A program made the translations under genes and the position numbers. The notes beneath the pieces were generated by a model. The model saw only the letters and a list, made by a program, of their open reading frames with translations. It was not told where the DNA came from and did not search any database. From Sulfurospirillum arcachonense DSM 9755 (GTDB lineage Bacteria; Campylobacterota; Campylobacteria; Campylobacterales; Sulfurospirillaceae): 64,000 nucleotides of DNA. The stretch spans positions 1 through 64,000 of the forward strand of contig NZ_JFBL01000010.1 in the NCBI RefSeq assembly GCF_000597725.1, written 5' to 3'. Each line of letters opens with the position of its first letter. Position 1 is the stretch's first letter. Below are positions 1 through 64,000 of this stretch, piece after piece.

Positions 1-79
1 TCGTGTGGTTACGATACTTCTTTAAAGCCAGTTTTATTCCATATTAGTTTAGTGTTTTTTGCTTAAGTAAGTGCCATTC

Positions 80-95
80 GGGACAGGCTACTTTT
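80..95 (+). repeat. Short interspersed repeat, copy 1
   Basis: The 16-base sequence GGGACAGGCTACTTTT occurs here and again at 916-931 in the same direction, and its first-15-base complement is found at 281-295. Motifs of this kind are often seen near REP-associated (IS200-like, RAYT) transposase genes in other bacteria; that link is from memory and no transposase is visible in the window. Confidence 0.6.
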
Positions 96-176
96 CTATC
101 CCCTTGTAGTTTTAAATTATTTTCTAATTCAAAATTTAATGCCCAACTCATCATTTATATCCTAAATTAAAATATA

Positions 177-223
177 TCTTTACATGTAAAACTTTTGAGC
201 TATAAAAGTCTTACATGTAAAGA
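177..223. repeat. Long imperfect inverted repeat (hairpin)
   Basis: Two arms of 20 bases (177-196 and 204-223) pair with one mismatch around a 7-base loop, GAGCTAT. Each outer arm contains the window-wide palindrome TTTACATGTAAA or a near copy, so the structure is partly a consequence of two such palindromes lying in a row, but the inner ACTTTT/AAAAGT pairing extends it. It could work as a bidirectional transcription terminator for whatever lies left of the window. No clear T-run follows the arm, so the terminator role is an inference. Confidence 0.55.
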
Positions 224-280
224 GACTATGTTCATAGTTTTTATGCTTCACAAATATATTTTTTTATCTTTTATTGAATT

Positions 281-300
281 AAAAGTAGCCTGTCCTCTTT
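281..300. repeat. Left arm of inverted repeat flanking the unknown gene
   Basis: AAAAGTAGCCTGTCCTCTTT at 281-300 is the reverse complement of 912-931 with 19 of 20 bases identical. The two arms enclose exactly one reading frame (304-843) plus about 70 bases of its upstream region. The arrangement resembles terminal inverted repeats of a small non-autonomous element. Confidence 0.65.
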
Positions 301-303
301 AAT

Positions 304-843
304 CTATTTGTTAGTATTTACCATAACAAATAAATACAATAAATCTTCAGGAATATTTTTTATATTACTATCAATAAATTCTATTTTCATATTTAGGTTT
401 TTACAATGCACTAATTTAAAACTATCTAGTGTAAATATTTCATCATATTTTAAACCAAAGTTCCCTCCATATATACCACTAAATTCATTAAGTATATTTG
501 AATAAATAATTTTATTTTTATTATCTTTTATAGTTAATTTCATTTTTATGTTATATCCACCATCTGGTTCTATATTGTTTTCATGCCAAGAATTTGTCAA
601 AAATTCATATTTCAATCCTAATCCTAAAACATATATTTCAGGTACATATTTACAATTTAATATTTCATAAGTGCCATCAATATCTTCAATTTTTTTTATA
701 TCTTTATATAATACAGGTACTTTTAAATCATTTGGTTCATAAAACATATGTATTAATCTATTAAAATCAGGATCAACCTTAGTTAAATAAAAAAAATATA
801 CGCTTATAATAATTGAAATTACTAAAATTATTTTATAGATCAT
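304..843 (-). CDS. Unknown membrane-anchored protein
   Basis: I do not recognise this 179-residue protein. Residues 4-20 form one hydrophobic segment at the N-terminus with a single following Lys, suggesting a signal anchor with the rest (about 155 residues, rich in Asn, Lys, Ile and Tyr) in the periplasm. The middle contains a stretch of alternating polar and hydrophobic residues (about 85-125) compatible with a beta-sandwich. The ATG start is at 843; only a weak ribosome site precedes it. The gene sits between the inverted repeat arms at 281-300 and 912-931, has no operon partner, and is very AT-rich even for this window, which fits an acquired gene. Function unknown. Confidence 0.6.
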   Translation of the reverse strand: MIYKIILVISIIISVYFFYLTKVDPDFNRLIHMFYEPNDLKVPVLYKDIKKIEDIDGTYEILNCKYVPEIYVLGLGLKYEFLTNSWHENNIEPDGGYNIKMKLTIKDNKNKIIYSNILNEFSGIYGGNFGLKYDEIFTLDSFKLVHCKNLNMKIEFIDSNIKNIPEDLLYLFVMVNTNK

Positions 844-1164
844 TACTGTTTATCTTTTATCCTATAGTAAACTTTTTCTACGGCATTTATATAATGTTGA
901 CAATTATAAAAAAAGGGGACAGGCTACTTTTATTTATCATTTATCACCTTTTAAGATTTTCCTCGTGCTTTTTATAGTTGACAATATATCACACTTTAGA
1001 ATATAAAAATGGGTCAAGCCCCATTTCTAAACTTTTAAACTTCTTTTCGCACTTATTCTAACGAAATATTCGTTACATGTAAATCCTAAAGATTATATTA
1101 TGTTTATCTAATCTTTAGTATAATATATATCTACATAACGAATCACATACACGAGGACACTTAA
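844..1164. other. Intergenic region before ygiQ
   Basis: No gene is seen. The region holds the repeat arm at 912-931, a short hairpin at 1007-1026 (AAATGGG pairing with CCCATTT around TCAAGC), a near copy of the TTTACATGTAAA palindrome at about 1073-1084, and a likely promoter for ygiQ with a TATAAT box near 1122-1128. The hairpin motif GGGTCAAGCCCC is again of the type found near RAYT-family elements. Confidence 0.5.
912..931. repeat. Right arm of inverted repeat flanking the unknown gene
   Basis: Reverse complement of 281-300 with one mismatch; the same motif as at 80-95. A T-rich stretch follows. Together with the left arm it brackets a segment of about 650 bp. Confidence 0.65.
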
Positions 1165-2871
1165 ATGTTTTTACCAACAACAAGAGCTGAGATGAAAAAA
1201 AGAGGTTGGAAAAAACTTGATATTATATTGATTACTTCAGATGCGTACATAGACTCTCCATATATTGGGGTGGCTGTGGTTGGACGTGTTTTGGAAAATG
1301 CTGGTTTTCGTGTGGGAATCATCGGACAACCCGATATAAAAAGTGATGTTGACATCAAAAGACTTGGTGAGCCAAAACTCTTTTGGGGTGTGAGTGGTGG
1401 TAGTGTGGATAGCATGGTTTCAAACTATACAGCAACAAAAAAATTTAGAAGCGATGATGACTATACTCCGGGTGGAAAAAACAACAAACGCCCAGATATG
1501 GCAACTTTAAAGTACTGCAATCTTATTAGACAACACTACAAAGATACTGTTCCTATCATGCTAGGTGGCATTGAAGCGAGTCTCAGACGTGTGACGCATT
1601 ATGATTTTTGGTCAAACAAACTTCGCAAACCTCTTATCTTTGATGCAAAAGCTGATTATCTTTTATATGGGATGTCAGAAAAAAGCATTATCGAGTTTGC
1701 AACTGCTTTAAAAAACGAAGAAAATCCCTTACATGTAAGAGGTCTTTCTTATATATCTAAAGAGCCAAAAGAGGACTATATCCAACTTCCAAGCCATGAT
1801 GAGTGTTTACAAGATAAAAACAGATTCATAGATATGTTTGATGACTTTTACCATAACAACGACCCCATAAGTGCCAAAGGACTTTGCCAAAAAGTAGACT
1901 CTCGATACCTCATACAAAACCCTCCTTCACTCAATCTCACAACAGAAGAGTTAGATGAAGTGAGTGAACTTGAATACGAGAGAGATTTACACCCTTACTA
2001 TCAAAAAGATGGAAAAGTAAAAGCATTGGACACTATCAAGTTTTCTATTACTACTCATCAAGGATGTTATGGGGAGTGTAACTTCTGTGCTATTGGAGTG
2101 CATCAAGGAAGGACTATTCGTAGTAGAAGTGAAGAATCCATACTCAAAGAAGCAAAAAAGTTTACAACATATAAAGATTTTAAAGGGATTATTTCCGATG
2201 TTGGTGGACCAACTGCCAATATGTACGGATACGAGTGTACGAAAAAGCTCAAAAAAGGGACTTGTGAAGATAAAAGCTGTATTTTCCCTACAATGTGTAG
2301 TGCGATGAAAACAGACCATAGCAAACAGATAAAGCTTTTAAGAAAGATACGCGACATCAAAGGTATCAAAAAAGCTTTCATTGCAAGTGGCATCAGATAC
2401 GATCTTATAAGCGATGATAAACTCAACGGCTATACCTACTTAAAAGAGATAGTAAATCATCACATTAGTGGACAGATGAAAGTAGCCCCTGAACACATCG
2501 ATGATGAAGTACTAGGATATATGAGAAAACCAGGAAAACAGTCCTTGGTCGAGTTTAAAAAACTCTTTGACAAACTAAATAGAGAATCAGGTAAAAAACA
2601 GTTTTTAACATACTATCTCATTGCCGCACATCCAGGCTGTAAAGAACAAAACATGTATAACCTCAAAGACTTTGCAACAAATATCTTAAAGATGAATCCA
2701 GAACAAGCGCAAGTTTTTACCCCTACCCCTTCTACATACTCAACATTGATGTACTATACAGGACTTGATCCAAAGACAAGAAAGCCTATTTTTGTGGAAA
2801 AAGATATGAATAAAAAAGAGAAACAAAAAAATATAGTAATAAAAAAAGATTATAAAAAGTTTAGAAAATAA
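1165..2871 (+). CDS. ygiQ: YgiQ family radical SAM protein
   Basis: This 568-residue protein belongs to the YgiQ (UPF0313) radical S-adenosylmethionine family. An N-terminal domain of about 280 residues, containing SGGSVDSM and GGIEASLRRVTHYDFWS, precedes the radical SAM core. The [4Fe-4S] cluster ligands are visible as C301-YGE-C305-NF-C308. The substrate of the family is not known. The start is the ATG at 1165, with GAGGA about eight bases upstream. The C-terminus ends in a Lys-rich tail, slightly shorter than in E. coli YgiQ. It is transcribed alone, 56 bases ahead of the ABC binding-protein gene. The family assignment is very secure, the reaction is not. Confidence 0.95.
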   Translation: MFLPTTRAEMKKRGWKKLDIILITSDAYIDSPYIGVAVVGRVLENAGFRVGIIGQPDIKSDVDIKRLGEPKLFWGVSGGSVDSMVSNYTATKKFRSDDDYTPGGKNNKRPDMATLKYCNLIRQHYKDTVPIMLGGIEASLRRVTHYDFWSNKLRKPLIFDAKADYLLYGMSEKSIIEFATALKNEENPLHVRGLSYISKEPKEDYIQLPSHDECLQDKNRFIDMFDDFYHNNDPISAKGLCQKVDSRYLIQNPPSLNLTTEELDEVSELEYERDLHPYYQKDGKVKALDTIKFSITTHQGCYGECNFCAIGVHQGRTIRSRSEESILKEAKKFTTYKDFKGIISDVGGPTANMYGYECTKKLKKGTCEDKSCIFPTMCSAMKTDHSKQIKLLRKIRDIKGIKKAFIASGIRYDLISDDKLNGYTYLKEIVNHHISGQMKVAPEHIDDEVLGYMRKPGKQSLVEFKKLFDKLNRESGKKQFLTYYLIAAHPGCKEQNMYNLKDFATNILKMNPEQAQVFTPTPSTYSTLMYYTGLDPKTRKPIFVEKDMNKKEKQKNIVIKKDYKKFRK

Positions 2872-2927
2872 CCTATACCTAAGAAAATTCCTTATACAAT
2901 AAATCAATATTAAAAAAAAGGATTCTT

Positions 2928-3713
2928 ATGTTAAAACTTATTAGCGCTCTTTTAGTTACGCTATGTTTAGCTGTTCCACATTTAGTTGCTGCTGAAAAAC
3001 CTTTAGTAGTTGGGATGGAGCTTCAATATCCTCCATTTGAGATGAGTGACAAACAGGGTAACCCAAGTGGAGTAAGTGTAGATTTAGCATATGCTTTGGG
3101 AAAATACCTAAATCGTGAAGTCAAAATCGAAAATATTGCTTGGGATGGTCTGATTCCTTCACTTAAAACAGGCAAAATAGACTTAATAATCTCTTCTATG
3201 ACAATCACAAAACAGCGTGCTAAAACTATAGACTTTTCTATCCCTTATGCACAATCAAATTTGGCTATTTTGACAAATCCTTCAAGTGGTGTAAAAAACA
3301 TCAATGATTTAAACCAAAAAGGCAAAAAAATCGCTGTCAAAAAAGGGACTACTGGTCATGTATATGCTGGAAAGTATCTAAAAAATGCTGATTTGTTGGT
3401 ATTTGATAAAGAAAATGCAGCAGTCCTTGAAGTGATTCAGAAAAAAGCAGATGGTTTTCTTTATGACCAATTGACTATATATAAAAACTGGAACAAACAT
3501 CAAAATACTACAGTTGCACTTCTAAAACCTTTTCAAGACAGTCCAGAATACTGGGGAGCTGCAATCAAAAAAGGCAATACTGAACTTAAAACTAAAGTAG
3601 ATGCTTTTATAAAACAAGCAAAAAGTGATGGTACATTTGATAATCTTTCAAAAAAATATTTAACAAAAGCACGAGCTACATTTGATAAGCTTGGTGTTCC
3701 TTTTTTCTTTTAG
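2928..3713 (+). CDS. Amino-acid ABC transporter substrate-binding protein
   Basis: A 261-residue periplasmic binding protein of the family 3 type (HisJ/GlnH/PEB1). Residues 1-22 form a signal peptide ending VAA. The mature start (VVGMELQYPPFEMSD) and the two-lobed SBP_bac_3 fold with DGLIPSLKTGKIDLIIS are typical. It captures a polar amino acid for import. A good ribosome site (AAAAGGA) precedes the ATG. The next reading frame, a permease, lies in the same frame directly after the TAG stop at 3711-3713. No ATPase gene is adjacent, so the ATP-binding subunit must be encoded elsewhere. Specificity cannot be read from the sequence. Confidence 0.92.
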   Translation: MLKLISALLVTLCLAVPHLVAAEKPLVVGMELQYPPFEMSDKQGNPSGVSVDLAYALGKYLNREVKIENIAWDGLIPSLKTGKIDLIISSMTITKQRAKTIDFSIPYAQSNLAILTNPSSGVKNINDLNQKGKKIAVKKGTTGHVYAGKYLKNADLLVFDKENAAVLEVIQKKADGFLYDQLTIYKNWNKHQNTTVALLKPFQDSPEYWGAAIKKGNTELKTKVDAFIKQAKSDGTFDNLSKKYLTKARATFDKLGVPFFF

Positions 3714-3722
3714 GGATACACT

Positions 3723-4517
3723 ATCTTAAAGTTTAAAGATTTTTTTGTACAAGAAATAGACCAAAAAGAAGATGTAAAGACTTTTAAAAGTGTTTACATC
3801 TTCAACTTTATATTGCTTTGTGGTATCGTATTTTTTGTATGTTACTTTATGTTTACATCAATCTCTTATGATTTTCATTGGGATACGATATACGAGTACA
3901 AACAAAAATTTATAGATGGTTTTTTAGTCACTATCTATATCTCCTTTTTTGCTCTTATTTTGAGTTTAATCTTAGGTGTTCTGTTTGCTTATGGGCAAAA
4001 CTCAAAATTTATACTATTAAGATTTTTCTCAAGATTTTATATAGAGATTATTAGAGGAACGCCTCTTTTAGTGCAAATCCTTATTTTCTTTTATGTATTT
4101 GCCAACAATCTTGGCTTTGACAATAGATACATAGTAGGAACAGTCATACTCTCTATGTTTGCAGGAGCCTATGTAAGTGAAATCATACGTGCAGGAATCA
4201 AAAGTATAGAAAAAGGACAATACGAGTCTGCAAAATCACTTGGATTTTCCCCTTTTCAGTCATATCTGTATATCATTTTTCCACAGGCCTATAAAAGGAT
4301 TTTGCCCCCACTAACAGGACAATTTGCTTCTATTATCAAAGACTCTTCACTTCTTTCTATTATCTCTATTAGTGAGTTTACTATGAATGCTCAAGAAGTC
4401 AACGCCTATACATACTCTACGCTAGAGAGTTATATACCTTTAGCACTAGGTTATCTTGCCCTTACCTATCCTATCTCTTACTATGCAAAAAGGCTCGAAG
4501 ACAAAATGAAAAATTAA
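3723..4517 (+). CDS. Amino-acid ABC transporter permease, unusual start
   Basis: A permease of the HisM/GlnP family with about five membrane segments and the family loop around EIIRAGIKSIEKGQYESAKS. The reading frame stays open from the TAG stop of the preceding binding-protein gene at 3711-3713, in the same frame, yet contains no ATG, GTG or TTG until TTG 3813. That TTG would remove the cytoplasmic head and part of the first membrane segment (FNFILLCGIVFFVCYFMF). I place the start at ATC 3723, six bases after AGGGA (3712-3716), giving about 264 residues. The alternatives are read-through of the amber codon to give a fused binding protein-permease (such fusions exist in this family), ATA 3756, or a sequencing error. 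The protein family is certain, the start is not. Confidence 0.85.
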   Translation: MLKFKDFFVQEIDQKEDVKTFKSVYIFNFILLCGIVFFVCYFMFTSISYDFHWDTIYEYKQKFIDGFLVTIYISFFALILSLILGVLFAYGQNSKFILLRFFSRFYIEIIRGTPLLVQILIFFYVFANNLGFDNRYIVGTVILSMFAGAYVSEIIRAGIKSIEKGQYESAKSLGFSPFQSYLYIIFPQAYKRILPPLTGQFASIIKDSSLLSIISISEFTMNAQEVNAYTYSTLESYIPLALGYLALTYPISYYAKRLEDKMKN

Positions 4518-4520
4518 TAC

Positions 4521-4547
4521 TACATGAAATTTACTTTTTGCCGATGT
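4521..4547 (+). promoter_or_regulatory. Sigma-28 (FliA) type promoter
   Basis: TACA at 4521-4524, a 15-base spacer and GCCGATGT at 4540-4547 match the FliA consensus TAAA-N15-GCCGATAA in 3 of 4 and 6 of 8 positions with perfect spacing. It is the only promoter-like sequence between the permease stop and the gene at 4574. Confidence 0.65.
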
Positions 4548-4573
4548 ACTTCTTATATATAAGGAGGATTATT

Positions 4574-5095
4574 ATGCAAGGTATCAATGCGAGTAATTAC
4601 AGTTATAATGACTTTAACTTGTCAATGCAAACAAGTAGTGGTGATAAGATAGATTTAAAACTCTACGATGAAAAATCTTCTGAAGTTTCATATAAACAAG
4701 ATGAAAATTCTACTACTATGATGTTAAGCTTATCTCACTCGTATGGTTATAGCTTTCAATATGCAGGTGATGGTATAGATGCTCAAGACCAAAAAGAGAT
4801 AGATGATGCTATGAAACTTGTCCAACCTATGCTGGAAAAATATTTTGAAGAGGTCAATGCAAGTGAAGAAGATTACTCAATGGCACAAATTACCAATAAA
4901 GCATTTGATATAAACTCTTATTTACCAAAAGCAGAAGACTTAAATACAAAAAACTATCTCAGCGATAGTACTTTGAAAACAATCGATAAACTTTTAGAAA
5001 AAGCTGAAAATCAAAATGAGAAAACTCTACAACATGCACAAAAACTTTTTGATGCACTCTTAAAACAGATGGATAGATTTGAGCTTTACATATAA
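4574..5095 (+). CDS. Unknown protein, probable flagellar regulon member
   Basis: A 173-residue protein of unknown function. The start is ATG 4574 because the strong ribosome site AAGGAGG lies seven bases before it; a longer frame begins upstream but lacks such a site. It has no signal peptide or membrane segment. The N-terminal third (MQGINASNYSYNDFN, Ser- and Asn-rich) resembles the disordered head of secreted flagellar proteins; the C-terminal half is charged and helical with a likely coiled coil around residues 135-170. The sigma-28 type promoter at 4521-4547 is the only functional hint: it suggests late flagellar or chemotaxis expression. I cannot name a family with confidence. Confidence 0.8.
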   Translation: MQGINASNYSYNDFNLSMQTSSGDKIDLKLYDEKSSEVSYKQDENSTTMMLSLSHSYGYSFQYAGDGIDAQDQKEIDDAMKLVQPMLEKYFEEVNASEEDYSMAQITNKAFDINSYLPKAEDLNTKNYLSDSTLKTIDKLLEKAENQNEKTLQHAQKLFDALLKQMDRFELYI

Positions 5096-5114
5096 GGGAA
5101 TTCTCTTACATGTT

Positions 5115-5489
5115 TTATATTGAAGTTTTATTACAAACTTTGCATAAACCTTTTAAGATGATATTTTCTACTAAATACCCTTCTAAATTAAAATCCAATC
5201 TTTCTTTTATACATTCAATATTATGACATCTTGAACAGACAAAATGAGGATGAGGCTGTTGAAAAATTTCAAAATATCTCTTTTTGTCATTTGACTCAAA
5301 AGAGTTTATAATGTTTTCTTCTTCAAATTTTATTATGTTTCTGTAAAAAGTAGCTTTATCCATAACTATATTTTCTTTAATATCTTCATATGAAAGAGGA
5401 TTTTTAGCGTAAAACAAAATTTCTAAAAGTTCCCTTCTAGCACTCGTTAATTTTAAATTTTTCTTTTTTACAATGTTTTCAATATTCAA
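5115..5489 (-). CDS. Fur-family metal regulator, probably zinc-responsive (Zur-like)
   Basis: A winged-helix Fur-family repressor with the DNA-binding segment LTSARRELLEILFYAKNPLS and the metal motifs HPHFVCSRCHNIEC and, near the end, CKVC, giving the two CxxC pairs of the structural zinc site. I prefer the TTG start at 5489, preceded by TTGGAGATGG, giving 124 residues. The longer frame from ATG 5522 would have its first codons inside an operator-like palindrome at 5507-5521. The gene is divergent from znuA and shares with it two copies of the same palindrome, which argues for zinc as the signal; Fur-type iron or Mur/Nur control is less likely from context. Confidence 0.88.
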   Translation of the reverse strand: MNIENIVKKKNLKLTSARRELLEILFYAKNPLSYEDIKENIVMDKATFYRNIIKFEEENIINSFESNDKKRYFEIFQQPHPHFVCSRCHNIECIKERLDFNLEGYLVENIILKGLCKVCNKTSI

Positions 5490-5506
5490 ACCATCTCCAA
5501 TTATAA

Positions 5507-5521
5507 TGCGACTAAGTTGCA
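5507..5521. promoter_or_regulatory. Zur-like operator, copy 1
   Basis: TGCGACTAAGTTGCA is a near-perfect 15-bp palindrome around a central A with one mismatched pair. It lies just upstream of the preferred start of the Fur-family gene and is repeated exactly 51 bp away at 5558-5572. Position between a Fur-family regulator and znuA makes it the probable binding site of that regulator. Confidence 0.7.
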
Positions 5522-5557
5522 TTAAAGTTTATATAGTATATCATTTCTAAAATTAAA

Positions 5558-5572
5558 TGCGACTAAGTTGCA
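5558..5572. promoter_or_regulatory. Zur-like operator, copy 2
   Basis: Identical to the palindrome at 5507-5521, located 13 bases before the znuA ATG and overlapping the region where its ribosome site begins. The two centres are 51 bp apart, about five DNA turns, so bound dimers would sit on the same face and could control both divergent genes. Confidence 0.7.
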
Positions 5573-5585
5573 AAAAAGGAATCAA

Positions 5586-6461
5586 ATGAAAAAAATAATT
5601 TTAATCATGTTTTTATGTTGTAACAGTTTATTATTTGCTAATCTAAATACTATTGTAAGTATCTTACCCCAACAAACTTTTGTTAAAGCTATAGGAGGAG
5701 ATAAAGTTGACGTTAGTCTAATGGTAAAACCAGGAAACTCACCTCATACATATGAGCCTAAACCAAGTCAAATGAAAGATATAGCTGAGGCTGATATCTA
5801 TTTTACAATTGGTGTAGAGTTTGAAGATGCATGGTTAGATAAATTTAGTAACCAAAATAAACAAATGATCATATCTGACTCAACCATAGGCATAAAAAAA
5901 ATCGCTATGAAAAGTCATCACCATGGTGGAGATCACGAAGAACATCATGAAAAGAACGAAGAACACCATGATGGTAAAGACCCTCATACTTGGACAAGTC
6001 CAAAAAATGTAGAAATTATTGCAAAAAATATATATAACGAACTTATAAAAATAGATGCAGAAAACACAAACTACTATAAAAAGAATTTAGATAAATTTTT
6101 AATCAAAATTCATAATACAGATAGAGAAATACAAAATATACTAAGAAATACACCAAAAAATACAAAATTTTTAGTATTTCATCCATCTTGGGGTTATTTT
6201 GCAAAAGAGTATCACCTTATCCAAGTTCCTATTGAAGTAGAAGGGAAAAGTCCTAAACCTCAAACATTAAAATTTATCATAGAAGAAGCAAAAGAAGAAA
6301 ATGCAAAAGCTATATTTACTTCTCCAGAATTTTCAGATAAAATTGCAAAAAGTTTAGCACATGAACTTAAAATTCCAGTGATTCAGATCAGCCCTCTTAG
6401 TGAAAATTGGAGTGAAAATTTAAAAACTTTTGCAAAAGCTTTATCAACTAAAAAGATGTAA
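5586..6461 (+). CDS. znuA: Zinc ABC transporter substrate-binding protein ZnuA
   Basis: A 291-residue periplasmic metal-binding protein of the cluster 9 (ZnuA/TroA) family. Signal peptide residues 1-18; a His/Glu/Asp-rich loop at about residues 111-136 (HHHGGDHEEHHEKNEEHH), which is the hallmark of the zinc-specific branch. Metal ligand regions are seen at SPHTYEPKPSQ, the DPHTW after the loop, and FHPSWGYF. Start ATG 5586 with AAAAAAGGA upstream; an upstream TTG (5568) lies inside the operator and is not used here. No znuB or znuC follows; instead the next gene, two bases on, encodes a ZevAB-like fusion. Confidence 0.95.
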   Translation: MKKIILIMFLCCNSLLFANLNTIVSILPQQTFVKAIGGDKVDVSLMVKPGNSPHTYEPKPSQMKDIAEADIYFTIGVEFEDAWLDKFSNQNKQMIISDSTIGIKKIAMKSHHHGGDHEEHHEKNEEHHDGKDPHTWTSPKNVEIIAKNIYNELIKIDAENTNYYKKNLDKFLIKIHNTDREIQNILRNTPKNTKFLVFHPSWGYFAKEYHLIQVPIEVEGKSPKPQTLKFIIEEAKEENAKAIFTSPEFSDKIAKSLAHELKIPVIQISPLSENWSENLKTFAKALSTKKM

Positions 6462-6462
6462 A

Positions 6463-7830
6463 TTGAAAAAACTTGTATTCTTTATCTTTTTTCCTATTTT
6501 TTTAAATGCTTGTGCATTATGTAGTTTGTATACACCCAAAATACATACACAAATAAATATGATAAAAGAAAACAAAAATCTACTTGGTTTAAATATCAAG
6601 TGGATTTTTTCTGAGGCTTTTACAAACCAACTTTTAAGTAGTTATGATGTAAATAATAATCAAAAATTTGACCCTTCAGAAATAATTGAAGTAAAAAAAA
6701 CACTTATTGATTATATTGAACCAAGAAATTTTCTCATGCAAATATCTTTTTATGATAATGAACAATCAAACAAAAATTTAAAATTTAAAGTTGAGAATTC
6801 TAAAATGGTCTATAGAGATAAACAAATAATTTTTGATTTTAAAACAGATTTTTTCCTCAAATTATTAGAAAATAGAACTATTAAAATAGTTTTTAAAGAC
6901 TATGAGGGATTTTTTGATTTTAGGATTTTAGAATCCAAAAAGATATCTTTATATGATTCACTCTATTTATTTCCCAATATAAATAATTATGTTGCTTATT
7001 ATAAAGTTTCAAGTTCACTTCCGCCTAAAGAAAAAACTCTAAAAGATATTGTCCCTAAAATCAGTGCAGCAAAAGATATAAAACAAAACAACTTTTTTTC
7101 TTCTTTAAAAAAAATCTTAGCAAAATATACGGATAATATTAAAGACTCTTTACAAAACATACAAAAAGGAAATACTTTTAAAAAACTATCTATTTTACTT
7201 GGATTTTCTTTTTTGTATGGATTTTTTCATGCACTAGGACCAGGACATGGCAAAACTCTTGTAACAAGTTATTTTTTGGCTAATGGTGGAAATTGGTATA
7301 AAGCATTATTGTTTTCTTTTCGTATAGGAATTATCCATGTAGTGAGTGCTTTTGTTTTAGTCATAACGAGTATCTATATTATTAAAACATTTGTGAGTAA
7401 AGTTCTCAATGATATAAGTGTATATACTAGTTACATGAGTGCTGTTATTATCATACTTATTGCGCTATATATGCTTTACAAAAAATTCTCAAGTGAAAGT
7501 CATGAGCATTGTTGTTCTTGCCACTCTTGTGCCTCTACAAAAAAAGATTGGGGTATTGCAATTTCTGCTGGTATGATTCCTTGTGCTGGTACAGTTGTTA
7601 TTTTTATACTTACTTTTACTTTAGGTAATTATTTTATTGGTATTTTAAGTGCTTTAGCTATGGCTTTAGGAATGGGCAGTGTTATTTTTGCAAGTTCTAT
7701 TTTTGCACAGTATTTACATGTAAAAATTACTAATAATTTTAATAGTGTTATTAATATAATAGAATACTTAGCCATCATATTTATACTAATTTTAGGAATA
7801 ACTCTTTTAATATCTCCGTTACAAATTTAG
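6463..7830 (+). CDS. DUF1007-NicO fusion protein (ZevA-ZevB-like zinc transporter)
   Basis: A 455-residue fusion. Residues 1-20 are a signal sequence ending in the ACALC motif common in DUF1007 proteins; about 20-200 match the periplasmic DUF1007 (ZevA) type; about 225-455 form a NicO/RcnA-type permease with the signature HALGPGHGKT from residue 256, a His/Cys loop SHEHCCSCHSC at about 347-357, and SAGMIPCAGTVVIF. In Haemophilus influenzae ZevA and ZevB are separate proteins needed for zinc uptake. Here they are one chain, encoded right after znuA under the Zur-like operator, so I infer a zinc role rather than nickel or cobalt. Start TTG 6463 is two bases after the znuA stop, with no clear ribosome site, suggesting translational coupling. 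Confidence 0.88.
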   Translation: MKKLVFFIFFPIFLNACALCSLYTPKIHTQINMIKENKNLLGLNIKWIFSEAFTNQLLSSYDVNNNQKFDPSEIIEVKKTLIDYIEPRNFLMQISFYDNEQSNKNLKFKVENSKMVYRDKQIIFDFKTDFFLKLLENRTIKIVFKDYEGFFDFRILESKKISLYDSLYLFPNINNYVAYYKVSSSLPPKEKTLKDIVPKISAAKDIKQNNFFSSLKKILAKYTDNIKDSLQNIQKGNTFKKLSILLGFSFLYGFFHALGPGHGKTLVTSYFLANGGNWYKALLFSFRIGIIHVVSAFVLVITSIYIIKTFVSKVLNDISVYTSYMSAVIIILIALYMLYKKFSSESHEHCCSCHSCASTKKDWGIAISAGMIPCAGTVVIFILTFTLGNYFIGILSALAMALGMGSVIFASSIFAQYLHVKITNNFNSVINIIEYLAIIFILILGITLLISPLQI

Positions 7831-7845
7831 TGGAAAATCTCTACT

Positions 7846-7868
7846 AAATTTGTAATTAGCAAATTTTT
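7846..7868 (+). terminator. Probable rho-independent terminator
   Basis: AAATTTG (7846-7852) pairs with CAAATTT (7860-7866) around a 7-base loop and is followed by T residues, 16 bases after the zinc-module stop codon. The stem is weak because it holds only one G-C pair. Confidence 0.45.
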
Positions 7869-7970
7869 ACTACCAATATATAATATTAGATGCTTATATC
7901 ATGAGTATTCAGTAATGTTAAATAGAATATATATTATAATTTTTTATTATTATAATAAAAGGTATTGCTA

Positions 7971-8135
7971 ATGAAAAATATTTGTTTAATAACTATTTAT
8001 TGTGTTATAACACTGTTAATATCGGGTTGTACAACTTCAAAAAGTATAAAACCGTCCTATAATGAAAAAAAAGACCCACTAGAAATAGATACGCTGGATT
8101 TTATAGATAATCGTCAAAAAAGATTTACATGGTAA
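7971..8135 (+). CDS. Small lipoprotein
   Basis: A 54-codon gene. The peptide begins MKNICLITIYCVITLLISG followed by C20: a hydrophobic signal sequence with a good lipobox (LISGC), then TTSKSIKPSYN and a charged tail ending RQKRFTW. It would be exported and lipid-modified at Cys20. AAAAGG lies ten bases before the ATG. Convergent with fliP (18 bases between stops). I recognise no family; the lipoprotein signal is the main evidence that it is a real gene. Confidence 0.65.
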   Translation: MKNICLITIYCVITLLISGCTTSKSIKPSYNEKKDPLEIDTLDFIDNRQKRFTW

Positions 8136-8152
8136 GTCAAATACTTCAAATG

Positions 8153-8887
8153 TTAATGAAAGCTTTCAACTAGATTTGCAACAAGTAAATTCCAACCATC
8201 TACAAGCACAAATACAAGCAATTTAAATGGCAAAGAAATCATAACTGGAGGTAACATCATCATACCCATACTCATAAGAACTGAGGCAACAACCATATCA
8301 ATTACTAAAAATGGAAGGTAGAGTAAAAAACCTATTTGAAAAGCTGTTTTTAATTCACTGATAATAAAAGCTGGCATTGCTACAGTTAGAGGTACATCTT
8401 CAATATTTTTTGGATTTTCTAATTTTCTTATACGAAAAAAAAGTGCTAAATCTTTTTCTCGAGTATTTCTTACCATAAAAGCTTTAAAAGGTTGTACTCC
8501 TTTTTCAAAGGCATCCTGATAACCTATTTCTTGAGCAAGATATGGTTTTACAGCTTCGTTATAAGATTTTGTAGCTATTGGCTCCATAATAAAAAATGTT
8601 AGTATTAAAGCCAATGAAACCAATACTTGATTTGGTGGCATTTGCTGTGTTCCAAGAGCTTGACGTAAAAATGAAAAAACTACAATAAGTCTTAAAAAAC
8701 TTGTGCCTACAAAAATTATCGATGGTGCTAGAACAAGTATCGTAAGAACAACAAGTAAATTTAAACTTGTGACCAATTGCTCTGGAGAATCTGGGGCACT
8801 AAGACTTAAATTGACTGTTGGAATAGTGTCCGCACCAATAAGTATATTTGTACTTAAAAGCAAAAAAAGAATAAAATATTTTCTCAA
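8153..8887 (-). CDS. fliP: Flagellar export apparatus protein FliP
   Basis: FliP, 244 residues, a core membrane component of the flagellar type III export gate together with FliQ and FliR. The signal peptide covers about residues 1-19, followed by membrane segments with the family motifs VFSFLRQALGTQQMPPNQVLVSLAL and, near the end, MGMMMLPPVMISLPFKLLVFVLVDGW. The start is TTG at 8887, immediately after the motB stop codon, so the two are translated in tandem. The gene order motA-motB-fliP makes this a flagellar structural cluster without other export genes next to it. Confidence 0.97.
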   Translation of the reverse strand: MRKYFILFLLLSTNILIGADTIPTVNLSLSAPDSPEQLVTSLNLLVVLTILVLAPSIIFVGTSFLRLIVVFSFLRQALGTQQMPPNQVLVSLALILTFFIMEPIATKSYNEAVKPYLAQEIGYQDAFEKGVQPFKAFMVRNTREKDLALFFRIRKLENPKNIEDVPLTVAMPAFIISELKTAFQIGFLLYLPFLVIDMVVASVLMSMGMMMLPPVMISLPFKLLVFVLVDGWNLLVANLVESFH

Positions 8888-9670
8888 CTACTTTGCCCCT
8901 GATGCTGAATCTAAAACACTCTTTTGTGCTTTTTTCTTTAAAGAAGAATCTAAAGAGTAAAAATGGAGTTCAACCCTTCTATTTTTAGCCCTTCCCTCTG
9001 GAGTTGCATTTGAAGTTAAAGGATCAAACTGTGCTTTTCCTGAAGCTATAATTTTTTTAGGATCTATTCTATTTTTAATTAATTCTTTTACTACACTTAC
9101 TGCACGAGCAGTTGAAAGTTCCCAATTATCTTTATAAGGACTTGTACTAGCTGGAGGATTATTGTCTGTATGCCCTCTTGCTTTTATATGTAGACGTTCA
9201 GGTAATTTTTTTATTATTAAAGCAATACGTTTTAAAAACAAAAGTGCATCTTCATTTTGAATTACAGCAGAACCAGGTGCAAATAAAAGTCCATCAGGAA
9301 GTCTTATAATAAAACCATCTTCTGCTTCTTCTATTTGTATTTCAGGACCACCAGCTATTTTTAGTATTTCATTTATTTCTATAATTTCTTTTTTTAGTTG
9401 TGCTGTTTGAACTCGATTTGAAGTTTCGTCAGTTGATTCAATTGGTGTTGCTTGTTGTTGCCTTTCACGACTAATTTCAGTTTTTGTACCACCTTCAAGA
9501 ACACTCAAAGCACCTGCAAGTGAACCAATTGCTTCTTGAATCTTTTTTGCATCCATCGTAGACATTGATAAAAGCAAAACGAAAAAACATAAAAGAAGTG
9601 ACATCAAATCACCAAATGCAGCTAACCATTGAGGAAGACATTTAGGACAATCTGGACATTTTTTAGCCAT
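8888..9670 (-). CDS. motB: Flagellar motor stator protein MotB
   Basis: MotB, 260 residues, anchors the stator to peptidoglycan and forms the proton channel with MotA. An N-terminal cysteine cluster (C5, C8, C11) precedes the single membrane helix, which begins with WLAAFGD; Asp21 is the essential channel residue. A linker of about 70 residues leads to an OmpA-like peptidoglycan-binding domain (about 130-245) with ARGHTDNNPP and GRAKNRRVELHFY. Eight bases separate it from motA and none from fliP, so the three form one operon. Confidence 0.97.
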   Translation of the reverse strand: MAKKCPDCPKCLPQWLAAFGDLMSLLLCFFVLLLSMSTMDAKKIQEAIGSLAGALSVLEGGTKTEISRERQQQATPIESTDETSNRVQTAQLKKEIIEINEILKIAGGPEIQIEEAEDGFIIRLPDGLLFAPGSAVIQNEDALLFLKRIALIIKKLPERLHIKARGHTDNNPPASTSPYKDNWELSTARAVSVVKELIKNRIDPKKIIASGKAQFDPLTSNATPEGRAKNRRVELHFYSLDSSLKKKAQKSVLDSASGAK

Positions 9671-9678
9671 TATTTTTC

Positions 9679-10443
9679 CTAATCAAATTGAGAATTTCTC
9701 TCTTTAGGTGGTAAAAATGATAACAATTTACCCTCTAAAGTTCTTGGATTATCTCCAGCTTGAATCGCCATAATCCCCTCAAGAATAAGTGTTTTGGCTA
9801 ATGTTTCATCTCCATCTCTAATTTCTAAAATATTTGCAACAGGAGCACCAACAATATTACCTATCATAGCACCATACATTGTAGTAAGCAAAGCAACAGC
9901 CATTGCAGGACCAATAGCCGAAGGATCAGCCATATTTAAAAGCATCGCAACAAGACCAATAAGTGTACCAATCATACCCATAGCACCTGAAAAACCACCC
10001 ATTTGAGCAAATATTTGAGCATTTCCTTTGTGTCGTTCACTTGTCTGTTCCATATCTATTTCTAATAAAGCTCTAATAGTATCAGGTTCATTTCCATCAA
10101 CGGCCATAGAAAGACCTTTTTTTAAAAATTCATTCTCTTCTGAATTAGCATCAGTTTCCAATGCTAAAATTCCATCACGTCTTGCTTTTGTAGAATAATC
10201 AACCATTTTTTTGATAAGTTCTGGAATATTTTCCTGTGGAGGTTTAATTGCAATCATAAAAATTTTCGAAAGACTTTTCATCTGCTCCATCTTAAAACCG
10301 ACGAGAAGAACCCCTGTTGTACCACCAAAAACAATTAAAACTGAAGGTATATCAATGTAAGGACCGATACCAACACCCATCGCCATTGCACCAAAAAGAA
10401 GTGCTAACGTAAGTACTAAACCAACGACTGTTCCTAAATCCAT
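9679..10443 (-). CDS. motA: Flagellar motor stator protein MotA
   Basis: MotA, 254 residues, the proton-channel partner of MotB. Four membrane segments, near 1-25, 30-50, 150-170 and 180-205, surround the large cytoplasmic loop that contacts the rotor. The motif GTLIGLVAMLLNMADPSAIGPAMAVALLTT with the conserved Pro residues is diagnostic; MGGFSGAMGMIGTL precedes it. The start is ATG 10443. A sigma-28 type promoter lies about 110 bases upstream. Confidence 0.97.
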   Translation of the reverse strand: MDLGTVVGLVLTLALLFGAMAMGVGIGPYIDIPSVLIVFGGTTGVLLVGFKMEQMKSLSKIFMIAIKPPQENIPELIKKMVDYSTKARRDGILALETDANSEENEFLKKGLSMAVDGNEPDTIRALLEIDMEQTSERHKGNAQIFAQMGGFSGAMGMIGTLIGLVAMLLNMADPSAIGPAMAVALLTTMYGAMIGNIVGAPVANILEIRDGDETLAKTLILEGIMAIQAGDNPRTLEGKLLSFLPPKERNSQFD

Positions 10444-10555
10444 GCTTCCTTGCCTTTTTAATCAGAACTTTAAATTTGTACTATTTTATTTGTTTTTATG
10501 TTAAAAAGCGGTTAAAAGCCTTATTTTATAACGATTAAAACAATTTTCTGTTAAA

Positions 10556-10582
10556 ATATCGTCTATTTTAATAAATTATTTA
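10556..10582 (-). promoter_or_regulatory. Sigma-28 (FliA) type promoter of motA-motB-fliP
   Basis: On the minus strand TAAA (10582-10579), a 15-base spacer and GACGATAT (10563-10556) fit TAAA-N15-GCCGATAA with exact spacing. It faces motA and would give a leader of about 105 bases. It overlaps the region where a glmU promoter would also be expected. Confidence 0.65.
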
Positions 10583-10652
10583 CTTTCTAAAAAATAGTAA
10601 AAAAAACGAGAGAATTTTCAAGGAAAGTGAATCCTTGATAAGGAGAAATAAA

Positions 10653-11945
10653 ATGAATTGTTCTATTGCAATTATGGCTGCTGGATTTGGCACCAGAATG
10701 AAATCAAAAAAACCAAAAGTTTTACATCAAATTAGCGGTTTTCCTATGTTATATCATATTATTAAAGAAGCAAAAAAAATTTCAAATGATATACATGTAA
10801 TACTCTATCATCAAGCTCAATTAGTACAAGATGAAATGAACAAGCATTTTGAAAATATTCACTTTCACATTCAAGATTATGATAACTTTCCAGGAACAGG
10901 TGGTGCTATTATGGGTATTTCACCAAAATATGAAAAAGTCTTAGTACTCAATGGTGACATGCCACTTTTAGAGGCCCAAGATATGCAAATATTTTTTGAT
11001 GAAGATGCTCCTGTAGTTATGAGTAGTTTTATAGCAAATGATGCTACAGGATATGGTAGAGTTATCATGGATGACTCTAAAAATGTAGCAAAAATTGTAG
11101 AACAAAAAGATGCAAATGAACTTGAGCTTAAAGTAAAAAGTGTCAATGCAGGAGTATATCTTTTTGATACAGATTTTTTAAATACAAACTTATCAAAATT
11201 GTCTAACAACAATAATCAAAAAGAGTACTACATAACAGACTTAATAAGTATTGCAAATGAGCAAAAACTCCAAGTAAAAGCTGTTGAGATAAATGAAGAA
11301 ACATTTATGGGAGTTAATTCTAAATACCACTTGGCACAAGCAGAAGAGCTTATGCAAAAAAGAATCAAAAAAAGATTTATGGAAGCTGGAGTTAGTATGA
11401 GACTTCCTGAGACTATATACATTGAAAGTGATGTTACAATAGAGGGTGAAAGTATATTAGAAAGTGGTGTTTCACTTCTAAAAGGAGCCAAAATCATCAA
11501 CTCACACATTAAAACAAATAGTGTTGTTGAAGATAGTATGTTAAAAAATTCTAGCATTGGACCTATGGCAAGAGTTCGTCCAAAATCTGTTTTGATTGAC
11601 TCTCACATAGGGAACTTTGTAGAAATCAAAAAATCAACACTCAATGGTGTAAAAGCAGGACATCTTGCTTATCTAGGGGACAGTGAAATAGATACGGGAA
11701 CTAATATAGGATGTGGTACTATTACATGTAACTATGATGGGAAAGCAAAATATAAAACAATCATAGGAAAAAACGTATTTGTAGGAAGCGATACACAACT
11801 TGTGGCTCCTGTAAAAGTTGAGGATGATGTAATTATAGCTTCTGGTACTACGGTAACAAAAGATTTGAAAAAAGGTTGTTTAGCCATAACAAGAGCTCCA
11901 TTAAAGATAGTTGATGGGTTTTTCTATAAATTTTTCGGGAAATAA
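10653..11945 (+). CDS. glmU: Bifunctional GlmU (UDP-GlcNAc synthesis)
   Basis: A 430-residue enzyme that acetylates glucosamine-1-phosphate and then couples it to UTP to make UDP-N-acetylglucosamine for peptidoglycan and lipopolysaccharide. The uridylyltransferase domain occupies about 1-225, with AAGFGTRMKSKKPK as the nucleotide loop. A left-handed beta-helix (about 245-430) carries the acetyltransferase with GCGTITCNYDGKAKYKT. The length is as in Campylobacter. Start ATG 10653 after AAGGAG; an earlier in-frame start at 10635 lies within a small CAAGGA/TCCTTG dyad and lacks support. It heads a plus-strand cluster to truA. Confidence 0.97.
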   Translation: MNCSIAIMAAGFGTRMKSKKPKVLHQISGFPMLYHIIKEAKKISNDIHVILYHQAQLVQDEMNKHFENIHFHIQDYDNFPGTGGAIMGISPKYEKVLVLNGDMPLLEAQDMQIFFDEDAPVVMSSFIANDATGYGRVIMDDSKNVAKIVEQKDANELELKVKSVNAGVYLFDTDFLNTNLSKLSNNNNQKEYYITDLISIANEQKLQVKAVEINEETFMGVNSKYHLAQAEELMQKRIKKRFMEAGVSMRLPETIYIESDVTIEGESILESGVSLLKGAKIINSHIKTNSVVEDSMLKNSSIGPMARVRPKSVLIDSHIGNFVEIKKSTLNGVKAGHLAYLGDSEIDTGTNIGCGTITCNYDGKAKYKTIIGKNVFVGSDTQLVAPVKVEDDVIIASGTTVTKDLKKGCLAITRAPLKIVDGFFYKFFGK

Positions 11946-11947
11946 TA

Positions 11948-13126
11948 GTGTTAAAAAATAGAAACATACTTATAGGTGTAACAGGAAGTATAGCAATATA
12001 CAAAACCTTAGAACTTATTCGTCTCTTTATCAAAGCTGAGGCAAATGTAAGAGTTATCATGAGTGAAGAAGCAAAACGTTTTATTACTCCCCTCACTTTT
12101 GAAGCTATTTGTCATAATACAGTTTTGCATGTAGAGACTGAAAGTTGGGATAATGACCTTAATCACATTCACATTGGCAAATGGGCGGATATTTTTATCA
12201 TCGCTCCGGTGAGTGCAAATACTATCAATAAACTAGCAAATGGCATTGCAGATAACTTACTCACTCAATCGATTTTAGCCTTTAATAAAACTATGGTACT
12301 CGCACCATCTGCAAATACAAACATGATACTCAATCCTATTACAAAACAAAACACACAAATTCTTAAAAATCTTGGTTTTATTATATGTGAACCTCAAGAT
12401 AAACTCCTAGCTTGTTTAGATACAGGAACGGGTGCAATGAGTGAGCCTCAAAGTATCTTTGATATAACTTCACGAGAGCTTTTAAAAGACGAGTTTTGGG
12501 TTAATAAAAAAGTTGTTATCACTGGTGGTGGAAGTGTTGAAAAAATAGATGACGTAAGATGCTTAACAAATTTTTCAAGTGGAAAAATGGCAAATGCCTT
12601 AGCTTATGCATTTTATTTATATGGTGCCAATGTAAAACTTATCACTTCAAAACCAGATGAAACTTTACCAATAAATTCTTTACATGTAAGCACAACGCAA
12701 GAGTATAAACAAGCCATACAAAACTCTTTAGAAAAAGACTCTTATCTTTTTATGTGTGCAGCAATTAGTGATTTTGTACCTCAAAAAATTTGTGATGGTA
12801 AGTTAAAAAAAGAAGAGTTAGGAGATAACTGGGATTTAGAACTTGTAAAAAATGAAGATATTTTACTTGGTTTAGACAAAAAAGATATAAAAGCCATAGG
12901 TTTTAAAGCTGAAACAGATCAAAACAGTGCTTTAAGAAATGCAAAAAATATGTTAGAGAAAAAATCACTCGATGCAGTATGTCTAAATGTGCTAAAACAA
13001 GAGAACTGTTTTGGAAGTGACAATAATGAAATTACTTTTATAAGTAAAAATATCGAAAATCAACTTGCACTTTCAAGTAAATTTGAAATTGCAGTACAAT
13101 TAGTGAAATTATCAAAAACTCTATGA
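11948..13126 (+). CDS. coaBC: Bifunctional CoaBC (coenzyme A synthesis)
   Basis: Phosphopantothenoylcysteine synthetase/decarboxylase, 392 residues. The N-terminal flavoprotein (CoaC) domain runs to about 180 and contains ITGSIAIYKTLELIR-type sequence (here GVTGSIAIYKTLE) and HIGKWADIFIIAPVSANT. The C-terminal CoaB domain (about 190-390) has ITGGGSVEKIDDVRCLTNFSSGKMANA. It makes 4'-phosphopantetheine from 4'-phosphopantothenate and cysteine in two steps. Start GTG, two bases after the glmU stop; its own stop overlaps the next gene by four bases. Confidence 0.96.
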   Translation: MLKNRNILIGVTGSIAIYKTLELIRLFIKAEANVRVIMSEEAKRFITPLTFEAICHNTVLHVETESWDNDLNHIHIGKWADIFIIAPVSANTINKLANGIADNLLTQSILAFNKTMVLAPSANTNMILNPITKQNTQILKNLGFIICEPQDKLLACLDTGTGAMSEPQSIFDITSRELLKDEFWVNKKVVITGGGSVEKIDDVRCLTNFSSGKMANALAYAFYLYGANVKLITSKPDETLPINSLHVSTTQEYKQAIQNSLEKDSYLFMCAAISDFVPQKICDGKLKKEELGDNWDLELVKNEDILLGLDKKDIKAIGFKAETDQNSALRNAKNMLEKKSLDAVCLNVLKQENCFGSDNNEITFISKNIENQLALSSKFEIAVQLVKLSKTL

Positions 13127-13845
13127 TAAGAACAATCTCTAAACTCTCAAAAATAGAAGCGAGTAAAAACAGTTCAAATCCTATGAGATTTAACGGCTCA
13201 CTTCCTATTAACATAGTTGTTTTAAAAACACTTACTATGAATAGATATAAACTTCTCCTAGGTTCTAGAGAATTTACAACAAAAAGTCAAAAAAAGCTTG
13301 AAAGTGGTGCAAAATACTGGGGTAATTTTGGTGAAAGTAAAAATGGGATTATTACAATATCGAATTTAGTAAAAAAGCCTAATTTTTTACAAAATGACGA
13401 GAATTTTTTAGATATTGATGTTATGAAATTTTTAGAAGAACTTATAAAAGTAGAGTCTCCCTTAAGTACTCTAAAAGAGTGGTTACTTGAAAACTTAGCT
13501 AATGAGGAAACCCAAAAAGATACTTTTAAACTTTTTAGTGAAATGTTACTTGCTTTAAAAGAAGGTATAATTCATCTTCCATTAAAACAAAAAGAAAAGG
13601 CAAATCTCTTACAAATAAGGCTGGCTCCAAATCACATAGAATTTTACTGTGCTTATGAAAATTTAGGTCCTATAATAGGAACTATAGATGATGAAATATT
13701 AGATTTAAAAGTACTTTTTCATAAAACACACTCATTTTTAACTAAGGAATTACGAAAATCTAAGATAAGTGCCAATATAAGTATCAACCAACAAATCGAA
13801 CCACTCTATACTTCTGATAAGTTGATACTAGATTTAAAAGGATAA
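13123..13845 (+). CDS. Unknown protein with FliK-like C-terminal segment
   Basis: A 240-residue soluble protein with no signal peptide. Residues about 165-230 (starting LLQIRLAPNHIEFYC, then a helix leading to LTKELRKSKISAN) have the pattern of the Flg_hook domain at the C-terminus of FliK: a short strand, a second strand, a helix and a final strand. The N-terminal half has no recognisable domain. If this resemblance is real it could be a hook- or needle-length control relative, but it sits in a housekeeping operon, overlapping coaBC by four bases and five bases ahead of uppS. The family link is weak; otherwise call it a conserved hypothetical. Confidence 0.75.
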   Translation: MIRTISKLSKIEASKNSSNPMRFNGSLPINIVVLKTLTMNRYKLLLGSREFTTKSQKKLESGAKYWGNFGESKNGIITISNLVKKPNFLQNDENFLDIDVMKFLEELIKVESPLSTLKEWLLENLANEETQKDTFKLFSEMLLALKEGIIHLPLKQKEKANLLQIRLAPNHIEFYCAYENLGPIIGTIDDEILDLKVLFHKTHSFLTKELRKSKISANISINQQIEPLYTSDKLILDLKG

Positions 13846-13850
13846 AACTA

Positions 13851-14528
13851 ATGAACTATTTAAAACATCTAGCAATTATTATGGATGGTAATGGAAGATG
13901 GGCAGAACGTCAAAATAAAAAACGTTCATCTGGACATGAAGAAGGCGCAAATAATGTTAGAACTATAACACAATATTGTGCAAAAATAGGAGTAGAGTAT
14001 CTTACCTTGTATGCATTTAGTACAGAAAATTGGAAACGTCCTAAAACAGAAGTAGAATTTTTAATGAAACTTCTCACAAAATTTTTGAAAAAAGAGTTAA
14101 TAGTATTAAAAGAAAATAATATACGCTTTGAAGTGATTGGAGATATCAGTAAATTTTCAAATTCTTTACAAAAAGCTATTTTACATTTAAAGAAAGAAAC
14201 AGTCCAGTGTTCAGGCATGACACAAATTTTAGCTATCAATTATGGCTCTCGTGATGAGATAACAAGAGCAGTAAATAAGGCGATAAAAACAGGAGTTACA
14301 GTGAGTGAAGAAGATATAAGCCAACTTCTAGATACTTCAAATTTTCCTGATATTGATTTACTTATAAGAACTGGTGGGGATCAAAGGTTATCTAACTTTT
14401 TACTCTGGCAAAGTGCTTATGCTGAACTATTTTTTACAAGTACACTTTGGCCTGATTTTAGTACGGGTGAGCTTGAAACAATACTCTCAAAATATAAAAC
14501 AACGTCTAGAAGATTTGGAGCACTATGA
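13851..14528 (+). CDS. uppS: Undecaprenyl diphosphate synthase (UppS)
   Basis: A 225-residue cis-prenyltransferase that adds eight isopentenyl units to farnesyl diphosphate to make the C55 lipid carrier for cell wall synthesis. The signature IIMDGNGRWAERQNKKRSSGH contains the catalytic Asp and the diphosphate-binding Arg; YAFSTENWKRP and LIRTGGDQRLSNFLLWQ complete the family pattern. It overlaps the prepilin peptidase gene by four bases. Confidence 0.97.
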   Translation: MNYLKHLAIIMDGNGRWAERQNKKRSSGHEEGANNVRTITQYCAKIGVEYLTLYAFSTENWKRPKTEVEFLMKLLTKFLKKELIVLKENNIRFEVIGDISKFSNSLQKAILHLKKETVQCSGMTQILAINYGSRDEITRAVNKAIKTGVTVSEEDISQLLDTSNFPDIDLLIRTGGDQRLSNFLLWQSAYAELFFTSTLWPDFSTGELETILSKYKTTSRRFGAL

Positions 14529-15256
14529 TGGAAATAGTTTTAATTGGAATTATAGGACTTTGTATAGGGTCATTTTTAAACGTTGTTATTATAAGAGTTC
14601 CTAAGGGGCAAAATATATCTTTACCAGCTTCACATTGTCCTATGTGTAAACATCCTTTAAAGTGGTACCACAATATACCTCTTCTTTCTTGGATTTTTCT
14701 TGGTGGAAAATGTGCATTTTGTAAAAAAAAGATATCTATCCAGTATCCTATTGTTGAAATTTTGACAACTTTCATATTTGTTCTAGTGACACTAAAAACA
14801 GACAGTTTACTTAAAGCGGCTATTATTGCTTCTCTTTTTACAATGCTTTTAGCCTTAAGTTTAATCGATTTAAAATACAAAGCTGTACCTGATAATATAA
14901 GTATTCCTGCTCTTTTTATCTCTGTTTTTGTGCAAGATTTTTTAATTTCTCTTAATGATGCACTTTTATTAGCTGGTGCATTTGCACTACTTCGCATCTT
15001 AGTTTCGTGGATTATCAAAAAAGAGGCCATGGGTGAAGCTGATATTATCATTGCTGGTATTATTGGAGCTACTGTAGGAGTGGAACTTGGACTTGCAGCT
15101 ATTTATATATCTGCTATAATTGCACTTCCAGTTTTTTTAATAGTGTCAAAAAAAGGTTATGAATTACCTTTTATACCTTTTTTAGCATTTGGACTATTTA
15201 TTACGTGGACATTTACTCCACAAATTCATCAAGTATTGGACATGATTTATGGGTAG
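14525..15256 (+). CDS. Prepilin peptidase (A24 family, PilD-like)
   Basis: A 243-residue inner-membrane aspartic protease that cleaves and N-methylates prepilin-like proteins. Seven or eight membrane segments. The N-terminal methylation domain shows the two zinc-binding pairs CPMC and CAFC (residues about 38-41 and 60-63). The two catalytic aspartates lie in SLIDLKYKAVPD and GEADIIIAGIIGA, the latter a variant of the GxGD motif. No pilus genes are adjacent, but a class III-leader pseudopilin is encoded at 45793-46386 and is a possible substrate. Confidence 0.93.
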   Translation: MMEIVLIGIIGLCIGSFLNVVIIRVPKGQNISLPASHCPMCKHPLKWYHNIPLLSWIFLGGKCAFCKKKISIQYPIVEILTTFIFVLVTLKTDSLLKAAIIASLFTMLLALSLIDLKYKAVPDNISIPALFISVFVQDFLISLNDALLLAGAFALLRILVSWIIKKEAMGEADIIIAGIIGATVGVELGLAAIYISAIIALPVFLIVSKKGYELPFIPFLAFGLFITWTFTPQIHQVLDMIYG

Positions 15257-16274
15257 AGTTAATAACTATTTACTAAGAAGCTTTAGTTCACTGTTTTCTT
15301 CACTATTTTTTACACTATTTTTTATAACTTCTATAGTGTTTTTCATAAAAATAGCAAGTATTACTTCTGTTATAAAAATAACTTTTTTTGAACTTGGTGT
15401 ACTCTATATTTATCTTTTACCAAACATATTACTCTATACTTTACCCGTTACATTTTTTATTGCACTAAGCTTATCTTTGTTTAATTTATCCAAAGAAAAT
15501 GAGACAATTGTACTTTTTACGCTTGGGTATAAACCACAAAAAATATCTAAACTTTTTATTATCGTAGCTTCTATTCTCTCTTCTCTTTTAATTATAAATA
15601 TTTTAGTTTTAATTCCAACAGCAAAACAGTTAAATGCAAATTTTTTAGACTATAAAAAAGCTGAAGCAAAATTTAACATCAAAGCTACAGAATTTGGACA
15701 AAAATTTTCTAATTGGTTAGTTTATATTGATAAAAGTGAACAAAAAGATAGTTTTAATGGCATTGTTATGTTTCAAGAAGCTTCTTCTAATAAAGCAGAA
15801 AAAATCATTACAGCAACTACTGCAAATATTGACAATGACAATGGTAATTTAAAACTTATTTTAGATAAAGGTAAAGCATTTGAAATATCTGATAAAAAAA
15901 TAGAACAAATTAATTTTAGTGAAATGTATATTAAAAGTGGAGAAAAAGATGAAGTAAGTAAAGTTGTAAATATACTTTCTTATTGGGAAGAAGCACTTAA
16001 AAACAAAAAAAGAGCTTATAATTTAGCTTTTTTCCTTCTCATCGCACTTTTCCCAATTGCTACAGTTTTGTTTGCTCTTAGCATTGGTATCGTTACATAT
16101 AGGTATGAAAAAAATAAAATTTACCTCTCTATGTTTACAGTAATAATAGGATATCTTGTTCCTGGTTTTCTTTTAGTAAAACTTGCAAATTTACCTGCAG
16201 TTGCTCTTGTAATTAGTATTAGTTTTATATGTTCATATATATTTTATAGAAAAAAAATTCTTTTAAAATATTAA
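15249..16274 (+). CDS. LptF/LptG family permease
   Basis: A 341-residue YjgP/YjgQ family protein: an N-terminal group of three membrane helices (about 10-115), a periplasmic beta-jellyroll (about 125-250) and three C-terminal helices (about 255-340). These permeases work with LptB to lift lipopolysaccharide from the inner membrane. Only one of the usual pair is here, so I cannot decide between LptF and LptG. It overlaps the prepilin peptidase gene by eight bases and precedes truA by nine. Confidence 0.9.
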   Translation: MGRVNNYLLRSFSSLFSSLFFTLFFITSIVFFIKIASITSVIKITFFELGVLYIYLLPNILLYTLPVTFFIALSLSLFNLSKENETIVLFTLGYKPQKISKLFIIVASILSSLLIINILVLIPTAKQLNANFLDYKKAEAKFNIKATEFGQKFSNWLVYIDKSEQKDSFNGIVMFQEASSNKAEKIITATTANIDNDNGNLKLILDKGKAFEISDKKIEQINFSEMYIKSGEKDEVSKVVNILSYWEEALKNKKRAYNLAFFLLIALFPIATVLFALSIGIVTYRYEKNKIYLSMFTVIIGYLVPGFLLVKLANLPAVALVISISFICSYIFYRKKILLKY

Positions 16275-16283
16275 GGTTTATTA

Positions 16284-17018
16284 GTGATAAAAGTAAAAAT
16301 CACACTAAGTTACGATGGGAGTAAGTTTAATGGATTTCAAATCCAAAAAAACAATAAAAAACTTACTACTGTAGCTGGATTAATAACTAAAGTATTTAAA
16401 AAGCTTAATATTCAAACTAATCTAGTAGGTAGTGGAAGAACTGATGCAGGGGTCCATGCAACTGCACAAGTATTACACTGTGAACTTCCTGATTTTTGGG
16501 AAGATTTAGAAAAACTCAAAATAAAAATAAATAAAATGTTGGCTCCTAGTATTTATATTAAATCTATAACAAATGTTAATGAGGATTTTCATGCAAGATA
16601 TGGAGCTTATAAAAGACTCTATAGATATGTTCTGTATAGTGGTGAATACCAGCCTTTTTTTGCTCCATATGCTTTACATGTAAAGGATATTAATACAAAA
16701 AAATTAAACTCAATTTTAAAAAGTTTTATAGGTACTCATGACTTTGAAAATTTTAAAAAAACTGGAAGTGATACAAAAACAGATATAAGACACATTTTCA
16801 AAGCTGGTGCATATACTTATAAAAATATGACTATTATTTACTTTTTAGGGAACTCCTTTATAAGAAGTCAAGTACGTATGATGAGTGATTTTGCTCTTAA
16901 AGTAATGAATGAAGAATTGACAATCGAGCAATTAGAAGAACAACTCAATAAAACTCAAAAACATAGTACGGCTATAATACCCTCTTGCGGACTCTATTTA
17001 GCTAAAATATTTTATTAA
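16284..17018 (+). CDS. truA: tRNA pseudouridine synthase TruA
   Basis: A 244-residue enzyme that makes pseudouridine at positions 38-40 of the tRNA anticodon arm. The catalytic Asp is in GSGRTDAGVHATAQV; YGAYKRLYRYVLY is the second family motif. GTG start at 16284. The 3' end overlaps the dgkA gene on the other strand by 17 bases. A perfect TTTACATGTAAA palindrome (16673-16684) is read as LHVK. Confidence 0.96.
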   Translation: MIKVKITLSYDGSKFNGFQIQKNNKKLTTVAGLITKVFKKLNIQTNLVGSGRTDAGVHATAQVLHCELPDFWEDLEKLKIKINKMLAPSIYIKSITNVNEDFHARYGAYKRLYRYVLYSGEYQPFFAPYALHVKDINTKKLNSILKSFIGTHDFENFKKTGSDTKTDIRHIFKAGAYTYKNMTIIYFLGNSFIRSQVRMMSDFALKVMNEELTIEQLEEQLNKTQKHSTAIIPSCGLYLAKIFY

Positions 17019-17373
17019 AATTCGTATAAAATATAGCAAACCATACACTAATACAAAGAATAATACTTAAAAAAACAACAGCACTTCCAACGTCTTTAGC
17101 CCGCCCAGCCATTTTATTATGTTTTAACGTTACAAGATCTACTACTCTTTCAATCGCACTATTTATAGCTTCAGCTATAAGTATCCCCATTAAAGTAATA
17201 AATAACAATAATTTTTCAACTACAGTTACATCTATACAAACAATAATAATTCCCATGACACAAGCTAATAAAAGTTCTATTTTAAAAGAACTTTCATTTT
17301 GAATAATATCTTTTAAACCTTTTAACGCGTATATCGTATTTTTAAACAAATTATATTTTGGCTGATTTCTCAT
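17002..17373 (-). CDS. dgkA: Diacylglycerol kinase DgkA
   Basis: A 123-residue integral membrane diacylglycerol kinase with three membrane helices. The signature EAINSAIERVVDLV matches the family ATP/Mg site (E-A-x-N-[ST]-A-I-E). It phosphorylates diacylglycerol for lipid recycling. Last gene of the minus-strand cluster, ten bases after the Memo-like gene, with its 3' end overlapping truA. Confidence 0.95.
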   Translation of the reverse strand: MRNQPKYNLFKNTIYALKGLKDIIQNESSFKIELLLACVMGIIIVCIDVTVVEKLLLFITLMGILIAEAINSAIERVVDLVTLKHNKMAGRAKDVGSAVVFLSIILCISVWFAIFYTNFNKIF

Positions 17374-17383
17374 CTATCTCTTT

Positions 17384-18157
17384 TCAATAAACTATTGCAC
17401 TATAATAACCAACAACTCTTTTCATATCATTAGTTATATCACCACTTGTTCTATAATCTATACTCTTTACATGTAAACTCATTTTTTTGACTACATGTAA
17501 AAGTGCGACTACTCCTTGCATACCACATGCCTCACCTTTTTGAAGTATATCCACATCTATATTTTCTATACCTTCAATACAGTATTTATCAAGTGTATTT
17601 GCTTTGTCTTGATCATAAAAATGACTTAAATCTGTACTTATGACTAAAAGAGTATTCTCTTCTTTAAGTATAGTCTCGATTAAATTATCTAAATTCGCAT
17701 TTTGTCCATAAACACATTCTATTAAAGTAGCCTTTGGAAAATAGTGTTTAATAAAAGGAAATTGTACTTCTGTACTATGTTCAGCATGTTCAACTGAAAC
17801 AAATTCAAACCTCGATTTCAAATTTTTTTTAAACTCGATATCAGCTTTAATATCACCAAAGGGAGTTTCATAAGAGCTATACATATTCATGCTAACTCCA
17901 TAAAATCCAACTCTATGACTAGGTCCAATAACAACTACCCTTTTAGGCATTTTGTTTACGTTTCTAAAAGCAAGATTTGCAGTAAAACCACTATAAACAT
18001 AACCAGCATGAGGTACAATAAGTGCTTTGACATCTTCATTATATAAAGAGTCATTAAATTGCTGAGAAATTAAATCATTAAAATAATTAAATGAAGATAT
18101 CACTTCAGCACTAGTAGCTGGATAAAAAACTCCTGCTACACTCATTTCTCTTGTCAT
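17384..18157 (-). CDS. Memo-like protein (AmmeMemoRadiSam system protein B)
   Basis: A 257-residue Memo family protein related to extradiol dioxygenases. The likely metal ligands and active-site residues are seen in VPHAGYVYSG, GPSHRV and ISTDLSHFYD, with CGMQGVVALLH near the C-terminus (C is kept in the family). In bacteria the family is often linked to AMMECR1 and a radical SAM protein, but neither is next to it. The reaction is not established. It overlaps the upstream gene by four bases. Two palindrome copies lie in the 3' part (17466-17477 and about 17489-17500). Confidence 0.92.
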   Translation of the reverse strand: MTREMSVAGVFYPATSAEVISSFNYFNDLISQQFNDSLYNEDVKALIVPHAGYVYSGFTANLAFRNVNKMPKRVVVIGPSHRVGFYGVSMNMYSSYETPFGDIKADIEFKKNLKSRFEFVSVEHAEHSTEVQFPFIKHYFPKATLIECVYGQNANLDNLIETILKEENTLLVISTDLSHFYDQDKANTLDKYCIEGIENIDVDILQKGEACGMQGVVALLHVVKKMSLHVKSIDYRTSGDITNDMKRVVGYYSAIVY

Positions 18158-19377
18158 GATTCTACAATAACTCCATCCTTCAAGACCTTTTTAACTTCTC
18201 CAAAAAGAGTATCACCATTGTATAAAGAACTTTTGTCATTTATTATTTTTGATACTTTTTCATCAAAAATAACTAAATCTGCTTTATATCCAACTTCTAC
18301 TTTACCAATATCATCTCTATCTATTATATGTGCTGGATTTAATGAACACAATGTTAATAATCTATCCATTGAAATCATTTCACTCTTTACAAGATGCGTA
18401 TAACACAAAGATAAATACTCTTCAATACAACCAATTCCAAATGCTGCATCATCAAATGCCACATCTTTATAAGTCACTGATTTTGGTGAGTGTAAACTTG
18501 TAAGAGCATCTATATTACCAAGTACTAACTCACTTAACATTGCTACTCTTTCACTCTCTTCTCTTAAAGGAGGCATTATTTTAGCATAGGTATTAAAACC
18601 ATCACAACTATTTTCATTTTTGCACAAATGATGAATAGAAATTTCTCTATATATATTTTTATTAATTTTTTTCATCTCTTTTAATATACTAATTGAGCGT
18701 TTTGTAGAGAGTGATTGAAAAATAATTTTTGTATTGTTTATCAAAGAAATTTCAGCAATTTTTGCTACTTCTGAATTTTCTGAAACCTTAGAAATACCAC
18801 CAAGACCAAGCCTAAATGAAACTTCTCCTTCATTCATAACTCCATTGTCATCTAAATCAGCATCATAACATTTACAAAAAATTGGAGCTTTTTTCATTCT
18901 TGCATATTGAAATCCACGTTTTAAAACATTTGTATTACTAGAAGAAGGCGTCCAAATTGCTGTTGCACCATTATTTAAAAGTGTTGCAATGTTATTTAAT
19001 CTTTCATCTTCTTCATTTGATAAAGGAGCTGCAACGTGCAAATCACACTCTTCTTTTTCTGCCTTAATTTTAAAATGTTCAAGCAAAGTTGAATTATCTA
19101 GTCTAGGAGAAAAATCTGGCATTATTACGCTGGTTGTAACCCCTCCATGTAAAGATGTTTTTGTTAGTTTTTTCAAAGAGTTACTATTTAACTGTGAATT
19201 TGCTAATCTTACATTTAAATCAACAAGACCTGGTAAAAGAAAACTTTTTTGTGCATCTATTATTCTTATATTTTCAGATATTTCAATACTATCTTCTATA
19301 GATTCTATTTTTCCATCTTTTATTAATACATCTTTTATTTCTAAACTAACTAACTTAGCATTTTTAATTAATATCAT
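18154..19377 (-). CDS. Dihydroorotase-like protein, probably inactive
   Basis: A 407-residue amidohydrolase of the class I dihydroorotase (PyrC) type. The fold markers are there (FLLPGLVDLN, IHHLCKNENS, KIMPPLREESERVA, IDALTSLHSPKS, YKADLVIFDE), but the first metal motif DxHxH reads D53-L-N55-V-R57, losing both histidines, and the catalytic Asp of the DHAPH region is Leu (SLHSPK). It therefore probably cannot hydrolyse dihydroorotate. Such pseudo-dihydroorotases are known as structural partners of aspartate transcarbamoylase in several bacteria, and a PyrB-stabilising role is the best guess. No pyrB is in the window. Confidence 0.88.
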   Translation of the reverse strand: MILIKNAKLVSLEIKDVLIKDGKIESIEDSIEISENIRIIDAQKSFLLPGLVDLNVRLANSQLNSNSLKKLTKTSLHGGVTTSVIMPDFSPRLDNSTLLEHFKIKAEKEECDLHVAAPLSNEEDERLNNIATLLNNGATAIWTPSSSNTNVLKRGFQYARMKKAPIFCKCYDADLDDNGVMNEGEVSFRLGLGGISKVSENSEVAKIAEISLINNTKIIFQSLSTKRSISILKEMKKINKNIYREISIHHLCKNENSCDGFNTYAKIMPPLREESERVAMLSELVLGNIDALTSLHSPKSVTYKDVAFDDAAFGIGCIEEYLSLCYTHLVKSEMISMDRLLTLCSLNPAHIIDRDDIGKVEVGYKADLVIFDEKVSKIINDKSSLYNGDTLFGEVKKVLKDGVIVES

Positions 19378-20437
19378 ATTTACCCTTTAGTTTAACTACT
19401 CTTTCATAAGAGTCAATTATCTCTTCTTTTTTAATTTCACCTTTTTTAACGGCTTCTAGTATAATGTCTGTTACTTCTTTAATAACACTTGATTTTTTTG
19501 TAAAATAGCTTGAAAAAACCAAAACATCTACATCTGCATTTATAGCGAGTTTTACACTCTCTTTTAGAGTATATCTATCGCTAATAGCTTTCATCCTCAT
19601 ATCGTCACTAAAAACTACACCTTGAAACTCTAACTTATTTCTTAATAGCCCTTTTATTGTATTTTTTGAAAGAGAAGCTGGATATATTTTATCAAATTTG
19701 TCTAAACTAATGTGCCCAACCATAATAGCATCGACTCTATCATATTTAATCAAATCATAATATGGTTTTAACTCTTTATACTGCCAAGTAGTACTTACAT
19801 CTGTTAAATCTTTATGAGAATCTTTTTTGGCACTTCCATGTCCTGGAAAATGTTTTAAAACTGTGATTATTCCTCTACTTTTATGAGCATTTATAAATTC
19901 TGTTGCATAAGCTACAACTATTTCTTCTTGGTCAGAATAGGCTCTTTTTTTAGCTCCAATTGCAGGTGAGTTTGGATTGATATTAAGGTCAACTACAGGA
20001 CCAAAATTTACATTAAAACCATATTCTTTCAACTCATTAGCCATTTTTTCATACGTTTCATATGTTTGTGTAAGAGTTTTATTTCTTGCTAATTCAAAAG
20101 CTGCATCATATGAATGAAAACTATTTTTTTCTGATAACCTTTGAACTTTTCCACCCTCTTGATCTATTGCAATAAAAAGAGGATTTTTTGTTTTTACAGA
20201 AGATAAATAAGTAGTCAGTTTTAAAAGTTGTTTAGGATTTTCAATATTATTACCAAAGAGAATTACTCCTCCTATTTTTTCATTTTCAATATCCCTTTTA
20301 AGCTGTTTCACCCATTTTTCACTTGGTTTGCTCCCACCAACTCCAACCATAATCATTTGAGATATCATATACTCTAATGATGGTGTTTTAGAATAGACTG
20401 ATGAGATTAATAAAAATAAAATTACTATATATTTCAT
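19364..20437 (-). CDS. nagZ: Beta-N-acetylglucosaminidase NagZ, exported form
   Basis: A 357-residue family 3 glycoside hydrolase. The NagZ signature KHFPGHGSAKKDSH holds the catalytic His of the flexible loop, and VVFSDDMRMKA contains the nucleophile Asp. It removes GlcNAc from muropeptides. Residues 1-16 (MKYIVILFLLISSVYS) look like a signal peptide, so unlike cytoplasmic E. coli NagZ this one may act in the periplasm. It overlaps the dihydroorotase-like gene by 14 bases and abuts gpsA. Confidence 0.92.
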   Translation of the reverse strand: MKYIVILFLLISSVYSKTPSLEYMISQMIMVGVGGSKPSEKWVKQLKRDIENEKIGGVILFGNNIENPKQLLKLTTYLSSVKTKNPLFIAIDQEGGKVQRLSEKNSFHSYDAAFELARNKTLTQTYETYEKMANELKEYGFNVNFGPVVDLNINPNSPAIGAKKRAYSDQEEIVVAYATEFINAHKSRGIITVLKHFPGHGSAKKDSHKDLTDVSTTWQYKELKPYYDLIKYDRVDAIMVGHISLDKFDKIYPASLSKNTIKGLLRNKLEFQGVVFSDDMRMKAISDRYTLKESVKLAINADVDVLVFSSYFTKKSSVIKEVTDIILEAVKKGEIKKEEIIDSYERVVKLKGKYDIN

Positions 20438-21321
20438 TATGCTAACAAATCTTTCAAACTTTCTTTAGGTGACTTACCTTTTAAAACCTTATATACTTCA
20501 TCAACTATAGGAGTATAAATACCCTCTTTTTTTGATAATTCATATATAGCATCTGTTGTAAAAACGCCTTCTGCTACTTCTCCAAGCTCAATTAAGATAT
20601 CTTCCAATTTTTTTTCCTTAGCTAATGCAATACCAACTCTAAAATTGCGAGAAAGTGTACTTGATGCTGTTAAAAATAGATCACCTGCTCCACTTAAACC
20701 TAAAAATGTTTCATCCTTCGCTCCATAAAACTTTCCAAAACGTCTCATTTCAACTAAACCTCTTGAAATTAAACTGGCTCTTGCATTGTTACCAAGTTCT
20801 AATCCCTCACATATTCCACTTGCTATTGCTAAAACATTTTTATAGGCTCCACATATTTCAGCCCCAATAATATCATCTGAAATGTATGTTTTTATGAAAT
20901 CTGGAAAAAAAGATGCAAATTTATTAGCCAAATTACTATTTGTTGCATTAATCACTACACAAGTTGGCAAAGACTTTATAACTTCTGCTGCAAAAGATGG
21001 ACCTGAAAGAAAAGCTAAATTATCTTCAGGAACAAACTCTTTATAAATATCATTTAAAAATGCTCCGGTACCTTTTTCAATACCTTTAGCTGCTACTAAT
21101 ATTTTTTGGTTTTTAAACTCAAAATTTTCTTTTAACCAAGCTCTTACAATCTGTGCGGGAAGTGCCATAATCAAATATTCGCACGCCAATGCTTCACTCA
21201 TTGGTACAAAGTTTTTTATCTCTTTTTTTGTTCGCGAAGATATTTTACATGTAAAGCTTTTTGATAAAGAAAAGTGAATGGCTTGTCCCCATTTACCAGC
21301 ACCAATTACAGCTATATTCAT
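20437..21321 (-). CDS. gpsA: Glycerol-3-phosphate dehydrogenase GpsA
   Basis: A 294-residue NAD(P)-dependent enzyme that reduces dihydroxyacetone phosphate to sn-glycerol-3-phosphate for phospholipid synthesis. The Rossmann loop GAGKWGQA is at residues 7-14; FLSGPSFAAEV, CGAYKNVLAIASGICEGL (catalytic Lys) and GLSGAGDLFLTASS are the family motifs. The N-terminus is short. A perfect copy of the 12-base palindrome (21244-21255) is read as FTCK. Four-base overlap with the upstream TrkA-N gene. Confidence 0.96.
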   Translation of the reverse strand: MNIAVIGAGKWGQAIHFSLSKSFTCKISSRTKKEIKNFVPMSEALACEYLIMALPAQIVRAWLKENFEFKNQKILVAAKGIEKGTGAFLNDIYKEFVPEDNLAFLSGPSFAAEVIKSLPTCVVINATNSNLANKFASFFPDFIKTYISDDIIGAEICGAYKNVLAIASGICEGLELGNNARASLISRGLVEMRRFGKFYGAKDETFLGLSGAGDLFLTASSTLSRNFRVGIALAKEKKLEDILIELGEVAEGVFTTDAIYELSKKEGIYTPIVDEVYKVLKGKSPKESLKDLLA

Positions 21322-22010
21322 TTTGATCCTACTTTTTGTTTAAAATTTTGAATGTTCATTTTACTTCCAAGAACAACAATAACATCTTCATCATCTATTT
21401 TATGATTAAGCCCTTGAGAACAAAAAATAAATTCTTCTCCTAATTCTCTATCTAGGATACCTAAAAATATCAAATCAAATTCACGAAAGATATTAGTATC
21501 ATTAAAATATACTCCATTTAAAATAGAATCTTTCACTATTTTTATTTCGCTAATAGCTAATTTATTTGTATGTGATGAAAACAAATTTAAAACTTTAGAA
21601 ACTTGTGGTTTATCAATAATCCTAAAAGCCTTAAGCGCACCAACATCATATGGACTTATAGTTCTATTTGCACCAGCTAAAAGCATCTTTTTTTCATCTT
21701 CTTTTTTGTAAATTAAAGTCAAAATTTTTAAATTTTTATCTATATTTCTAGCAGAAAGTGTTACAAAAAGGTTTAAACTATCATTACTTGATGTACAAAA
21801 CAATATTTTAGCATCTTCTCCAATGCCCATTTCATTTAACAATTTATCATCGTTAAATGTAGAATGTCTAGCAAAAAAGCCATCTTCATTCGCCTGTGCA
21901 ACATGTAAAGGATTTTCATCTATAATATTTAACTCATACTCATCTGGATGTAATAGTTTTGCAATTTCACGACCAGTTTTTGAATAACCAAATAATACAA
22001 TCTTAATCAT
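21318..22010 (-). CDS. TrkA-N/RCK domain protein
   Basis: A 230-residue soluble protein with an NAD-binding TrkA-N (RCK) domain (about 1-120, GYSKTGREIAKLL) and a C-terminal TrkA-C-like segment (about 150-225). It overlaps by four bases the gene for a potassium channel that carries its own RCK domain, so it is a likely regulatory subunit of that channel, perhaps replacing or adding to the channel's own gating ring. The first glycine motif is GYSKTG instead of GxGxxG. Confidence 0.85.
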   Translation of the reverse strand: MIKIVLFGYSKTGREIAKLLHPDEYELNIIDENPLHVAQANEDGFFARHSTFNDDKLLNEMGIGEDAKILFCTSSNDSLNLFVTLSARNIDKNLKILTLIYKKEDEKKMLLAGANRTISPYDVGALKAFRIIDKPQVSKVLNLFSSHTNKLAISEIKIVKDSILNGVYFNDTNIFREFDLIFLGILDRELGEEFIFCSQGLNHKIDDEDVIVVLGSKMNIQNFKQKVGSK

Positions 22011-23560
22011 GCAAATTGCCTTGATATACGCTTTTTAATTTTTTCTATATTTTCTTCATCACCGATTACTACTAAAGTATCTTTTTCTTCAAATTTATAG
22101 GTATAAAAATCTGGATTAAAAATATAATTTTTGCTATGACCATTTTTTAAAATAGCAATAGTTGTTATATTTAATTCTTTCATTCCAATATCAACCATAT
22201 TCTTGCCAATAAGATTACTTCCTTTTAAAATATTTATTTCATCAAGAATTATAGAACTATTTTGCAATAAAATATTTTCAATTGCATCAAATTTAACAGA
22301 ATTTCCTATATACTCAACTGCTACCTCTGCAACTGTTTCATAAGGGAAGATGACATGATCTGCTTTTGCAATTTTAAATTTTTTAATATTTTCATCATTA
22401 TTAGCTCGAACTATAACTTCAATATCTTTTTTTTCCGCTTTTATTGTCAACAAAATAGAAAGGTTTAAAGCATCACTATCTGTAGTTATTACAACTTTTT
22501 CAACATCATTCTTAAAAACTACATTATTAATAGTTTCATATTCAGAAGCATCTGCTTTGATATACATAAATCCAAGTTCTTTTGCTTTTAAAATATTCTC
22601 TTCATCTTTATCAACTACTATAAACTTTTTTTTATTTTTATGTAACTCATCTGCTAAAGTTTTTCCCATTCTTCCAAAACCAAATATAGCAATAAGATGA
22701 TTAAGTTTATGAGCTTGAGTTAAAAGTTGATTTTCTCTTACAATATCAATCTTATCAGAAAGAGCATTTGTCACAATGGAAGTAGCAAGTACGAGTATTA
22801 GAAATCCTCCACCAACAAGAAATAAAGTTACTATTTTACCAGTAAATGTCACTGGTGTTATATCTCCATATCCCACAGTTGTAATCGTAATAATAGCCCA
22901 ATAAACAGCATCTAAAAAAGATGTTATATTTGGATTATTTCCAATTCCTTCAAATACATACATAATTGTTGAAGAAAGAAAAACTGTAAAAATTCCTATT
23001 AAAAATAGAAAATTAAATTCAAATTTTTTATCACTTAAAACTTTAAAAAATATATTTAAACTTTTTGTATATCGAAAGATTTTTAAAAGTCTAAAAATTA
23101 AAAATATTCTTAAAATTCTAAGTGGTCTATATGTAGGGAGAATTGCTAGTAAATCAATAATTGACATTGGAGAAAAAATATATTTTATTTTTTTAAAAAA
23201 ATATATTTTACACATTTTTACTAAACTAGGCTTTAATCCTAAATTAATCATTCTTTCATGATACTTTATGATATCTAACCGAATATCATCATGAATCCAA
23301 AATCTACCTAACCACTCTAGTATAAATATGCTCACCGCTAAATTTTCAACAAATTCAAAGTGATATGGTAATTCATGTGCTATATCATAAATTAATATTG
23401 AAACCGTTATTAAAACTAAGAAGATTATAAATGCATCAAAATATGGTTTTATCTTTGACTTTGGATTTTCTAAAATATCATAAGCAACACTTTTTGCCTT
23501 TTTATAATTTTTGCATGCGTCTAAAAAATATACAAAAGAGACAATAAGCCTTGCTATCAT
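22007..23560 (-). CDS. Potassium channel with RCK domains
   Basis: A 517-residue ion channel. A voltage-sensor-like group of helices (about 35-190, with an Arg-rich stretch around RPLRILRIFLIFRLLKIFRY) precedes the pore; the selectivity filter TTVGYGDITP is at about 229-238. A TrkA-N domain follows (IFGFGRMGKTLADEL) and then a TrkA-C domain to the C-terminus. It probably carries potassium and is gated by a ligand bound to the RCK domain. The Arg pattern recalls six-helix voltage-gated channels. The gene is five bases from gatB. Confidence 0.92.
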   Translation of the reverse strand: MIARLIVSFVYFLDACKNYKKAKSVAYDILENPKSKIKPYFDAFIIFLVLITVSILIYDIAHELPYHFEFVENLAVSIFILEWLGRFWIHDDIRLDIIKYHERMINLGLKPSLVKMCKIYFFKKIKYIFSPMSIIDLLAILPTYRPLRILRIFLIFRLLKIFRYTKSLNIFFKVLSDKKFEFNFLFLIGIFTVFLSSTIMYVFEGIGNNPNITSFLDAVYWAIITITTVGYGDITPVTFTGKIVTLFLVGGGFLILVLATSIVTNALSDKIDIVRENQLLTQAHKLNHLIAIFGFGRMGKTLADELHKNKKKFIVVDKDEENILKAKELGFMYIKADASEYETINNVVFKNDVEKVVITTDSDALNLSILLTIKAEKKDIEVIVRANNDENIKKFKIAKADHVIFPYETVAEVAVEYIGNSVKFDAIENILLQNSSIILDEINILKGSNLIGKNMVDIGMKELNITTIAILKNGHSKNYIFNPDFYTYKFEEKDTLVVIGDEENIEKIKKRISRQFA

Positions 23561-23565
23561 TAGTT

Positions 23566-24990
23566 TTAACCCAATCTTTGTTTTAAAAGTTCATTTACTT
23601 TTCCTGGGTTTGCTGTACCTTTACTTGCTTTCATAGTTTGACCTACAAAAAAGCCAAATAATTTATCTTTTCCACTTTTGTATTGTTCTACTTTATCAGT
23701 ATTAGCAGCAATAATAGCATCAATCATTTCTAAAATTGCTCCATCATCACTTACTTGTTTAAGTCCAAGTTTTTCTATCGTTGCATCAACACTTACATCA
23801 TTTTCCATCAGAAAATCAAGTACTTCTTTAGCAGCTTTACCACTTATAGTACCATCTTTAATTCTTTTCACTAAAGTTCCAAGTTTTTGTGCATTTACAG
23901 GAGATGTAACTGCTGACATACCTCCACTAAAGCGTCCTAGAAGTTCTACTGTAAGCCAAGTAACACTCATCTTAGCATCAGCACCCTCTTTTATCATATT
24001 TTCAAAGAAATGAGCCATTTCAACTAAACCTGTTATAACAGTGGCATCATATTCTTTTATTCCATATTCATTTACAAATCTATTTTTCTTTTCATCAGGA
24101 AGTTCTGGGATTTTTATACACTCTTCCATCATCTCATCAGGAATTACAACAGGAAGTAAATCAGGATCTGGGAAATAGCGATACTCTGCACTATCCTCTT
24201 TTCCTCTCATGGATTTTGTGACACCTTTATCGACATCAAAAAGTCTTGTCTCTTGTACAACTTCTTCATCATATCTTCCATCTTCCCAAGCTTCACACTG
24301 TCTTTGTACTTCATACTCAATAGCTTTTTGAATAAATTTAAAAGAGTTAAGATTTTTAATCTCTGCTCTTGTATAAAGTTTATCCTCGCCCTTAGGACGG
24401 ATTGATATATTTACATCACATCTAAAGCTACCTTCTTGCATATTTGCATCACTTATATCTAAATACCTTACAATAGAATGAAGTTTTTTAAGGTATCTTA
24501 TTGCTTCATCTGCACTTCTCATATCAGGTTCACTTACAATTTCAAGTAAAGGTGTGCCTGCACGATTTAAATCAACATGACTAACTGAGCCATGATGATT
24601 GTTCTTTCCCGCATCTTCTTCAAGGTGAGCACGTGTAACACCGATAGTTTTTTGTGTTCCATCCTCAAAATCAATAATAACTTCTCCACCTTCAACAATA
24701 GGAATTTCAAATTGACTAATTTGATACCCTTTTGGAAGATCTGGATAGAAATAGTTTTTTCTATTAAAAATTGATTTTTTATGTACCGTTGCACCAATAG
24801 CTGTTCCAAATGCTATAGATTTTTTTACTGTTTCTATATTTAAGACTGGTAAAGCACCAGGTAACCCTAAACACACTGTACAAACATTTGTATTTGGCGC
24901 ATCACCAAAACTAGTTGGGCAAGAACAAAATATTTTTGTTTTTGTATTGAGTTGAGCGTGTACTTCTAATCCTATAACAACTTCGAACAT
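23566..24990 (-). CDS. gatB: Asp/Glu-tRNA amidotransferase subunit B
   Basis: GatB, 474 residues, which phosphorylates and amidates Glu-tRNAGln (and Asp-tRNAAsn) using ammonia from GatA. N-terminal kinase domain with [21 protein letters not shown], a cradle domain with [17 protein letters not shown] and a C-terminal YqeY-like tail. The CxC...CxxC zinc ligands are visible near residues 22-41. GatA and GatC are not in the window. Confidence 0.97.
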
Positions 24991-25005
24991 ATTAATATAA
25001 CCTTT

Positions 25006-25551
25006 TTATACAAAATAACGTATTGAAGCAAATCCATAAACACCTGTTTTTTTACAGAGTTGAACTTGTTCATCTTCACAAATTCCGCCAAGAGCGAAAC
25101 AATTTATATTTATTTTATCATTTATTTCTTTTAACTTCTCTAAACCCTTAGGCTCACCTTTATTTGGAGTAAAAAATATAGGAGAATAGGTAATAAAATC
25201 TGCACCTAATCTTTCTGCTTTTTTTGCTTCTTCTAAAGTGTGTGTAGAAACGATAACTTTTAAATCTAAATCTTTTGCTTTTTGAATATCTTCTAATCTA
25301 TTTGAGGGTAAATGAATACCATAAAAATCAAGTTTTTTTGCAAGTTTAAAATCTGTATGTAAAAATGTTTTTATCTTATCTCTTACTATATTTTTTAAAC
25401 TTATTGCAAGCTCTTCATAGCTATCTGTATTTTTATCTCTTAAACAAATAAAATCTGGATTTTTTTCTTTTATTATATTTGAAAGTTTTTTTGAAAAAGT
25501 TTGAGGATTTGAAGAATAGTAAACAGGGTCAGTTATGAGATATTTTTTCAT
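25006..25551 (-). CDS. ThiE/TenI-like protein
   Basis: A 181-residue TIM-barrel protein of the thiamine phosphate synthase family. CLRDKN, GIHLPSNR, VSTHTLEEAKKAERLGADFITYSPIFFTPNKGEP and ALGGI follow the ThiE pattern, but it is about 30 residues shorter than true ThiE. TenI-like proteins of this length catalyse aromatisation of the thiazole product rather than the coupling step, so either role is possible. It overlaps the next upstream gene by 23 bases. Confidence 0.82.
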   Translation of the reverse strand: MKKYLITDPVYYSSNPQTFSKKLSNIIKEKNPDFICLRDKNTDSYEELAISLKNIVRDKIKTFLHTDFKLAKKLDFYGIHLPSNRLEDIQKAKDLDLKVIVSTHTLEEAKKAERLGADFITYSPIFFTPNKGEPKGLEKLKEINDKININCFALGGICEDEQVQLCKKTGVYGFASIRYFV

Positions 25552-25804
25552 CCACTAATCTCTCTAACAATTTAGTCTGTTTTTTGATTTCATCAAGTTT
25601 TTCTATTTGAAGATTTGCTATTTCAAATATCACGACAAAAAAAAGTCCTCCTAAAGAACCTAAAAAAGCACCAACAATAGCAATAAAAAAACCAAAAGGG
25701 TAAAGAGTAAAAAAGAAAGATATAGCACCAATGAGTACAAGGGCCCATGAGGCTCCTTGTAAAAGACTTATAAGTCGCTCAAAAGTACTACGTTTTTTCA
25801 ACAT
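25529..25804 (-). CDS. Small two-helix membrane protein
   Basis: A 91-residue protein with two membrane helices (about 18-38 and 42-65) and a charged, coiled-coil-like C-terminus (EKLDEIKKQTKLLERLVDEK). It lies ten bases after atpB and overlaps the ThiE-like gene. It does not match AtpI or AtpZ that I can recognise; position beside atpB suggests but does not prove a link to the ATP synthase. Confidence 0.75.
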   Translation of the reverse strand: MLKKRSTFERLISLLQGASWALVLIGAISFFFTLYPFGFFIAIVGAFLGSLGGLFFVVIFEIANLQIEKLDEIKKQTKLLERLVDEKISHN

Positions 25805-25813
25805 AGTGAACTC

Positions 25814-26488
25814 TTAATGATCACTAATTTGCACAGCACTTGCAAGATATACATATGTTAAAATCATAAAAATAAATGCTTGTAAAAATGCCATAAAAGT
25901 CAATAGACCAAATGGTACCATTGGAACTATCCATGGAGCTAACATTAAAATAACTGCTAAAAACATATCATCACCTTTAATATTTCCAAATAAACGAAAT
26001 GATAAAGATACTATTCTTGAAAGATGAGATACTATTTCAATTGGAAACATAAGTGGAGCTAATATTTTCATTGGTCCCATAAAATGAGCAAAATATTTTA
26101 TTACACCATTCACTCTAATTCCTTCGTAATTATAATATACGAATACTACCAATGCTAAAACTAATGTCATATTAACACTACTAGTAGGAGATTCAAAACC
26201 TGGAATAATTCCTATTAAGTTTCCAACTAATACCAATAAACCAACAGTAGCTACTAATGGAAGATATTTTCTAGCTAACTCTTCACCAATAACATCTTTA
26301 CCAATAGAGATAACACCTTCTAAATAAGCTTCCATAATGTTTTGTGCGCCGCTTGGTACAAGTTGCATAGAAGTAGTTGCTTTTTTAGCAACAAATAAAA
26401 TAATTAAACCTACCAATACAATATGTGCCCCGATAATAAAACCATGAGAATGATTAATAAGCCCTAAAAATGTAAAAACTTCATTCAT
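25814..26488 (-). CDS. atpB: ATP synthase Fo subunit a
   Basis: AtpB, 224 residues, the membrane subunit that forms the proton half-channels of the F-type ATP synthase. Five or six helices; the essential Arg lies in [12 protein letters not shown]. It is not next to the other atp genes, as is usual in Campylobacterota, where atpB stands alone. First gene of the minus-strand cluster; 226 bases of intergenic DNA separate it from the divergent gene at 26715. Confidence 0.96.
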
Positions 26489-26714
26489 TACACTTTTCCT
26501 TCTTGTATAAATTTTTGAGAGTATACCCTTAAATCCATTAATACTTCATTAAAAAAAATCTTTTTATTCGATTTTCTATTTTATATAGAATAAGATTAAT
26601 TATAAAATCATCTTTTACAACTCAAATATATATTTAGAATACTATTTATTCAACATATTTATTATTAAGTTAATTTGGAGTAGAATTCAGAGATTTTACA
26701 TTGAGGAGAAAAAC

Positions 26715-27917
26715 ATGTATATGATTCCAAAGTTGACTGCTAAAATTATGTTAGCACTCTGTCTAGGCCTTTTTATATCTAGTATGCCACTTGAGGCAGC
26801 TAAAAAACCACTCTCACCAGAGAAACAGCTTAAAAAAGATATAAAATATAAAAAATTTGCAGAAAAGCAAATCAATAGGATTCCAGGTTACTTTCAAAAA
26901 ACAAATTATAAAAGTGTAGAAAGAACAATTGAACAAGCAAAAAAATATATTGCTAAGATATCTGAAGGTTATATGTCATCACCTGATGGACTTGCTTTGC
27001 AAGATAAACTTAATGGTTATGAAAAACAATATATTCAGCTTTCAACTAATAAAGCGCAGCAATCAGCTGCTGCAAATGAGCTAATAGATCAAAAGGCTAG
27101 GTATGGACAGGCCGTACGTGGTTTTGATGATCTTCTTACTCTTCTTAATGTTGGTAAAACAAAAGAGTTAAAGAACTATAATGCATCATTATCTAAAGTT
27201 GAGTTTGTAGATAAAAACTTACCAGGTTTTTTAGCTTATGAAAATGATTTTAGAAAAAACTTTGCTACTTTGATAAAAAATCATCCAGATTATGGATATC
27301 AAGGCTCAATGATTACTATCAAAGTGAGTTTTGTTTTAGATATGTTTAAAAATGCTAAAATATACAGAGACAACCTAAAAAGTCTTATTGCTGGGTCAAA
27401 CATTGATGACTTTATTGCTAAAAAAACGGATGCTTTAAATTTATTAAAATCTAAAGGCTATATTTACTATGACTCGCTAGATGACCTTTTTCATAATGGA
27501 AGCAATAAATATTTTAATCAAGATAAAATCGGTTCTATACCTCAAGACAAACTTGATAAAGTTGCAGCTATTAAAAAAGAGATGGTAAAAGTTATTAAAA
27601 ATACTGATCGTAAATGGAACTCAAGTGATTATCCAAATGATTCAGGTGATGTTAAAAAAGTTGCAAGTAGATTTGCTAAAAATAAAGGTGGTGAATTAAT
27701 AGCTTATGGAGCCAATAAATCTGCAACTCTTTATAAAAATGGCTTAGGTATCCCTTTATACAAAGGTTATCCTGGTATGGTTATTCTTCATATGAAAGAT
27801 GAACCATTTAACCGAGGTTATTTTACTGAATTTAAAGACCCTTATGATGGAACAGGCTATCCTGGTATTTCTGTTATGAGAAAAGTACAAGGTAAGATTA
27901 TTATTTTAGAAAAATAA
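26715..27917 (+). CDS. Unknown exported protein
   Basis: A 400-residue protein with a signal peptide (about 1-28, ending LEA-A) after a strong ribosome site (GAGGAG). The mature part begins with a Lys-rich, mostly helical region (about 35-270) and ends in a compact domain with KGYPGMVILHMKDEPFN and DPYDGTGYPGISV. No cysteines are present in the mature chain. I do not recognise the family. It is monocistronic and ends in a strong hairpin, so it is probably an independent, well-expressed gene. Confidence 0.8.
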   Translation: MYMIPKLTAKIMLALCLGLFISSMPLEAAKKPLSPEKQLKKDIKYKKFAEKQINRIPGYFQKTNYKSVERTIEQAKKYIAKISEGYMSSPDGLALQDKLNGYEKQYIQLSTNKAQQSAAANELIDQKARYGQAVRGFDDLLTLLNVGKTKELKNYNASLSKVEFVDKNLPGFLAYENDFRKNFATLIKNHPDYGYQGSMITIKVSFVLDMFKNAKIYRDNLKSLIAGSNIDDFIAKKTDALNLLKSKGYIYYDSLDDLFHNGSNKYFNQDKIGSIPQDKLDKVAAIKKEMVKVIKNTDRKWNSSDYPNDSGDVKKVASRFAKNKGGELIAYGANKSATLYKNGLGIPLYKGYPGMVILHMKDEPFNRGYFTEFKDPYDGTGYPGISVMRKVQGKIIILEK

Positions 27918-27921
27918 TTCT

Positions 27922-27954
27922 AATAAGGCTTGAATTAAGTATTCAAGCCTTATT
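27922..27954. terminator. Bidirectional terminator
   Basis: Fourteen perfectly paired bases (27922-27935 with 27941-27954) around loop TAAGT, with A and T runs at the two sides. It lies between two convergent genes and contains the last codons of the TIGR02757 gene on the minus strand. Confidence 0.8.
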
Positions 27955-28701
27955 CTTCTCTAACATTTTTTCCTGACCAATCCTATAAAGGGCAAAATCA
28001 TACTTTACAGGGTCATTTATATCAAATTTTCTCAGAGCTTCTGTCAATTCTAAAACAGCTTTAAAATCATAACTCTTTCTTTTTATAAGTCCTAATTTTT
28101 GTCCAATATTAAAAGTATGAGTATCAAGAGGCATTAGTAAATCTTTTTTATCTATACTTGTCCAAAGACCCAAATCAAGATTGTCTTTTCGTACCATCCA
28201 ACGAAGATACATATGCCACCTTTTATATGGAGAATTATTTTTACATGTAGGGATTTTTCCAATCAAAAATTCATATCCACGAGAGCGGTAAGAATTTAAG
28301 TCGTACATGTAAGAGATTATAAAAGATAACCCTTCCATGACATCAAATTTTTTTTTATATCCTTCGTAAAATTGTGATTCTAAAGATGTACTTTGTTTTA
28401 ATAATTTCATTGTTTTAAAAAACTCAATCACATCTTGATTTGACTGAAATCTATAATAACTCTTTTCTAAACTTTTTTCTAAGATAGTATTGTTTTTTTC
28501 GAGCAATGAAAAATCAAGTGATTTTAAAAATTTCATTATTGATTGTACATTACCATAGGCAAAAAGTGCGCATATCAATGAAATATATTCATCTTTATAT
28601 ATCGAAGCTATTAAAAGAGGATCGGGTTTATCTTCATTTAACTCAAAATGTGAATTTCTTTTAATTATCTCTTTTTCTAATAATTCATAAACTTTATTCA
28701 C
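27943..28701 (-). CDS. TIGR02757 family protein
   Basis: A 252-residue protein of the TIGR02757 (DUF2400) family, distantly like base-excision DNA glycosylases with a helix-hairpin-helix. The family markers seen are RWHMYLRWMVRKDNLDLGLW, PLDTHTFNIGQKLGL and DPVKYDFALYRIG. The family's activity is not established. It overlaps the ABC permease gene by eight bases and its 3' end is inside the terminator at 27922-27954. Confidence 0.9.
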   Translation of the reverse strand: MNKVYELLEKEIIKRNSHFELNEDKPDPLLIASIYKDEYISLICALFAYGNVQSIMKFLKSLDFSLLEKNNTILEKSLEKSYYRFQSNQDVIEFFKTMKLLKQSTSLESQFYEGYKKKFDVMEGLSFIISYMYDLNSYRSRGYEFLIGKIPTCKNNSPYKRWHMYLRWMVRKDNLDLGLWTSIDKKDLLMPLDTHTFNIGQKLGLIKRKSYDFKAVLELTEALRKFDINDPVKYDFALYRIGQEKMLEKNKA

Positions 28702-29500
28702 TTTGAGACTCTTTGGAGTCTGTTTTTGTTTGTAAGTAATCAGATATATTTATTAAAGAGTATGTCACAATAAATATCATAAGTCCAGGAAAGAAACTTA
28801 ACCACCAAGCAATGTCAATAACTTCTTTTCCTTCACTTAAAATTGTACCCCAACTAATTTGAGGAGGATTTATACCGATTCCTAAAAAACTTAGACCACT
28901 TTCAGCAAGTATTGCTCCACTAATACCAAAAGTAAAACTAATAAAAAATATAGGTGCTAACATTGGAGTAAAATACTTAAGTATTATCTTTAAACTATTG
29001 ACTTTACCAATTGTCAATATTTTAATAAATGGTGCATTAGATATAGCAAAACTTTCACTTCTTATCATCCTAGCCATACTCATCCATCCTGTTATTGATA
29101 TAACAACAATAATCACCCAAACAGATGCATTAACATAACTTATAAGTGCCAAGAGTAAGAAAAAAGTTGGGAAAGTAAGAAAAAGATCTATCAAAACTAT
29201 AATTGTTTTATCTGTTTTACCTTTAAAAAATCCTGCACTAACTCCTATAATAAGACCTAATAAACTTGTTATTATAGAGCTAATTAATCCTATCTTTAAA
29301 GAAATTTTACCACCTTCAATTATTCTAGCTAATAAATCTCTTCCAAGTCTATCTGTACCCAATGGAAATTCAAAAGATGGTGCTAAAAGTATTGCTTCTG
29401 GATTTAACTCATAAGCATTTCCAGAATATACATATCCTGCAAAAAAGCATACTAGTAATATAAAACAAATTGATAATGTACTATAAAGAGGAAACTTCAC
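28694..29500 (-). CDS. Peptide/nickel-type ABC transporter permease (OppC/DppC-like)
   Basis: A 268-residue permease with an N-terminal helix, FPLGTDRLGRDLLARIIEGGKISLKIG (the OppC_N region) and the EAA-type loop SMARMIRSESFAIS. Five to six membrane segments. It should pair with an OppB-like permease, an ATPase and a binding protein, none of which is nearby. It shares one base with flgK, so it is translated downstream of a flagellar gene. Confidence 0.9.
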   Translation of the reverse strand: MKFPLYSTLSICFILLVCFFAGYVYSGNAYELNPEAILLAPSFEFPLGTDRLGRDLLARIIEGGKISLKIGLISSIITSLLGLIIGVSAGFFKGKTDKTIIVLIDLFLTFPTFFLLLALISYVNASVWVIIVVISITGWMSMARMIRSESFAISNAPFIKILTIGKVNSLKIILKYFTPMLAPIFFISFTFGISGAILAESGLSFLGIGINPPQISWGTILSEGKEVIDIAWWLSFFPGLMIFIVTYSLINISDYLQTKTDSKESQSE

Positions 29501-31359
29501 TATTGCTTTAAGCCTAAAAGAGTATCTAACATTTGATCTACTGTAGTTATCACTTTTGCATTAGCTCCATAAGAAGCTTGAAACTTAATTAAAGCAGATA
29601 ACTCCTCATCCACATTCACACCACTTATAGATTGAAATTCGGCATTAACTGTATTAAAAAGAGCAGAACTTGTTTCATAAAGCCTTCCTGCTGTTTGTCC
29701 ATCTGTTGCAATTTCTGTTGTAACATATCGATAAAAACCTTCTATAGTTTCTGAAATATTAGAGTTATTACCCATACTAAACTCTAATTTTTCATATTGT
29801 ATTTGAATCATATTATTTGCTACATCATTATTTCCATCTACTGGTGCTCCATATGCATTCATTTTTGTTGGATCTTTTACATATTCAGTGGTAACGCTAA
29901 TATCAGCTGCACTTTCTCCTTTAAAAAATGAACTTAATCCTATAGCTCCCGCAAAATTTGTTCCATGATCATCTACAGCAATAGTATATCCAGATAAGCT
30001 ATCTTTAGATGAAAAACTTAGTTTACCTTTATTTGTATCATCATCATACATATAATAAGCAGTAAAATAATCATCAACATCATTTAATGCATTATTATCT
30101 CCATTATCATCAGTTGATGTATTAAATTGCCCTACAATACTATTTGCTGTACCATCATCCATAGTTGTTAACGTATTAATATTTACAGCTTTCCTTGCAA
30201 CTTCATTCCCTTGTTTATCATAAACAATAACATCAAAAGTTCCATCTTTTATACTTTTATTATAACTTTCTAAAGAAATATTTTCTTCTAACCCTGAATT
30301 CGATAGTGATACCATATCTTCTTGTGCACTTTGTGCATATACGTTATTTGTTTCTTCTATAAGAGTTTTTGCAAATGAATCTAAATTATCAATATAACCT
30401 TGTAAAGTTCCATCTTCTGGATAACCATTATTAGAACCAGGAACTATACTTCTTCCTCTTAAATCAAGCATTGCACCAATTTTACCACCTGCTAGCTTAT
30501 TAGTGATTTCAACAGTAGATCCATCTTGGCTTTTTGAATAGATTGAATAATAACTACTTCCATTTTTTTCATTATTGATTTCAATAGGATGAAAAGTCAT
30601 ACCATCAACAAAAGAGTGTCCTGATATATTTAAATTATAATCTCTTCCTTGATCAGTAAGGTTAGGATCTATAACATTATCTGATTCTACATTACCTTTA
30701 AAAACAGATATGTCTACAAGTTTAGAAAGAGTCAACTCAAGCTGATCTCTTTGATCTCTTAAATCATTTGCTCTATTAGGCTCTATTACTTCAACACTAC
30801 TTATTGCTTTATTTAACTCTACGATTTGTTCACCTATACGATTCAGTTCATTGACATTTGTTATCAATTCTTCATTAACAGAATCTTGTAACTTTCTAAT
30901 ATTATTTCTTGAATTTTGTAGATTACTAGCAAGAGTTTCTGAATTTTGAACTAATGCTATTTTTTGTGCAGCATCATCTGGATTAGATGCTAAGTCGTTC
31001 CATGAAGCAAAATAGTTTTGTATATCAACTCCTACACCACTATCATTTAAATCAGGAAAATATTTTGATACTTCTTCAAGTGTTTTTTTGTTATAAGAGT
31101 CATAAGAAAGATCCCCTGAACTCTCTCTTAATCTTGTATATACAAATTCATCATGAATTCTAACAATAGTAGTAACACTAACTCCAGTTCCTATGTCTCC
31201 TGGATCAGTGTGTAATGGTTCACTTGCTTGAGTTACTACACGTTGCCTTGTATAGTATGCATTATCTGCATTTGCTATATTATGCCCTGTTGTTGACATT
31301 GCTAATTCAGAAGCTTTTAATCCAGAGACCCCCGTCCCTAATGTACTAAATAAACTCAT
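29500..31359 (-). CDS. flgK: Flagellar hook-filament junction protein FlgK
   Basis: FlgK (HAP1), 619 residues. The conserved rod-family N-terminus LSTLGTGVSGLKASELAMSTTGHNIANADN-type sequence (here LFSTLGTGVSGLKASE) and the C-terminal heptad region ending FQASYGANAKVITTVDQML are the parts that pack into the flagellar axis; the middle (about 200-520) is the surface-exposed D2/D3 region. It joins hook and filament after export. Two bases separate it from its putative chaperone gene flgN. Confidence 0.97.
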   Translation of the reverse strand: MSLFSTLGTGVSGLKASELAMSTTGHNIANADNAYYTRQRVVTQASEPLHTDPGDIGTGVSVTTIVRIHDEFVYTRLRESSGDLSYDSYNKKTLEEVSKYFPDLNDSGVGVDIQNYFASWNDLASNPDDAAQKIALVQNSETLASNLQNSRNNIRKLQDSVNEELITNVNELNRIGEQIVELNKAISSVEVIEPNRANDLRDQRDQLELTLSKLVDISVFKGNVESDNVIDPNLTDQGRDYNLNISGHSFVDGMTFHPIEINNEKNGSSYYSIYSKSQDGSTVEITNKLAGGKIGAMLDLRGRSIVPGSNNGYPEDGTLQGYIDNLDSFAKTLIEETNNVYAQSAQEDMVSLSNSGLEENISLESYNKSIKDGTFDVIVYDKQGNEVARKAVNINTLTTMDDGTANSIVGQFNTSTDDNGDNNALNDVDDYFTAYYMYDDDTNKGKLSFSSKDSLSGYTIAVDDHGTNFAGAIGLSSFFKGESAADISVTTEYVKDPTKMNAYGAPVDGNNDVANNMIQIQYEKLEFSMGNNSNISETIEGFYRYVTTEIATDGQTAGRLYETSSALFNTVNAEFQSISGVNVDEELSALIKFQASYGANAKVITTVDQMLDTLLGLKQ

Positions 31360-31361
31360 AA

Positions 31362-31790
31362 TTAAGCCCTCACTTGTAAAAATGAAGCTGGTTTATGATT
31401 ATAGTTTTTATAACCTTCTCGAACTCTAGGAAAAACTCTATCAAGAAGTGTATTGTAAAATTCGCTTACTGTCACAACAAATCTAGCATATTCTTTATTT
31501 TTAGTTTTTAAAATAGAAAGTTTATTTTTCATAGCATCGAGCATTTTCTTTTGAGTATCGTCCAAAATATCTTCTAAAGATTTATTTGGGTTATCTCTTA
31601 CTAACTTAATTAATTCATTATCTAAAAGAGCTTTTTTATTTTCAAACGATTTAATCAAATCATTTTTTATCTTTGTTCTATCAAAGATGACTTCATGTCT
31701 AGCCTCTTTTATATCCAAAATGTCTTTACTAGTTAATTCTATTAAATTGTCAATATCTTCTACTGAACTTTTAAGATAATGTGATAACAT
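31362..31790 (-). CDS. flgN: Putative flagellar export chaperone FlgN
   Basis: A 142-residue, mostly helical, highly charged protein with no signal peptide. Its place between flgM and flgK and its size match FlgN, the export chaperone for FlgK and FlgL. Sequence motifs in this family are poorly conserved, so the call rests mainly on context. Confidence 0.7.
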   Translation of the reverse strand: MLSHYLKSSVEDIDNLIELTSKDILDIKEARHEVIFDRTKIKNDLIKSFENKKALLDNELIKLVRDNPNKSLEDILDDTQKKMLDAMKNKLSILKTKNKEYARFVVTVSEFYNTLLDRVFPRVREGYKNYNHKPASFLQVRA

Positions 31791-31812
31791 GATTCTGTCC
31801 TTATTTCATGGA

Positions 31813-32007
31813 CTAAATCAAATCTTCGGCTATGGCCTCCGCAGTCTTTCGTGAATCAACTTTATATTCACCACTTTGTATCTGCTCTTTTATAGATTCG
31901 ACTTTATCCATCTCTTTTGGTTTGTCAACAGGAGTAGACTCTTTTTTATTATTAGAGTTAACCTGTTGCAAATAAGCTGATGATCCAGCTGCAACTTTTG
32001 AAATCAT
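31813..32007 (-). CDS. flgM: Anti-sigma-28 factor FlgM
   Basis: A 64-residue, disordered protein. The C-terminal half (ESIKEQIQSGEYKVDSRKTAEAIAEDLI) is the sigma-28-binding segment of FlgM. The short length is usual for Campylobacterota. It holds FliA inactive until export through the completed hook. A sigma-28 type promoter precedes the gene, giving the classical feedback loop. Confidence 0.93.
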   Translation of the reverse strand: MISKVAAGSSAYLQQVNSNNKKESTPVDKPKEMDKVESIKEQIQSGEYKVDSRKTAEAIAEDLI

Positions 32008-32038
32008 TTTTGACCTTTCATATATAACTTATACTCTT

Positions 32039-32065
32039 ATATCGGTCAAAAACAATAAACCTTAA
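32039..32065 (-). promoter_or_regulatory. Sigma-28 (FliA) type promoter of flgM
   Basis: On the minus strand TTAA (32065-32062), a 15-base spacer and ACCGATAT (32046-32039) match TAAA-N15-GCCGATAA well. The -35 part lies in the last bases of the rod-binding protein gene. It would drive flgM-flgN-flgK. Confidence 0.65.
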
Positions 32066-32346
32066 CGCCCCTCTTTTAAAAATCCAAATAACATTTCACT
32101 AAATCCAAATTTACCTGTTAAAGAATTACTCATAGCATCGTTATACATTGAGTTATATATCTTATCACCAGCATCTTTTTCAAAAAGTTTATTATCATTT
32201 TTTAGTGAAATATCTAAAACCTTTTTAATAAAAAAAGCTTCAAATTTATCTGTTTGCTCTTTCAATTGAGCATCACTACTATTTTCTACTTTTATATTTT
32301 GCGGACTATATGTTGTATGCATAAGTGCCATTGAATTATCAATCAT
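32062..32346 (-). CDS. Rod-binding protein (FlgJ N-terminal domain type)
   Basis: A 94-residue protein equivalent to the N-terminal rod-binding half of FlgJ; the muramidase half is missing, as is common in Campylobacterota. FEAFFIKKVLDISLKND and the C-terminal GFSEMLFGFL are visible. It caps the growing rod. The gene overlaps flgI by one base. Confidence 0.9.
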   Translation of the reverse strand: MIDNSMALMHTTYSPQNIKVENSSDAQLKEQTDKFEAFFIKKVLDISLKNDNKLFEKDAGDKIYNSMYNDAMSNSLTGKFGFSEMLFGFLKEGR

Positions 32347-33407
32347 TAGATTACCTCCAATTTAGCTCTAATTGCACCAGCTCTTTTTATATTTTCTATA
32401 ATAGAAATAATATCTTTAGGTTTTGCCCCTAATTTATGAAGAGCTCTTGTAATATTTGCTACTGTTATTTTGTCGTTTTCCATGTTTAATAAATTTTCAT
32501 TTACCCCTATATGAACTCCATCTTTCATATTTAAACCATCTGTAAGTTCTTCTTCCACAATTTTTTTCTTAGGTGAAATTTTTATTGTGATATCTCCATG
32601 TGTAATTATGATTGGATCAACTGCTATATTAATACCAGAAATTATAGTACCTGTTCTTTCATCAATAACTATCTTTTCTTCTTTTTGATATTGAACATTT
32701 ACCTCTAAAGTTTTAGCTAGAAACTCAACCATTGATACACTAGCAGGCTTCATAAGTCTTATAGTTCTTGGATCAATTGCAACTGCTATGTCTTCTTGAA
32801 AAAAGTCATTTAAACCATTTTGAACTGAAACAGCAGTTTTAAAATTAGAGTCTTTTAAGCTAAGATTTGCAAAGTTTTGATTATAAATATCATAAACAAT
32901 TTCTTTTTCAATTATTCCGCCATTAAAAATAGTTCCTGCTGTTGTATGATTTGCTACGCCACCACCTTTTCCATTTCGACCACCTATTGTGACTGATCCT
33001 TGAGAAAGTGCATATATATTTCCATCAACACCTTTTAATGCTGTCATTAAAAGAGTACCACCTTCAAGAGATTTTGAATCACCTATTGAAGAAATAGTAA
33101 CATCTAGTCGATCTCCTTGTCTAGCAAAAGCTGGAAGAGCTGCTGTTACCATAACTGCTGCAACATTTTTTGATTTGATATCTGCTGGGTCAATTTTTAC
33201 ATTTACTGTTTGAAGAAGGTTAGAAAGAGATCTGATTGTAAACTCTGAAGAAGAACCATCCCCTGTTCCATTAAGTCCAACAACCAAACCATATCCAATA
33301 ACTTGATTTTCTCTAACGCCTATAATATTAGCAATCTCTCTAATTTTTTCAGCATTTAAAGATGTGATAGTTAATAGTAGTAAGATGAAAGCACTTACAA
33401 TTCTCAT
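32346..33407 (-). CDS. flgI: Flagellar P-ring protein FlgI
   Basis: FlgI, 353 residues, forms the periplasmic P ring around the rod. Signal peptide about 1-19. Family motifs: GVRENQVIGYGLVVGLNGTGDG, SKNVAAVMVTAALPAF and the C-terminal GAKPKDIISIIENIKRAGAI. A sigma-54 type promoter is found about 35 bases upstream. Confidence 0.97.
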   Translation of the reverse strand: MRIVSAFILLLLTITSLNAEKIREIANIIGVRENQVIGYGLVVGLNGTGDGSSSEFTIRSLSNLLQTVNVKIDPADIKSKNVAAVMVTAALPAFARQGDRLDVTISSIGDSKSLEGGTLLMTALKGVDGNIYALSQGSVTIGGRNGKGGGVANHTTAGTIFNGGIIEKEIVYDIYNQNFANLSLKDSNFKTAVSVQNGLNDFFQEDIAVAIDPRTIRLMKPASVSMVEFLAKTLEVNVQYQKEEKIVIDERTGTIISGINIAVDPIIITHGDITIKISPKKKIVEEELTDGLNMKDGVHIGVNENLLNMENDKITVANITRALHKLGAKPKDIISIIENIKRAGAIRAKLEVI

Positions 33408-33438
33408 AATCTTCCTTTGACATATTTGTATATGTTAA

Positions 33439-33454
33439 AGCAATTGGTGTTCCA
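33439..33454 (-). promoter_or_regulatory. Sigma-54 type promoter of flgI
   Basis: On the minus strand TGGAAC-ACCAA-TTGCT matches the sigma-54 consensus TGGCAC-N5-TTGCA with one change in each half and correct spacing. The -12 element is about 32 bases before the flgI start. Middle flagellar genes of Campylobacter and Helicobacter use sigma-54. Confidence 0.65.
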
Positions 33455-33582
33455 CTTTACTGTCTTCTTTTACTTGAACAAAGTCCAAGTAAAATTCATA
33501 TCACTGAAGCACAACCTTTGGTCGCATTTTAATTCTTATAAAGAAAGAAAATGGAAATTAATCCATTTTTACATGTAAAGAT

Positions 33583-34158
33583 TTAAACGTAGTATGATAG
33601 AGAGCTTTTTCCAAATTTTTTGGTTTTTTTGAGAGTATAAGTAGAGATGCTTTCAGGCATTTTTTGTGAGCTCATATGTTCGACTATTATAAGTAGAGAT
33701 AATTCCTTTGGAATCATAGATATGATTTCTAATGTTTTTTCATATATGTTTTCCATACCTTCTCTAATAGAAAAAGGAGGGTCAAAATAAAAAAAAGCAG
33801 GTTTTTTTAATGTTTTAATAAATTTTGGAAACTCTTCAAAACTATTTCCATTTATACATGTAGTATCATTTTTTGCAATATTAAAACAATTTTCTCTTAG
33901 TATTTTATAGGCATTTTTATCTTTTTCAAAAAAGTAAGCATGTGAAGCACCACGACTCAGTGCTTCTAATCCTATCGAACCACTACCACCAAAAACTTCT
34001 ACAAAATTTTCTCCAACTATATCAAACTGAAGAGTGTTAAATAAAGACTCTTTCATAATTGATTTTGTACTTCTAGTACTATCAGAGGAAGGAAGTTTAA
34101 TATTTAAATTTTTATATTTTCCTGCTACTATTTTTTTTGTTAACTCTTTACTCTTCAT
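33583..34158 (-). CDS. rsmD: 16S rRNA methyltransferase RsmD
   Basis: RsmD, 191 residues, methylates G966 of 16S rRNA. The SAM-binding motif FVEVFGGSGSIGLEALSRGA and the catalytic FYFDPPF are visible. It overlaps the upstream unknown gene by 11 bases; the perfect palindrome TTTACATGTAAA at 33568-33579 lies just after its stop. Confidence 0.95.
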   Translation of the reverse strand: MKSKELTKKIVAGKYKNLNIKLPSSDSTRSTKSIMKESLFNTLQFDIVGENFVEVFGGSGSIGLEALSRGASHAYFFEKDKNAYKILRENCFNIAKNDTTCINGNSFEEFPKFIKTLKKPAFFYFDPPFSIREGMENIYEKTLEIISMIPKELSLLIIVEHMSSQKMPESISTYTLKKTKKFGKSSLSYYV

Positions 34159-34510
34159 AATAATCTTTTATAATATTTACTAAATCATCTCTAAAATTAT
34201 TTGTTAATTTAGTTATTTTTTCTTCTAATTCATTTATATCTATTTTCTTTACCATATTTACATTTTTTTCTATATTTTGTTCATTCATAGTGCTATAAAA
34301 TTTTTCTATAGCCATAATTAAAGAACTTTTAGAAAAAGGAATATTTAAATCTGAATCATCGGAAGAAATAAAAAATAGTGGCTTATCTATTTCTATATGG
34401 CTATCACTTATAACAAAATCACATTGCTTATAAGGACTTAAATAGTTTTTTAAAAATATTTCTAAAGATTTTTCCAATAAGACTGATTGACATGCCAAAG
34501 CAATTTTCAC
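34148..34510 (-). CDS. Unknown small cytoplasmic protein
   Basis: I take the GTG at 34510 as start because GGGAG lies seven bases before it, giving 120 residues; a longer frame starts at 34564 but lacks a ribosome site and adds an unlikely head. The first half (ALACQSVLLEKSLEIFLKNYLSPYKQCDFVISD) looks like the beta-alpha-beta of a small receiver-like or nucleotide-binding fold; the second half is charged and helical. No family recognised. It overlaps rsmD by 11 bases. Confidence 0.7.
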   Translation of the reverse strand: MKIALACQSVLLEKSLEIFLKNYLSPYKQCDFVISDSHIEIDKPLFFISSDDSDLNIPFSKSSLIMAIEKFYSTMNEQNIEKNVNMVKKIDINELEEKITKLTNNFRDDLVNIIKDYYEE

Positions 34511-34571
34511 AAACCTACTCCCAATAATTTTTCCTAATATTATACTAATTCTAATAATAACCATATAAAAT

Positions 34572-34598
34572 TAAAAAAAAAAAAAATTTAGTCGATGT
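34572..34598 (+). promoter_or_regulatory. Sigma-28 type promoter with poly(A) spacer
   Basis: TAAA at 34572-34575, 15-base spacer and GTCGATGT at 34591-34598 fit the FliA pattern. The -35 element merges with an uninterrupted run of 14 A (34573-34586) that makes up most of the spacer. Replication slippage in such a run would change the spacing, so expression of flaG-fliD-fliS could be phase-variable. Confidence 0.6.
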
Positions 34599-34640
34599 AT
34601 AGTTTATAAAAGTACATAATAAATTGTCAAGGAGGACAAA

Positions 34641-35009
34641 ATGGATATTTTTAGTACAACGAGTAAACAAGTTGAATCAGCAGTTGCTACACCAAAAGCT
34701 GAAGCTCCAACGCAAGTTAGACAAGTTGAAAATTCTCATCAAATGGCAAAAAGTGCTAGAGAGAATACTCAAGAGAAACAAGATATTTCAGAAGAGTTAA
34801 CGGCAACGGTCAAAAAATTAAACGATAATATGGAAGCATTAGATACCAATGTTAAATTTGGTTTTAATGATAAAATCAATACCATGTTCGTTAATGTTAT
34901 GGAAAGAAGTAGTGGAAAAATGATTAGAAAAATTCCGACAGAAGAAGCTATGCTCCTATCTGAAAAAATGCAAGAAATCATAGGAACTATCTTTGATAAA
35001 AAAGGATAA
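34641..35009 (+). CDS. flaG: FlaG family protein
   Basis: A 122-residue FlaG. The N-terminal half is disordered and rich in Ala, Glu, Lys and Gln; the C-terminal half (KFGFNDKINTMFVNVMERSSGKMIRKIPTEEAMLLSEKM) is the conserved part. The family affects filament length. A strong ribosome site (AAGGAGG) precedes the ATG, three bases separate it from fliD. Confidence 0.93.
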   Translation: MDIFSTTSKQVESAVATPKAEAPTQVRQVENSHQMAKSARENTQEKQDISEELTATVKKLNDNMEALDTNVKFGFNDKINTMFVNVMERSSGKMIRKIPTEEAMLLSEKMQEIIGTIFDKKG

Positions 35010-35012
35010 ATA

Positions 35013-37049
35013 ATGGCATCTACAATGACATCTTTAGGACTTGGTAGTGATGGTGTACTAAGCTATGATATTATTGATCAACTTAGAGAAGTTGATGAGA
35101 GTAATCAAGTAAAACCACTTGAAGCTAAGATTGAGACAAATACAACAAAACAATCAGATTTGTCTATAATAAGTACTTTGACTTCTACTTTCAAAGCATC
35201 AACTAGTTCTCTTTCAGATGAACTAAGTTATTTACAAAGAAGTGCTTTAGTATCTGATGATGCAATTTCTGTAACAGTAGAAGCAGGAACTAACATACAA
35301 AATTTTAATATAGATATACAAAATCTTGCATTAAAAGATGTTTATCAAAGTAAATCTTTTGCTAATAAAAATACAACATTTGCTTCTGGTAATGATACAA
35401 TACGATTAAGTATCGATGGGCAAGATTATGATATTGATGTTGATTCTACTACTTCAATTACTGAATTAAAAGATAAAATTACTGATGCAACTGATGGAAA
35501 AATTAGCGCTTCAATATTAAATGTAGGTGGAGATGAACCCTATAAACTAATAATACAATCAACCGACACTGGTGAAAATAATGCTATAACAATGACGTCT
35601 ACTGGAGATAGTTTATTCAATTTGGGTTTAACAAACTATGAATATACAGCTAGTACTCCAACTGGTTCATATACAGGTGCTGGAGATACTCTCACTTTTA
35701 ACATTAATGGTACAGATTATGATATAAGTGTTAGTACAGGAGATAGTATTACAGAAATCCAATCCAAAATTGATGCAAATTTAGGTAATGTTCTAACTTC
35801 AAAAATAGAAAATGGTGTTCTTGTATTTGAATCAACTGATACAAATATGTCAATCTCATCACTAGATGGTTCTGATATAATTTTTGGGCTGGACAATACT
35901 TCATCAGCACAAACAAACCATATTCAAAATGCTACCGATGCCTCTTTTAAATATAATGGAATTAATATTACTAGAGATAGTAACACTATAGATGACTTGG
36001 TAGAAGGAACAACTATAACTCTTAATAAAAATACTGGATTAAGTAATGTATCTATAACACAAAATACTTCAGATATATCAGATAATCTAGAAGCTTTTGT
36101 AAACAGTTATAATGAGCTTATAAGTAATCTAAATGAATCTACGAAATATGATGAAAATAGTGGTGCCGCAGGTAATTTTCAAAATGTTAATGAAATAAAA
36201 ATATTAAAGTCAGATATTAATAAACAACTTCTACTTTCAGATATTGTACCAAGAACTGAAGAAGAAATAGATCAGTTATTAATAGAAGGAAAAGAAGAAG
36301 ATCCTAATTTTTCAAGGGACAAGATAGGAAATACAAGAACAAGAAGTCTCAATGATTTTGGTATTACTTTAAACGAATCTGGAATTTTAGAATTTGATAA
36401 AAGTATCTTTGATGCAAAAATATCTGAAAATCCAACTGACTTAGAAGATTTTTTCAGAGGATCAACAACTTATTCTCAAACTAAGATAGAAGGTTTTGCT
36501 ATTAACGGAACTACTCCAAATGATATTTTAAATGGTGATTTAGTAATTAATGATACAAATATAGTAGTTAGTTTAACTGGTACAGCATCGGAACAAGCAC
36601 AAGCACTTAAGGAAGCAATTAACAATGCAAATATTGAAGGTGTAGTAGCTAATCTAAATAGTGATGGTCTTGGCATAAATCTCATAGAATCTTCAGGTTA
36701 TGATATATCAGTTTCTGGAGATGCAACAAAACTTGAAAATATTGGATTAAGCGAAAAAACAGTTTATTCACAAAGTGAAACAAAAGAAGGCTATTTTACA
36801 AAATTTAATTCTTTATTAGCAAGTTATGTAACTGGTACCGAATCTATACTTGAATTATATAATACTCAACTACACACACAAAATCAATCATTAATTGATG
36901 AAAAAACAAAAACAATAGAATCATTAGACCAAAAATATGATACTATGGCAACAAGATTTGCTGCATATGATTCTATCATCAATAAATTAAATAATCAATT
37001 TCAATCACTTTCAATGATGATTGAACAATCAAACTCTAGTAATAATTAA
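35013..37049 (+). CDS. fliD: Flagellar filament cap protein FliD
   Basis: FliD (HAP2), 678 residues, the pentameric cap under which flagellin assembles. The N-terminal LGLGSDGVLSYDIIDQLREVDESN and C-terminal coiled-coil region (KFNSLLASYVTG to FQSLSMMIEQ) are the helical leg domains; the middle contains repeated flagellin-hook-IN-type modules (SIDGQDYDIDVDSTTSITELKDKI, NINGTDYDISVSTGDSITEIQSKI) that look like an internal duplication. It is longer than the usual 450-500 residues of enterobacteria but normal for Campylobacterota. Confidence 0.96.
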   Translation: MASTMTSLGLGSDGVLSYDIIDQLREVDESNQVKPLEAKIETNTTKQSDLSIISTLTSTFKASTSSLSDELSYLQRSALVSDDAISVTVEAGTNIQNFNIDIQNLALKDVYQSKSFANKNTTFASGNDTIRLSIDGQDYDIDVDSTTSITELKDKITDATDGKISASILNVGGDEPYKLIIQSTDTGENNAITMTSTGDSLFNLGLTNYEYTASTPTGSYTGAGDTLTFNINGTDYDISVSTGDSITEIQSKIDANLGNVLTSKIENGVLVFESTDTNMSISSLDGSDIIFGLDNTSSAQTNHIQNATDASFKYNGINITRDSNTIDDLVEGTTITLNKNTGLSNVSITQNTSDISDNLEAFVNSYNELISNLNESTKYDENSGAAGNFQNVNEIKILKSDINKQLLLSDIVPRTEEEIDQLLIEGKEEDPNFSRDKIGNTRTRSLNDFGITLNESGILEFDKSIFDAKISENPTDLEDFFRGSTTYSQTKIEGFAINGTTPNDILNGDLVINDTNIVVSLTGTASEQAQALKEAINNANIEGVVANLNSDGLGINLIESSGYDISVSGDATKLENIGLSEKTVYSQSETKEGYFTKFNSLLASYVTGTESILELYNTQLHTQNQSLIDEKTKTIESLDQKYDTMATRFAAYDSIINKLNNQFQSLSMMIEQSNSSNN

Positions 37050-37058
37050 GGAAAAATT

Positions 37059-37439
37059 ATGAAATCAAATTTAGCGTACTCAGCATATTCACAAAATAAT
37101 GTATCAATAGAATCTTCAGAAAAATTAATAAAAATGCTCTATGAAGGAATATTAAAATTTGCTTCACAAGCAAAAAGATCAATTGAAGCTAATGACATAG
37201 AAAAAAGAGTATATTGGATAAATAGAACAACGGCTATATTCTCAGAACTTATAAATTCACTTAATTATGATAGTGGAGATATTTCACACTACTTAAGTGG
37301 TCTTTATACACAACAAATAGCTCTATTAACTGAATGTAACATTACAAATAATACAGCAAAATTAGATGAAGTTATTAATGTAACAAAAATTCTATTACAA
37401 GCATGGAATGAGGAAACTGTCAATGAAATGGTTGAGTAG
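37059..37439 (+). CDS. fliS: Flagellin chaperone FliS
   Basis: FliS, 126 residues, binds the C-terminus of flagellin before export. The N-terminal YSQNNVSIESSEKLIKMLYEGIL, NRTTAIFSELINSLNYDSGDIS and LYTQQIALLTECN segments are the four-helix family pattern. Nine bases after fliD, overlapping the next small gene. Confidence 0.95.
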   Translation: MKSNLAYSAYSQNNVSIESSEKLIKMLYEGILKFASQAKRSIEANDIEKRVYWINRTTAIFSELINSLNYDSGDISHYLSGLYTQQIALLTECNITNNTAKLDEVINVTKILLQAWNEETVNEMVE

Positions 37440-37644
37440 TTTAAAACTAGCTATTATCGACAATAATATAAATGTTATAGAAAAACTCATTAATGAAGTT
37501 CCTATAATAACAAAAATAGATGAAGCTAAAGAAGCTAAAGCACTCATCGAAGAAGCCATCTCTATTGTGCAAATTGAAAAACAAAAAACTCTTGAAACAA
37601 TGAATAAAATCAAAAGGACTAAAGCTTTTTTAAATAGTCATTAA
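37423..37644 (+). CDS. FliT-like small protein
   Basis: A 73-residue, charged, all-helical protein following fliS with a 17-base overlap. Size and place are those of FliT, the FliD chaperone, but the sequence is too variable in this family to be sure. I take ATG 37423; a longer frame from 37408 is possible. Confidence 0.6.
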   Translation: MKWLSSLKLAIIDNNINVIEKLINEVPIITKIDEAKEAKALIEEAISIVQIEKQKTLETMNKIKRTKAFLNSH

Positions 37645-37684
37645 TCTTCACAATAGCAATATTACCATCTTTTGCATGTAAAAT

Positions 37685-38983
37685 TTACATGTAAAAGACT
37701 CTATTCTTTCCTGTACTTTTAGCTTTATATTGTGCTTTATCGGCTCTTTCAATAAAACTCAAATAAGTATCTTCTTCATCAATCTCAGTTACACCAAAAC
37801 TACACGTTATCTTTATATCATGTTCAAAAGTTTTTTCTGAAAGCTCTATTCTTACTCTATCTGCCAAATCAAGTGCTTCTTTTTTATTTGTATATGGCAA
37901 AAGGATTATAAATTCTTCACCTCCCCATCTAATAAATGAATCTACTCCACGTATCTTTTTCTTAAAAAATATAGCAATAGCTGATAGAACTTCATCTCCA
38001 ACATTATGCCCATATGTATCATTAATACTTTTAAAATCATCTACATCAAAAAAGATTAGTGAAGATGGCTGAGAATATCTTTTTTTCATATTTAACTCAT
38101 ATTTAAAAAGCTCTTCAAAAATATATCTATTATGAATTTTTGTAAGAGGGTCAATATGGCTACTCTTTTCAATTTTTCTTTTTTCTATTTCATACGCTGT
38201 TATATCTGCAAATGATAGTATATATTCAACATCACCCCTATCATTTCTTTCTCTACTACCATTAATAAGAAAAGCTCTTACATCATAATTTGGTAAATCA
38301 ATTATTGTTGAAACATATTTATTTTTAGGGTGATCAACTATATCAATAATAGTTTTTGTATCTAGTTTACTTAAAAAATCATGATATATTTTACAATCTA
38401 GAATGATATCTTCTTTTGAATATCTTTTTGAAAACTCTTCAATACTCTCCACCTCAAAAGTTTCAAAAAACTTAGCATTTGCTCTTTTTATATCAAATTC
38501 TTCATTTAAAATAAGAATCATATTTGATTGTTTATCAATAATTTTTTGCTCATACGTTTCATAATATTTATTTTGAAATCTAGAGTGTATTAAAACAGCA
38601 GAATCATATAAAACATTTAACAGTCTGCCTTTTTCTACAGGTTTAAGTAAAAAGCTATTTATATTTTGAGAAATTGCAGTAATAAAAAATTCACTTTGTT
38701 GAGTGCTTGTAGTTAAAATCACTATACTGTTTTCATCAATTTCACGTAATTTTTTAAGAGTTTCAATATTTATTTCATTTGATATTTTTAGATCTAAAAT
38801 TACAATATCAGGTCTATAGCAAAAAAAAGATTTTATGCCTTCTTCTGAACAATTAGCAGTATAAGCTTTCTTTACATGTGAAGATAAAAATGTATTCATG
38901 ACTTTAGCTTCTGAACTATCATCACTTATGTGTAAAACATTGCAAAGCTCAAGTAATTTTCCATTGTCTATTTTTTCATGCAT
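37685..38983 (-). CDS. Response regulator with GGDEF domain (diguanylate cyclase)
   Basis: A 432-residue REC-PAS-GGDEF protein. The receiver domain (about 13-125) has acidic D21/D22, the phosphorylation site D64 (VILDLK) and the conserved Lys (LLKPV). A PAS-like region follows (about 140-255). The GGDEF domain (about 265-430) is intact (RWGGEEF), with an RxxD inhibitory site (RGVD) seven residues upstream, so it should make c-di-GMP with product inhibition. The last three codons and stop (YM-stop) lie within a perfect TTTACATGTAAA palindrome. No histidine kinase is adjacent. Confidence 0.93.
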   Translation of the reverse strand: MHEKIDNGKLLELCNVLHISDDSSEAKVMNTFLSSHVKKAYTANCSEEGIKSFFCYRPDIVILDLKISNEINIETLKKLREIDENSIVILTTSTQQSEFFITAISQNINSFLLKPVEKGRLLNVLYDSAVLIHSRFQNKYYETYEQKIIDKQSNMILILNEEFDIKRANAKFFETFEVESIEEFSKRYSKEDIILDCKIYHDFLSKLDTKTIIDIVDHPKNKYVSTIIDLPNYDVRAFLINGSRERNDRGDVEYILSFADITAYEIEKRKIEKSSHIDPLTKIHNRYIFEELFKYELNMKKRYSQPSSLIFFDVDDFKSINDTYGHNVGDEVLSAIAIFFKKKIRGVDSFIRWGGEEFIILLPYTNKKEALDLADRVRIELSEKTFEHDIKITCSFGVTEIDEEDTYLSFIERADKAQYKAKSTGKNRVFYM

Positions 38984-39044
38984 AATACACTCCTACTTAA
39001 TTACAATTGTACTATAATATAGTAAATATTTAACAAAGGTTTTA

Positions 39045-40067
39045 ATGATGCAATACAGATATATTGGAAAAAGTGGATTAAGAGTCACCCCAATCTGCCT
39101 TGGTACTATGACATTTGGTACGTCTGCAGATAAAAAAGAATCTTTTAAAATTATGGATAAAGCTTATGATATGGGAATCAATTTTTTTGATACAGCTGAG
39201 CTTTATCCAGTACCTCCTTCGGGTGAATATGCAGGGCTTACAGAAGAGATTATAGGTGAATGGTTGCAAACTAAACCTAGAGACTCTATCATACTCGCTT
39301 CTAAAGTTGCAGGTGCTGCAAACGGTTGGTTTGTTCCTCCTATTAGACATGGTCTTACAGCAATTGATAGGTTTCACATTACTAAAGCGCTAGAAAATAC
39401 TTTAAAAAGATTAAAAACTGATTATATAGATCTTTACCAAGTTCACTGGCCTGATATGAGTGTACCTATTGAAGAGAGTTTATATGTTCTTGATGAATTT
39501 GTAAAACAAGGGAAAATTAGATACATTGGAACTTCTAATGATAGTGCATATGGTCTTACAAAATCAAATGAAGTATCAAAGTTTAAAAATTTAACAAGAT
39601 TTCAATCTATTCAAAACAATTTCTCAATGCTTAATAGAAGATTTATGGACGAATTATCAAATGTGTGCAGAAAAGAAAATATATCATTACTCCCCTACTC
39701 TCCATTAGCAGGTGGTGTGCTAACAGGAAAATATAACCAAAAATTTTATCCTGAAAATGCAAGGTTTGCAAAGTATTTAAACAATCCAAACCCTCGAATA
39801 CAAGCTCAAGCAAAAAGATTTGTAAATGATAAAACATTATCTTCTGTTGAAGAGTACCTAAAAATAGCAAAAGAGTACGATGTAAGTTTAACAACACTTG
39901 CTACTGCATGGAGTATGCACTTTGATTTTATTGCTTCTACTATTATTGGAGCAAGTAATGCAGATCAACTCGATGATACTTTGGCTGCATTTGAATATAA
40001 AATTAGTGATGAACTCATGAGAAAGCTTGATGCTGTTCATGAAGATATTTTATACCCTATGGGCTAA
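39045..40067 (+). CDS. Aldo/keto reductase
   Basis: A 340-residue NADPH-dependent oxidoreductase of the Tas/YajO type with a TIM barrel. The catalytic tetrad is visible as Asp and Tyr in FFDTAELY, Lys in ILASKVAG and His in YQVHWPD; IGTSND and IGASNADQL mark the cofactor site. Two ATGs in a row (39045, 39048) follow AAAGG; either may be used. The substrate cannot be read. Two bases before the ychJ-like gene, so they may share a transcript. Confidence 0.93.
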   Translation: MMQYRYIGKSGLRVTPICLGTMTFGTSADKKESFKIMDKAYDMGINFFDTAELYPVPPSGEYAGLTEEIIGEWLQTKPRDSIILASKVAGAANGWFVPPIRHGLTAIDRFHITKALENTLKRLKTDYIDLYQVHWPDMSVPIEESLYVLDEFVKQGKIRYIGTSNDSAYGLTKSNEVSKFKNLTRFQSIQNNFSMLNRRFMDELSNVCRKENISLLPYSPLAGGVLTGKYNQKFYPENARFAKYLNNPNPRIQAQAKRFVNDKTLSSVEEYLKIAKEYDVSLTTLATAWSMHFDFIASTIIGASNADQLDDTLAAFEYKISDELMRKLDAVHEDILYPMG

Positions 40068-40069
40068 AA

Positions 40070-40456
40070 ATGACCATTAATTCGAAATGTCCTTGTGGTA
40101 GTGGTGAAAAATATAAAAAATGTTGTAATCCATACCACAAAGGTAAAATAGCTCAAAGTGCCTTACTTTTGATGAAATCAAGATATTCTGCATTTGTTTA
40201 CAATGAGTACAAATATATTATAAATACCACACACAGTACAACAAGGGATACAAATATAGAAGCTGTTAAAAACTTTTCTAAGCAAACCAAATTTGAAAAT
40301 CTTCAAATCATTCACTTTGAAGAAAATGAAAATGAAGCCTACGTTACGTTTAAAGCAACTCTTTTTTCAAACTCACAAGATATCTCTTTTACTGAAAAAA
40401 GTAAATTTTTAAAAGAAAACAATAAATGGTATTATGTAAACGGAGAATTTATCTAA
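40070..40456 (+). CDS. YchJ-like SEC-C motif protein
   Basis: A 128-residue UPF0225 (YchJ) protein. The N-terminal SEC-C zinc motif CPCGSGEKYKKCCNPYHKG is intact; the rest is an NTF2-like domain. The function of the family is unknown. Its stop codon is inside a terminator-like hairpin shared with the convergent gene. Confidence 0.92.
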   Translation: MTINSKCPCGSGEKYKKCCNPYHKGKIAQSALLLMKSRYSAFVYNEYKYIINTTHSTTRDTNIEAVKNFSKQTKFENLQIIHFEENENEAYVTFKATLFSNSQDISFTEKSKFLKENNKWYYVNGEFI

Positions 40457-40469
40457 TTCTCCAATTTTT
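40442..40469 (+). terminator. Terminator at convergent gene ends
   Basis: GGAGAATT (40442-40449) pairs with AATTCTCC (40455-40462) around TATCT, and AATTTTTT follows. It ends the aldo/keto reductase-ychJ transcript and contains the last codons of both convergent genes. Confidence 0.75.
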
Positions 40470-40793
40470 TAAGTCAAATATATCTTCTGTAGCACTTACT
40501 TTACTAAAGCCAACATTTGTAAGATAACTAAGTCTTCCTTGTGAGAGGCAAACAACAAATCTTTCATCAAAAACTGCATAGTTTTTTCCTCTAAGATAAG
40601 CAAACAGTTCTTCAAAAGAAGATGGCTGTCTATAATCTTGGTCTGTAATATTATATGAAATTGTATCTTTTAATACTTCTATAAAATCTTCATTCTTAGC
40701 AACCCAAGAAGGCACTGTCCAACTCTGCTCTAAATAATTATAATTTCCAAATATTTCCGAGTTTTTTAAAACTACTTTACTTTTCTTGTTCAA
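40449..40793 (-). CDS. Unknown small protein
   Basis: A 114-residue protein with no signal peptide, membrane segment or known motif. Aromatic residues are frequent (SWTVPSWVAKNEDF, YAVFDERFVVC). It overlaps by 17 bases the upstream c-di-GMP gene and by eight bases the convergent ychJ-like gene, so it is probably translated with the former. Function unknown. Confidence 0.7.
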   Translation of the reverse strand: MNKKSKVVLKNSEIFGNYNYLEQSWTVPSWVAKNEDFIEVLKDTISYNITDQDYRQPSSFEELFAYLRGKNYAVFDERFVVCLSQGRLSYLTNVGFSKVSATEDIFDLKNWRIR

Positions 40794-43700
40794 ATGTATC
40801 CAACCATATTAATAAATCTTTAATAGGCATAGGCCTACCATATAAATATCCTTGTCCCTCATGACAACCATTTTTTTCTAAAAAATCTTCTTGTTTTTTA
40901 GTTTCAATACCCTCAGCAATACTTATCATTTTCATACCATCTGATAAATTTATAATAGAATTTACAATTGAACAAGCATTCTCATCTTGTGGAATATTTC
41001 TAACAAATGACATATCAATTTTCAGTTTATCTATTGGCAGTTTTTGAAGATAACTCAAAGACGAATACCCCGTTCCAAAATCATCAATTGCTATTTTTAC
41101 ACCACTTTCTTGCATACTAGACAAAAGATTTATCCACATATTTGGTTCATTCATAATTGTAGATTCTGTTACTTCTAATTCTATTGTATTTGGATCTATT
41201 TTAGTCATTTTTATAACTTTATTTAAAGTAGTCAAAAAATCACTATGTTCTATTTGCACACCTGAAACATTAATAGAAACCCTGCCTAAAAAATTGTTTT
41301 CTTTTTGCAGTTTCACGACATCACTACAAGCTTGATAAAGAACAAACTCCCCTATCTCTATTATCATTCTTGTCTCTTCTGCATACTTTATAAACTTACT
41401 AGGAGCAAAAATTCCATATTGAGGATGATTCCACCTTATAAGTGCTTCTAAACCTATTACTTCTTTTGTTTTTAAATTTATTTGCGGTTGATAATAAACA
41501 ATAAATTCTTTTTTTATAATTGCATCTTTTAATTGACTTTCAATATTAACCGTTTCGTAAGAGGCTAAACTCATATCTTTTGTAAAAAATCTATAAGCAT
41601 TTTTTCCAGCATCTTTTGCACTATACATAGCAATATCAGCATTTTTAATAAGCATTTCTTTGTCCATACCATCATCAGGATACAAACTAATACCAATACT
41701 CGCTGAGATAAAAAACTTCTGTTTATTTACTATAAAAGTATCTTTTAATAATGTTTGTATTTTAAAAATAGCATTTTTTATCTCTGTTTTATCATTTATA
41801 TTTTCTAATAACAATACAAATTCATCTCCACCAATTCTAGAAAGAGTATCAGCTTTTCTTATAGCACTTTTAATCCTACTCGCAACTTGAATTAATACCT
41901 CATCACCGTAACTATGTCCATAACTGTCATTTATCTTTTTAAAATTATCCAAATCTATAAAACATATAGCTATTTTATTTTTTAATCTACTAGAATTTTC
42001 GATTGCATGTGTAATTCTATCTATCAGTAAGGTTCTATTTGGGAGTTTTGTTAGAACATCATGATGAGCTAAAAATGAAAGCATTTTTTCTGAATCTTTT
42101 GACTTTGTTATATCATTAAAAACTATAATATAATTTGTAATAACACTATTCTCATCTCTTACTACATTTACATTTAAATGTGCTGGATAGGATGTTCCTG
42201 TCTTTTTGAGATTTTCAACTTCACCACTCCAAAAATTTTCTTTAGATACTATTTCAAAAATTTCATTAAAAAAATCTCCTTCTGTATCATTTTGCATAAT
42301 TTTTACTGGCTTATTTACAACATCTTCTTCCTTATAACCAGTTATTTGCGAAAATGCTGTATTTACAGTAATAATATGTTTTTGGGCATCACAAATAAGT
42401 ACAGCTTCACTTGTATTTTGAAATACCTTTGCCCAAAGTTTTAATTTTTCTTCGATTATTTTAATTTGTGTAATATCTTTGGCTGATATTACAAATCCAA
42501 AAGGTAGTTTCTCCTGCGCTTGATAATAAGGGAAAAAACTAGTTTGCAAACATCTATCTTTGCCATCTTTATTGTACCAAACATCTTCAATAAAAGATTC
42601 TCCTACCAATGCCCTATCATGCAAAGGTTTTATTGTTTTTTGAAACATTTCTTCACCAAATAAATTATTTGCTGTTTTATTTTCAATATCTTCCCTATTT
42701 TTTCTAAAAAATTTCAAATATGTTTCATTTACAGCAAGATATACATAATTTCTATCAACCATAGACAAAAAATCACCAGAAGTATTTACAATATGCTTAT
42801 AAAGTTTTAAATTTTTTTCTAGTTTTATTTTATTATCCAACATAAAATTTGCATGTTCTGCCATTAAGTCAAACTCTTCTATCTTCAATTTATTTCTATC
42901 AATCTTTTTATTTGATTTTAAAACTGAGTTTAGAAACTCTACAAATATAACAAAATCTGTTTTTATCTTTTTACCTAATCTAGAATATATCCACATAAAT
43001 AAAATCATTATAAATAATGAAATTACTAAAGTAACAATAGATGTTTCAATAAGCTCTTTTTTCATATCTTCTTTCAGTTTTACTATCTCTTTATGAATAT
43101 CATCTATATACACTCCAGCACCAACATACCACTCCCATTCAGGGATACCCTGCGTGTAACTAAGCTTTAATGAATTTTGTTCATTTTCTAAAGAAGGCAT
43201 TGTATACTCCAAAAAGCCCCCTCCATTTTTTGCATTTTTTATAAGTTCTCTTACGATATATATGCCATTTTCATCTTGAATATCATACATATTTTTCCCA
43301 GTTGCAGGATAAGATAACCCTAAACCATCCCACTGTGCAATAAAAATATAATTTCTATGGTCATAATTAAATTCCATCTGTTTTATATTTGATAAAATAT
43401 ACTTTTGTATCTCTTTTTTAATATTATTTTCATAAACTCCTACACCAATAATCCATCCAAATTGTTTAAAAAGTTTTATGTACGTTATTTTGTTTTGTTC
43501 TTGATTCTTTCTACTTCCCCATAAATAAGTATAGTAACCTTCTGATTTATTTTTAACAAGAGATATTGCCTCTTTAGTAACAAAAACACCTTTAGAATTT
43601 TGAAACTCTAAAACATTGGTACCTTCATACTTAGGTCTATCTCCAGAAAGCCTTATATATCCATCTAAATCTGCTATGAAATATGATTCGTTATTTTCAT

Positions 43701-44067
43701 ATCGTATAGTTCTTAAAGCTTCAATTGTTATTTGTTTAATTTCTTCTAGAGGTTTGGTATTTTTATATTGATTATAGAGTTGCTCCGCTATTTTGTAAGC
43801 TATTAAAACACGTTTTTTTAAAAATTCTTTTTTTTGCTTTTCTATCTTTTTTTTATTATATTTTATCAACTCTATAAAGTGTTCAACACCTGATTTTAAA
43901 TTATCCTTTTTACTTTGCATATATTCTTGTTTTAAAATTTCTGATTTTTTTTGAAATTTGTTATAATTAGTAGCAATATTAACTAGCATAAAAACTACAC
44001 AAAAAAGTACCAATAATCCAGCTGTTGAAACAGATAAATACTTCAGTAAATTTACTTTTTTATTCAT
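40777..44067 (-). CDS. Cache-PAS-GGDEF-EAL signalling protein
   Basis: A very large (1096-residue) membrane receptor for c-di-GMP turnover. One helix at about 10-30, then two Cache modules of the sCache_2 type in the periplasm (each with an aromatic-rich YFIADLDGYIRLSGD- or YIFIAQWDGLGLSYP-like core), a second helix near 340-365, two PAS domains, an intact GGDEF domain (SRIGGDEFVLLL) and an intact EAL domain (LEALIRWNHP, IDDFGTGYSSLSYL). Start ATG 44067; the longer TTG frame lacks a ribosome site. Both enzymatic motifs are complete, so net synthesis or breakdown cannot be told. Confidence 0.93.
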   Translation of the reverse strand: MNKKVNLLKYLSVSTAGLLVLFCVVFMLVNIATNYNKFQKKSEILKQEYMQSKKDNLKSGVEHFIELIKYNKKKIEKQKKEFLKKRVLIAYKIAEQLYNQYKNTKPLEEIKQITIEALRTIRYENNESYFIADLDGYIRLSGDRPKYEGTNVLEFQNSKGVFVTKEAISLVKNKSEGYYTYLWGSRKNQEQNKITYIKLFKQFGWIIGVGVYENNIKKEIQKYILSNIKQMEFNYDHRNYIFIAQWDGLGLSYPATGKNMYDIQDENGIYIVRELIKNAKNGGGFLEYTMPSLENEQNSLKLSYTQGIPEWEWYVGAGVYIDDIHKEIVKLKEDMKKELIETSIVTLVISLFIMILFMWIYSRLGKKIKTDFVIFVEFLNSVLKSNKKIDRNKLKIEEFDLMAEHANFMLDNKIKLEKNLKLYKHIVNTSGDFLSMVDRNYVYLAVNETYLKFFRKNREDIENKTANNLFGEEMFQKTIKPLHDRALVGESFIEDVWYNKDGKDRCLQTSFFPYYQAQEKLPFGFVISAKDITQIKIIEEKLKLWAKVFQNTSEAVLICDAQKHIITVNTAFSQITGYKEEDVVNKPVKIMQNDTEGDFFNEIFEIVSKENFWSGEVENLKKTGTSYPAHLNVNVVRDENSVITNYIIVFNDITKSKDSEKMLSFLAHHDVLTKLPNRTLLIDRITHAIENSSRLKNKIAICFIDLDNFKKINDSYGHSYGDEVLIQVASRIKSAIRKADTLSRIGGDEFVLLLENINDKTEIKNAIFKIQTLLKDTFIVNKQKFFISASIGISLYPDDGMDKEMLIKNADIAMYSAKDAGKNAYRFFTKDMSLASYETVNIESQLKDAIIKKEFIVYYQPQINLKTKEVIGLEALIRWNHPQYGIFAPSKFIKYAEETRMIIEIGEFVLYQACSDVVKLQKENNFLGRVSINVSGVQIEHSDFLTTLNKVIKMTKIDPNTIELEVTESTIMNEPNMWINLLSSMQESGVKIAIDDFGTGYSSLSYLQKLPIDKLKIDMSFVRNIPQDENACSIVNSIINLSDGMKMISIAEGIETKKQEDFLEKNGCHEGQGYLYGRPMPIKDLLIWLDTFEQEK

Positions 44068-44148
44068 TATTATGCCTATTAATGAGTATTTGGTTTCTAT
44101 TATACTATAATTGCTCAAAGTTTTTTTTAATAATTTAAAGGATTTATT

Positions 44149-45036
44149 ATAAAAATTCCAATACTTCTTACACTATGCGTACTTTTTTGGTCTGGAAACT
44201 TCATTATAGGTCGTGCTATTCACGAAGATGTAGATCCTATACAGCTTGCTCTATTTCGCTGGAGTGGTGTTGCAATTCTCGTTTTTCCCATATTGGTCAA
44301 AAACTTTTCTAAGATTATACAAACTCTCAAATCAAACTTTCTTATTTTAAGTGCTTTAGCCCTCCTTGGTATCACCTGTTTTAATACTTTGTTGTATGTA
44401 GGACTTCACTATACAGCAGCTACAAATGCTCTACTAATCAACTCTTTTGTCCCTATTTTGATTTTAGTATTGTCCTATTTTATTTTGAAAATAAAAATCA
44501 AATTGATACAATTTTCTGGCATAGTTTTATCTACATGTGGGGTGATATTTCTCATCTTAAGAGGGGAGCTTTCAACACTCACTCATTTAGAACTAAACTA
44601 TGGTGATATTTGGGTTTTATCTTCATCTCTAACTTGGGCTTTTTACTCTGTATTATTAAAATTCAAGCCAAAAAATCTCAATGATTTTGAATTTTTTACA
44701 ACTATTGTATATATTGGACTATTTTGGTTAGTGATTGCTTATACGCTTATGGGTTATTCTATAAGTGAAGATATTGTTTTAGTTCAAAAGCATTATGCTC
44801 CTATCTTGTATGTAGCAATCTTTCCTTCTTTTGTCTCTTATTACTTTTGGCATCAAGGTATCCATAAAATAGGAGCCAATAAAACAGGTCAGTTTACGCA
44901 TCTCATGCCTCTTTTTGGCTCATTTTTAGCGTATCTATTTTTAGGAGAAAAACTCCATCTTTATCATATTATTGGCGCAATTTTTATAGGTATTGGTATA
45001 TATTTATCTCTTTTTACAAAAAAGGAAAAAGCATGA
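44149..45036 (+). CDS. EamA (DMT) family transporter with non-canonical start
   Basis: About 295 residues with ten membrane helices in two EamA repeats. The first in-frame ATG/GTG/TTG is TTG 44293, which would delete two helices, yet the frame is open and conserved-looking upstream: KIPILLTLCVLFWSGNFIIG, then RAIHEDVDPIQLALFRW. A ribosome site AAAGGA (44137-44142) is followed after six bases by ATA 44149 (ATT 44146 is one codon earlier). I therefore infer initiation at ATA or ATT, or a base error replacing ATG. Substrate unknown. The gene overlaps the methyltransferase by four bases. Confidence 0.82.
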   Translation: MKIPILLTLCVLFWSGNFIIGRAIHEDVDPIQLALFRWSGVAILVFPILVKNFSKIIQTLKSNFLILSALALLGITCFNTLLYVGLHYTAATNALLINSFVPILILVLSYFILKIKIKLIQFSGIVLSTCGVIFLILRGELSTLTHLELNYGDIWVLSSSLTWAFYSVLLKFKPKNLNDFEFFTTIVYIGLFWLVIAYTLMGYSISEDIVLVQKHYAPILYVAIFPSFVSYYFWHQGIHKIGANKTGQFTHLMPLFGSFLAYLFLGEKLHLYHIIGAIFIGIGIYLSLFTKKEKA

Positions 45037-45755
45037 GTCAATGGGACAAAAAAGCAAAAAACTACTCCCGCTATAGTGAAGATAAAAATAGCTTTGATAA
45101 AAAAATATTTAAAGCACTAGAGTCTTTACATGTAAAGCTTACAAACAAAACTCTTTTAGACATAGGATGTGGCACAGGAGTATATACTTTACAAGCAGCA
45201 AAACAGTGTCTACATGTAAAGGCTATTGACTCTTCTAAGGAGATGCTTGAAGTCTTAAAACAAGATGCTAAAACACTTAATCTTACAAATATAGAAACTT
45301 TACATGTAAGTTGGGATGAGTTTACATGTAAAGAGTCTTATGACTATGCACTATGCACTATGTCACCAGCTTTAAGAGATGAAAAAGATTTTATCAAAAT
45401 GGACAATTGTGCAACTACAAAAATCTACCTAGGATGGGCAGGAAAACGTGATTCAAATATACTTGATTTACTTTTTAAAGCACATGGACAAATATATACT
45501 GCACCAAATGGTTCAAAAAAATTACAAAACTGGTTAGATAAAAATAAAAGATTTTATCATCTTATCCCTTTTGAAGAAACGAAGATAAGTAAAAGAGATC
45601 TCAAAAAATCTATAGAAAACTTTCAATGGCACCTAGAAATAAGAGGCATAGTCCCAAATATAAACAAAATAGAAGAAATCCTAAAAAAGCTCTGTGATGA
45701 GAATGATAATATAACAGAAACTACAGAAAGTTATTTTAATTTGATTATATGGTAA
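45033..45755 (+). CDS. SAM-dependent methyltransferase
   Basis: A 240-residue class I methyltransferase with motif I LLDIGCGTGVYTL at about residues 40-52, followed by AIDSSKEMLEVL. The target is unknown. The striking point is the DNA: within 210 bases there are two perfect (45125-45136, 45321-45332) and two near-perfect copies (about 45211, 45300) of TTTACATGTAAA, read as LHVK, LHVK, LHVS and FTCK. Four-base overlap with the upstream transporter gene. Confidence 0.9.
   Translation: MSQWDKKAKNYSRYSEDKNSFDKKIFKALESLHVKLTNKTLLDIGCGTGVYTLQAAKQCLHVKAIDSSKEMLEVLKQDAKTLNLTNIETLHVSWDEFTCKESYDYALCTMSPALRDEKDFIKMDNCATTKIYLGWAGKRDSNILDLLFKAHGQIYTAPNGSKKLQNWLDKNKRFYHLIPFEETKISKRDLKKSIENFQWHLEIRGIVPNINKIEEILKKLCDENDNITETTESYFNLIIW
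45125..45332. repeat. Cluster of TTTACATGTAAA palindromes
   Basis: Perfect copies at 45125-45136 and 45321-45332; near copies at about 45210-45221 (CTACATGTAAAG) and 45299-45310 (TTTACATGTAAG), all inside the methyltransferase gene. This is the densest grouping of the palindrome in the window. Confidence 0.85.
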
Positions 45756-45779
45756 GAAGAGTTATCATGCAAAAATATG

Positions 45780-45785
45780 GTATAA
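45780..45785 (+). promoter_or_regulatory. Extended -10 box very close to a start codon
   Basis: TGGTATAAT ends seven bases before the ATG at 45793, and no ribosome site is visible. Transcription would start at or next to the ATG, giving a nearly leaderless mRNA for the pseudopilin gene. Confidence 0.5.
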
Positions 45786-45792
45786 TCTTCTT

Positions 45793-46386
45793 ATGAAAAC
45801 ATCAATCCAAAGTAACCTAAAAATGGCATTTACAATGCTTGAACTCGTTTTTGTTATCGTTATCGTTGGTATTTTATCAGTTATGATAGCACCAAGTTTT
45901 AACAATAATAATGCAAGAAAAGCTGCTGACCAAATTATAAGCCATATTAGATATACACAACACTTGGCTATGATGGATAATAAATTTGATCCGGCAGTTG
46001 GCACATGGTTTCAACAACGATGGTATATAGAATTTGTCCCTGACCCTATTAATGCTGGAAATGACATTTATTCGATTAGGTCTAATGGAAACTATGCAAA
46101 CAATATAATTGATCCTACAAAGCGATTAACTGGTGATAGTACAGTAAATCTTCGAACACCTGAATTAGATTTAACTGCTGAATATGGAACCAACCTTAGA
46201 GTTACTACTTGTGGAAGAACACTATCTTTTGATAATATGGGGAGACCATATTTAATTAATCCTAATGCTGCTGCAACTGCATATGTAAATATATTACAAG
46301 TTCCTTGTACCCTTACTTTTAATGATGGTGTAAATGATGCTACGATAGAAATACAACCTGAAACTGGATACGTTAGAATTCAATAA
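45793..46386 (+). CDS. Type IV pilin-like/pseudopilin protein
   Basis: A 197-residue protein with a class III signal: MAFTMLELVFVIVIVGILSVMIAPSF. The +5 Glu and hydrophobic helix are typical, but the residue before the cleavage site is Ala (KMA-FTMLE) rather than Gly. A disordered and beta-rich C-terminal domain carries two Cys (RVTTCGRTL and QVPCTL). It is a likely substrate of the prepilin peptidase at 14525-15256. Other pilus or type II secretion genes are not adjacent. Confidence 0.85.
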   Translation: MKTSIQSNLKMAFTMLELVFVIVIVGILSVMIAPSFNNNNARKAADQIISHIRYTQHLAMMDNKFDPAVGTWFQQRWYIEFVPDPINAGNDIYSIRSNGNYANNIIDPTKRLTGDSTVNLRTPELDLTAEYGTNLRVTTCGRTLSFDNMGRPYLINPNAAATAYVNILQVPCTLTFNDGVNDATIEIQPETGYVRIQ

Positions 46387-46409
46387 GTTAGTTATTTTCA
46401 GAGTAATTA

Positions 46410-46826
46410 AAGGCACAGCGATAAGCCGAGTTATGTCGTGGGTGATTATTTATCTACTTGTTATTTTACAATAACACTCTAGCGAATGGTAGAATTATGA
46501 GACTGACCAATCCATTCTTGCTGCAGGTTGGGTTTACAAAGCTCTTATGATTACTCAAAAGACTGGTGGGCTCTTACCCCGCCGTTTCACCTTTTCCATC
46601 TCAATACGACATCAAGAGCAAAGCTCTTTATATCTGCGCTAAGCGCTGTACCGCTAAAGCACAAAGATAGTTACCTATCTTCGTAACTTCACAATGGTAG
46701 TCTATTTTCTGTTGCACTTTCCCTTGGGTTACCCCAGCCGTCCGTTAGACGGAACCATGTCTCATTGCAGCCCGGACTTTCCTCTTCGACTTATGTCAAA
46801 GCAATCACCTGCCGTACCTTTAAGGT
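46410..46826 (-). ncRNA. rnpB: RNase P RNA
   Basis: The catalytic RNA of RNase P on the minus strand. The 5' part holds the conserved GAGGAAAGTCCGGGCT (near 46780) and the 3' part the ACATAACTCGGCTTAT; the middle has the GGTGAAACGGCGGGGTAAGA core and AGCCCACCA. The size is about 415 bases. TATAAT at 46836-46831 (minus) is the promoter -10 box, which fixes the 5' end near 46825; the exact ends are approximate. Confidence 0.93.
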
Positions 46827-46830
46827 CGAG

Positions 46831-46836
46831 ATTATA
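46831..46836 (-). promoter_or_regulatory. -10 box of rnpB promoter
   Basis: TATAAT on the minus strand, preceded by TGC, about seven bases before the first conserved bases of the RNase P RNA. Confidence 0.6.
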
Positions 46837-46841
46837 GCATA

Positions 46842-47927
46842 TTATTTTAGATTGTGTGTAAGTTCTTCCAATACCACTGTAGCATAAGAGCCTTTTGGTA
46901 AAGAAAAATGCATCTCAAACCAATTTTCTTCATCTATGTACTTGTATTCAACATCTTTCAAAAATGCCCAACCGAATCTACGAGTACCGTCCATCTGCTT
47001 TAAAAATGGCTCAGCTTCGCCATATATCTTCGTATCCATCTCTTGAACAAAACCTTCACTTTGCATACTTCTATGCCCTGGAAGCCATCCTGTTATAGTC
47101 GTATCTTCTTCCTCAAATCTTTTTATTTCTGTTTCCAAGTCTTCAACAATAAAAGGTTTTCCATTTGGATAGTGATGAGCAACATCACCTTCAAACATTT
47201 TTAGAAACTTTTTTTGTTTTTTGAGTGATTTTATTAGTTCTTTAGAAAAACCAAGTGCTTTTGCTGCGTCTTCATCATTGAAAGATTCTAAAATATGCCC
47301 TATTTCAAGACGAGATGATAACCATTCGTTAAAAAGGTAACTTTGATATGCACTGATAAAAAACATCTTCATTTTTCTTTGACGCTCTTTTCTTTTGCCT
47401 TCTAAGATTTCACGTCCTAAAATATAGTTATCTCCATCTCTACCAAATCTTTGATAACCAAAAAAGTTAGGGAAACCCTCTTTTTTCAGAGTTTTAAGTG
47501 CATTTATGAGTTTTTGTCCATCTACTTTATTGACACGCTTCAGTCTTATAAAAAATCTATTGCCTTTTAGATGCCCTACTCTTATTTTGTTGTTATGATA
47601 CGTTTTTGAAAGTATCTTTATCTTGTCATCTTTAAAGTTTTCAAGTTTTGCTTCAAAACTTTTATGAACCGATACATATTGTGTAGTCATGCCGTCTTTA
47701 TCTTTGAGTCCAGCATATCCAAAATCTCTTGTTTTGGCTCCACAGACTTCACTTAAACGTTGTACCATTTGCCACGTGGTTAAGTCTTTTTTTCTTACAT
47801 GTAAGATGAGATGTTCACCTTCACCACTAAATTCATATAGAGGTATTTCATTTACTACAAAATCATTAGCAGTTTTTGTAAAAAGTACGTCAATAGGGGA
47901 ATGGTTTAAAAAAAATAATCGTTTCAT
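46842..47927 (-). CDS. truD: tRNA pseudouridine synthase TruD
   Basis: TruD, 361 residues, makes pseudouridine 13 in tRNA. The catalytic Asp is in GYAGLKDKDGMTTQ; NFFGYQRFGRDGDNYILGREI and RRFGWAFLKD are the other family blocks. The insert domain is present. The stop codon is 15 bases from the rnpB promoter region, so the two RNA-processing genes are closely linked and transcribed in the same direction. Confidence 0.96.
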   Translation of the reverse strand: MKRLFFLNHSPIDVLFTKTANDFVVNEIPLYEFSGEGEHLILHVRKKDLTTWQMVQRLSEVCGAKTRDFGYAGLKDKDGMTTQYVSVHKSFEAKLENFKDDKIKILSKTYHNNKIRVGHLKGNRFFIRLKRVNKVDGQKLINALKTLKKEGFPNFFGYQRFGRDGDNYILGREILEGKRKERQRKMKMFFISAYQSYLFNEWLSSRLEIGHILESFNDEDAAKALGFSKELIKSLKKQKKFLKMFEGDVAHHYPNGKPFIVEDLETEIKRFEEEDTTITGWLPGHRSMQSEGFVQEMDTKIYGEAEPFLKQMDGTRRFGWAFLKDVEYKYIDEENWFEMHFSLPKGSYATVVLEELTHNLK

Positions 47928-48190
47928 TGTATTGCTCTTTTAAGTCTAGGATAGTGTGTATTTATTGAAAAAGTTACCAAAACTTAATATAGCTAAAGCC
48001 CTCTTTCTTCATACAATAAGTGACATTATATCTGAGCTGCTTAATAGTTTCCTTAAATGAGCTATCCAATCAATAGAAATCAAACATCTAACGCAGAAGC
48101 TAAGATTATTGATGATATCTTTAAAGTACTTTTATAAACTAATTAAAAGTTGTTTTCAAGTTATATAAAATTTATGGAAGTTAAAAATGG
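47928..48190. other. Region between truD and tRNA genes
   Basis: No established gene. Two short overlapping frames on the plus strand (47956-48057, beginning GTG, then 48056-48137, ATG) share the ATGA overlap typical of coupled genes and read NIAKALFLHTISDIISELL and SYPINRNQTSNAEAKIIDD. They may be the remains of a decayed gene next to the tRNA-Gln 3' end. No promoter or ribosome site is clear. Confidence 0.4.
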
Positions 48191-48265
48191 TGGATGGGGA
48201 TATAGGATTCGAACCTATGAATGCCACGACCAAAACGTGGTGCCTTACCGCTTGGCGAATCCCCA
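48191..48265 (-). tRNA. tRNA-Gln (anticodon TTG)
   Basis: Seventy-five bases including the encoded CCA. Acceptor stem TGGGGAT/ATCCCCA, anticodon stem CCACG/CGTGG with loop TTTTGGT (anticodon TTG), T arm ATAGG-TTCGAAT-CCTAT. Confidence 0.95.
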
Positions 48266-48283
48266 TCATGATGTTTAAAAAAA

Positions 48284-48360
<77 letters not shown>

Positions 48361-48473
48361 ACATTTAAAAGTATTTCACTGTGTAAGTGAGGTGAAATTA
48401 TAGTCGATTTTTATTTGTTTGTCAAGGGCTTTTTTGTATAATAATTAAAATTTTATACAAAGATAGGAAAAAC

Positions 48474-49493
48474 ATGACAGCTATACAAAGAGTTAAGCAA
48501 GCAATTGAAGATGTAAAACAAGGTAAAATGGTCGTAATGGTCGATGATGAAGACCGTGAAAACGAAGGAGATTTGGTTTATCCTGCTACATTTTCAACAC
48601 CAGAAAAAGTAAATTTTATGGCAACTGAAGCGAAAGGTCTTATATGTGTATCTGTGTCTGATGATATTGCAAAGAGATTAAATCTAACTCCTATGGTAGT
48701 GAAAAATGACTGCCAATTAGAAACAGCTTTTACAGTTTCAGTAGATGCAAGAGTTTGTACTACAGGAATTTCAGCTCATGAAAGAGATATTACAATAAAA
48801 ATATTAGCAGATTGTGCTAGTAGTGCAAATGAGCTAGCACGTCCCGGACATATATTCCCTCTTATAGCCAAAAAAGGTGGGGCACTAGTACGTACAGGTC
48901 ATACAGAAGGTTCAATTGACTTATGCCGTTTAGCAGGTCTTTCAGATTCTGCTGTTATTTGTGAAATCATGAAAGAAGATGGAACAATGGCTAGACGTGA
49001 TGACTTAGATATCTTTTGTGAAAAACATGGTCTTCATATAGTATATATTTCAGATATTGTTGAATATAGAATGCAGCATGAATCTTTAGTAAGAGAAATT
49101 GCGTCAGCAAATACAAACTTTTTAGGTACAGAAGCAAAACGTATAGATATGGTTGATCATGAAGACAATCATCATATCGTATATACTTTTGGCGAAGTGA
49201 AAAAAGAATCTGCTGTTAAATTTCACAATATCATTCCTGATATTGAATTATTTTCTGATAATGAAAAATTTGATGCTATGATTAAAGCTATTTCACATTT
49301 AAAAGAGCATGGCGGAGTATTAATATTTTTAGATGATGAAAATTCTCCAAAAAGAGAAGTAAAAGAGTATGGTATTGGTGCTCAAATACTTAAAAAATTA
49401 GGCGTTGAAAAAATTCAACTTTTAACAACATCAAAAGGTAAAGAGTTTGTTGGGCTAAGTGGATTTGGTCTAGATATAGCTGAAGAATTATAA
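48474..49493 (+). CDS. ribB: RibBA-type protein with degenerate RibA domain
   Basis: The first 200 residues are a complete 3,4-dihydroxy-2-butanone-4-phosphate synthase with DDEDRENEGDLV, the substrate loop RPGHIFPL and HTEGSIDLCRLAG. The last 130 residues occupy the place of GTP cyclohydrolase II but lack the SxRCDC zinc-binding cysteines, reading SAVKFHNIIPDIELF where they should be. So only the RibB reaction is likely; a separate RibA must exist elsewhere. This split is known in Campylobacterota. TATAAT at 48437-48442. Confidence 0.94.
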   Translation: MTAIQRVKQAIEDVKQGKMVVMVDDEDRENEGDLVYPATFSTPEKVNFMATEAKGLICVSVSDDIAKRLNLTPMVVKNDCQLETAFTVSVDARVCTTGISAHERDITIKILADCASSANELARPGHIFPLIAKKGGALVRTGHTEGSIDLCRLAGLSDSAVICEIMKEDGTMARRDDLDIFCEKHGLHIVYISDIVEYRMQHESLVREIASANTNFLGTEAKRIDMVDHEDNHHIVYTFGEVKKESAVKFHNIIPDIELFSDNEKFDAMIKAISHLKEHGGVLIFLDDENSPKREVKEYGIGAQILKKLGVEKIQLLTTSKGKEFVGLSGFGLDIAEEL

Positions 49494-49494
49494 T

Positions 49495-49518
49495 AAAAAG
49501 CCTCTTGAGAGGCTTTTT
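49495..49518. terminator. Bidirectional rho-independent terminator
   Basis: AAAAAGCCTCT and AGAGGCTTTTT pair around TG, immediately after the ribBA stop and before the stop of the convergent gene. Confidence 0.9.
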
Positions 49519-49522
49519 AATT

Positions 49523-49951
49523 TTAAAACTCTTTTGGTACGCTACAGTCTAACTCTTCTTGTTTTTTTGCAAGTTCAATAATATCTTTTTGAGTTAGATT
49601 CCCTAGCAAACATATTGCACCTAACTTCATGCACCAAACTCTTAATGTTTCTAACTCTTTTTCTTCTTGTTTTAATTGAGATGAAACACTCCAAGAGCGT
49701 ATACTTTTTATCTCTTTATAACCAAGTAAATCTGTAATTTCTCTATCTTGTATTTTATTTTCTACTACTGAAAGAATCTGCTCTTCATTTAAACCTGATT
49801 GGTTTACTCTATATCCAAGTATCAGTGCTTTTGCACGTTCTGGATACTTTGTTTTGATTTTATCAAAGCTATTGCCATAATACTTCAATGCTGGGATAAT
49901 ATCTTTTGTTTTATATATTTTTTCTATTTCCATATGATTTGGTTTTATCAT
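49523..49951 (-). CDS. Unknown cytoplasmic protein
   Basis: A 142-residue, mostly helical, charged protein. YGNSFDKIKTKYPERAKALILGYRVN and LLGYKEIKSIRSW are the distinctive stretches; two or three Cys are scattered (WCMKLG, CLLGN, DCSVPKEF). I do not recognise the family. It follows ogt by eight bases, with AGGAAA before the ATG, so they probably form an operon. Confidence 0.72.
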   Translation of the reverse strand: MIKPNHMEIEKIYKTKDIIPALKYYGNSFDKIKTKYPERAKALILGYRVNQSGLNEEQILSVVENKIQDREITDLLGYKEIKSIRSWSVSSQLKQEEKELETLRVWCMKLGAICLLGNLTQKDIIELAKKQEELDCSVPKEF

Positions 49952-49959
49952 TAATTTTC

Positions 49960-50421
49960 CTATTTTTTATTCTCATGTTTTAACAACCACTCTTTATTAT
50001 CAAGTCCACTAGCATATCCTACAAGTTTACCACTGCTTCCTATGACTCTATGACAAGGAATTATGATACCTATAGGGTTTTTATTATTTGCACCACCAAC
50101 TGCTCTTACAGCTTTTGGATTACCTATAATTGTAGCAATATCTTTATAACTTCTTGTTTCACCATAAGGTATATTTTGCAAAGCTTTCCAAACATTTTGC
50201 TGAAATTCAGTACCTTTTGTAAACTCAATAGGTATATCAAAACTTTTTAGCTTTCCACTAAAATACCTATCCAACTGTTCTTTACATGTAGAGAGAATTT
50301 TAGAAATTTGTTTTGGATTTTCCTCTGCATATTGCACGAAACTAAGCCCTTCTAAAGAAGATTCCGAACAGCATAATTTCAAGATACCAATAGGTGAATT
50401 ATAGTAGTATGTTGTTTTCAT
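49960..50421 (-). CDS. ogt: O6-alkylguanine-DNA methyltransferase (Ogt type)
   Basis: A 153-residue suicide DNA repair protein. The active-site motif IIPCHRVIGSSG holds the acceptor Cys; YGETRSYKDIA and KAVRAVGGANNKNP are the helix-turn-helix and Arg finger regions. It has only the Ogt domain, no Ada regulatory part. Divergent from ybgC. Confidence 0.96.
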   Translation of the reverse strand: MKTTYYYNSPIGILKLCCSESSLEGLSFVQYAEENPKQISKILSTCKEQLDRYFSGKLKSFDIPIEFTKGTEFQQNVWKALQNIPYGETRSYKDIATIIGNPKAVRAVGGANNKNPIGIIIPCHRVIGSSGKLVGYASGLDNKEWLLKHENKK

Positions 50422-50461
50422 ACGGTATTATACCGTTATTTCTTTACATGTAAGGATTTCT

Positions 50462-50833
50462 ATGAAAATTAGAGTTTATTATGATGATACAGATGCCGGT
50501 GGTATTGTATATCATGCAAATTATTTAAAGTTTTGTGAACGAGCTAGAAGTGAGCTTTTTTTTCAAAGAGGCATGTCTCCTACTCAAAACAATGCTCATT
50601 TTGTAGTCAAACATATAGAAGCTGATTTTATTCGTTCTGCTAAACTTGGTGATATGTTAGAAGTAAAACATAAAATACTAGATTTAAAAAATGCATCTTT
50701 AACCCTTATACAAAGTGTATGGTTAGATGATATAAAACTTTTCGAGATGACTTCTATATTAGCTTATGTAAAAGAAGGTCGACCTATTAGAATAGATCCA
50801 AAATCAAAAGAGTTTTTTCTAAGTATTTTTTAG
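50462..50833 (+). CDS. ybgC: Acyl-CoA thioesterase YbgC
   Basis: A 123-residue hot-dog thioesterase. The signature YDDTDAGGIVYHANYLKFCERARSE contains the catalytic Asp and backbone. A near-palindrome TTTACATGTAAGG at about 50441-50453 supplies the ribosome site TAAGGA. The stop overlaps the convergent gene by four bases. Confidence 0.94.
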   Translation: MKIRVYYDDTDAGGIVYHANYLKFCERARSELFFQRGMSPTQNNAHFVVKHIEADFIRSAKLGDMLEVKHKILDLKNASLTLIQSVWLDDIKLFEMTSILAYVKEGRPIRIDPKSKEFFLSIF

Positions 50834-52020
50834 AATAGCTCTTTTTCAAATTTATATCTTTTTGGTCTTATAATTGAAACTTTATATTCTACTTGATTGT
50901 CTACTACATTTTCGCTAAAGTTTTTTGCAGCTGTTGGAACAAAATAGTGTGTATAAAAATAATCAATTCCTATAGAAGTTGAGTAATTAACCCAATCATA
51001 AACAATGTCATGTCCAAAAAGAGAGTTTAGCTCTTCCATACCAACAGTAGTTTTTCCTATAGAATTTGCAATATAAAACTTGTCTCTATCTGCATACTGC
51101 GTGAGTGTTAAAAGCATAGGATTATAATTTATTTGTGTTGAGAGTATAGCGTATGGTTTTATTTTATAAACTCTTAATTGAGAAGATATAAGACTTGTTT
51201 TCACAAGCGGTGTATTCATGAAAATTGAACTTCCAGCTAATTTTCTATTGTGTCTTAACAATCTTTTAAAACTAACTCTCGAATCATTTATACTTTTATT
51301 ATAAATTATTTGTGGGCTCTTTTCTATAAGAAAAGTATTTAAAGACTTGCTCAAGCCACTTCCATCTGAGAAATAAGCAATTTTACTATTTGTATAACCC
51401 AATAACGTATCTATTTGTTTTGCATAATCAATCCCACCAAATAGTATATTTGGATTACTTTCTTCTATATTTTTCTTATGCACTGTAGGAATGTAAACTA
51501 TTAAACCATTCGCATTTTGGTTAATTATCTTCGCGCCACTATTTGTAACAGGAGCAACTACATAAGTAAATTTCTCTTTTTTTATATCTTCAAGTGCTTT
51601 TAAAATGGACTCTTCTTTTTCATCAATACTATTAAATACTTTTACTTCAAAATTATTTTGTTTTGAAACAAGATATGCTATTACCGAATTAACTGTAGTA
51701 GATGCGTACCTTCTTATACTTCTTTGAGGAACAAGTAAAGCAACTCGAATAGAGAATTTCTCATCTTCAAAAATTCTAAAAATTCTTTGATAGTATTCAA
51801 ATTCACTTTGCATAGAATAAAGTTCATCCATAGAACTATTATAATAACTTAAAAAAGAGAATATTTGTCCATCTTCTAAAAGTTTATCCATACAATCCAT
51901 ATTACATGTATCAATATTCAAATTTATAAATACACTTTTAGGTGGTGGTATATGCGACACTTTATCACTCTTAGCAAACATTAATGAAATAGAAATAAAA
52001 AAAATAAATAATATTTTCAT
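50830..52020 (-). CDS. Periplasmic-binding-fold protein (LpoA/LppC-like), function unknown
   Basis: A 396-residue exported protein with a signal peptide (about 1-16). IRVALLVPQRSIRRYASTTVNSVIAYLV, FTYVVAPVTNSGAKIINQN and NPNILFGGIDYAKQIDTLL have the pattern of a type 1 periplasmic binding fold, similar to LppC/LpoA proteins and to branched-chain amino-acid binding proteins. A Cys pair (DTCNMDCMDK) near residue 38 is unusual. Its function cannot be stated. It overlaps the uracil-DNA glycosylase gene by four bases. Confidence 0.75.
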   Translation of the reverse strand: MKILFIFFISISLMFAKSDKVSHIPPPKSVFINLNIDTCNMDCMDKLLEDGQIFSFLSYYNSSMDELYSMQSEFEYYQRIFRIFEDEKFSIRVALLVPQRSIRRYASTTVNSVIAYLVSKQNNFEVKVFNSIDEKEESILKALEDIKKEKFTYVVAPVTNSGAKIINQNANGLIVYIPTVHKKNIEESNPNILFGGIDYAKQIDTLLGYTNSKIAYFSDGSGLSKSLNTFLIEKSPQIIYNKSINDSRVSFKRLLRHNRKLAGSSIFMNTPLVKTSLISSQLRVYKIKPYAILSTQINYNPMLLTLTQYADRDKFYIANSIGKTTVGMEELNSLFGHDIVYDWVNYSTSIGIDYFYTHYFVPTAAKNFSENVVDNQVEYKVSIIRPKRYKFEKELF

Positions 52021-52682
52021 AATAGACTTTTAACCTTTAACATATCTTGAAAAACTTCTTTTTTAGATGATGGATTTCTTAATAAAAAATTTGGGTGATA
52101 CGTAGGGATCAACTTAGCATTACCAAGTTCTAAAACTTCCCCTCTTATCTTAGAGATTTCAGTTTCATACTCGCCTGTTAAGTGATGAAAACTTGTAGAC
52201 CCAAGAGCAACTATAATACTAGGATTTACTTTTTCTACTTGTTGCATTAAATATGGTTTACAAGCACTCACTTCTTCCATCGTTGGAACTCTATTTCCAG
52301 GAGGTCTACACTTTACAATATTTGCTATGTAAACATCTTCTCTTTTTAATCTCAAAACATTTTCTATTATATTTGTTAGAACTGTACCTGAACGACCTAC
52401 AAATACTTTTCCATCTTCATCTTCACTAGCACCTGGTGCTTCACCTATAAACATAAGTTTTGCATTTTCATCGCCTTCACCAAATACAACATTTTTTCTT
52501 GTTTTACTTAAATTACACAAATGACAAGACATTACAGACTCTTTTAATTGTCCAATTTCTTTGGGTAACATAGAGCTAGTATCTTTACTTCCTACAGGCT
52601 TATACTCTTTAAAGTATTCAAATCCCATAGCTCTATATTGATATAATATTTTTAAAAGTCTTGCTTTTTCTATTTGTGTCAT
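52017..52682 (-). CDS. Uracil-DNA glycosylase, type 4
   Basis: A 221-residue [4Fe-4S] uracil-DNA glycosylase. Two Cys of the cluster are in SCHLCNLSKTRK; the active-site loop GEAPGASEDEDGKVFVGRSG and the C-terminal TYHPNFLLRNP are characteristic. It removes uracil from DNA. The gene has its own start region with ATG 52682. Confidence 0.94.
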   Translation of the reverse strand: MTQIEKARLLKILYQYRAMGFEYFKEYKPVGSKDTSSMLPKEIGQLKESVMSCHLCNLSKTRKNVVFGEGDENAKLMFIGEAPGASEDEDGKVFVGRSGTVLTNIIENVLRLKREDVYIANIVKCRPPGNRVPTMEEVSACKPYLMQQVEKVNPSIIVALGSTSFHHLTGEYETEISKIRGEVLELGNAKLIPTYHPNFLLRNPSSKKEVFQDMLKVKSLL

Positions 52683-52734
52683 GAAAAGAATAGTATCTAA
52701 TGAGGTGTTAAAAAGAGATAAATTGGAGAGAGTG

Positions 52735-52757
52735 AAGCCTCTATAAAAAAGAGGCTT
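52735..52757. terminator. Hairpin after the superoxide reductase gene
   Basis: AAGCCTCT (52735-52742) pairs with AGAGGCTT (52750-52757). It lies between two minus-strand genes; the T-run after the stem is poor, so the terminator call is tentative. Confidence 0.4.
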
Positions 52758-52767
52758 ATTAAAATAA

Positions 52768-53157
52768 TTATTCTACTGTTACAGCAACAGGATCACTTTC
52801 CCAAACTCCATGTTTTGTACAGTAAGATTGTGCTACTAGTTTTAGTTTTTTTGTCGTTGGAACAATATTAAAAACTACTTCAGCTTGTCCTTTTGCATCT
52901 TGTCCACCAAGTGTTCCTGGTACAAAATCAGCACGACCCAATAATGTTTCTCCATTATATAATGCAACATTCGCTATAAAATGATCAAAATCATCTGGAT
53001 GAGAATACTCGTTTCCTACTTTTACTGTTACAGCAAACTTTTCTCCACTTTTTGCACTATCAGCACAGGCGATAAATGGAGAATGTCTATCTATGTAATC
53101 TTTTTTAGCTTCTCTTTCTACTGTATCTATATCAACGTAACGATTAATTTTTGGCAT
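52768..53157 (-). CDS. Superoxide reductase (neelaredoxin type)
   Basis: A 129-residue class II superoxide reductase that reduces superoxide to hydrogen peroxide without oxygen release. The iron site is seen in SHPDDFDHFIANVALY (His ligands) and SYCTKHGVWES (Cys and His ligands). The position that is usually Glu-Lys next to the first His is Asp-Arg here (YIDRHSPFI). The rubredoxin-like domain of class I enzymes is missing. Monocistronic; typical of microaerophilic or anaerobic life. Confidence 0.94.
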   Translation of the reverse strand: MPKINRYVDIDTVEREAKKDYIDRHSPFIACADSAKSGEKFAVTVKVGNEYSHPDDFDHFIANVALYNGETLLGRADFVPGTLGGQDAKGQAEVVFNIVPTTKKLKLVAQSYCTKHGVWESDPVAVTVE

Positions 53158-53231
53158 ATTTTTTCCTTAACTTAAAATTTTTATAAAGAATTATATTCTA
53201 AAAAGGATTAAATTTGTCTTATTTAATCCAA

Positions 53232-54062
53232 CTATATTAAATCTGTTATTATATGGTGTTTATCTAAGCCCATTTTTGATATATTTTCACATCCCAAAGC
53301 CAATAAAACAATTTGTGCTGTTGAAAAAATACTTAATTCAATATCTCTTCCTACTATACTTTCTAACTTTTTTTGCTCTGAATCAAACATAAAAAAACTT
53401 CTAGCATCATTTGTTACTACAAAGTCCGCTGCATTATCAAACATGTCTAACATAATTTTACCTGCAAGTTGATATGCATAATTTTTTGATGCAGGCAATA
53501 TTTCATAACCATCACTATCATTTTGTCTTTCAAAATTTATAATATTTAAACCCATTAAAGTTAAAATAGAATCATTCGTTTCTAAATTATGTGTTTTATT
53601 ACCATTAAATATAGCTACATTAAAATTATTAAATGGTTTTTGTATATTTTTTTGCAATTTGTCAAAACCAATCACATCCCTTAGAATATCATTTACATGT
53701 AAAACATTTGGCTCTAAAGTGAGTTCTAAATTATCTTTTTTAAGCTTGTTTGCTATCTCTTCTCGTAACTGAACATCTTCAAGAAGAATAATCTTTGTTA
53801 AGTTTAATGAGGTATATGAACTATCTTCTACACAAATTATATCAGCATTGTCTTTTTTAGCACTTGCTAAATTATAAGCACAGTTATATAAAAAAGCTTC
53901 TTCATTTAAAGATTTACCCTCAGCTGCAATATCAGGTTTTGAATCTGTTAAAATTGGTGCTTCTATATCAAATGTACTTAATAACTCTAGAGCTGCAAGA
54001 ATCAAAGGATATGCCGTACCTTTTTCTATTATATTATCAAATAATCTATATTGTGCCATCAT
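53232..54062 (-). CDS. HdrB-C-terminal-like protein without cluster cysteines
   Basis: A 276-residue soluble protein. Its C-terminus (VLLALGCENISKMGLDKH) resembles the end of the CCG-domain proteins HdrB, SdhE and MfrE. The CX(n)CCGX(n)C cysteines that bind the non-cubane cluster in those proteins are missing; only four scattered Cys remain. Proteins of this kind are annotated in Campylobacterota as HdrB C-terminal domain-containing. It follows the DUF5644 gene by one base. I infer a cofactor-free structural or regulatory derivative, not an active reductase. Confidence 0.72.
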   Translation of the reverse strand: MMAQYRLFDNIIEKGTAYPLILAALELLSTFDIEAPILTDSKPDIAAEGKSLNEEAFLYNCAYNLASAKKDNADIICVEDSSYTSLNLTKIILLEDVQLREEIANKLKKDNLELTLEPNVLHVNDILRDVIGFDKLQKNIQKPFNNFNVAIFNGNKTHNLETNDSILTLMGLNIINFERQNDSDGYEILPASKNYAYQLAGKIMLDMFDNAADFVVTNDARSFFMFDSEQKKLESIVGRDIELSIFSTAQIVLLALGCENISKMGLDKHHIITDLI

Positions 54063-54063
54063 A

Positions 54064-54753
54064 TTACCTTAAAAAATTACTGCTAAAGTTTTTTTGTTTA
54101 TCAACAAAATCATTTGCTGAATTCTCTTGTTTTATAATTTCATTTTTTAAAAAATCTATTTTTCTTTCTAATTCATAACTTTGGGGAAATAGTTTATTTG
54201 AGATATTCACATGTAACCAAACTCCACTATCTTTCACACAAATTAAGTTTAAAATCTCTTCTTTTCTTTCAGGATACTTTTGAATCATATCATATGCAAA
54301 AGCAAAAAGTCCATCGCCTAAATAATCTTCTTCAAGATTAACTATTGGAGATGAGTAGTGCTCTTTTATATATGATTTAAAAACCTTTTTATCACTTGAG
54401 TTTACAAAAGAAGCAAAAATATCAAACCTTTTTTCAAAATCTTCAAGGTTCATAGTCAAATCTTTTATAGCTCTTTTAGAATTTAAAGGGTCTAATCGTA
54501 ACTCTTTTCCAAAATAATCTTTTACTTCACTGAGTTTTACATTTGTAAAAAGAGCTTTATTATTTATTTTAATAGCAGCATATTCATCTGTAGGATATTC
54601 AAAAACTTTTTCGTCATCTTTGATCAAAGCTAACAAATCAGCAACAGTTTTTTCCATGTCAATCTTCACTACATACTTTTTATAATATGGAAGATAATCA
54701 GTTTTACAATCAAATCTAAAAACTTCTAATATGAGTTTACACTCCATAGTCAA
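54064..54753 (-). CDS. DUF5644-type protein, relative of fumarate reductase iron-sulfur subunit
   Basis: A 229-residue soluble protein. The N-terminal segment (LILEVFRFDCKTDYLPYYKKY, then YPTDEYAAIKINNKALFTN) looks like the beta-grasp start of FrdB/MfrB proteins, but no plant-type [2Fe-2S] or other cluster motif is found. The second half is helical. It pairs with the HdrB-like gene one base downstream, as the iron-sulfur and CCG subunits pair in methylmenaquinol:fumarate reductase. The function is unknown. Confidence 0.7.
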   Translation of the reverse strand: MTMECKLILEVFRFDCKTDYLPYYKKYVVKIDMEKTVADLLALIKDDEKVFEYPTDEYAAIKINNKALFTNVKLSEVKDYFGKELRLDPLNSKRAIKDLTMNLEDFEKRFDIFASFVNSSDKKVFKSYIKEHYSSPIVNLEEDYLGDGLFAFAYDMIQKYPERKEEILNLICVKDSGVWLHVNISNKLFPQSYELERKIDFLKNEIIKQENSANDFVDKQKNFSSNFLR

Positions 54754-54850
54754 CTCTCCTCAAATTAAGTAGGTTCCAAAGTCTACTCTATCTTTACTTA
54801 AGGTATAATACAAAAAATATATAAAATCAAAATAACAGTGTGGTATAAAG

Positions 54851-55672
54851 ATGGACAAAGAGGGATACTTTATCTCTGGATTTAAAAACAAAAAAATTGG
54901 AGATGATGGAGCCGTTATAGGGAACTTAGTTTACTCAAAAGATCTTTTTTGCGAAAATATTCATTTTAAACTTTCTTGGATGAGTCTAAAACAAATCGCT
55001 ATTAAAAGTATGCTAGTCAATATTTCGGATGCGATTGCTATGAATGCAAAACCCAAACATGCCCTTATAGGTTTAGTTTTACCATCAAATTTTTCACTTT
55101 TACAACTACAAGAACTCTCATATGCTTTTGAAGAAACAGCAAAAAAATATAATTTTGAAATCATAGGTGGAGATACAACTTCTGGCGATAAACTTATGAT
55201 TTCTATTACACTTATTTCTCAAACAAAAAAACCAATTTATAGAAAGACTATGAAAAAAGGTGATTTGATTGCATTTACAGGGAAGCTAGGAAATTCTAAA
55301 AAAGATTTAAACAAACTTTTGAGAGAAGGGAAAGTACATACAAATAGTAAATTTGTAACACCTTTACTCAAAGCAGACTTTATCTATGAAGCTGCAAAAT
55401 ATATAAATGCTGGTTTAGACATATCAGACGGGTTATCAAAAGATTTATCAAGGCTGTGTAAAAGTAGTAGAAATTTAGGTGCGAAGTTTTTAATAAACCT
55501 TGCTAAAAAAGATCTATGTAGTGGCGAAGAGTACGAAATGTTGTTTTCATTTTCACCAAAAAATCTAGCAAAAATAAAATCTATAGCCAAAAAGAATAGA
55601 ACACAAATAACAATATTTGCGAAAGCAGTAACAGGAAAATATACCTCTTGTTGTAAAGAAAACCATTTTTAA
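54851..55672 (+). CDS. thiL: Thiamine-monophosphate kinase ThiL
   Basis: A 273-residue ATP-dependent kinase that phosphorylates thiamine monophosphate to the cofactor. KKIGDDGAVIG is the N-terminal phosphate region, NISDAIAMNAKPKHALIGL and EIIGGDTTSG bind Mg and substrate, GLDISDGLSKDLSRLC is in the second half. It is somewhat short (usually about 320) because of compact loops. Confidence 0.93.
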   Translation: MDKEGYFISGFKNKKIGDDGAVIGNLVYSKDLFCENIHFKLSWMSLKQIAIKSMLVNISDAIAMNAKPKHALIGLVLPSNFSLLQLQELSYAFEETAKKYNFEIIGGDTTSGDKLMISITLISQTKKPIYRKTMKKGDLIAFTGKLGNSKKDLNKLLREGKVHTNSKFVTPLLKADFIYEAAKYINAGLDISDGLSKDLSRLCKSSRNLGAKFLINLAKKDLCSGEEYEMLFSFSPKNLAKIKSIAKKNRTQITIFAKAVTGKYTSCCKENHF

Positions 55673-55681
55673 GGGATTAAC

Positions 55682-55864
55682 ATGTCAATAATTTTACTTG
55701 CTGTAGCAATTATAATATCTTATTTTACTTGGAAATTTAGCTCAAATTTTTTTATACAAAAAGGAACTAAAAAAGCCAATTCCCATATAGCTGCTATTTG
55801 TTTTGCTCTTATTGTGTTTTTAATAATAATCAATTTCTTAGCTCCCTACATAAGAGTAAACTAA
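55682..55864 (+). CDS. Small two-helix membrane protein
   Basis: A 60-residue protein with two membrane helices (about 3-22 and 36-56) and a short positive loop. It follows thiL by ten bases with GGGATT as a weak ribosome site. No family recognised; the hydrophobic pattern and tight spacing support it as a gene. Confidence 0.65.
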   Translation: MSIILLAVAIIISYFTWKFSSNFFIQKGTKKANSHIAAICFALIVFLIIINFLAPYIRVN

Positions 55865-55912
55865 ACTATAATGTATCTCTCATAAAACACTACTACATTC
55901 AAAAACTTCTAA

Positions 55913-55941
55913 AAAAGAGAACTCAAAAAAAGTTCTCTTTT
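55913..55941. terminator. Bidirectional terminator
   Basis: AAAAGAGAACT (55913-55923) pairs with AGTTCTCTTTT (55931-55941) around a 7-base loop, between the small membrane gene and the convergent DsbA-like gene. Confidence 0.85.
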
Positions 55942-55944
55942 AGT

Positions 55945-56583
55945 TTAAAGTTCTGAGTATATTAGCTCTTTTAATGGTTTGTATCCAAATTTTTCCAGTG
56001 GTTTTGTATTAACAAAATAAGATGGTGTTTTAGTTGCACCCAATGTTTTAGCATCTGCTAAATCTTGTGCTATAAGCGTATCTAAAGCAGGATCTTTCAT
56101 ATCCAAAACTAACTTATCAATATCGAGTCCAAGTTTTGCTAAATATTTCCATAGTAATTCAGGATTTGGTTTATGATGACTAGCCCATGAACTCTGCGTA
56201 GCAAATATCATTTCTAACGTTTCATGAAATTTACCTTGTTTTCTTGCAGCTTCAAGCATCTTTACTACATGATCTGAACCTTGATGAAATGGAGCATAAC
56301 GCAAAGTCAATTTAATATTACCTTCATTTTTTTTCATAATATCTTTAATAAAAGGATAAAAATCTGCACATGTTTCACAAGCTGGATCAAAAAATTCTAC
56401 AATATGAACTTTTGCATCTTTATTACCAATTGTTAAAGAATGCTCTCTTACAAAAGCTTCAGAGTTTTTTTGAGCTATAGAGCTAAATTGTGCGGATTGT
56501 TGATTTTTATATACATACCCACCAACCATAAAAAGCAAAATTAAACTTATTGCTGTAAAAATAACTATTTTTTGTTTACTCAT
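55945..56583 (-). CDS. DsbA-like thioredoxin-fold protein
   Basis: A 212-residue membrane-anchored or exported thiol oxidoreductase. One N-terminal helix (about 5-22), then a DsbA/thioredoxin_4 fold with FFDPACETCADFYPF (active-site CETC rather than CPHC) and the cis-Pro loop GATKTPSYFVN. Partner of the DsbB-like protein encoded two bases upstream. The substrate set is unknown. Confidence 0.9.
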   Translation of the reverse strand: MSKQKIVIFTAISLILLFMVGGYVYKNQQSAQFSSIAQKNSEAFVREHSLTIGNKDAKVHIVEFFDPACETCADFYPFIKDIMKKNEGNIKLTLRYAPFHQGSDHVVKMLEAARKQGKFHETLEMIFATQSSWASHHKPNPELLWKYLAKLGLDIDKLVLDMKDPALDTLIAQDLADAKTLGATKTPSYFVNTKPLEKFGYKPLKELIYSEL

Positions 56584-56585
56584 CT

Positions 56586-57014
56586 TTATTTTTCCTTTCT
56601 TAACATGTAAAGTAAAATTCCAATGAGGCTAAAGGCTATAAAAGACAACATAGGAATCGTTATAAAATTAAACCACTCAATATACCTTACAGAACATGGA
56701 ATCCCTTGAGAACATGGTCTTGCACTCTCTGGGATAATGTCATAATGAATTAAATTATGATATAAACTAAAAAACCAACCAAGTGCAATAAAAGGTACAG
56801 CATACCTAAAAACACTTCTATCAAAAGGGACCATTCCTGCTAACAAAATTAGCACTAAAGGATACATACAAATCCTTTGATACCAACAAAGTGTACAAGG
56901 AATGTATCCTATAACTTCACTAAAAAACAAACTTCCTAGAGTAGATACTGTAGCAATTATCCAAGCAAAAAACAGAAGTGTCCAACTCAAATTTGACTTT
57001 TTATTTTTCGTCAT
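56586..57014 (-). CDS. DsbB/BdbC-type disulfide bond formation protein
   Basis: A 142-residue membrane protein with four helices. The first Cys pair is in YIPCTLCWYQRICMYPL (CxxC), the second in SARPCSQGIPCSVRYIEW. The compact form and the second pair spaced by five residues resemble BdbC. It re-oxidises the DsbA-like partner and passes electrons to quinone. Confidence 0.92.
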   Translation of the reverse strand: MTKNKKSNLSWTLLFFAWIIATVSTLGSLFFSEVIGYIPCTLCWYQRICMYPLVLILLAGMVPFDRSVFRYAVPFIALGWFFSLYHNLIHYDIIPESARPCSQGIPCSVRYIEWFNFITIPMLSFIAFSLIGILLYMLRKEK

Positions 57015-57084
57015 CTATGAAAACCTTTAATTATAATGAAGAATTATATAAATATTTTATTAATGCATTATAAACAAGTTAATT

Positions 57085-57840
57085 TTAAGTATTTTTTTCT
57101 ATACTAAATCCTGCCCATGTTTGTGCTGTAGGCATCACTTCTAAAGAGTTTACATTAACATGTTCTGGAAGCTGGGAAAGTGTAAATATAAGATTTGCTA
57201 TGTCTTCACCTACCAATGGTTGCATACCATCATATATAGCATTTGCCTTTTCATCGTCACCCTTAAATCTTACATTAGAAAATTCTGTTTTTGAAAAGCC
57301 TGGTTCAATATTGCTTACTCTTATATTTGTACCTTTTAAGTCATTTCTTAAGTTAAAAGAAAATTGCTGTACGAAAGATTTTGTACTACCATACACATTT
57401 CCACCTTCATATGGCCAGTTACCTGCAATCGAACCTAAATTAAATATATAGCCACTTTTTCTCTCTACCATTGTAGGAAGAATGGCTTTAGTCATATACA
57501 AAAGACCTTTAATATTAGTGTCTATCATTATTTCCCAGTCTTCTAATAATGCATCTGGTGCTTTTTCTAAACCTAAAGCAAGCCCAGCATTATTTACTAA
57601 AATATCTATGTTTTTATACTCACTAGGTAAACTTTCTATAGCTGTAAAAACTGCTTCCTTATCTCTTACATCTAGTGAAACAGTACAAATATCACAATCA
57701 TTTAACTCATTTTTTAACTCATCTAGTTTATCTAAACGTCTCCCTACTGCTATGACTTTATGTCCTGCTTTTGCAAACATTTTAACTGTTTCACGACCAA
57801 AACCTGATGTAGCACCAGTAACTAACACTATTTTTGACAT
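57085..57840 (-). CDS. Short-chain dehydrogenase (YdfG-like)
   Basis: A 251-residue SDR oxidoreductase. The NAD(P) motif VTGATSGFGRET, NNAGLALG, and the catalytic YGSTKSFVQQF (Tyr-x-x-x-Lys with the Ser in NLGSIAGNWPYEGG). EPGFSKTEFSNVRF follows. The pattern is that of serine/3-hydroxy acid dehydrogenases such as YdfG; the substrate is not certain. Monocistronic. Confidence 0.92.
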   Translation of the reverse strand: MSKIVLVTGATSGFGRETVKMFAKAGHKVIAVGRRLDKLDELKNELNDCDICTVSLDVRDKEAVFTAIESLPSEYKNIDILVNNAGLALGLEKAPDALLEDWEIMIDTNIKGLLYMTKAILPTMVERKSGYIFNLGSIAGNWPYEGGNVYGSTKSFVQQFSFNLRNDLKGTNIRVSNIEPGFSKTEFSNVRFKGDDEKANAIYDGMQPLVGEDIANLIFTLSQLPEHVNVNSLEVMPTAQTWAGFSIEKNT

Positions 57841-57990
57841 ATTATTTTCCTTTTTTTCATTAATTGTAGCAAACTTTTAAAAAAAGTAATCTTGTATACA
57901 ATTTCTTATCAAATTCAATATTTAAATTAACCATGTATTAACTTTTTCGTACTACTATTCAATATATCAATTTCCTCAAAAGGTTTTTTT

Positions 57991-59607
57991 TTGAAACAAT
58001 TTTCTCAGTATAAGCTTATACTTACAATATCGTTATTTTTTACAATTTTTTACAATTTTTCATTTTTTTTAAATCTTCTAAAAGTCTATCCATTTGATGG
58101 TTTTAATATATTATACATATCATCAATTGTACTATTATTAATTAGTTTTCTTGTATTTTTATTTACATTAGTTTCTTCTAAATATACAACTAAACCTATT
58201 TTGATTATTTCTTTATTCATTTCATCTTTTACAGCATATTTTATGGATACTTATCATGTAATTATTGATGATAATATGATTAGAAACTCACTTCAAACTA
58301 ACCTAAATGAATCCTCTGATTTATTTAGCCTAAAATTAGTTTTTTATATGTTTTTTCTAGGATTTCTGCCATCATATCTTATATATAAAGCTAAAATTGA
58401 ATATAAAACATTTGGGAAAGAATTATTTGCTAAAGTCAAAACACTCTTTTTATCCTTTACAATTATCTTAATTATGCTATTTGCATTTAGTAAGTTTTAT
58501 ACTTCATTTTTTAGAGAACATAAACCTCTTCGATATCATATTAACCCTGCTTATTGGATGTATAGTAGTGGAAAATATATAAATAAAACTATCAATAGTG
58601 GGCCAATCACCCTAAAATCAATTGGTGAAGATGCAAAAATAGAAGAAACACAACATAATGATGAACTTGAAAAAACAGAACTTATAATTATGGTAGTAGG
58701 TGAAGCAGCAAGAGCAAATAGATTTTCTTTAAATGGTTATAAAAAAGAGACCAATCCTCTTTTAAAAAAAGAAAACATTATTAACTTCCCAAATATGTAC
58801 TCTTGTGGAACTTCAACAGCAGAATCAGTTCCATGTATGTTTTCAATGTTTGATAAAGATCATTATAGTTATAAAAAAGGGATTTCAACTGAAAACATCT
58901 TAGATGTACTAAAACATACTAAAAATATAAATATCCTATGGAGAGATAATAACTCAGATTCAAAAGGTGTTGCAATAAGAACTGATTTTGAAGACTATAG
59001 AACACCTAAAACTAATACAATGTGTGATGAAGGTGAATGCAGGGATGAAGGCATGCTAGTTGGACTTGAAAATTATATTGAAAAACATAAAGGTGAAGAT
59101 ATATTAATAGTACTTCACCAAATGGGAAATCATGGACCAGCATACTATAAAAGGTATCCTAAAAAATTTGAAAAATTTACCCCAGTTTGTAAAACAAATC
59201 AACTAGAAAAGTGTTCTCAAGAAGAAGTAAGCAATGCTTATGATAATGCTATTTTATATACGGACTACTTTTTATCAAAAGTAATAAATTTTTTAAAACC
59301 ATACTCAAAAGATTATGAAACTGCAATGCTTTATATGAGTGATCATGGAGAAAGTTTAGGAGAAGATGGTCTTTATTTACATGGGCTTCCATATTTTATG
59401 GCACCTGATGAACAAAAACATATTGGATCCCTTATTTGGTTTGGCGAAGGTTATATTCAAGAAGATGTAGACACTGAAAAACTATCTTTGTATAAAGATA
59501 ACAAGTTTTCACAAGATAATCTATTTCATACTTTATTAGGACTATTTGAAGTAGAAACAAAAGTATATAAAAAAGATATGGACATATTATTTAATGCTAA
59601 AAAATAG
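57991..59607 (+). CDS. Phosphoethanolamine transferase (EptA-like)
   Basis: A 538-residue inner-membrane sulfatase-fold enzyme. About five membrane helices (about 10-175) come first, then the periplasmic domain with VVGEAARANRFSLNGY, the nucleophile Thr in SCGTSTAESVPCMFS and the metal site MLYMSDHGESLGEDGLYLHG. It adds phosphoethanolamine to lipid A or a glycan. The start is a TTG at 57991 after AAAAGG; the two are linked by a run of nine T that includes the first two bases of the start codon. Confidence 0.92.
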   Translation: MKQFSQYKLILTISLFFTIFYNFSFFLNLLKVYPFDGFNILYISSIVLLLISFLVFLFTLVSSKYTTKPILIISLFISSFTAYFMDTYHVIIDDNMIRNSLQTNLNESSDLFSLKLVFYMFFLGFLPSYLIYKAKIEYKTFGKELFAKVKTLFLSFTIILIMLFAFSKFYTSFFREHKPLRYHINPAYWMYSSGKYINKTINSGPITLKSIGEDAKIEETQHNDELEKTELIIMVVGEAARANRFSLNGYKKETNPLLKKENIINFPNMYSCGTSTAESVPCMFSMFDKDHYSYKKGISTENILDVLKHTKNINILWRDNNSDSKGVAIRTDFEDYRTPKTNTMCDEGECRDEGMLVGLENYIEKHKGEDILIVLHQMGNHGPAYYKRYPKKFEKFTPVCKTNQLEKCSQEEVSNAYDNAILYTDYFLSKVINFLKPYSKDYETAMLYMSDHGESLGEDGLYLHGLPYFMAPDEQKHIGSLIWFGEGYIQEDVDTEKLSLYKDNKFSQDNLFHTLLGLFEVETKVYKKDMDILFNAKK

Positions 59608-59676
59608 TACTAATCAAATAGTCATAACTATTCATTAATACATAATTTGTTATCATAATAATTTAAGGAGTATATT

Positions 59677-60522
59677 ATGATTGATTTAACATGGCAAGAA
59701 ATTTATAGTCTTAACAATAATCAAATCGATACAGAACATCAAAAACTTTTTCAAATAGCTTCAAAAGCTTTTACTGTAACAAGCAATGATAAAAAACTCG
59801 ATAAAATAAGAAATGTTTTAAAAGAACTACTCTCTTATACAAAAACTCATTTTAAAAATGAAGAACAGTATATGGAATCTATTTCTTACCCCGACCTTGA
59901 AACACAAAAAACTTTACATAATAAAATTATTGACTCTATGAAAAACTTTACAAGAAAACTTCCTAAAATGAATCTCCTTGAAATTGAAAAGGAATTAGCC
60001 CATTTGGTCGAAATATGGTTTATTCATCACATAATATACGAAGATAAAAAAATATCGCAATGGGTACGTACTCATAAAATTCCAGAATTCTCATTTTGTT
60101 GGCATAACTCTTATTCGATACATAATGCTCTTATAGATGCAGAACATCAAGAACTTTTTCAAATTGCTAGTGAAGTTTTTAAACAAGTTCCACAAGCATT
60201 AAGAATGGAAAAAATTAAGATTACCTTGCATAAACTTTTTGAATATTTTGAAAAGCATTTTAAAAATGAAGAAATCTATATGGAAAGTATTAAATTTGAT
60301 ATGATAAATGAGCATAAAGATATCCATAAAAAAATTATTGAAAATTTAACTATATTTATGCAAAAAGTCCCTACATTACAAATAAATGAAATTGAGGATG
60401 AGCTAAAAGAATTTATAAATACATCTCTTGTAAATCATATACTAGAAGAAGATAAGAAAATTTTATTTTGGATGCAGGATTTAGAAGACATAAAAAATGT
60501 CAAAAACTTAAAAACCCTATAA
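59677..60522 (+). CDS. Bacteriohemerythrin with two tandem domains
   Basis: A 281-residue protein made of two hemerythrin domains of about 130 residues each. The first shows LTWQEIYSLNNNQIDTEHQKLFQIA, HFKNEEQYM, LHNKI and FIHHIIYEDKK; the second FCWHNSYSIHNALIDAEHQELFQIA, HFKNEEIYM, IHKKI and LVNHILEEDKK. All His, Glu and Asp iron ligands appear present in both, so each should bind a di-iron-oxo centre. It may sense or store oxygen. A short ribosome site AAGGAG precedes the ATG. Confidence 0.94.
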   Translation: MIDLTWQEIYSLNNNQIDTEHQKLFQIASKAFTVTSNDKKLDKIRNVLKELLSYTKTHFKNEEQYMESISYPDLETQKTLHNKIIDSMKNFTRKLPKMNLLEIEKELAHLVEIWFIHHIIYEDKKISQWVRTHKIPEFSFCWHNSYSIHNALIDAEHQELFQIASEVFKQVPQALRMEKIKITLHKLFEYFEKHFKNEEIYMESIKFDMINEHKDIHKKIIENLTIFMQKVPTLQINEIEDELKEFINTSLVNHILEEDKKILFWMQDLEDIKNVKNLKTL

Positions 60523-60590
60523 AAAGATTCATAGAAAAAGGTAAGTTTTGTGTTATAATCACGGCTAAACTTTATTAAATAGGATATAAC

Positions 60591-61082
60591 ATGAGTGAAT
60601 TAAAAGTATATGACTACTCAGAAGAAGAATTAACACAATTTCAATACGCTGTAATTAACACTGATCATGGTGCAATGAATATAAAATTATTTGTAGATGA
60701 AACTCCAAATACAGTTGCAAACTTTGCATATTTAGCAAAAGAAGGTTTTTACAACAATCTTAATTTTCATCGTGTAATACCTGGATTTGTTGCTCAAGGT
60801 GGTTGTCCTCATGGAACTGGCACAGGTGGTCCTGGATGGTCAATAGCTTGTGAAACAGACCAAGAAAGTAAACATGCAAAAGGTGCTTTATCAATGGCAC
60901 ATGCGGGACCAAATACTGGTGGTAGCCAATTTTTTGTATGTTACGATGCACTACCTCACTTAGATGGTGTTCACACTGTATTTGGTGCAATTGACCCAAG
61001 CGACGAAGAGAGTATGAAAGTATTAGATAGTATCAATCAAGATGACAATATCATCAGCATTGATATTAAAGAATCACTGTAA
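60591..61082 (+). CDS. ppiB: Peptidyl-prolyl cis-trans isomerase (cyclophilin, PpiB)
   Basis: A 163-residue cytoplasmic cyclophilin. FHRVIPGFVAQGGCPHGTGTGGPGW, GALSMAHAGPNTGGSQFFV and LDGVHTVFGAI are the active-site and cyclosporin-site motifs. A TATAAT box at about 60553 and a ribosome site TAGGA precede it; it ends at a strong symmetric terminator. Confidence 0.96.
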   Translation: MSELKVYDYSEEELTQFQYAVINTDHGAMNIKLFVDETPNTVANFAYLAKEGFYNNLNFHRVIPGFVAQGGCPHGTGTGGPGWSIACETDQESKHAKGALSMAHAGPNTGGSQFFVCYDALPHLDGVHTVFGAIDPSDEESMKVLDSINQDDNIISIDIKESL

Positions 61083-61090
61083 ATCTATTA

Positions 61091-61118
61091 AAAACCTCTT
61101 TACATGTAAAGAGGTTTT
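61091..61118. terminator. Bidirectional terminator built on the palindrome
   Basis: A perfect 28-bp palindrome: AAAACCTCTT, then the 12-base palindrome TTTACATGTAAA at 61099-61110 as its centre, then AAGAGGTTTT. It lies between ppiB and the convergent repressor gene and has A and T runs at its ends, so it should stop transcription in both directions. Confidence 0.85.
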
Positions 61119-61780
61119 TATATACTATTTGACATAGTTCCAATAACTTTTCCTAAAACTTCGATATCATCAGCATTTACTAATTCATCTGAATATGACT
61201 CATTATCAGAAACTAAAGCGACCATTCCATCTGATTTTAATTGCAATCTTTTTATAAAAAGCCCAACTGGAGTAGAAACTATATAAACTCCATTTTTATT
61301 TGGATTTTTACTTTCTCTATCCATAAAAACAATATCTCCATCATTTAAAGTAGGCTCCATTGAATCACCTAAAACATTAAGTGCATGAATATTTTTTATA
61401 GATTGTTTACCTCCAAGATGATTTACCATCTCTTCATCAAGCGTAAGAAAATCACTTTGCTCATCATAATTTAAAGCTCCTCCACCTGCACTTGCATAAA
61501 TATCTTTAAAATAATGAACTCTTTCAAACTTTTCACTCTGTGATGTTAAACTCCCTACTACTTGATTAAACATAAGCCAATTTATAGAAATTTTTCTTTT
61601 TGCACAAAACTCTAAAATTTCTTTGTAGGGTATCTTGCTTCTGCTTTTCATCGTAGCAAAACTTACTTGGTTTATATCTAATGCTTCTGCAACATCCTTA
61701 TCAAAAACTTTTCTGTGCCCTATTTCATCAGACAATATATCTTTTATACGGTCAAGTATTTCTCTTAGATCTGGCATCTT
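61118..61780 (-). CDS. S24-type self-cleaving repressor (CI-like HTH)
   Basis: A 220-residue transcriptional repressor. The N-terminal part (1-70: ILDRIKDILSDEIGHRKVFDKDVAEALDINQ) resembles the phage CI repressor DNA-binding domain rather than LexA. The C-terminal S24 peptidase domain has the cleavage-site-like ASAGGGA (Ala97-Gly98), the catalytic Ser139 in LGDSMEPTL and Lys176 in LFIKRLQ, so RecA-stimulated self-cleavage is plausible. Start ATG 61780 with AAAGGA upstream; a longer frame to 61801 is less likely. Divergent from the Y-family polymerase, which I infer it controls. Confidence 0.9.
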   Translation of the reverse strand, partial: KMPDLREILDRIKDILSDEIGHRKVFDKDVAEALDINQVSFATMKSRSKIPYKEILEFCAKRKISINWLMFNQVVGSLTSQSEKFERVHYFKDIYASAGGGALNYDEQSDFLTLDEEMVNHLGGKQSIKNIHALNVLGDSMEPTLNDGDIVFMDRESKNPNKNGVYIVSTPVGLFIKRLQLKSDGMVALVSDNESYSDELVNADDIEVLGKVIGTMSNSI

Positions 61781-61895
61781 ATATCCTTTAAAAGTATTCA
61801 TATAGAAAATAAATATAAATTATATTTCATTTTGTAATATAATTGTACCATAATTTTAATTTTTATTACAATAGTTGAAATAAATTAAAAATTCT

Positions 61896-61918
61896 TCACT
61901 AAATGAAAACTTTAGTGA
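61896..61918. promoter_or_regulatory. Dyad 1 in the divergent control region
   Basis: TCACTAAA (61896-61903) and TTTAGTGA (61911-61918) are perfect inverted repeats with a 7-base centre, between the S24 repressor and the Y-family polymerase. Such a symmetric site is a natural operator for a dimeric CI-like repressor. Confidence 0.55.
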
Positions 61919-61923
61919 TTGAA

Positions 61924-61950
61924 ATACTTATGAACTTTGTTCATGAGTAT
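61924..61950. promoter_or_regulatory. Dyad 2 in the divergent control region
   Basis: ATACTTATGAAC (61924-61935) and GTTCATGAGTAT (61939-61950) pair in 11 of 12 positions around TTT. It is either a second operator or, in the leader mRNA, a stable hairpin ahead of the small leader ORF. Confidence 0.55.
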
Positions 61951-61977
61951 TGAGAATTAAATAAAAAAGGATTTAAA

Positions 61978-62049
61978 ATGCAACAACTTGAAACTTATAT
62001 TCAAAGATTTGAACAAGCTATGTTAAAAGTCAGTAACATTCTTTTTTAA
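61978..62049 (+). CDS. Leader peptide coupled to the Y-family polymerase
   Basis: A 23-codon frame with ribosome site AAAAAAGG, peptide MQQLETYIQRFEQAMLKVSN then ILF. Its stop codon TAA shares its last A with the ATG of the polymerase gene (TAATG at 62047-62051). The polymerase has no ribosome site of its own, so this peptide probably serves translational coupling. No sequence relatives are recognised. Confidence 0.6.
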   Translation: MQQLETYIQRFEQAMLKVSNILF

Positions 62050-63308
62050 TGCTTTTTCATCTTGACCTAGATGCTTTTTATGTTTCAGCAGAGAGAAGTG
62101 TCAAAAAAAGCTTAAAAGGAAAACCAATTGTAATTGGTGGAAGAAGTGATCCATATATATTTTCAAAAGAGAGACTCAATAGAGATATAGTTTTTCAAAA
62201 TACTGGAGCATTTGTTTCTGCTGTTTTTATCGATAAAAACAAAGAAAAACTACCCGAGTATTTTAATGATAATGGAAAAACAAGAGGTATAGTCACAACT
62301 TCAAGTTATGAAGCTAGAGCATATGGTATAAAAACTGGTATGAGCATATCTGAAGCTAAAAGAAGATGTAAAAACTTAATAGTTATAAAACCAAATCATT
62401 CTTTATATCATAAATTATCACAAAATCTAAGAGAATATATGTCTTTACATGTACCCGTCATTGAACAATTTAGTATAGATGAATTTTTTTGTGATTTAGG
62501 AGGATGGATAAGTGAAAAAGATATCTATCCATTTGCAACTGAACTTCAAGCTAATATCAATAAAAAATTCGGATTACCCTGTTCTATTGGTATTGCTAAG
62601 TCAAAGTGGACAGCAAAATTGGCTACTGAATTTGCAAAACCTTATGGTATCAAAAAGATTGACGATACCGATGGATTTATAAAAACTGTTCCTATTGAAA
62701 AATTTCCAGGAATCGGTAAAGCAATGCAAAAGAAACTCCATAAATATAAAAAATTTACATTGGGAGATATTAAAGAATCAAAAATACTTCTTTATTCATG
62801 GGGAAATAGTGGTAAAAATATCTATAATAGAGTTTGCGGAGAAGACAACGAACCCGTTATTGAAAAAATTGGTAGAAAATCTGTTGGTATTTCAAGAACT
62901 TTTGATGCTATTATCAATAGAAAAGAACTTATAAGAAGACTATTTATACTCTCTAGACATGTTGTATTTATGGTTTCAAAATTAGAATTAGTTCCTACAA
63001 CAATTTCCTTATCTATTAGTTACGAACACACAAACAAAAGAAAACAACTCACTTTTAATAGACTTTTTAATGAGCATTTTTTAACATCAACGGTGATTCA
63101 AACTTTTCAGGAATTAGACCAAAGCTCTACTAATAAAGTGATAAAGCTTTCTATCACTTTATCAAATTTTATTCAAAAAGAAAAATTAAATCCTTCTGTA
63201 CTTGATATAGAAAAAGATTTAAAACATCACTCTTTAATGAATGTTAATCTTGGACTAAGAAAAAAATATGGAATTGATATATTACGAAGTGCAAAAGAAC
63301 TCCTCTAG
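62049..63308 (+). CDS. Y-family DNA polymerase (DinB/UmuC type)
   Basis: A 419-residue translesion polymerase. Catalytic acidic residues are in MLFHLDLDAFY (Asp6, Asp8) and SIDEFF (Asp144, Glu145); the helix-hairpin-helix GIAKSKWTAKLATEFAKP and little-finger domain follow. Between IVIGGRS and RGIVTTSSYEARAYG there is an insertion of about 45 residues absent from E. coli DinB. No umuD homologue is adjacent, but the divergent S24 protein may play a similar role. Expression through the leader peptide suggests tight control. Confidence 0.93.
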   Translation: MLFHLDLDAFYVSAERSVKKSLKGKPIVIGGRSDPYIFSKERLNRDIVFQNTGAFVSAVFIDKNKEKLPEYFNDNGKTRGIVTTSSYEARAYGIKTGMSISEAKRRCKNLIVIKPNHSLYHKLSQNLREYMSLHVPVIEQFSIDEFFCDLGGWISEKDIYPFATELQANINKKFGLPCSIGIAKSKWTAKLATEFAKPYGIKKIDDTDGFIKTVPIEKFPGIGKAMQKKLHKYKKFTLGDIKESKILLYSWGNSGKNIYNRVCGEDNEPVIEKIGRKSVGISRTFDAIINRKELIRRLFILSRHVVFMVSKLELVPTTISLSISYEHTNKRKQLTFNRLFNEHFLTSTVIQTFQELDQSSTNKVIKLSITLSNFIQKEKLNPSVLDIEKDLKHHSLMNVNLGLRKKYGIDILRSAKELL

Positions 63309-63871
63309 GAATTCTTTTTTTGTGTAGCAGCATTTAAATAATACCAAAGCCCTCCTAATAGAGTAAGAACTATAAGAGGTCCTAACCAAGGATAGGTACT
63401 AAAATAACTTGAAGCTTTTGTAAGTGTTTCACCTGCTGTAAAACTTAGGTATCCTAACCCTATTGCCCATATTAAAGCCGAAATAATATTCAGTATATTA
63501 AACTTTATAGCTGAATATTTAGTCATGCCAATTCCTATTGGAATAAGTGTTTTTATACCATATACAAACTTTTGAAAAAAGATAATTTTATCACCATATT
63601 TTTTCATCATAATATGACTCAAAGCTAATTTTCTTCTATGTTTCTTTAAATATGGCATCATTTGTTCTTTATTATACCTACTTATATAAAACAAAAGTGA
63701 ATCTCCTAAAGCATTTGCTACAAATGCAACTGCAATAGATGTTGTTAAATCCATTTTACCAGCATAGGAAAGTATACCTGCTGCAATTATTGCAACCATT
63801 CCACCCCCTAATGAGTAGAAAAAAAGTATTATATATCCATATGTTGATAGTGAGTTTATTATATCTTCCAC
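63305..63871 (-). CDS. DedA family membrane protein
   Basis: A 188-residue VTT/SNARE-associated domain protein with about five membrane segments. The motifs GALGDSLLFYISRY-type (here ANALGDSLLFYISRY) and FFQKFVYGIKTLIPIGIGMTKYSAIKF are family markers, with the conserved Gly-rich and Arg/Lys positions. The family probably flips lipids or affects membrane potential. GTG start at 63871. It overlaps the polymerase stop by four bases on the opposite strand. Confidence 0.92.
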   Translation of the reverse strand: MEDIINSLSTYGYIILFFYSLGGGMVAIIAAGILSYAGKMDLTTSIAVAFVANALGDSLLFYISRYNKEQMMPYLKKHRRKLALSHIMMKKYGDKIIFFQKFVYGIKTLIPIGIGMTKYSAIKFNILNIISALIWAIGLGYLSFTAGETLTKASSYFSTYPWLGPLIVLTLLGGLWYYLNAATQKKNS

Positions 63872-63875
63872 AAAA

Positions 63876-64000
63876 TTACCTTGTCAAATTTTCTATGTTT
63901 TTTAAAAATTCTTGTACACTATATACATCACTCAAATTTTCAGAAGTTACTATTTTATTTACACTAATATCTCCACCATAAAGAGCTTTATTCTTATTTT
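63876..64000 (-). CDS. C-terminus of a probable ABC transporter ATPase (partial)
   Basis: The last 41 codons of a gene that runs off the right edge. The visible part, with NKALYGGDISVNKIVTSENL followed by SDVYSVQEFL, resembles the tail of FecE/BtuD-type ABC ATPases for iron siderophores or cobalamin, where a gene often ends in TPENLxxVYGV. The stop is four bases before the DedA start, so they would be co-transcribed. Too short for a sure call. Confidence 0.5.
   Translation of the reverse strand, partial: NKNKALYGGDISVNKIVTSENLSDVYSVQEFLKNIENLTR

Follow-up and report, generated by a model that had tools for sequence, protein, structure and literature searches.

The locus described here quite probably forms the regulatory centre of an SOS-type response that works without LexA. 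It lies in a 64-kb stretch of DNA (the window, meaning the whole 64,000 nucleotides analysed) and consists of an S24-type repressor gene divergent from a micropeptide gene and a Y-family DNA polymerase gene, with a predicted operator between the two promoters. A first, sequence-only reading had proposed a LexA-independent, CI-like switch for a mutagenic polymerase. Comparative genomics lends this proposal strong support and suggests a larger regulon than it envisaged, including recA.

The Epsilonproteobacteria have been stated to be devoid of a LexA orthologue, and C. jejuni to be without a typical SOS response (PMC2390758). In the open-licence literature we found no description of a LexA/SOS system of this type for Campylobacterota, Arcobacter or Sulfurospirillum, and the main text of the A. 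butzleri genome paper does not mention LexA, SOS or RecA. From the genome comparisons reported below, the phylum long called SOS-less does appear to have an SOS-type switch, built around a phage-type repressor.

The S24 repressor and the Y-family polymerase

The repressor gene (61118..61777, minus strand) encodes a protein of 219 amino acids with a CI-type helix–turn–helix (HTH) and a self-cleaving-type S24 domain. Its start is likely at 61777, because a Shine–Dalgarno sequence (AAAGGA) precedes this position and relatives begin there; the in-frame ATG at 61801 is improbable as a start. Pfam profiles recovered Peptidase_S24 (5e-21) and the Phage_CI_repr HTH (5e-5), and the CI HTH (PF07022), which scores above its cut-off, forms the DNA-binding N-terminal domain; the CI-like DNA-binding half noticed earlier was thereby borne out. 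So was the intact Ser139/Lys176 dyad: both residues are correct in the 219-aa numbering and, together with the Ala97–Gly98 bond, are invariant in alignments of 23 and 34 sequences. A structure model (mean pLDDT 79) predicts a helical N-domain, with phage 186 CI and LexA as the nearest solved folds. The protein scores below canonical LexA (28 bits on the lexA model TIGR00498 vs a cut-off of 111), a profile search of the same genome for the LexA winged HTH (PF01726) gave no match, and the LexA DNA-binding domain exceeds its cut-off in just 2 of 150 related genomes.

The polymerase (62049..63308, plus strand) is DinB-like. It carries the Pfam domains IMS, IMS_HHH and IMS_C, and residue alignment showed an intact active site (DLD/SIDE), so that both the domains and the catalytic acidic residues of the Y family are present. 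Its C-terminus bears a motif resembling the RecA N-terminus; the clamp motif Q[LIVMF]xL[FL], which was looked for in the polymerase, is absent. Against the NCBIfam DinB/Pol IV equivalogs its best score is 207 bits, vs a cut-off of 399; the enzyme is Pol IV-like but, by the NCBIfam model, not Pol IV. Nor is the arrangement that of a UmuD/UmuC operon, since the polymerase is preceded by the micropeptide gene alone and S24 is divergent and has an HTH.

Both members of the divergent pair are real genes with confirmed domains, as first read, and when the pair was sought across the order, 28 of the 30 best polymerase loci had S24 divergent on the upstream side. Judged by these comparisons, the divergent pairing is far above chance. 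The polymerase is present in 98 of 150 related genomes, and S24 is matched at E ≤ 1e-25 in 143 of 298 genomes drawn from across the phylum, with relatives in Sulfurospirillum, Sulfurovum, Sulfuricurvum, Nitratiruptor, Arcobacter/Poseidonibacter and others; some relatives have no S24 gene. In two further families the matches are weaker (E ~1e-26 to 1e-52) and may represent repressors of prophages. The genomic distribution marks the pair as old and chromosomal in the phylum. A recent recruitment of the repressor from a phage, as had been suspected, is unsupported: the family has long been chromosomal in the phylum, and its nearest phage relatives, repressors of Campylobacter and Helicobacter phages, are ~36% identical. 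A prophage setting of the locus is likewise unsupported, its neighbours being PPIase, hemerythrin and VTT genes (Pfam). The VTT-domain (DedA-like) gene (63305..63871, minus strand), identified by Pfam and by synteny at four loci, directly follows the micropeptide gene in several Sulfurospirillum genomes and marks the point at which the polymerase is present or absent.

Second S24 genes were seen on plasmids of Sulfurospirillum diekertiae (NZ_CP059996, NZ_CP045454) and Sulfurimonas aquatica (NZ_CP046073), partly beside a Y-family polymerase and with a differing recognition helix. Elsewhere in the window, 57991-59607 encodes a phosphoethanolamine–lipid A transferase of the EptA/MCR superfamily, which passes the cut-off of NF028537 but of none of the MCR models.

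The predicted operator

Comparison of S24–polymerase spacers revealed a dyad, ATATTTCATTTTGTAATAT (61822..61840), which lies between the two divergent promoters and is kept at S24 loci across families (consensus ATATTnCA-N3-TGnAATAT). Here it sits in an extended palindrome, 61818-61844. A position-specific scoring matrix (PSSM) built from the S24 loci of other genomes and scanned over the 64-kb window gave 23.9 bits at 61822, the sole match above 10 bits, with a runner-up of 6.6. The inferred −10 of the S24 promoter, TGG-TACAAT (61842..61847, minus strand), puts the predicted operator over the S24 start site, and the same extended −10 (TATGCTATAAT) followed by the dyad recurs in Sulfurospirillum relatives. 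On the other side, the inferred −10 of the micropeptide–polymerase promoter, TACAAT (61867..61872, plus strand), starts exactly 27 nt past the dyad.

The conserved S24 operator is thus probably this third dyad and not the two in the same spacer to which the sequence-only reading had assigned the role. Those two do exist. Dyad 1 (61896..61918) has perfect 8-bp arms, is strain-specific and lies in the 5' leader of the micropeptide–polymerase transcript, and dyad 2 (61923..61951) has 13-bp arms with one mismatch. As operators both were rejected: they are missing in the two closest relatives, where the spacer is ~100 bp shorter, and they score −20 bits (dyad 1) and −28 bits (dyad 2) on the PSSM, vs +23.9 at 61822. 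Dyad 2 occurs once in the genome.

Across the genomes compared, the sequence of the dyad covaries with the S24 recognition helix. Helices of the type INQ/INH...ATMK pair with TATTTCANNNTGAAATA, and SKEH[FY]SRSKK with TTGATANNNTATCAA. One other genus in the family departs from this, with another type of repressor and a recA at which no site could be recognised; this genus and Nautilia-type lineages have different dyads.

Genes carrying the predicted operator

Pattern searches over selected genomes were used to find further copies of the motif. Ten genomes of the family contained 61 sites at ≤1 mismatch, vs 8 for the reversed pattern that served as control. Eight Sulfurospirillum genomes had 12 zero-mismatch sites between them, eight at recA, two at S24, and one each at a TIGR03916 radical-SAM gene and a cytosine methylase gene. 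Among the Arcobacteraceae, a perfect site stands upstream of recA in all three genomes examined; radA has a site in two genomes, and the radical-SAM gene, S24 and the polymerase each in at least one. Of the genes upstream of which a search for dyads had been suggested, recA carries the conserved third dyad in both groups.

In the genome of the window itself, a site precedes an integron integrase gene (TIGR02249), with recA 59 nt further on, and another lies upstream of the DNA-repair radical-SAM gene (TIGR03916). A pattern search within the same genus found the site at recA of a second genome, G002. DinD (NF008573) has the site in three genomes (E ~1e-105 to 7e-110 for the two scored). The operator is common to the promoters of S24 itself and of the error-prone polymerase, and in Sulfurospirillum a polymerase far from S24 still has a site (≤3 mismatches) with the −10 in exact register. 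A motif derived from S24 loci, with no repair genes as input, retrieves SOS and repair functions in these searches.

Several further associations were noted. The integrase–recA pair stands under one site at C13:78591-80799 in the window's genome and also in three other genomes (G001, G005 and G013); partial copies occur at two contig ends (C22 and C23), and in G002 a vestige of the integrase 3' end seems to survive in the recA leader. Six loci in Sulfurospirillaceae and Arcobacteraceae combine the operator with the gene of a small zinc-ribbon protein (MILGKCPYCGG...) that matches neither Pfam nor NCBIfam and is a candidate SOS gene. In two genomes a cas6 gene ~7-13 kb from the S24 gene has an operator-like dyad 61 nt upstream, a possible link between damage and CRISPR processing. 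A GGDEF gene adjoining a PilZ gene has the dyad and the exact −10 offset in three genomes, that of the window included, which possibly links damage to c-di-GMP. Finally, a dyad lies just upstream at seven loci that comprise several genes for DNA methylases and one for an IS200-like (RAYT-type) transposase, with the −10 mostly at or adjoining the expected offset.

A conserved micropeptide

Between the operator and the polymerase, the earlier reading had identified a 23-codon coupled leader. The open reading frame (61978..62049, plus strand; 23 aa, MQQLETYIQRFEQAMLKVSNILF) and the overlap of its stop with the polymerase start (TAATG) stand, but the functional label does not. We rejected the interpretation as a mere translational coupler because the frame is retained beside S24 where no polymerase follows; in Sulfurospirillum the next gene is a convergent VTT gene or others. 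Its pN/pS is 0.108 in the genus of the window (three sequences) and 0.232 in Sulfurospirillum (ten), and the other frames exceed 1.2. By these substitution patterns, the supposed leader is a conserved micropeptide gene under selection.

Lengths range from 23 to 34 aa (34 in Sulfurospirillum, MKSLICTISHSRKAYNEFMNRFEQKMLILSNKIF; 31 in Arcobacter; 27 in Sulfuricurvum; 26, with the polymerase, in other lineages), and the C-terminal residue is always F or L among 24 aligned sequences. Searches against Pfam and PHROG assigned no family, and no QLxLF-type clamp-binding match was seen by eye at the C-terminus. The likeliest role is that of an SOS effector, of which SidA and TisB are examples, or of a repressor modulator; since many lineages have no polymerase downstream, a role confined to the polymerase is disfavoured. 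GRAVY values run from −0.73 to 1.15. Some of the micropeptides are amphipathic and hydrophobic and others are not, so a TisB-type membrane toxin is at most a tentative reading.

At 13 Sulfurovum-type S24 loci, another conserved ORF of ~41 aa (MNVKTNKKILNEAMNSGCKTAAELALYVKRRNNLQTAYKKV) is divergent from S24 in place of the micropeptide.

Promoter geometry and the proposed mechanism

The distance between dyad and promoter is fixed. A TAnnnT −10 begins exactly 27 nt past the dyad at 36 of 43 targets, which include non-independent orthologues and represent about ten unrelated gene families; shuffles of the 43 targets gave a mean of 2.7 and a maximum of 9. All 32 micropeptide promoters share the offset. 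Sites inside genes mostly have no −10 at offset 27 and were taken as chance. At the targets, which have no obvious −35 hexamer, the dyad spans about −57 to −39 with its centre at ~−48, whereas at the promoter of S24 itself it lies over +1 (Sulfurospirillum) or between the likely −35 and −10 (Arcobacter). The UP element lies at about −59 to −38, most LexA boxes act further downstream than about −48, and spacing precise to one nucleotide is commoner with activators than with repressors. Given the fixed offset, the bound regulator may either contact RNA polymerase or lie over the UP element; both would fit the geometry.

In the mechanism that we propose, an S24 dimer would occupy the 19-bp dyad at 61822-61840 in the undamaged cell. 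There it would cover the start site of its own promoter, repressing itself, and would hold down the divergent micropeptide–polymerase promoter, whose −10 lies 27 nt beyond. Further copies of this dyad, equally far from the −10, would control recA, the radical-SAM gene, dinD, radA, the zinc-ribbon protein and, in the genome of the window, the integrase–recA operon. Upon damage, RecA–ssDNA filaments would presumably trigger cleavage of S24 at Ala97–Gly98 by Ser139/Lys176; release of the dimer would then switch on the regulon, to which both the mutagenic polymerase and the micropeptide belong. Damage induction and self-cleavage are inferred here, as are binding by S24 and repression of the targets. 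A bolder version is possible, and we offer it tentatively: a full SOS system, in which the CI-type regulator makes a position-locked contact with RNA polymerase at ~−48, 26 nt ahead of the −10, and the dedicated, conserved micropeptide acts as a tuner or belongs to a new effector class.

The promoter geometry could also be read as activation, with S24 as a dual regulator of the LysR or CI-at-PRM kind that represses its own gene and switches on its targets through a contact with RNA polymerase made at the fixed −48 position, so that the regulon would be on when S24 is bound. The exact offset, far above the shuffles, would suit this, as would targets without an obvious −35 and a dyad that overlies +1 or separates −35 from −10 at S24 alone, and a LexA homologue that activates is known in GIL01 gp6 (PMC6182141). 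However, if an activator were cleaved, damage would shut down recA and the mutagenic polymerase, an outcome that is hard to make sense of. Moreover, the fixed position equals that of the UP element, where keeping out the RNA polymerase alpha subunit would explain the geometry and is compatible with repression. Given invariant cleavage residues and targets that are damage genes, we prefer repression and regard activation, its main rival, as unlikely.

It is distinctly unlikely that this repair-gene regulon responds to a trigger other than damage (e.g. an antirepressor, redox or heat), the S24 domain serving dimerisation or turnover only. Such a trigger might account for the sites at the GGDEF/PilZ, methylase and cas6 genes. 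The nearest solved fold is also that of phage 186 CI, which to our knowledge is not cleaved through RecA, and the fold alone therefore does not prove that S24 is cleaved. On the other hand, the Ala–Gly bond, the Ser and the Lys are invariant in 34 sequences, and the recurring targets are recA, dinD, radA and the Y-family polymerase.

We consider it very improbable that S24 controls nothing beyond the neighbouring polymerase, as in a self-contained mutasome cassette of the prophage or plasmid type. The plasmid S24 genes of Sulfurospirillum diekertiae and Sulfurimonas aquatica, partly beside a polymerase, are in keeping with such a cassette, and HdiR of Streptococcus uberis controls only a cassette of this kind (PMC8565304); yet the site is also found at chromosomal recA, dinD, radA and radical-SAM genes elsewhere, and S24 and the micropeptide are kept without an adjacent polymerase. 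Least credible of all is that some other global regulator binds the dyad and the S24 gene is one more of its targets: although binding by S24 is deduced from sequence comparison, in the families examined the S24 promoter carries the dyad, whose sequence covaries with the S24 recognition helix, and S24 loci with other helices carry a different dyad sequence.

Under the preferred reading, a damage-released S24 repressor, the free-living and arcobacterial branches appear to own an SOS equivalent that includes recA, making DNA-damage sensing in this phylum directly testable and suggesting that the system was lost in the pathogens. If true, expression of the integron integrase would be tied to DNA damage in this phylum, and the locus would add one more independent instance in which SOS has passed to a phage-type repressor, here together with an unusual promoter geometry and a micropeptide that has no name.

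Comparison with known systems

The predicted logic and target classes (recA, dinD, Y-family polymerase, integron integrase) resemble those of the canonical LexA–RecA SOS response, but here there is no LexA winged HTH, the box is another one and the spacing from box to −10 is rigid. In domain order, and as the nearest solved structures to the S24 model, the CI repressors of phages 186 and lambda are comparable; S24 differs in being chromosomal, at conserved loci and with predicted control of repair genes, and the structural alignments give 16-19% identity. Two GIL01 phage proteins can be compared by role, not by sequence: gp7, a small protein that modulates LexA (PMC4551915), and gp6, the activating LexA homologue (PMC6182141). 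A possible home for the polymerase is the 'epsilon-proteobacterial PolIV-like' group of PMC6511836, with which it shares the Y family, the phylum and, in its tail, the RecA-NT-like motif; the passages of that paper that were searched mention neither an S24 neighbour nor a micropeptide for the group.

S24 proteins substitute for LexA in Streptococcaceae (HdiR), Moraxellaceae (UmuDAb) and Bacteroidetes (PMC8565304). UmuDAb is likewise an S24 protein that takes the place of LexA in controlling error-prone polymerases where bacteria have no LexA, but it groups with UmuD, whereas the repressor described here has a CI-type HTH and its predicted targets also include recA, dinD and radA. Closer is HdiR/umuC of Streptococcaceae, in which, according to Savijoki 2003 as cited in PMC8565304, a CI-type S24 protein replaces LexA and controls itself and a Y-family polymerase, and in S. 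thermophilus recA too. It differs in phylum and operator and groups with Streptococcus phage repressors, which match our S24 weakly (27.6%, E 9e-6); the text consulted reports for HdiR neither a conserved micropeptide nor a fixed −10 spacing as described here. The non-canonical LexA of Bacteroidetes, reported to be exclusive to that phylum, also combines a CI-like HTH with an S24 domain, autoregulation and a palindrome at repair/SOS genes that diverges by repressor clade (PMC8565304). Its motifs are GGA-N5-TCC and CTAA-N5-TTAG, in contrast to ATATTnCA-N3-TGnAATAT, the micropeptide and the fixed geometry found here. The best reading of the S24 system is that it is of the same kind as HdiR and the Bacteroidetes non-canonical LexA, in another phylum.
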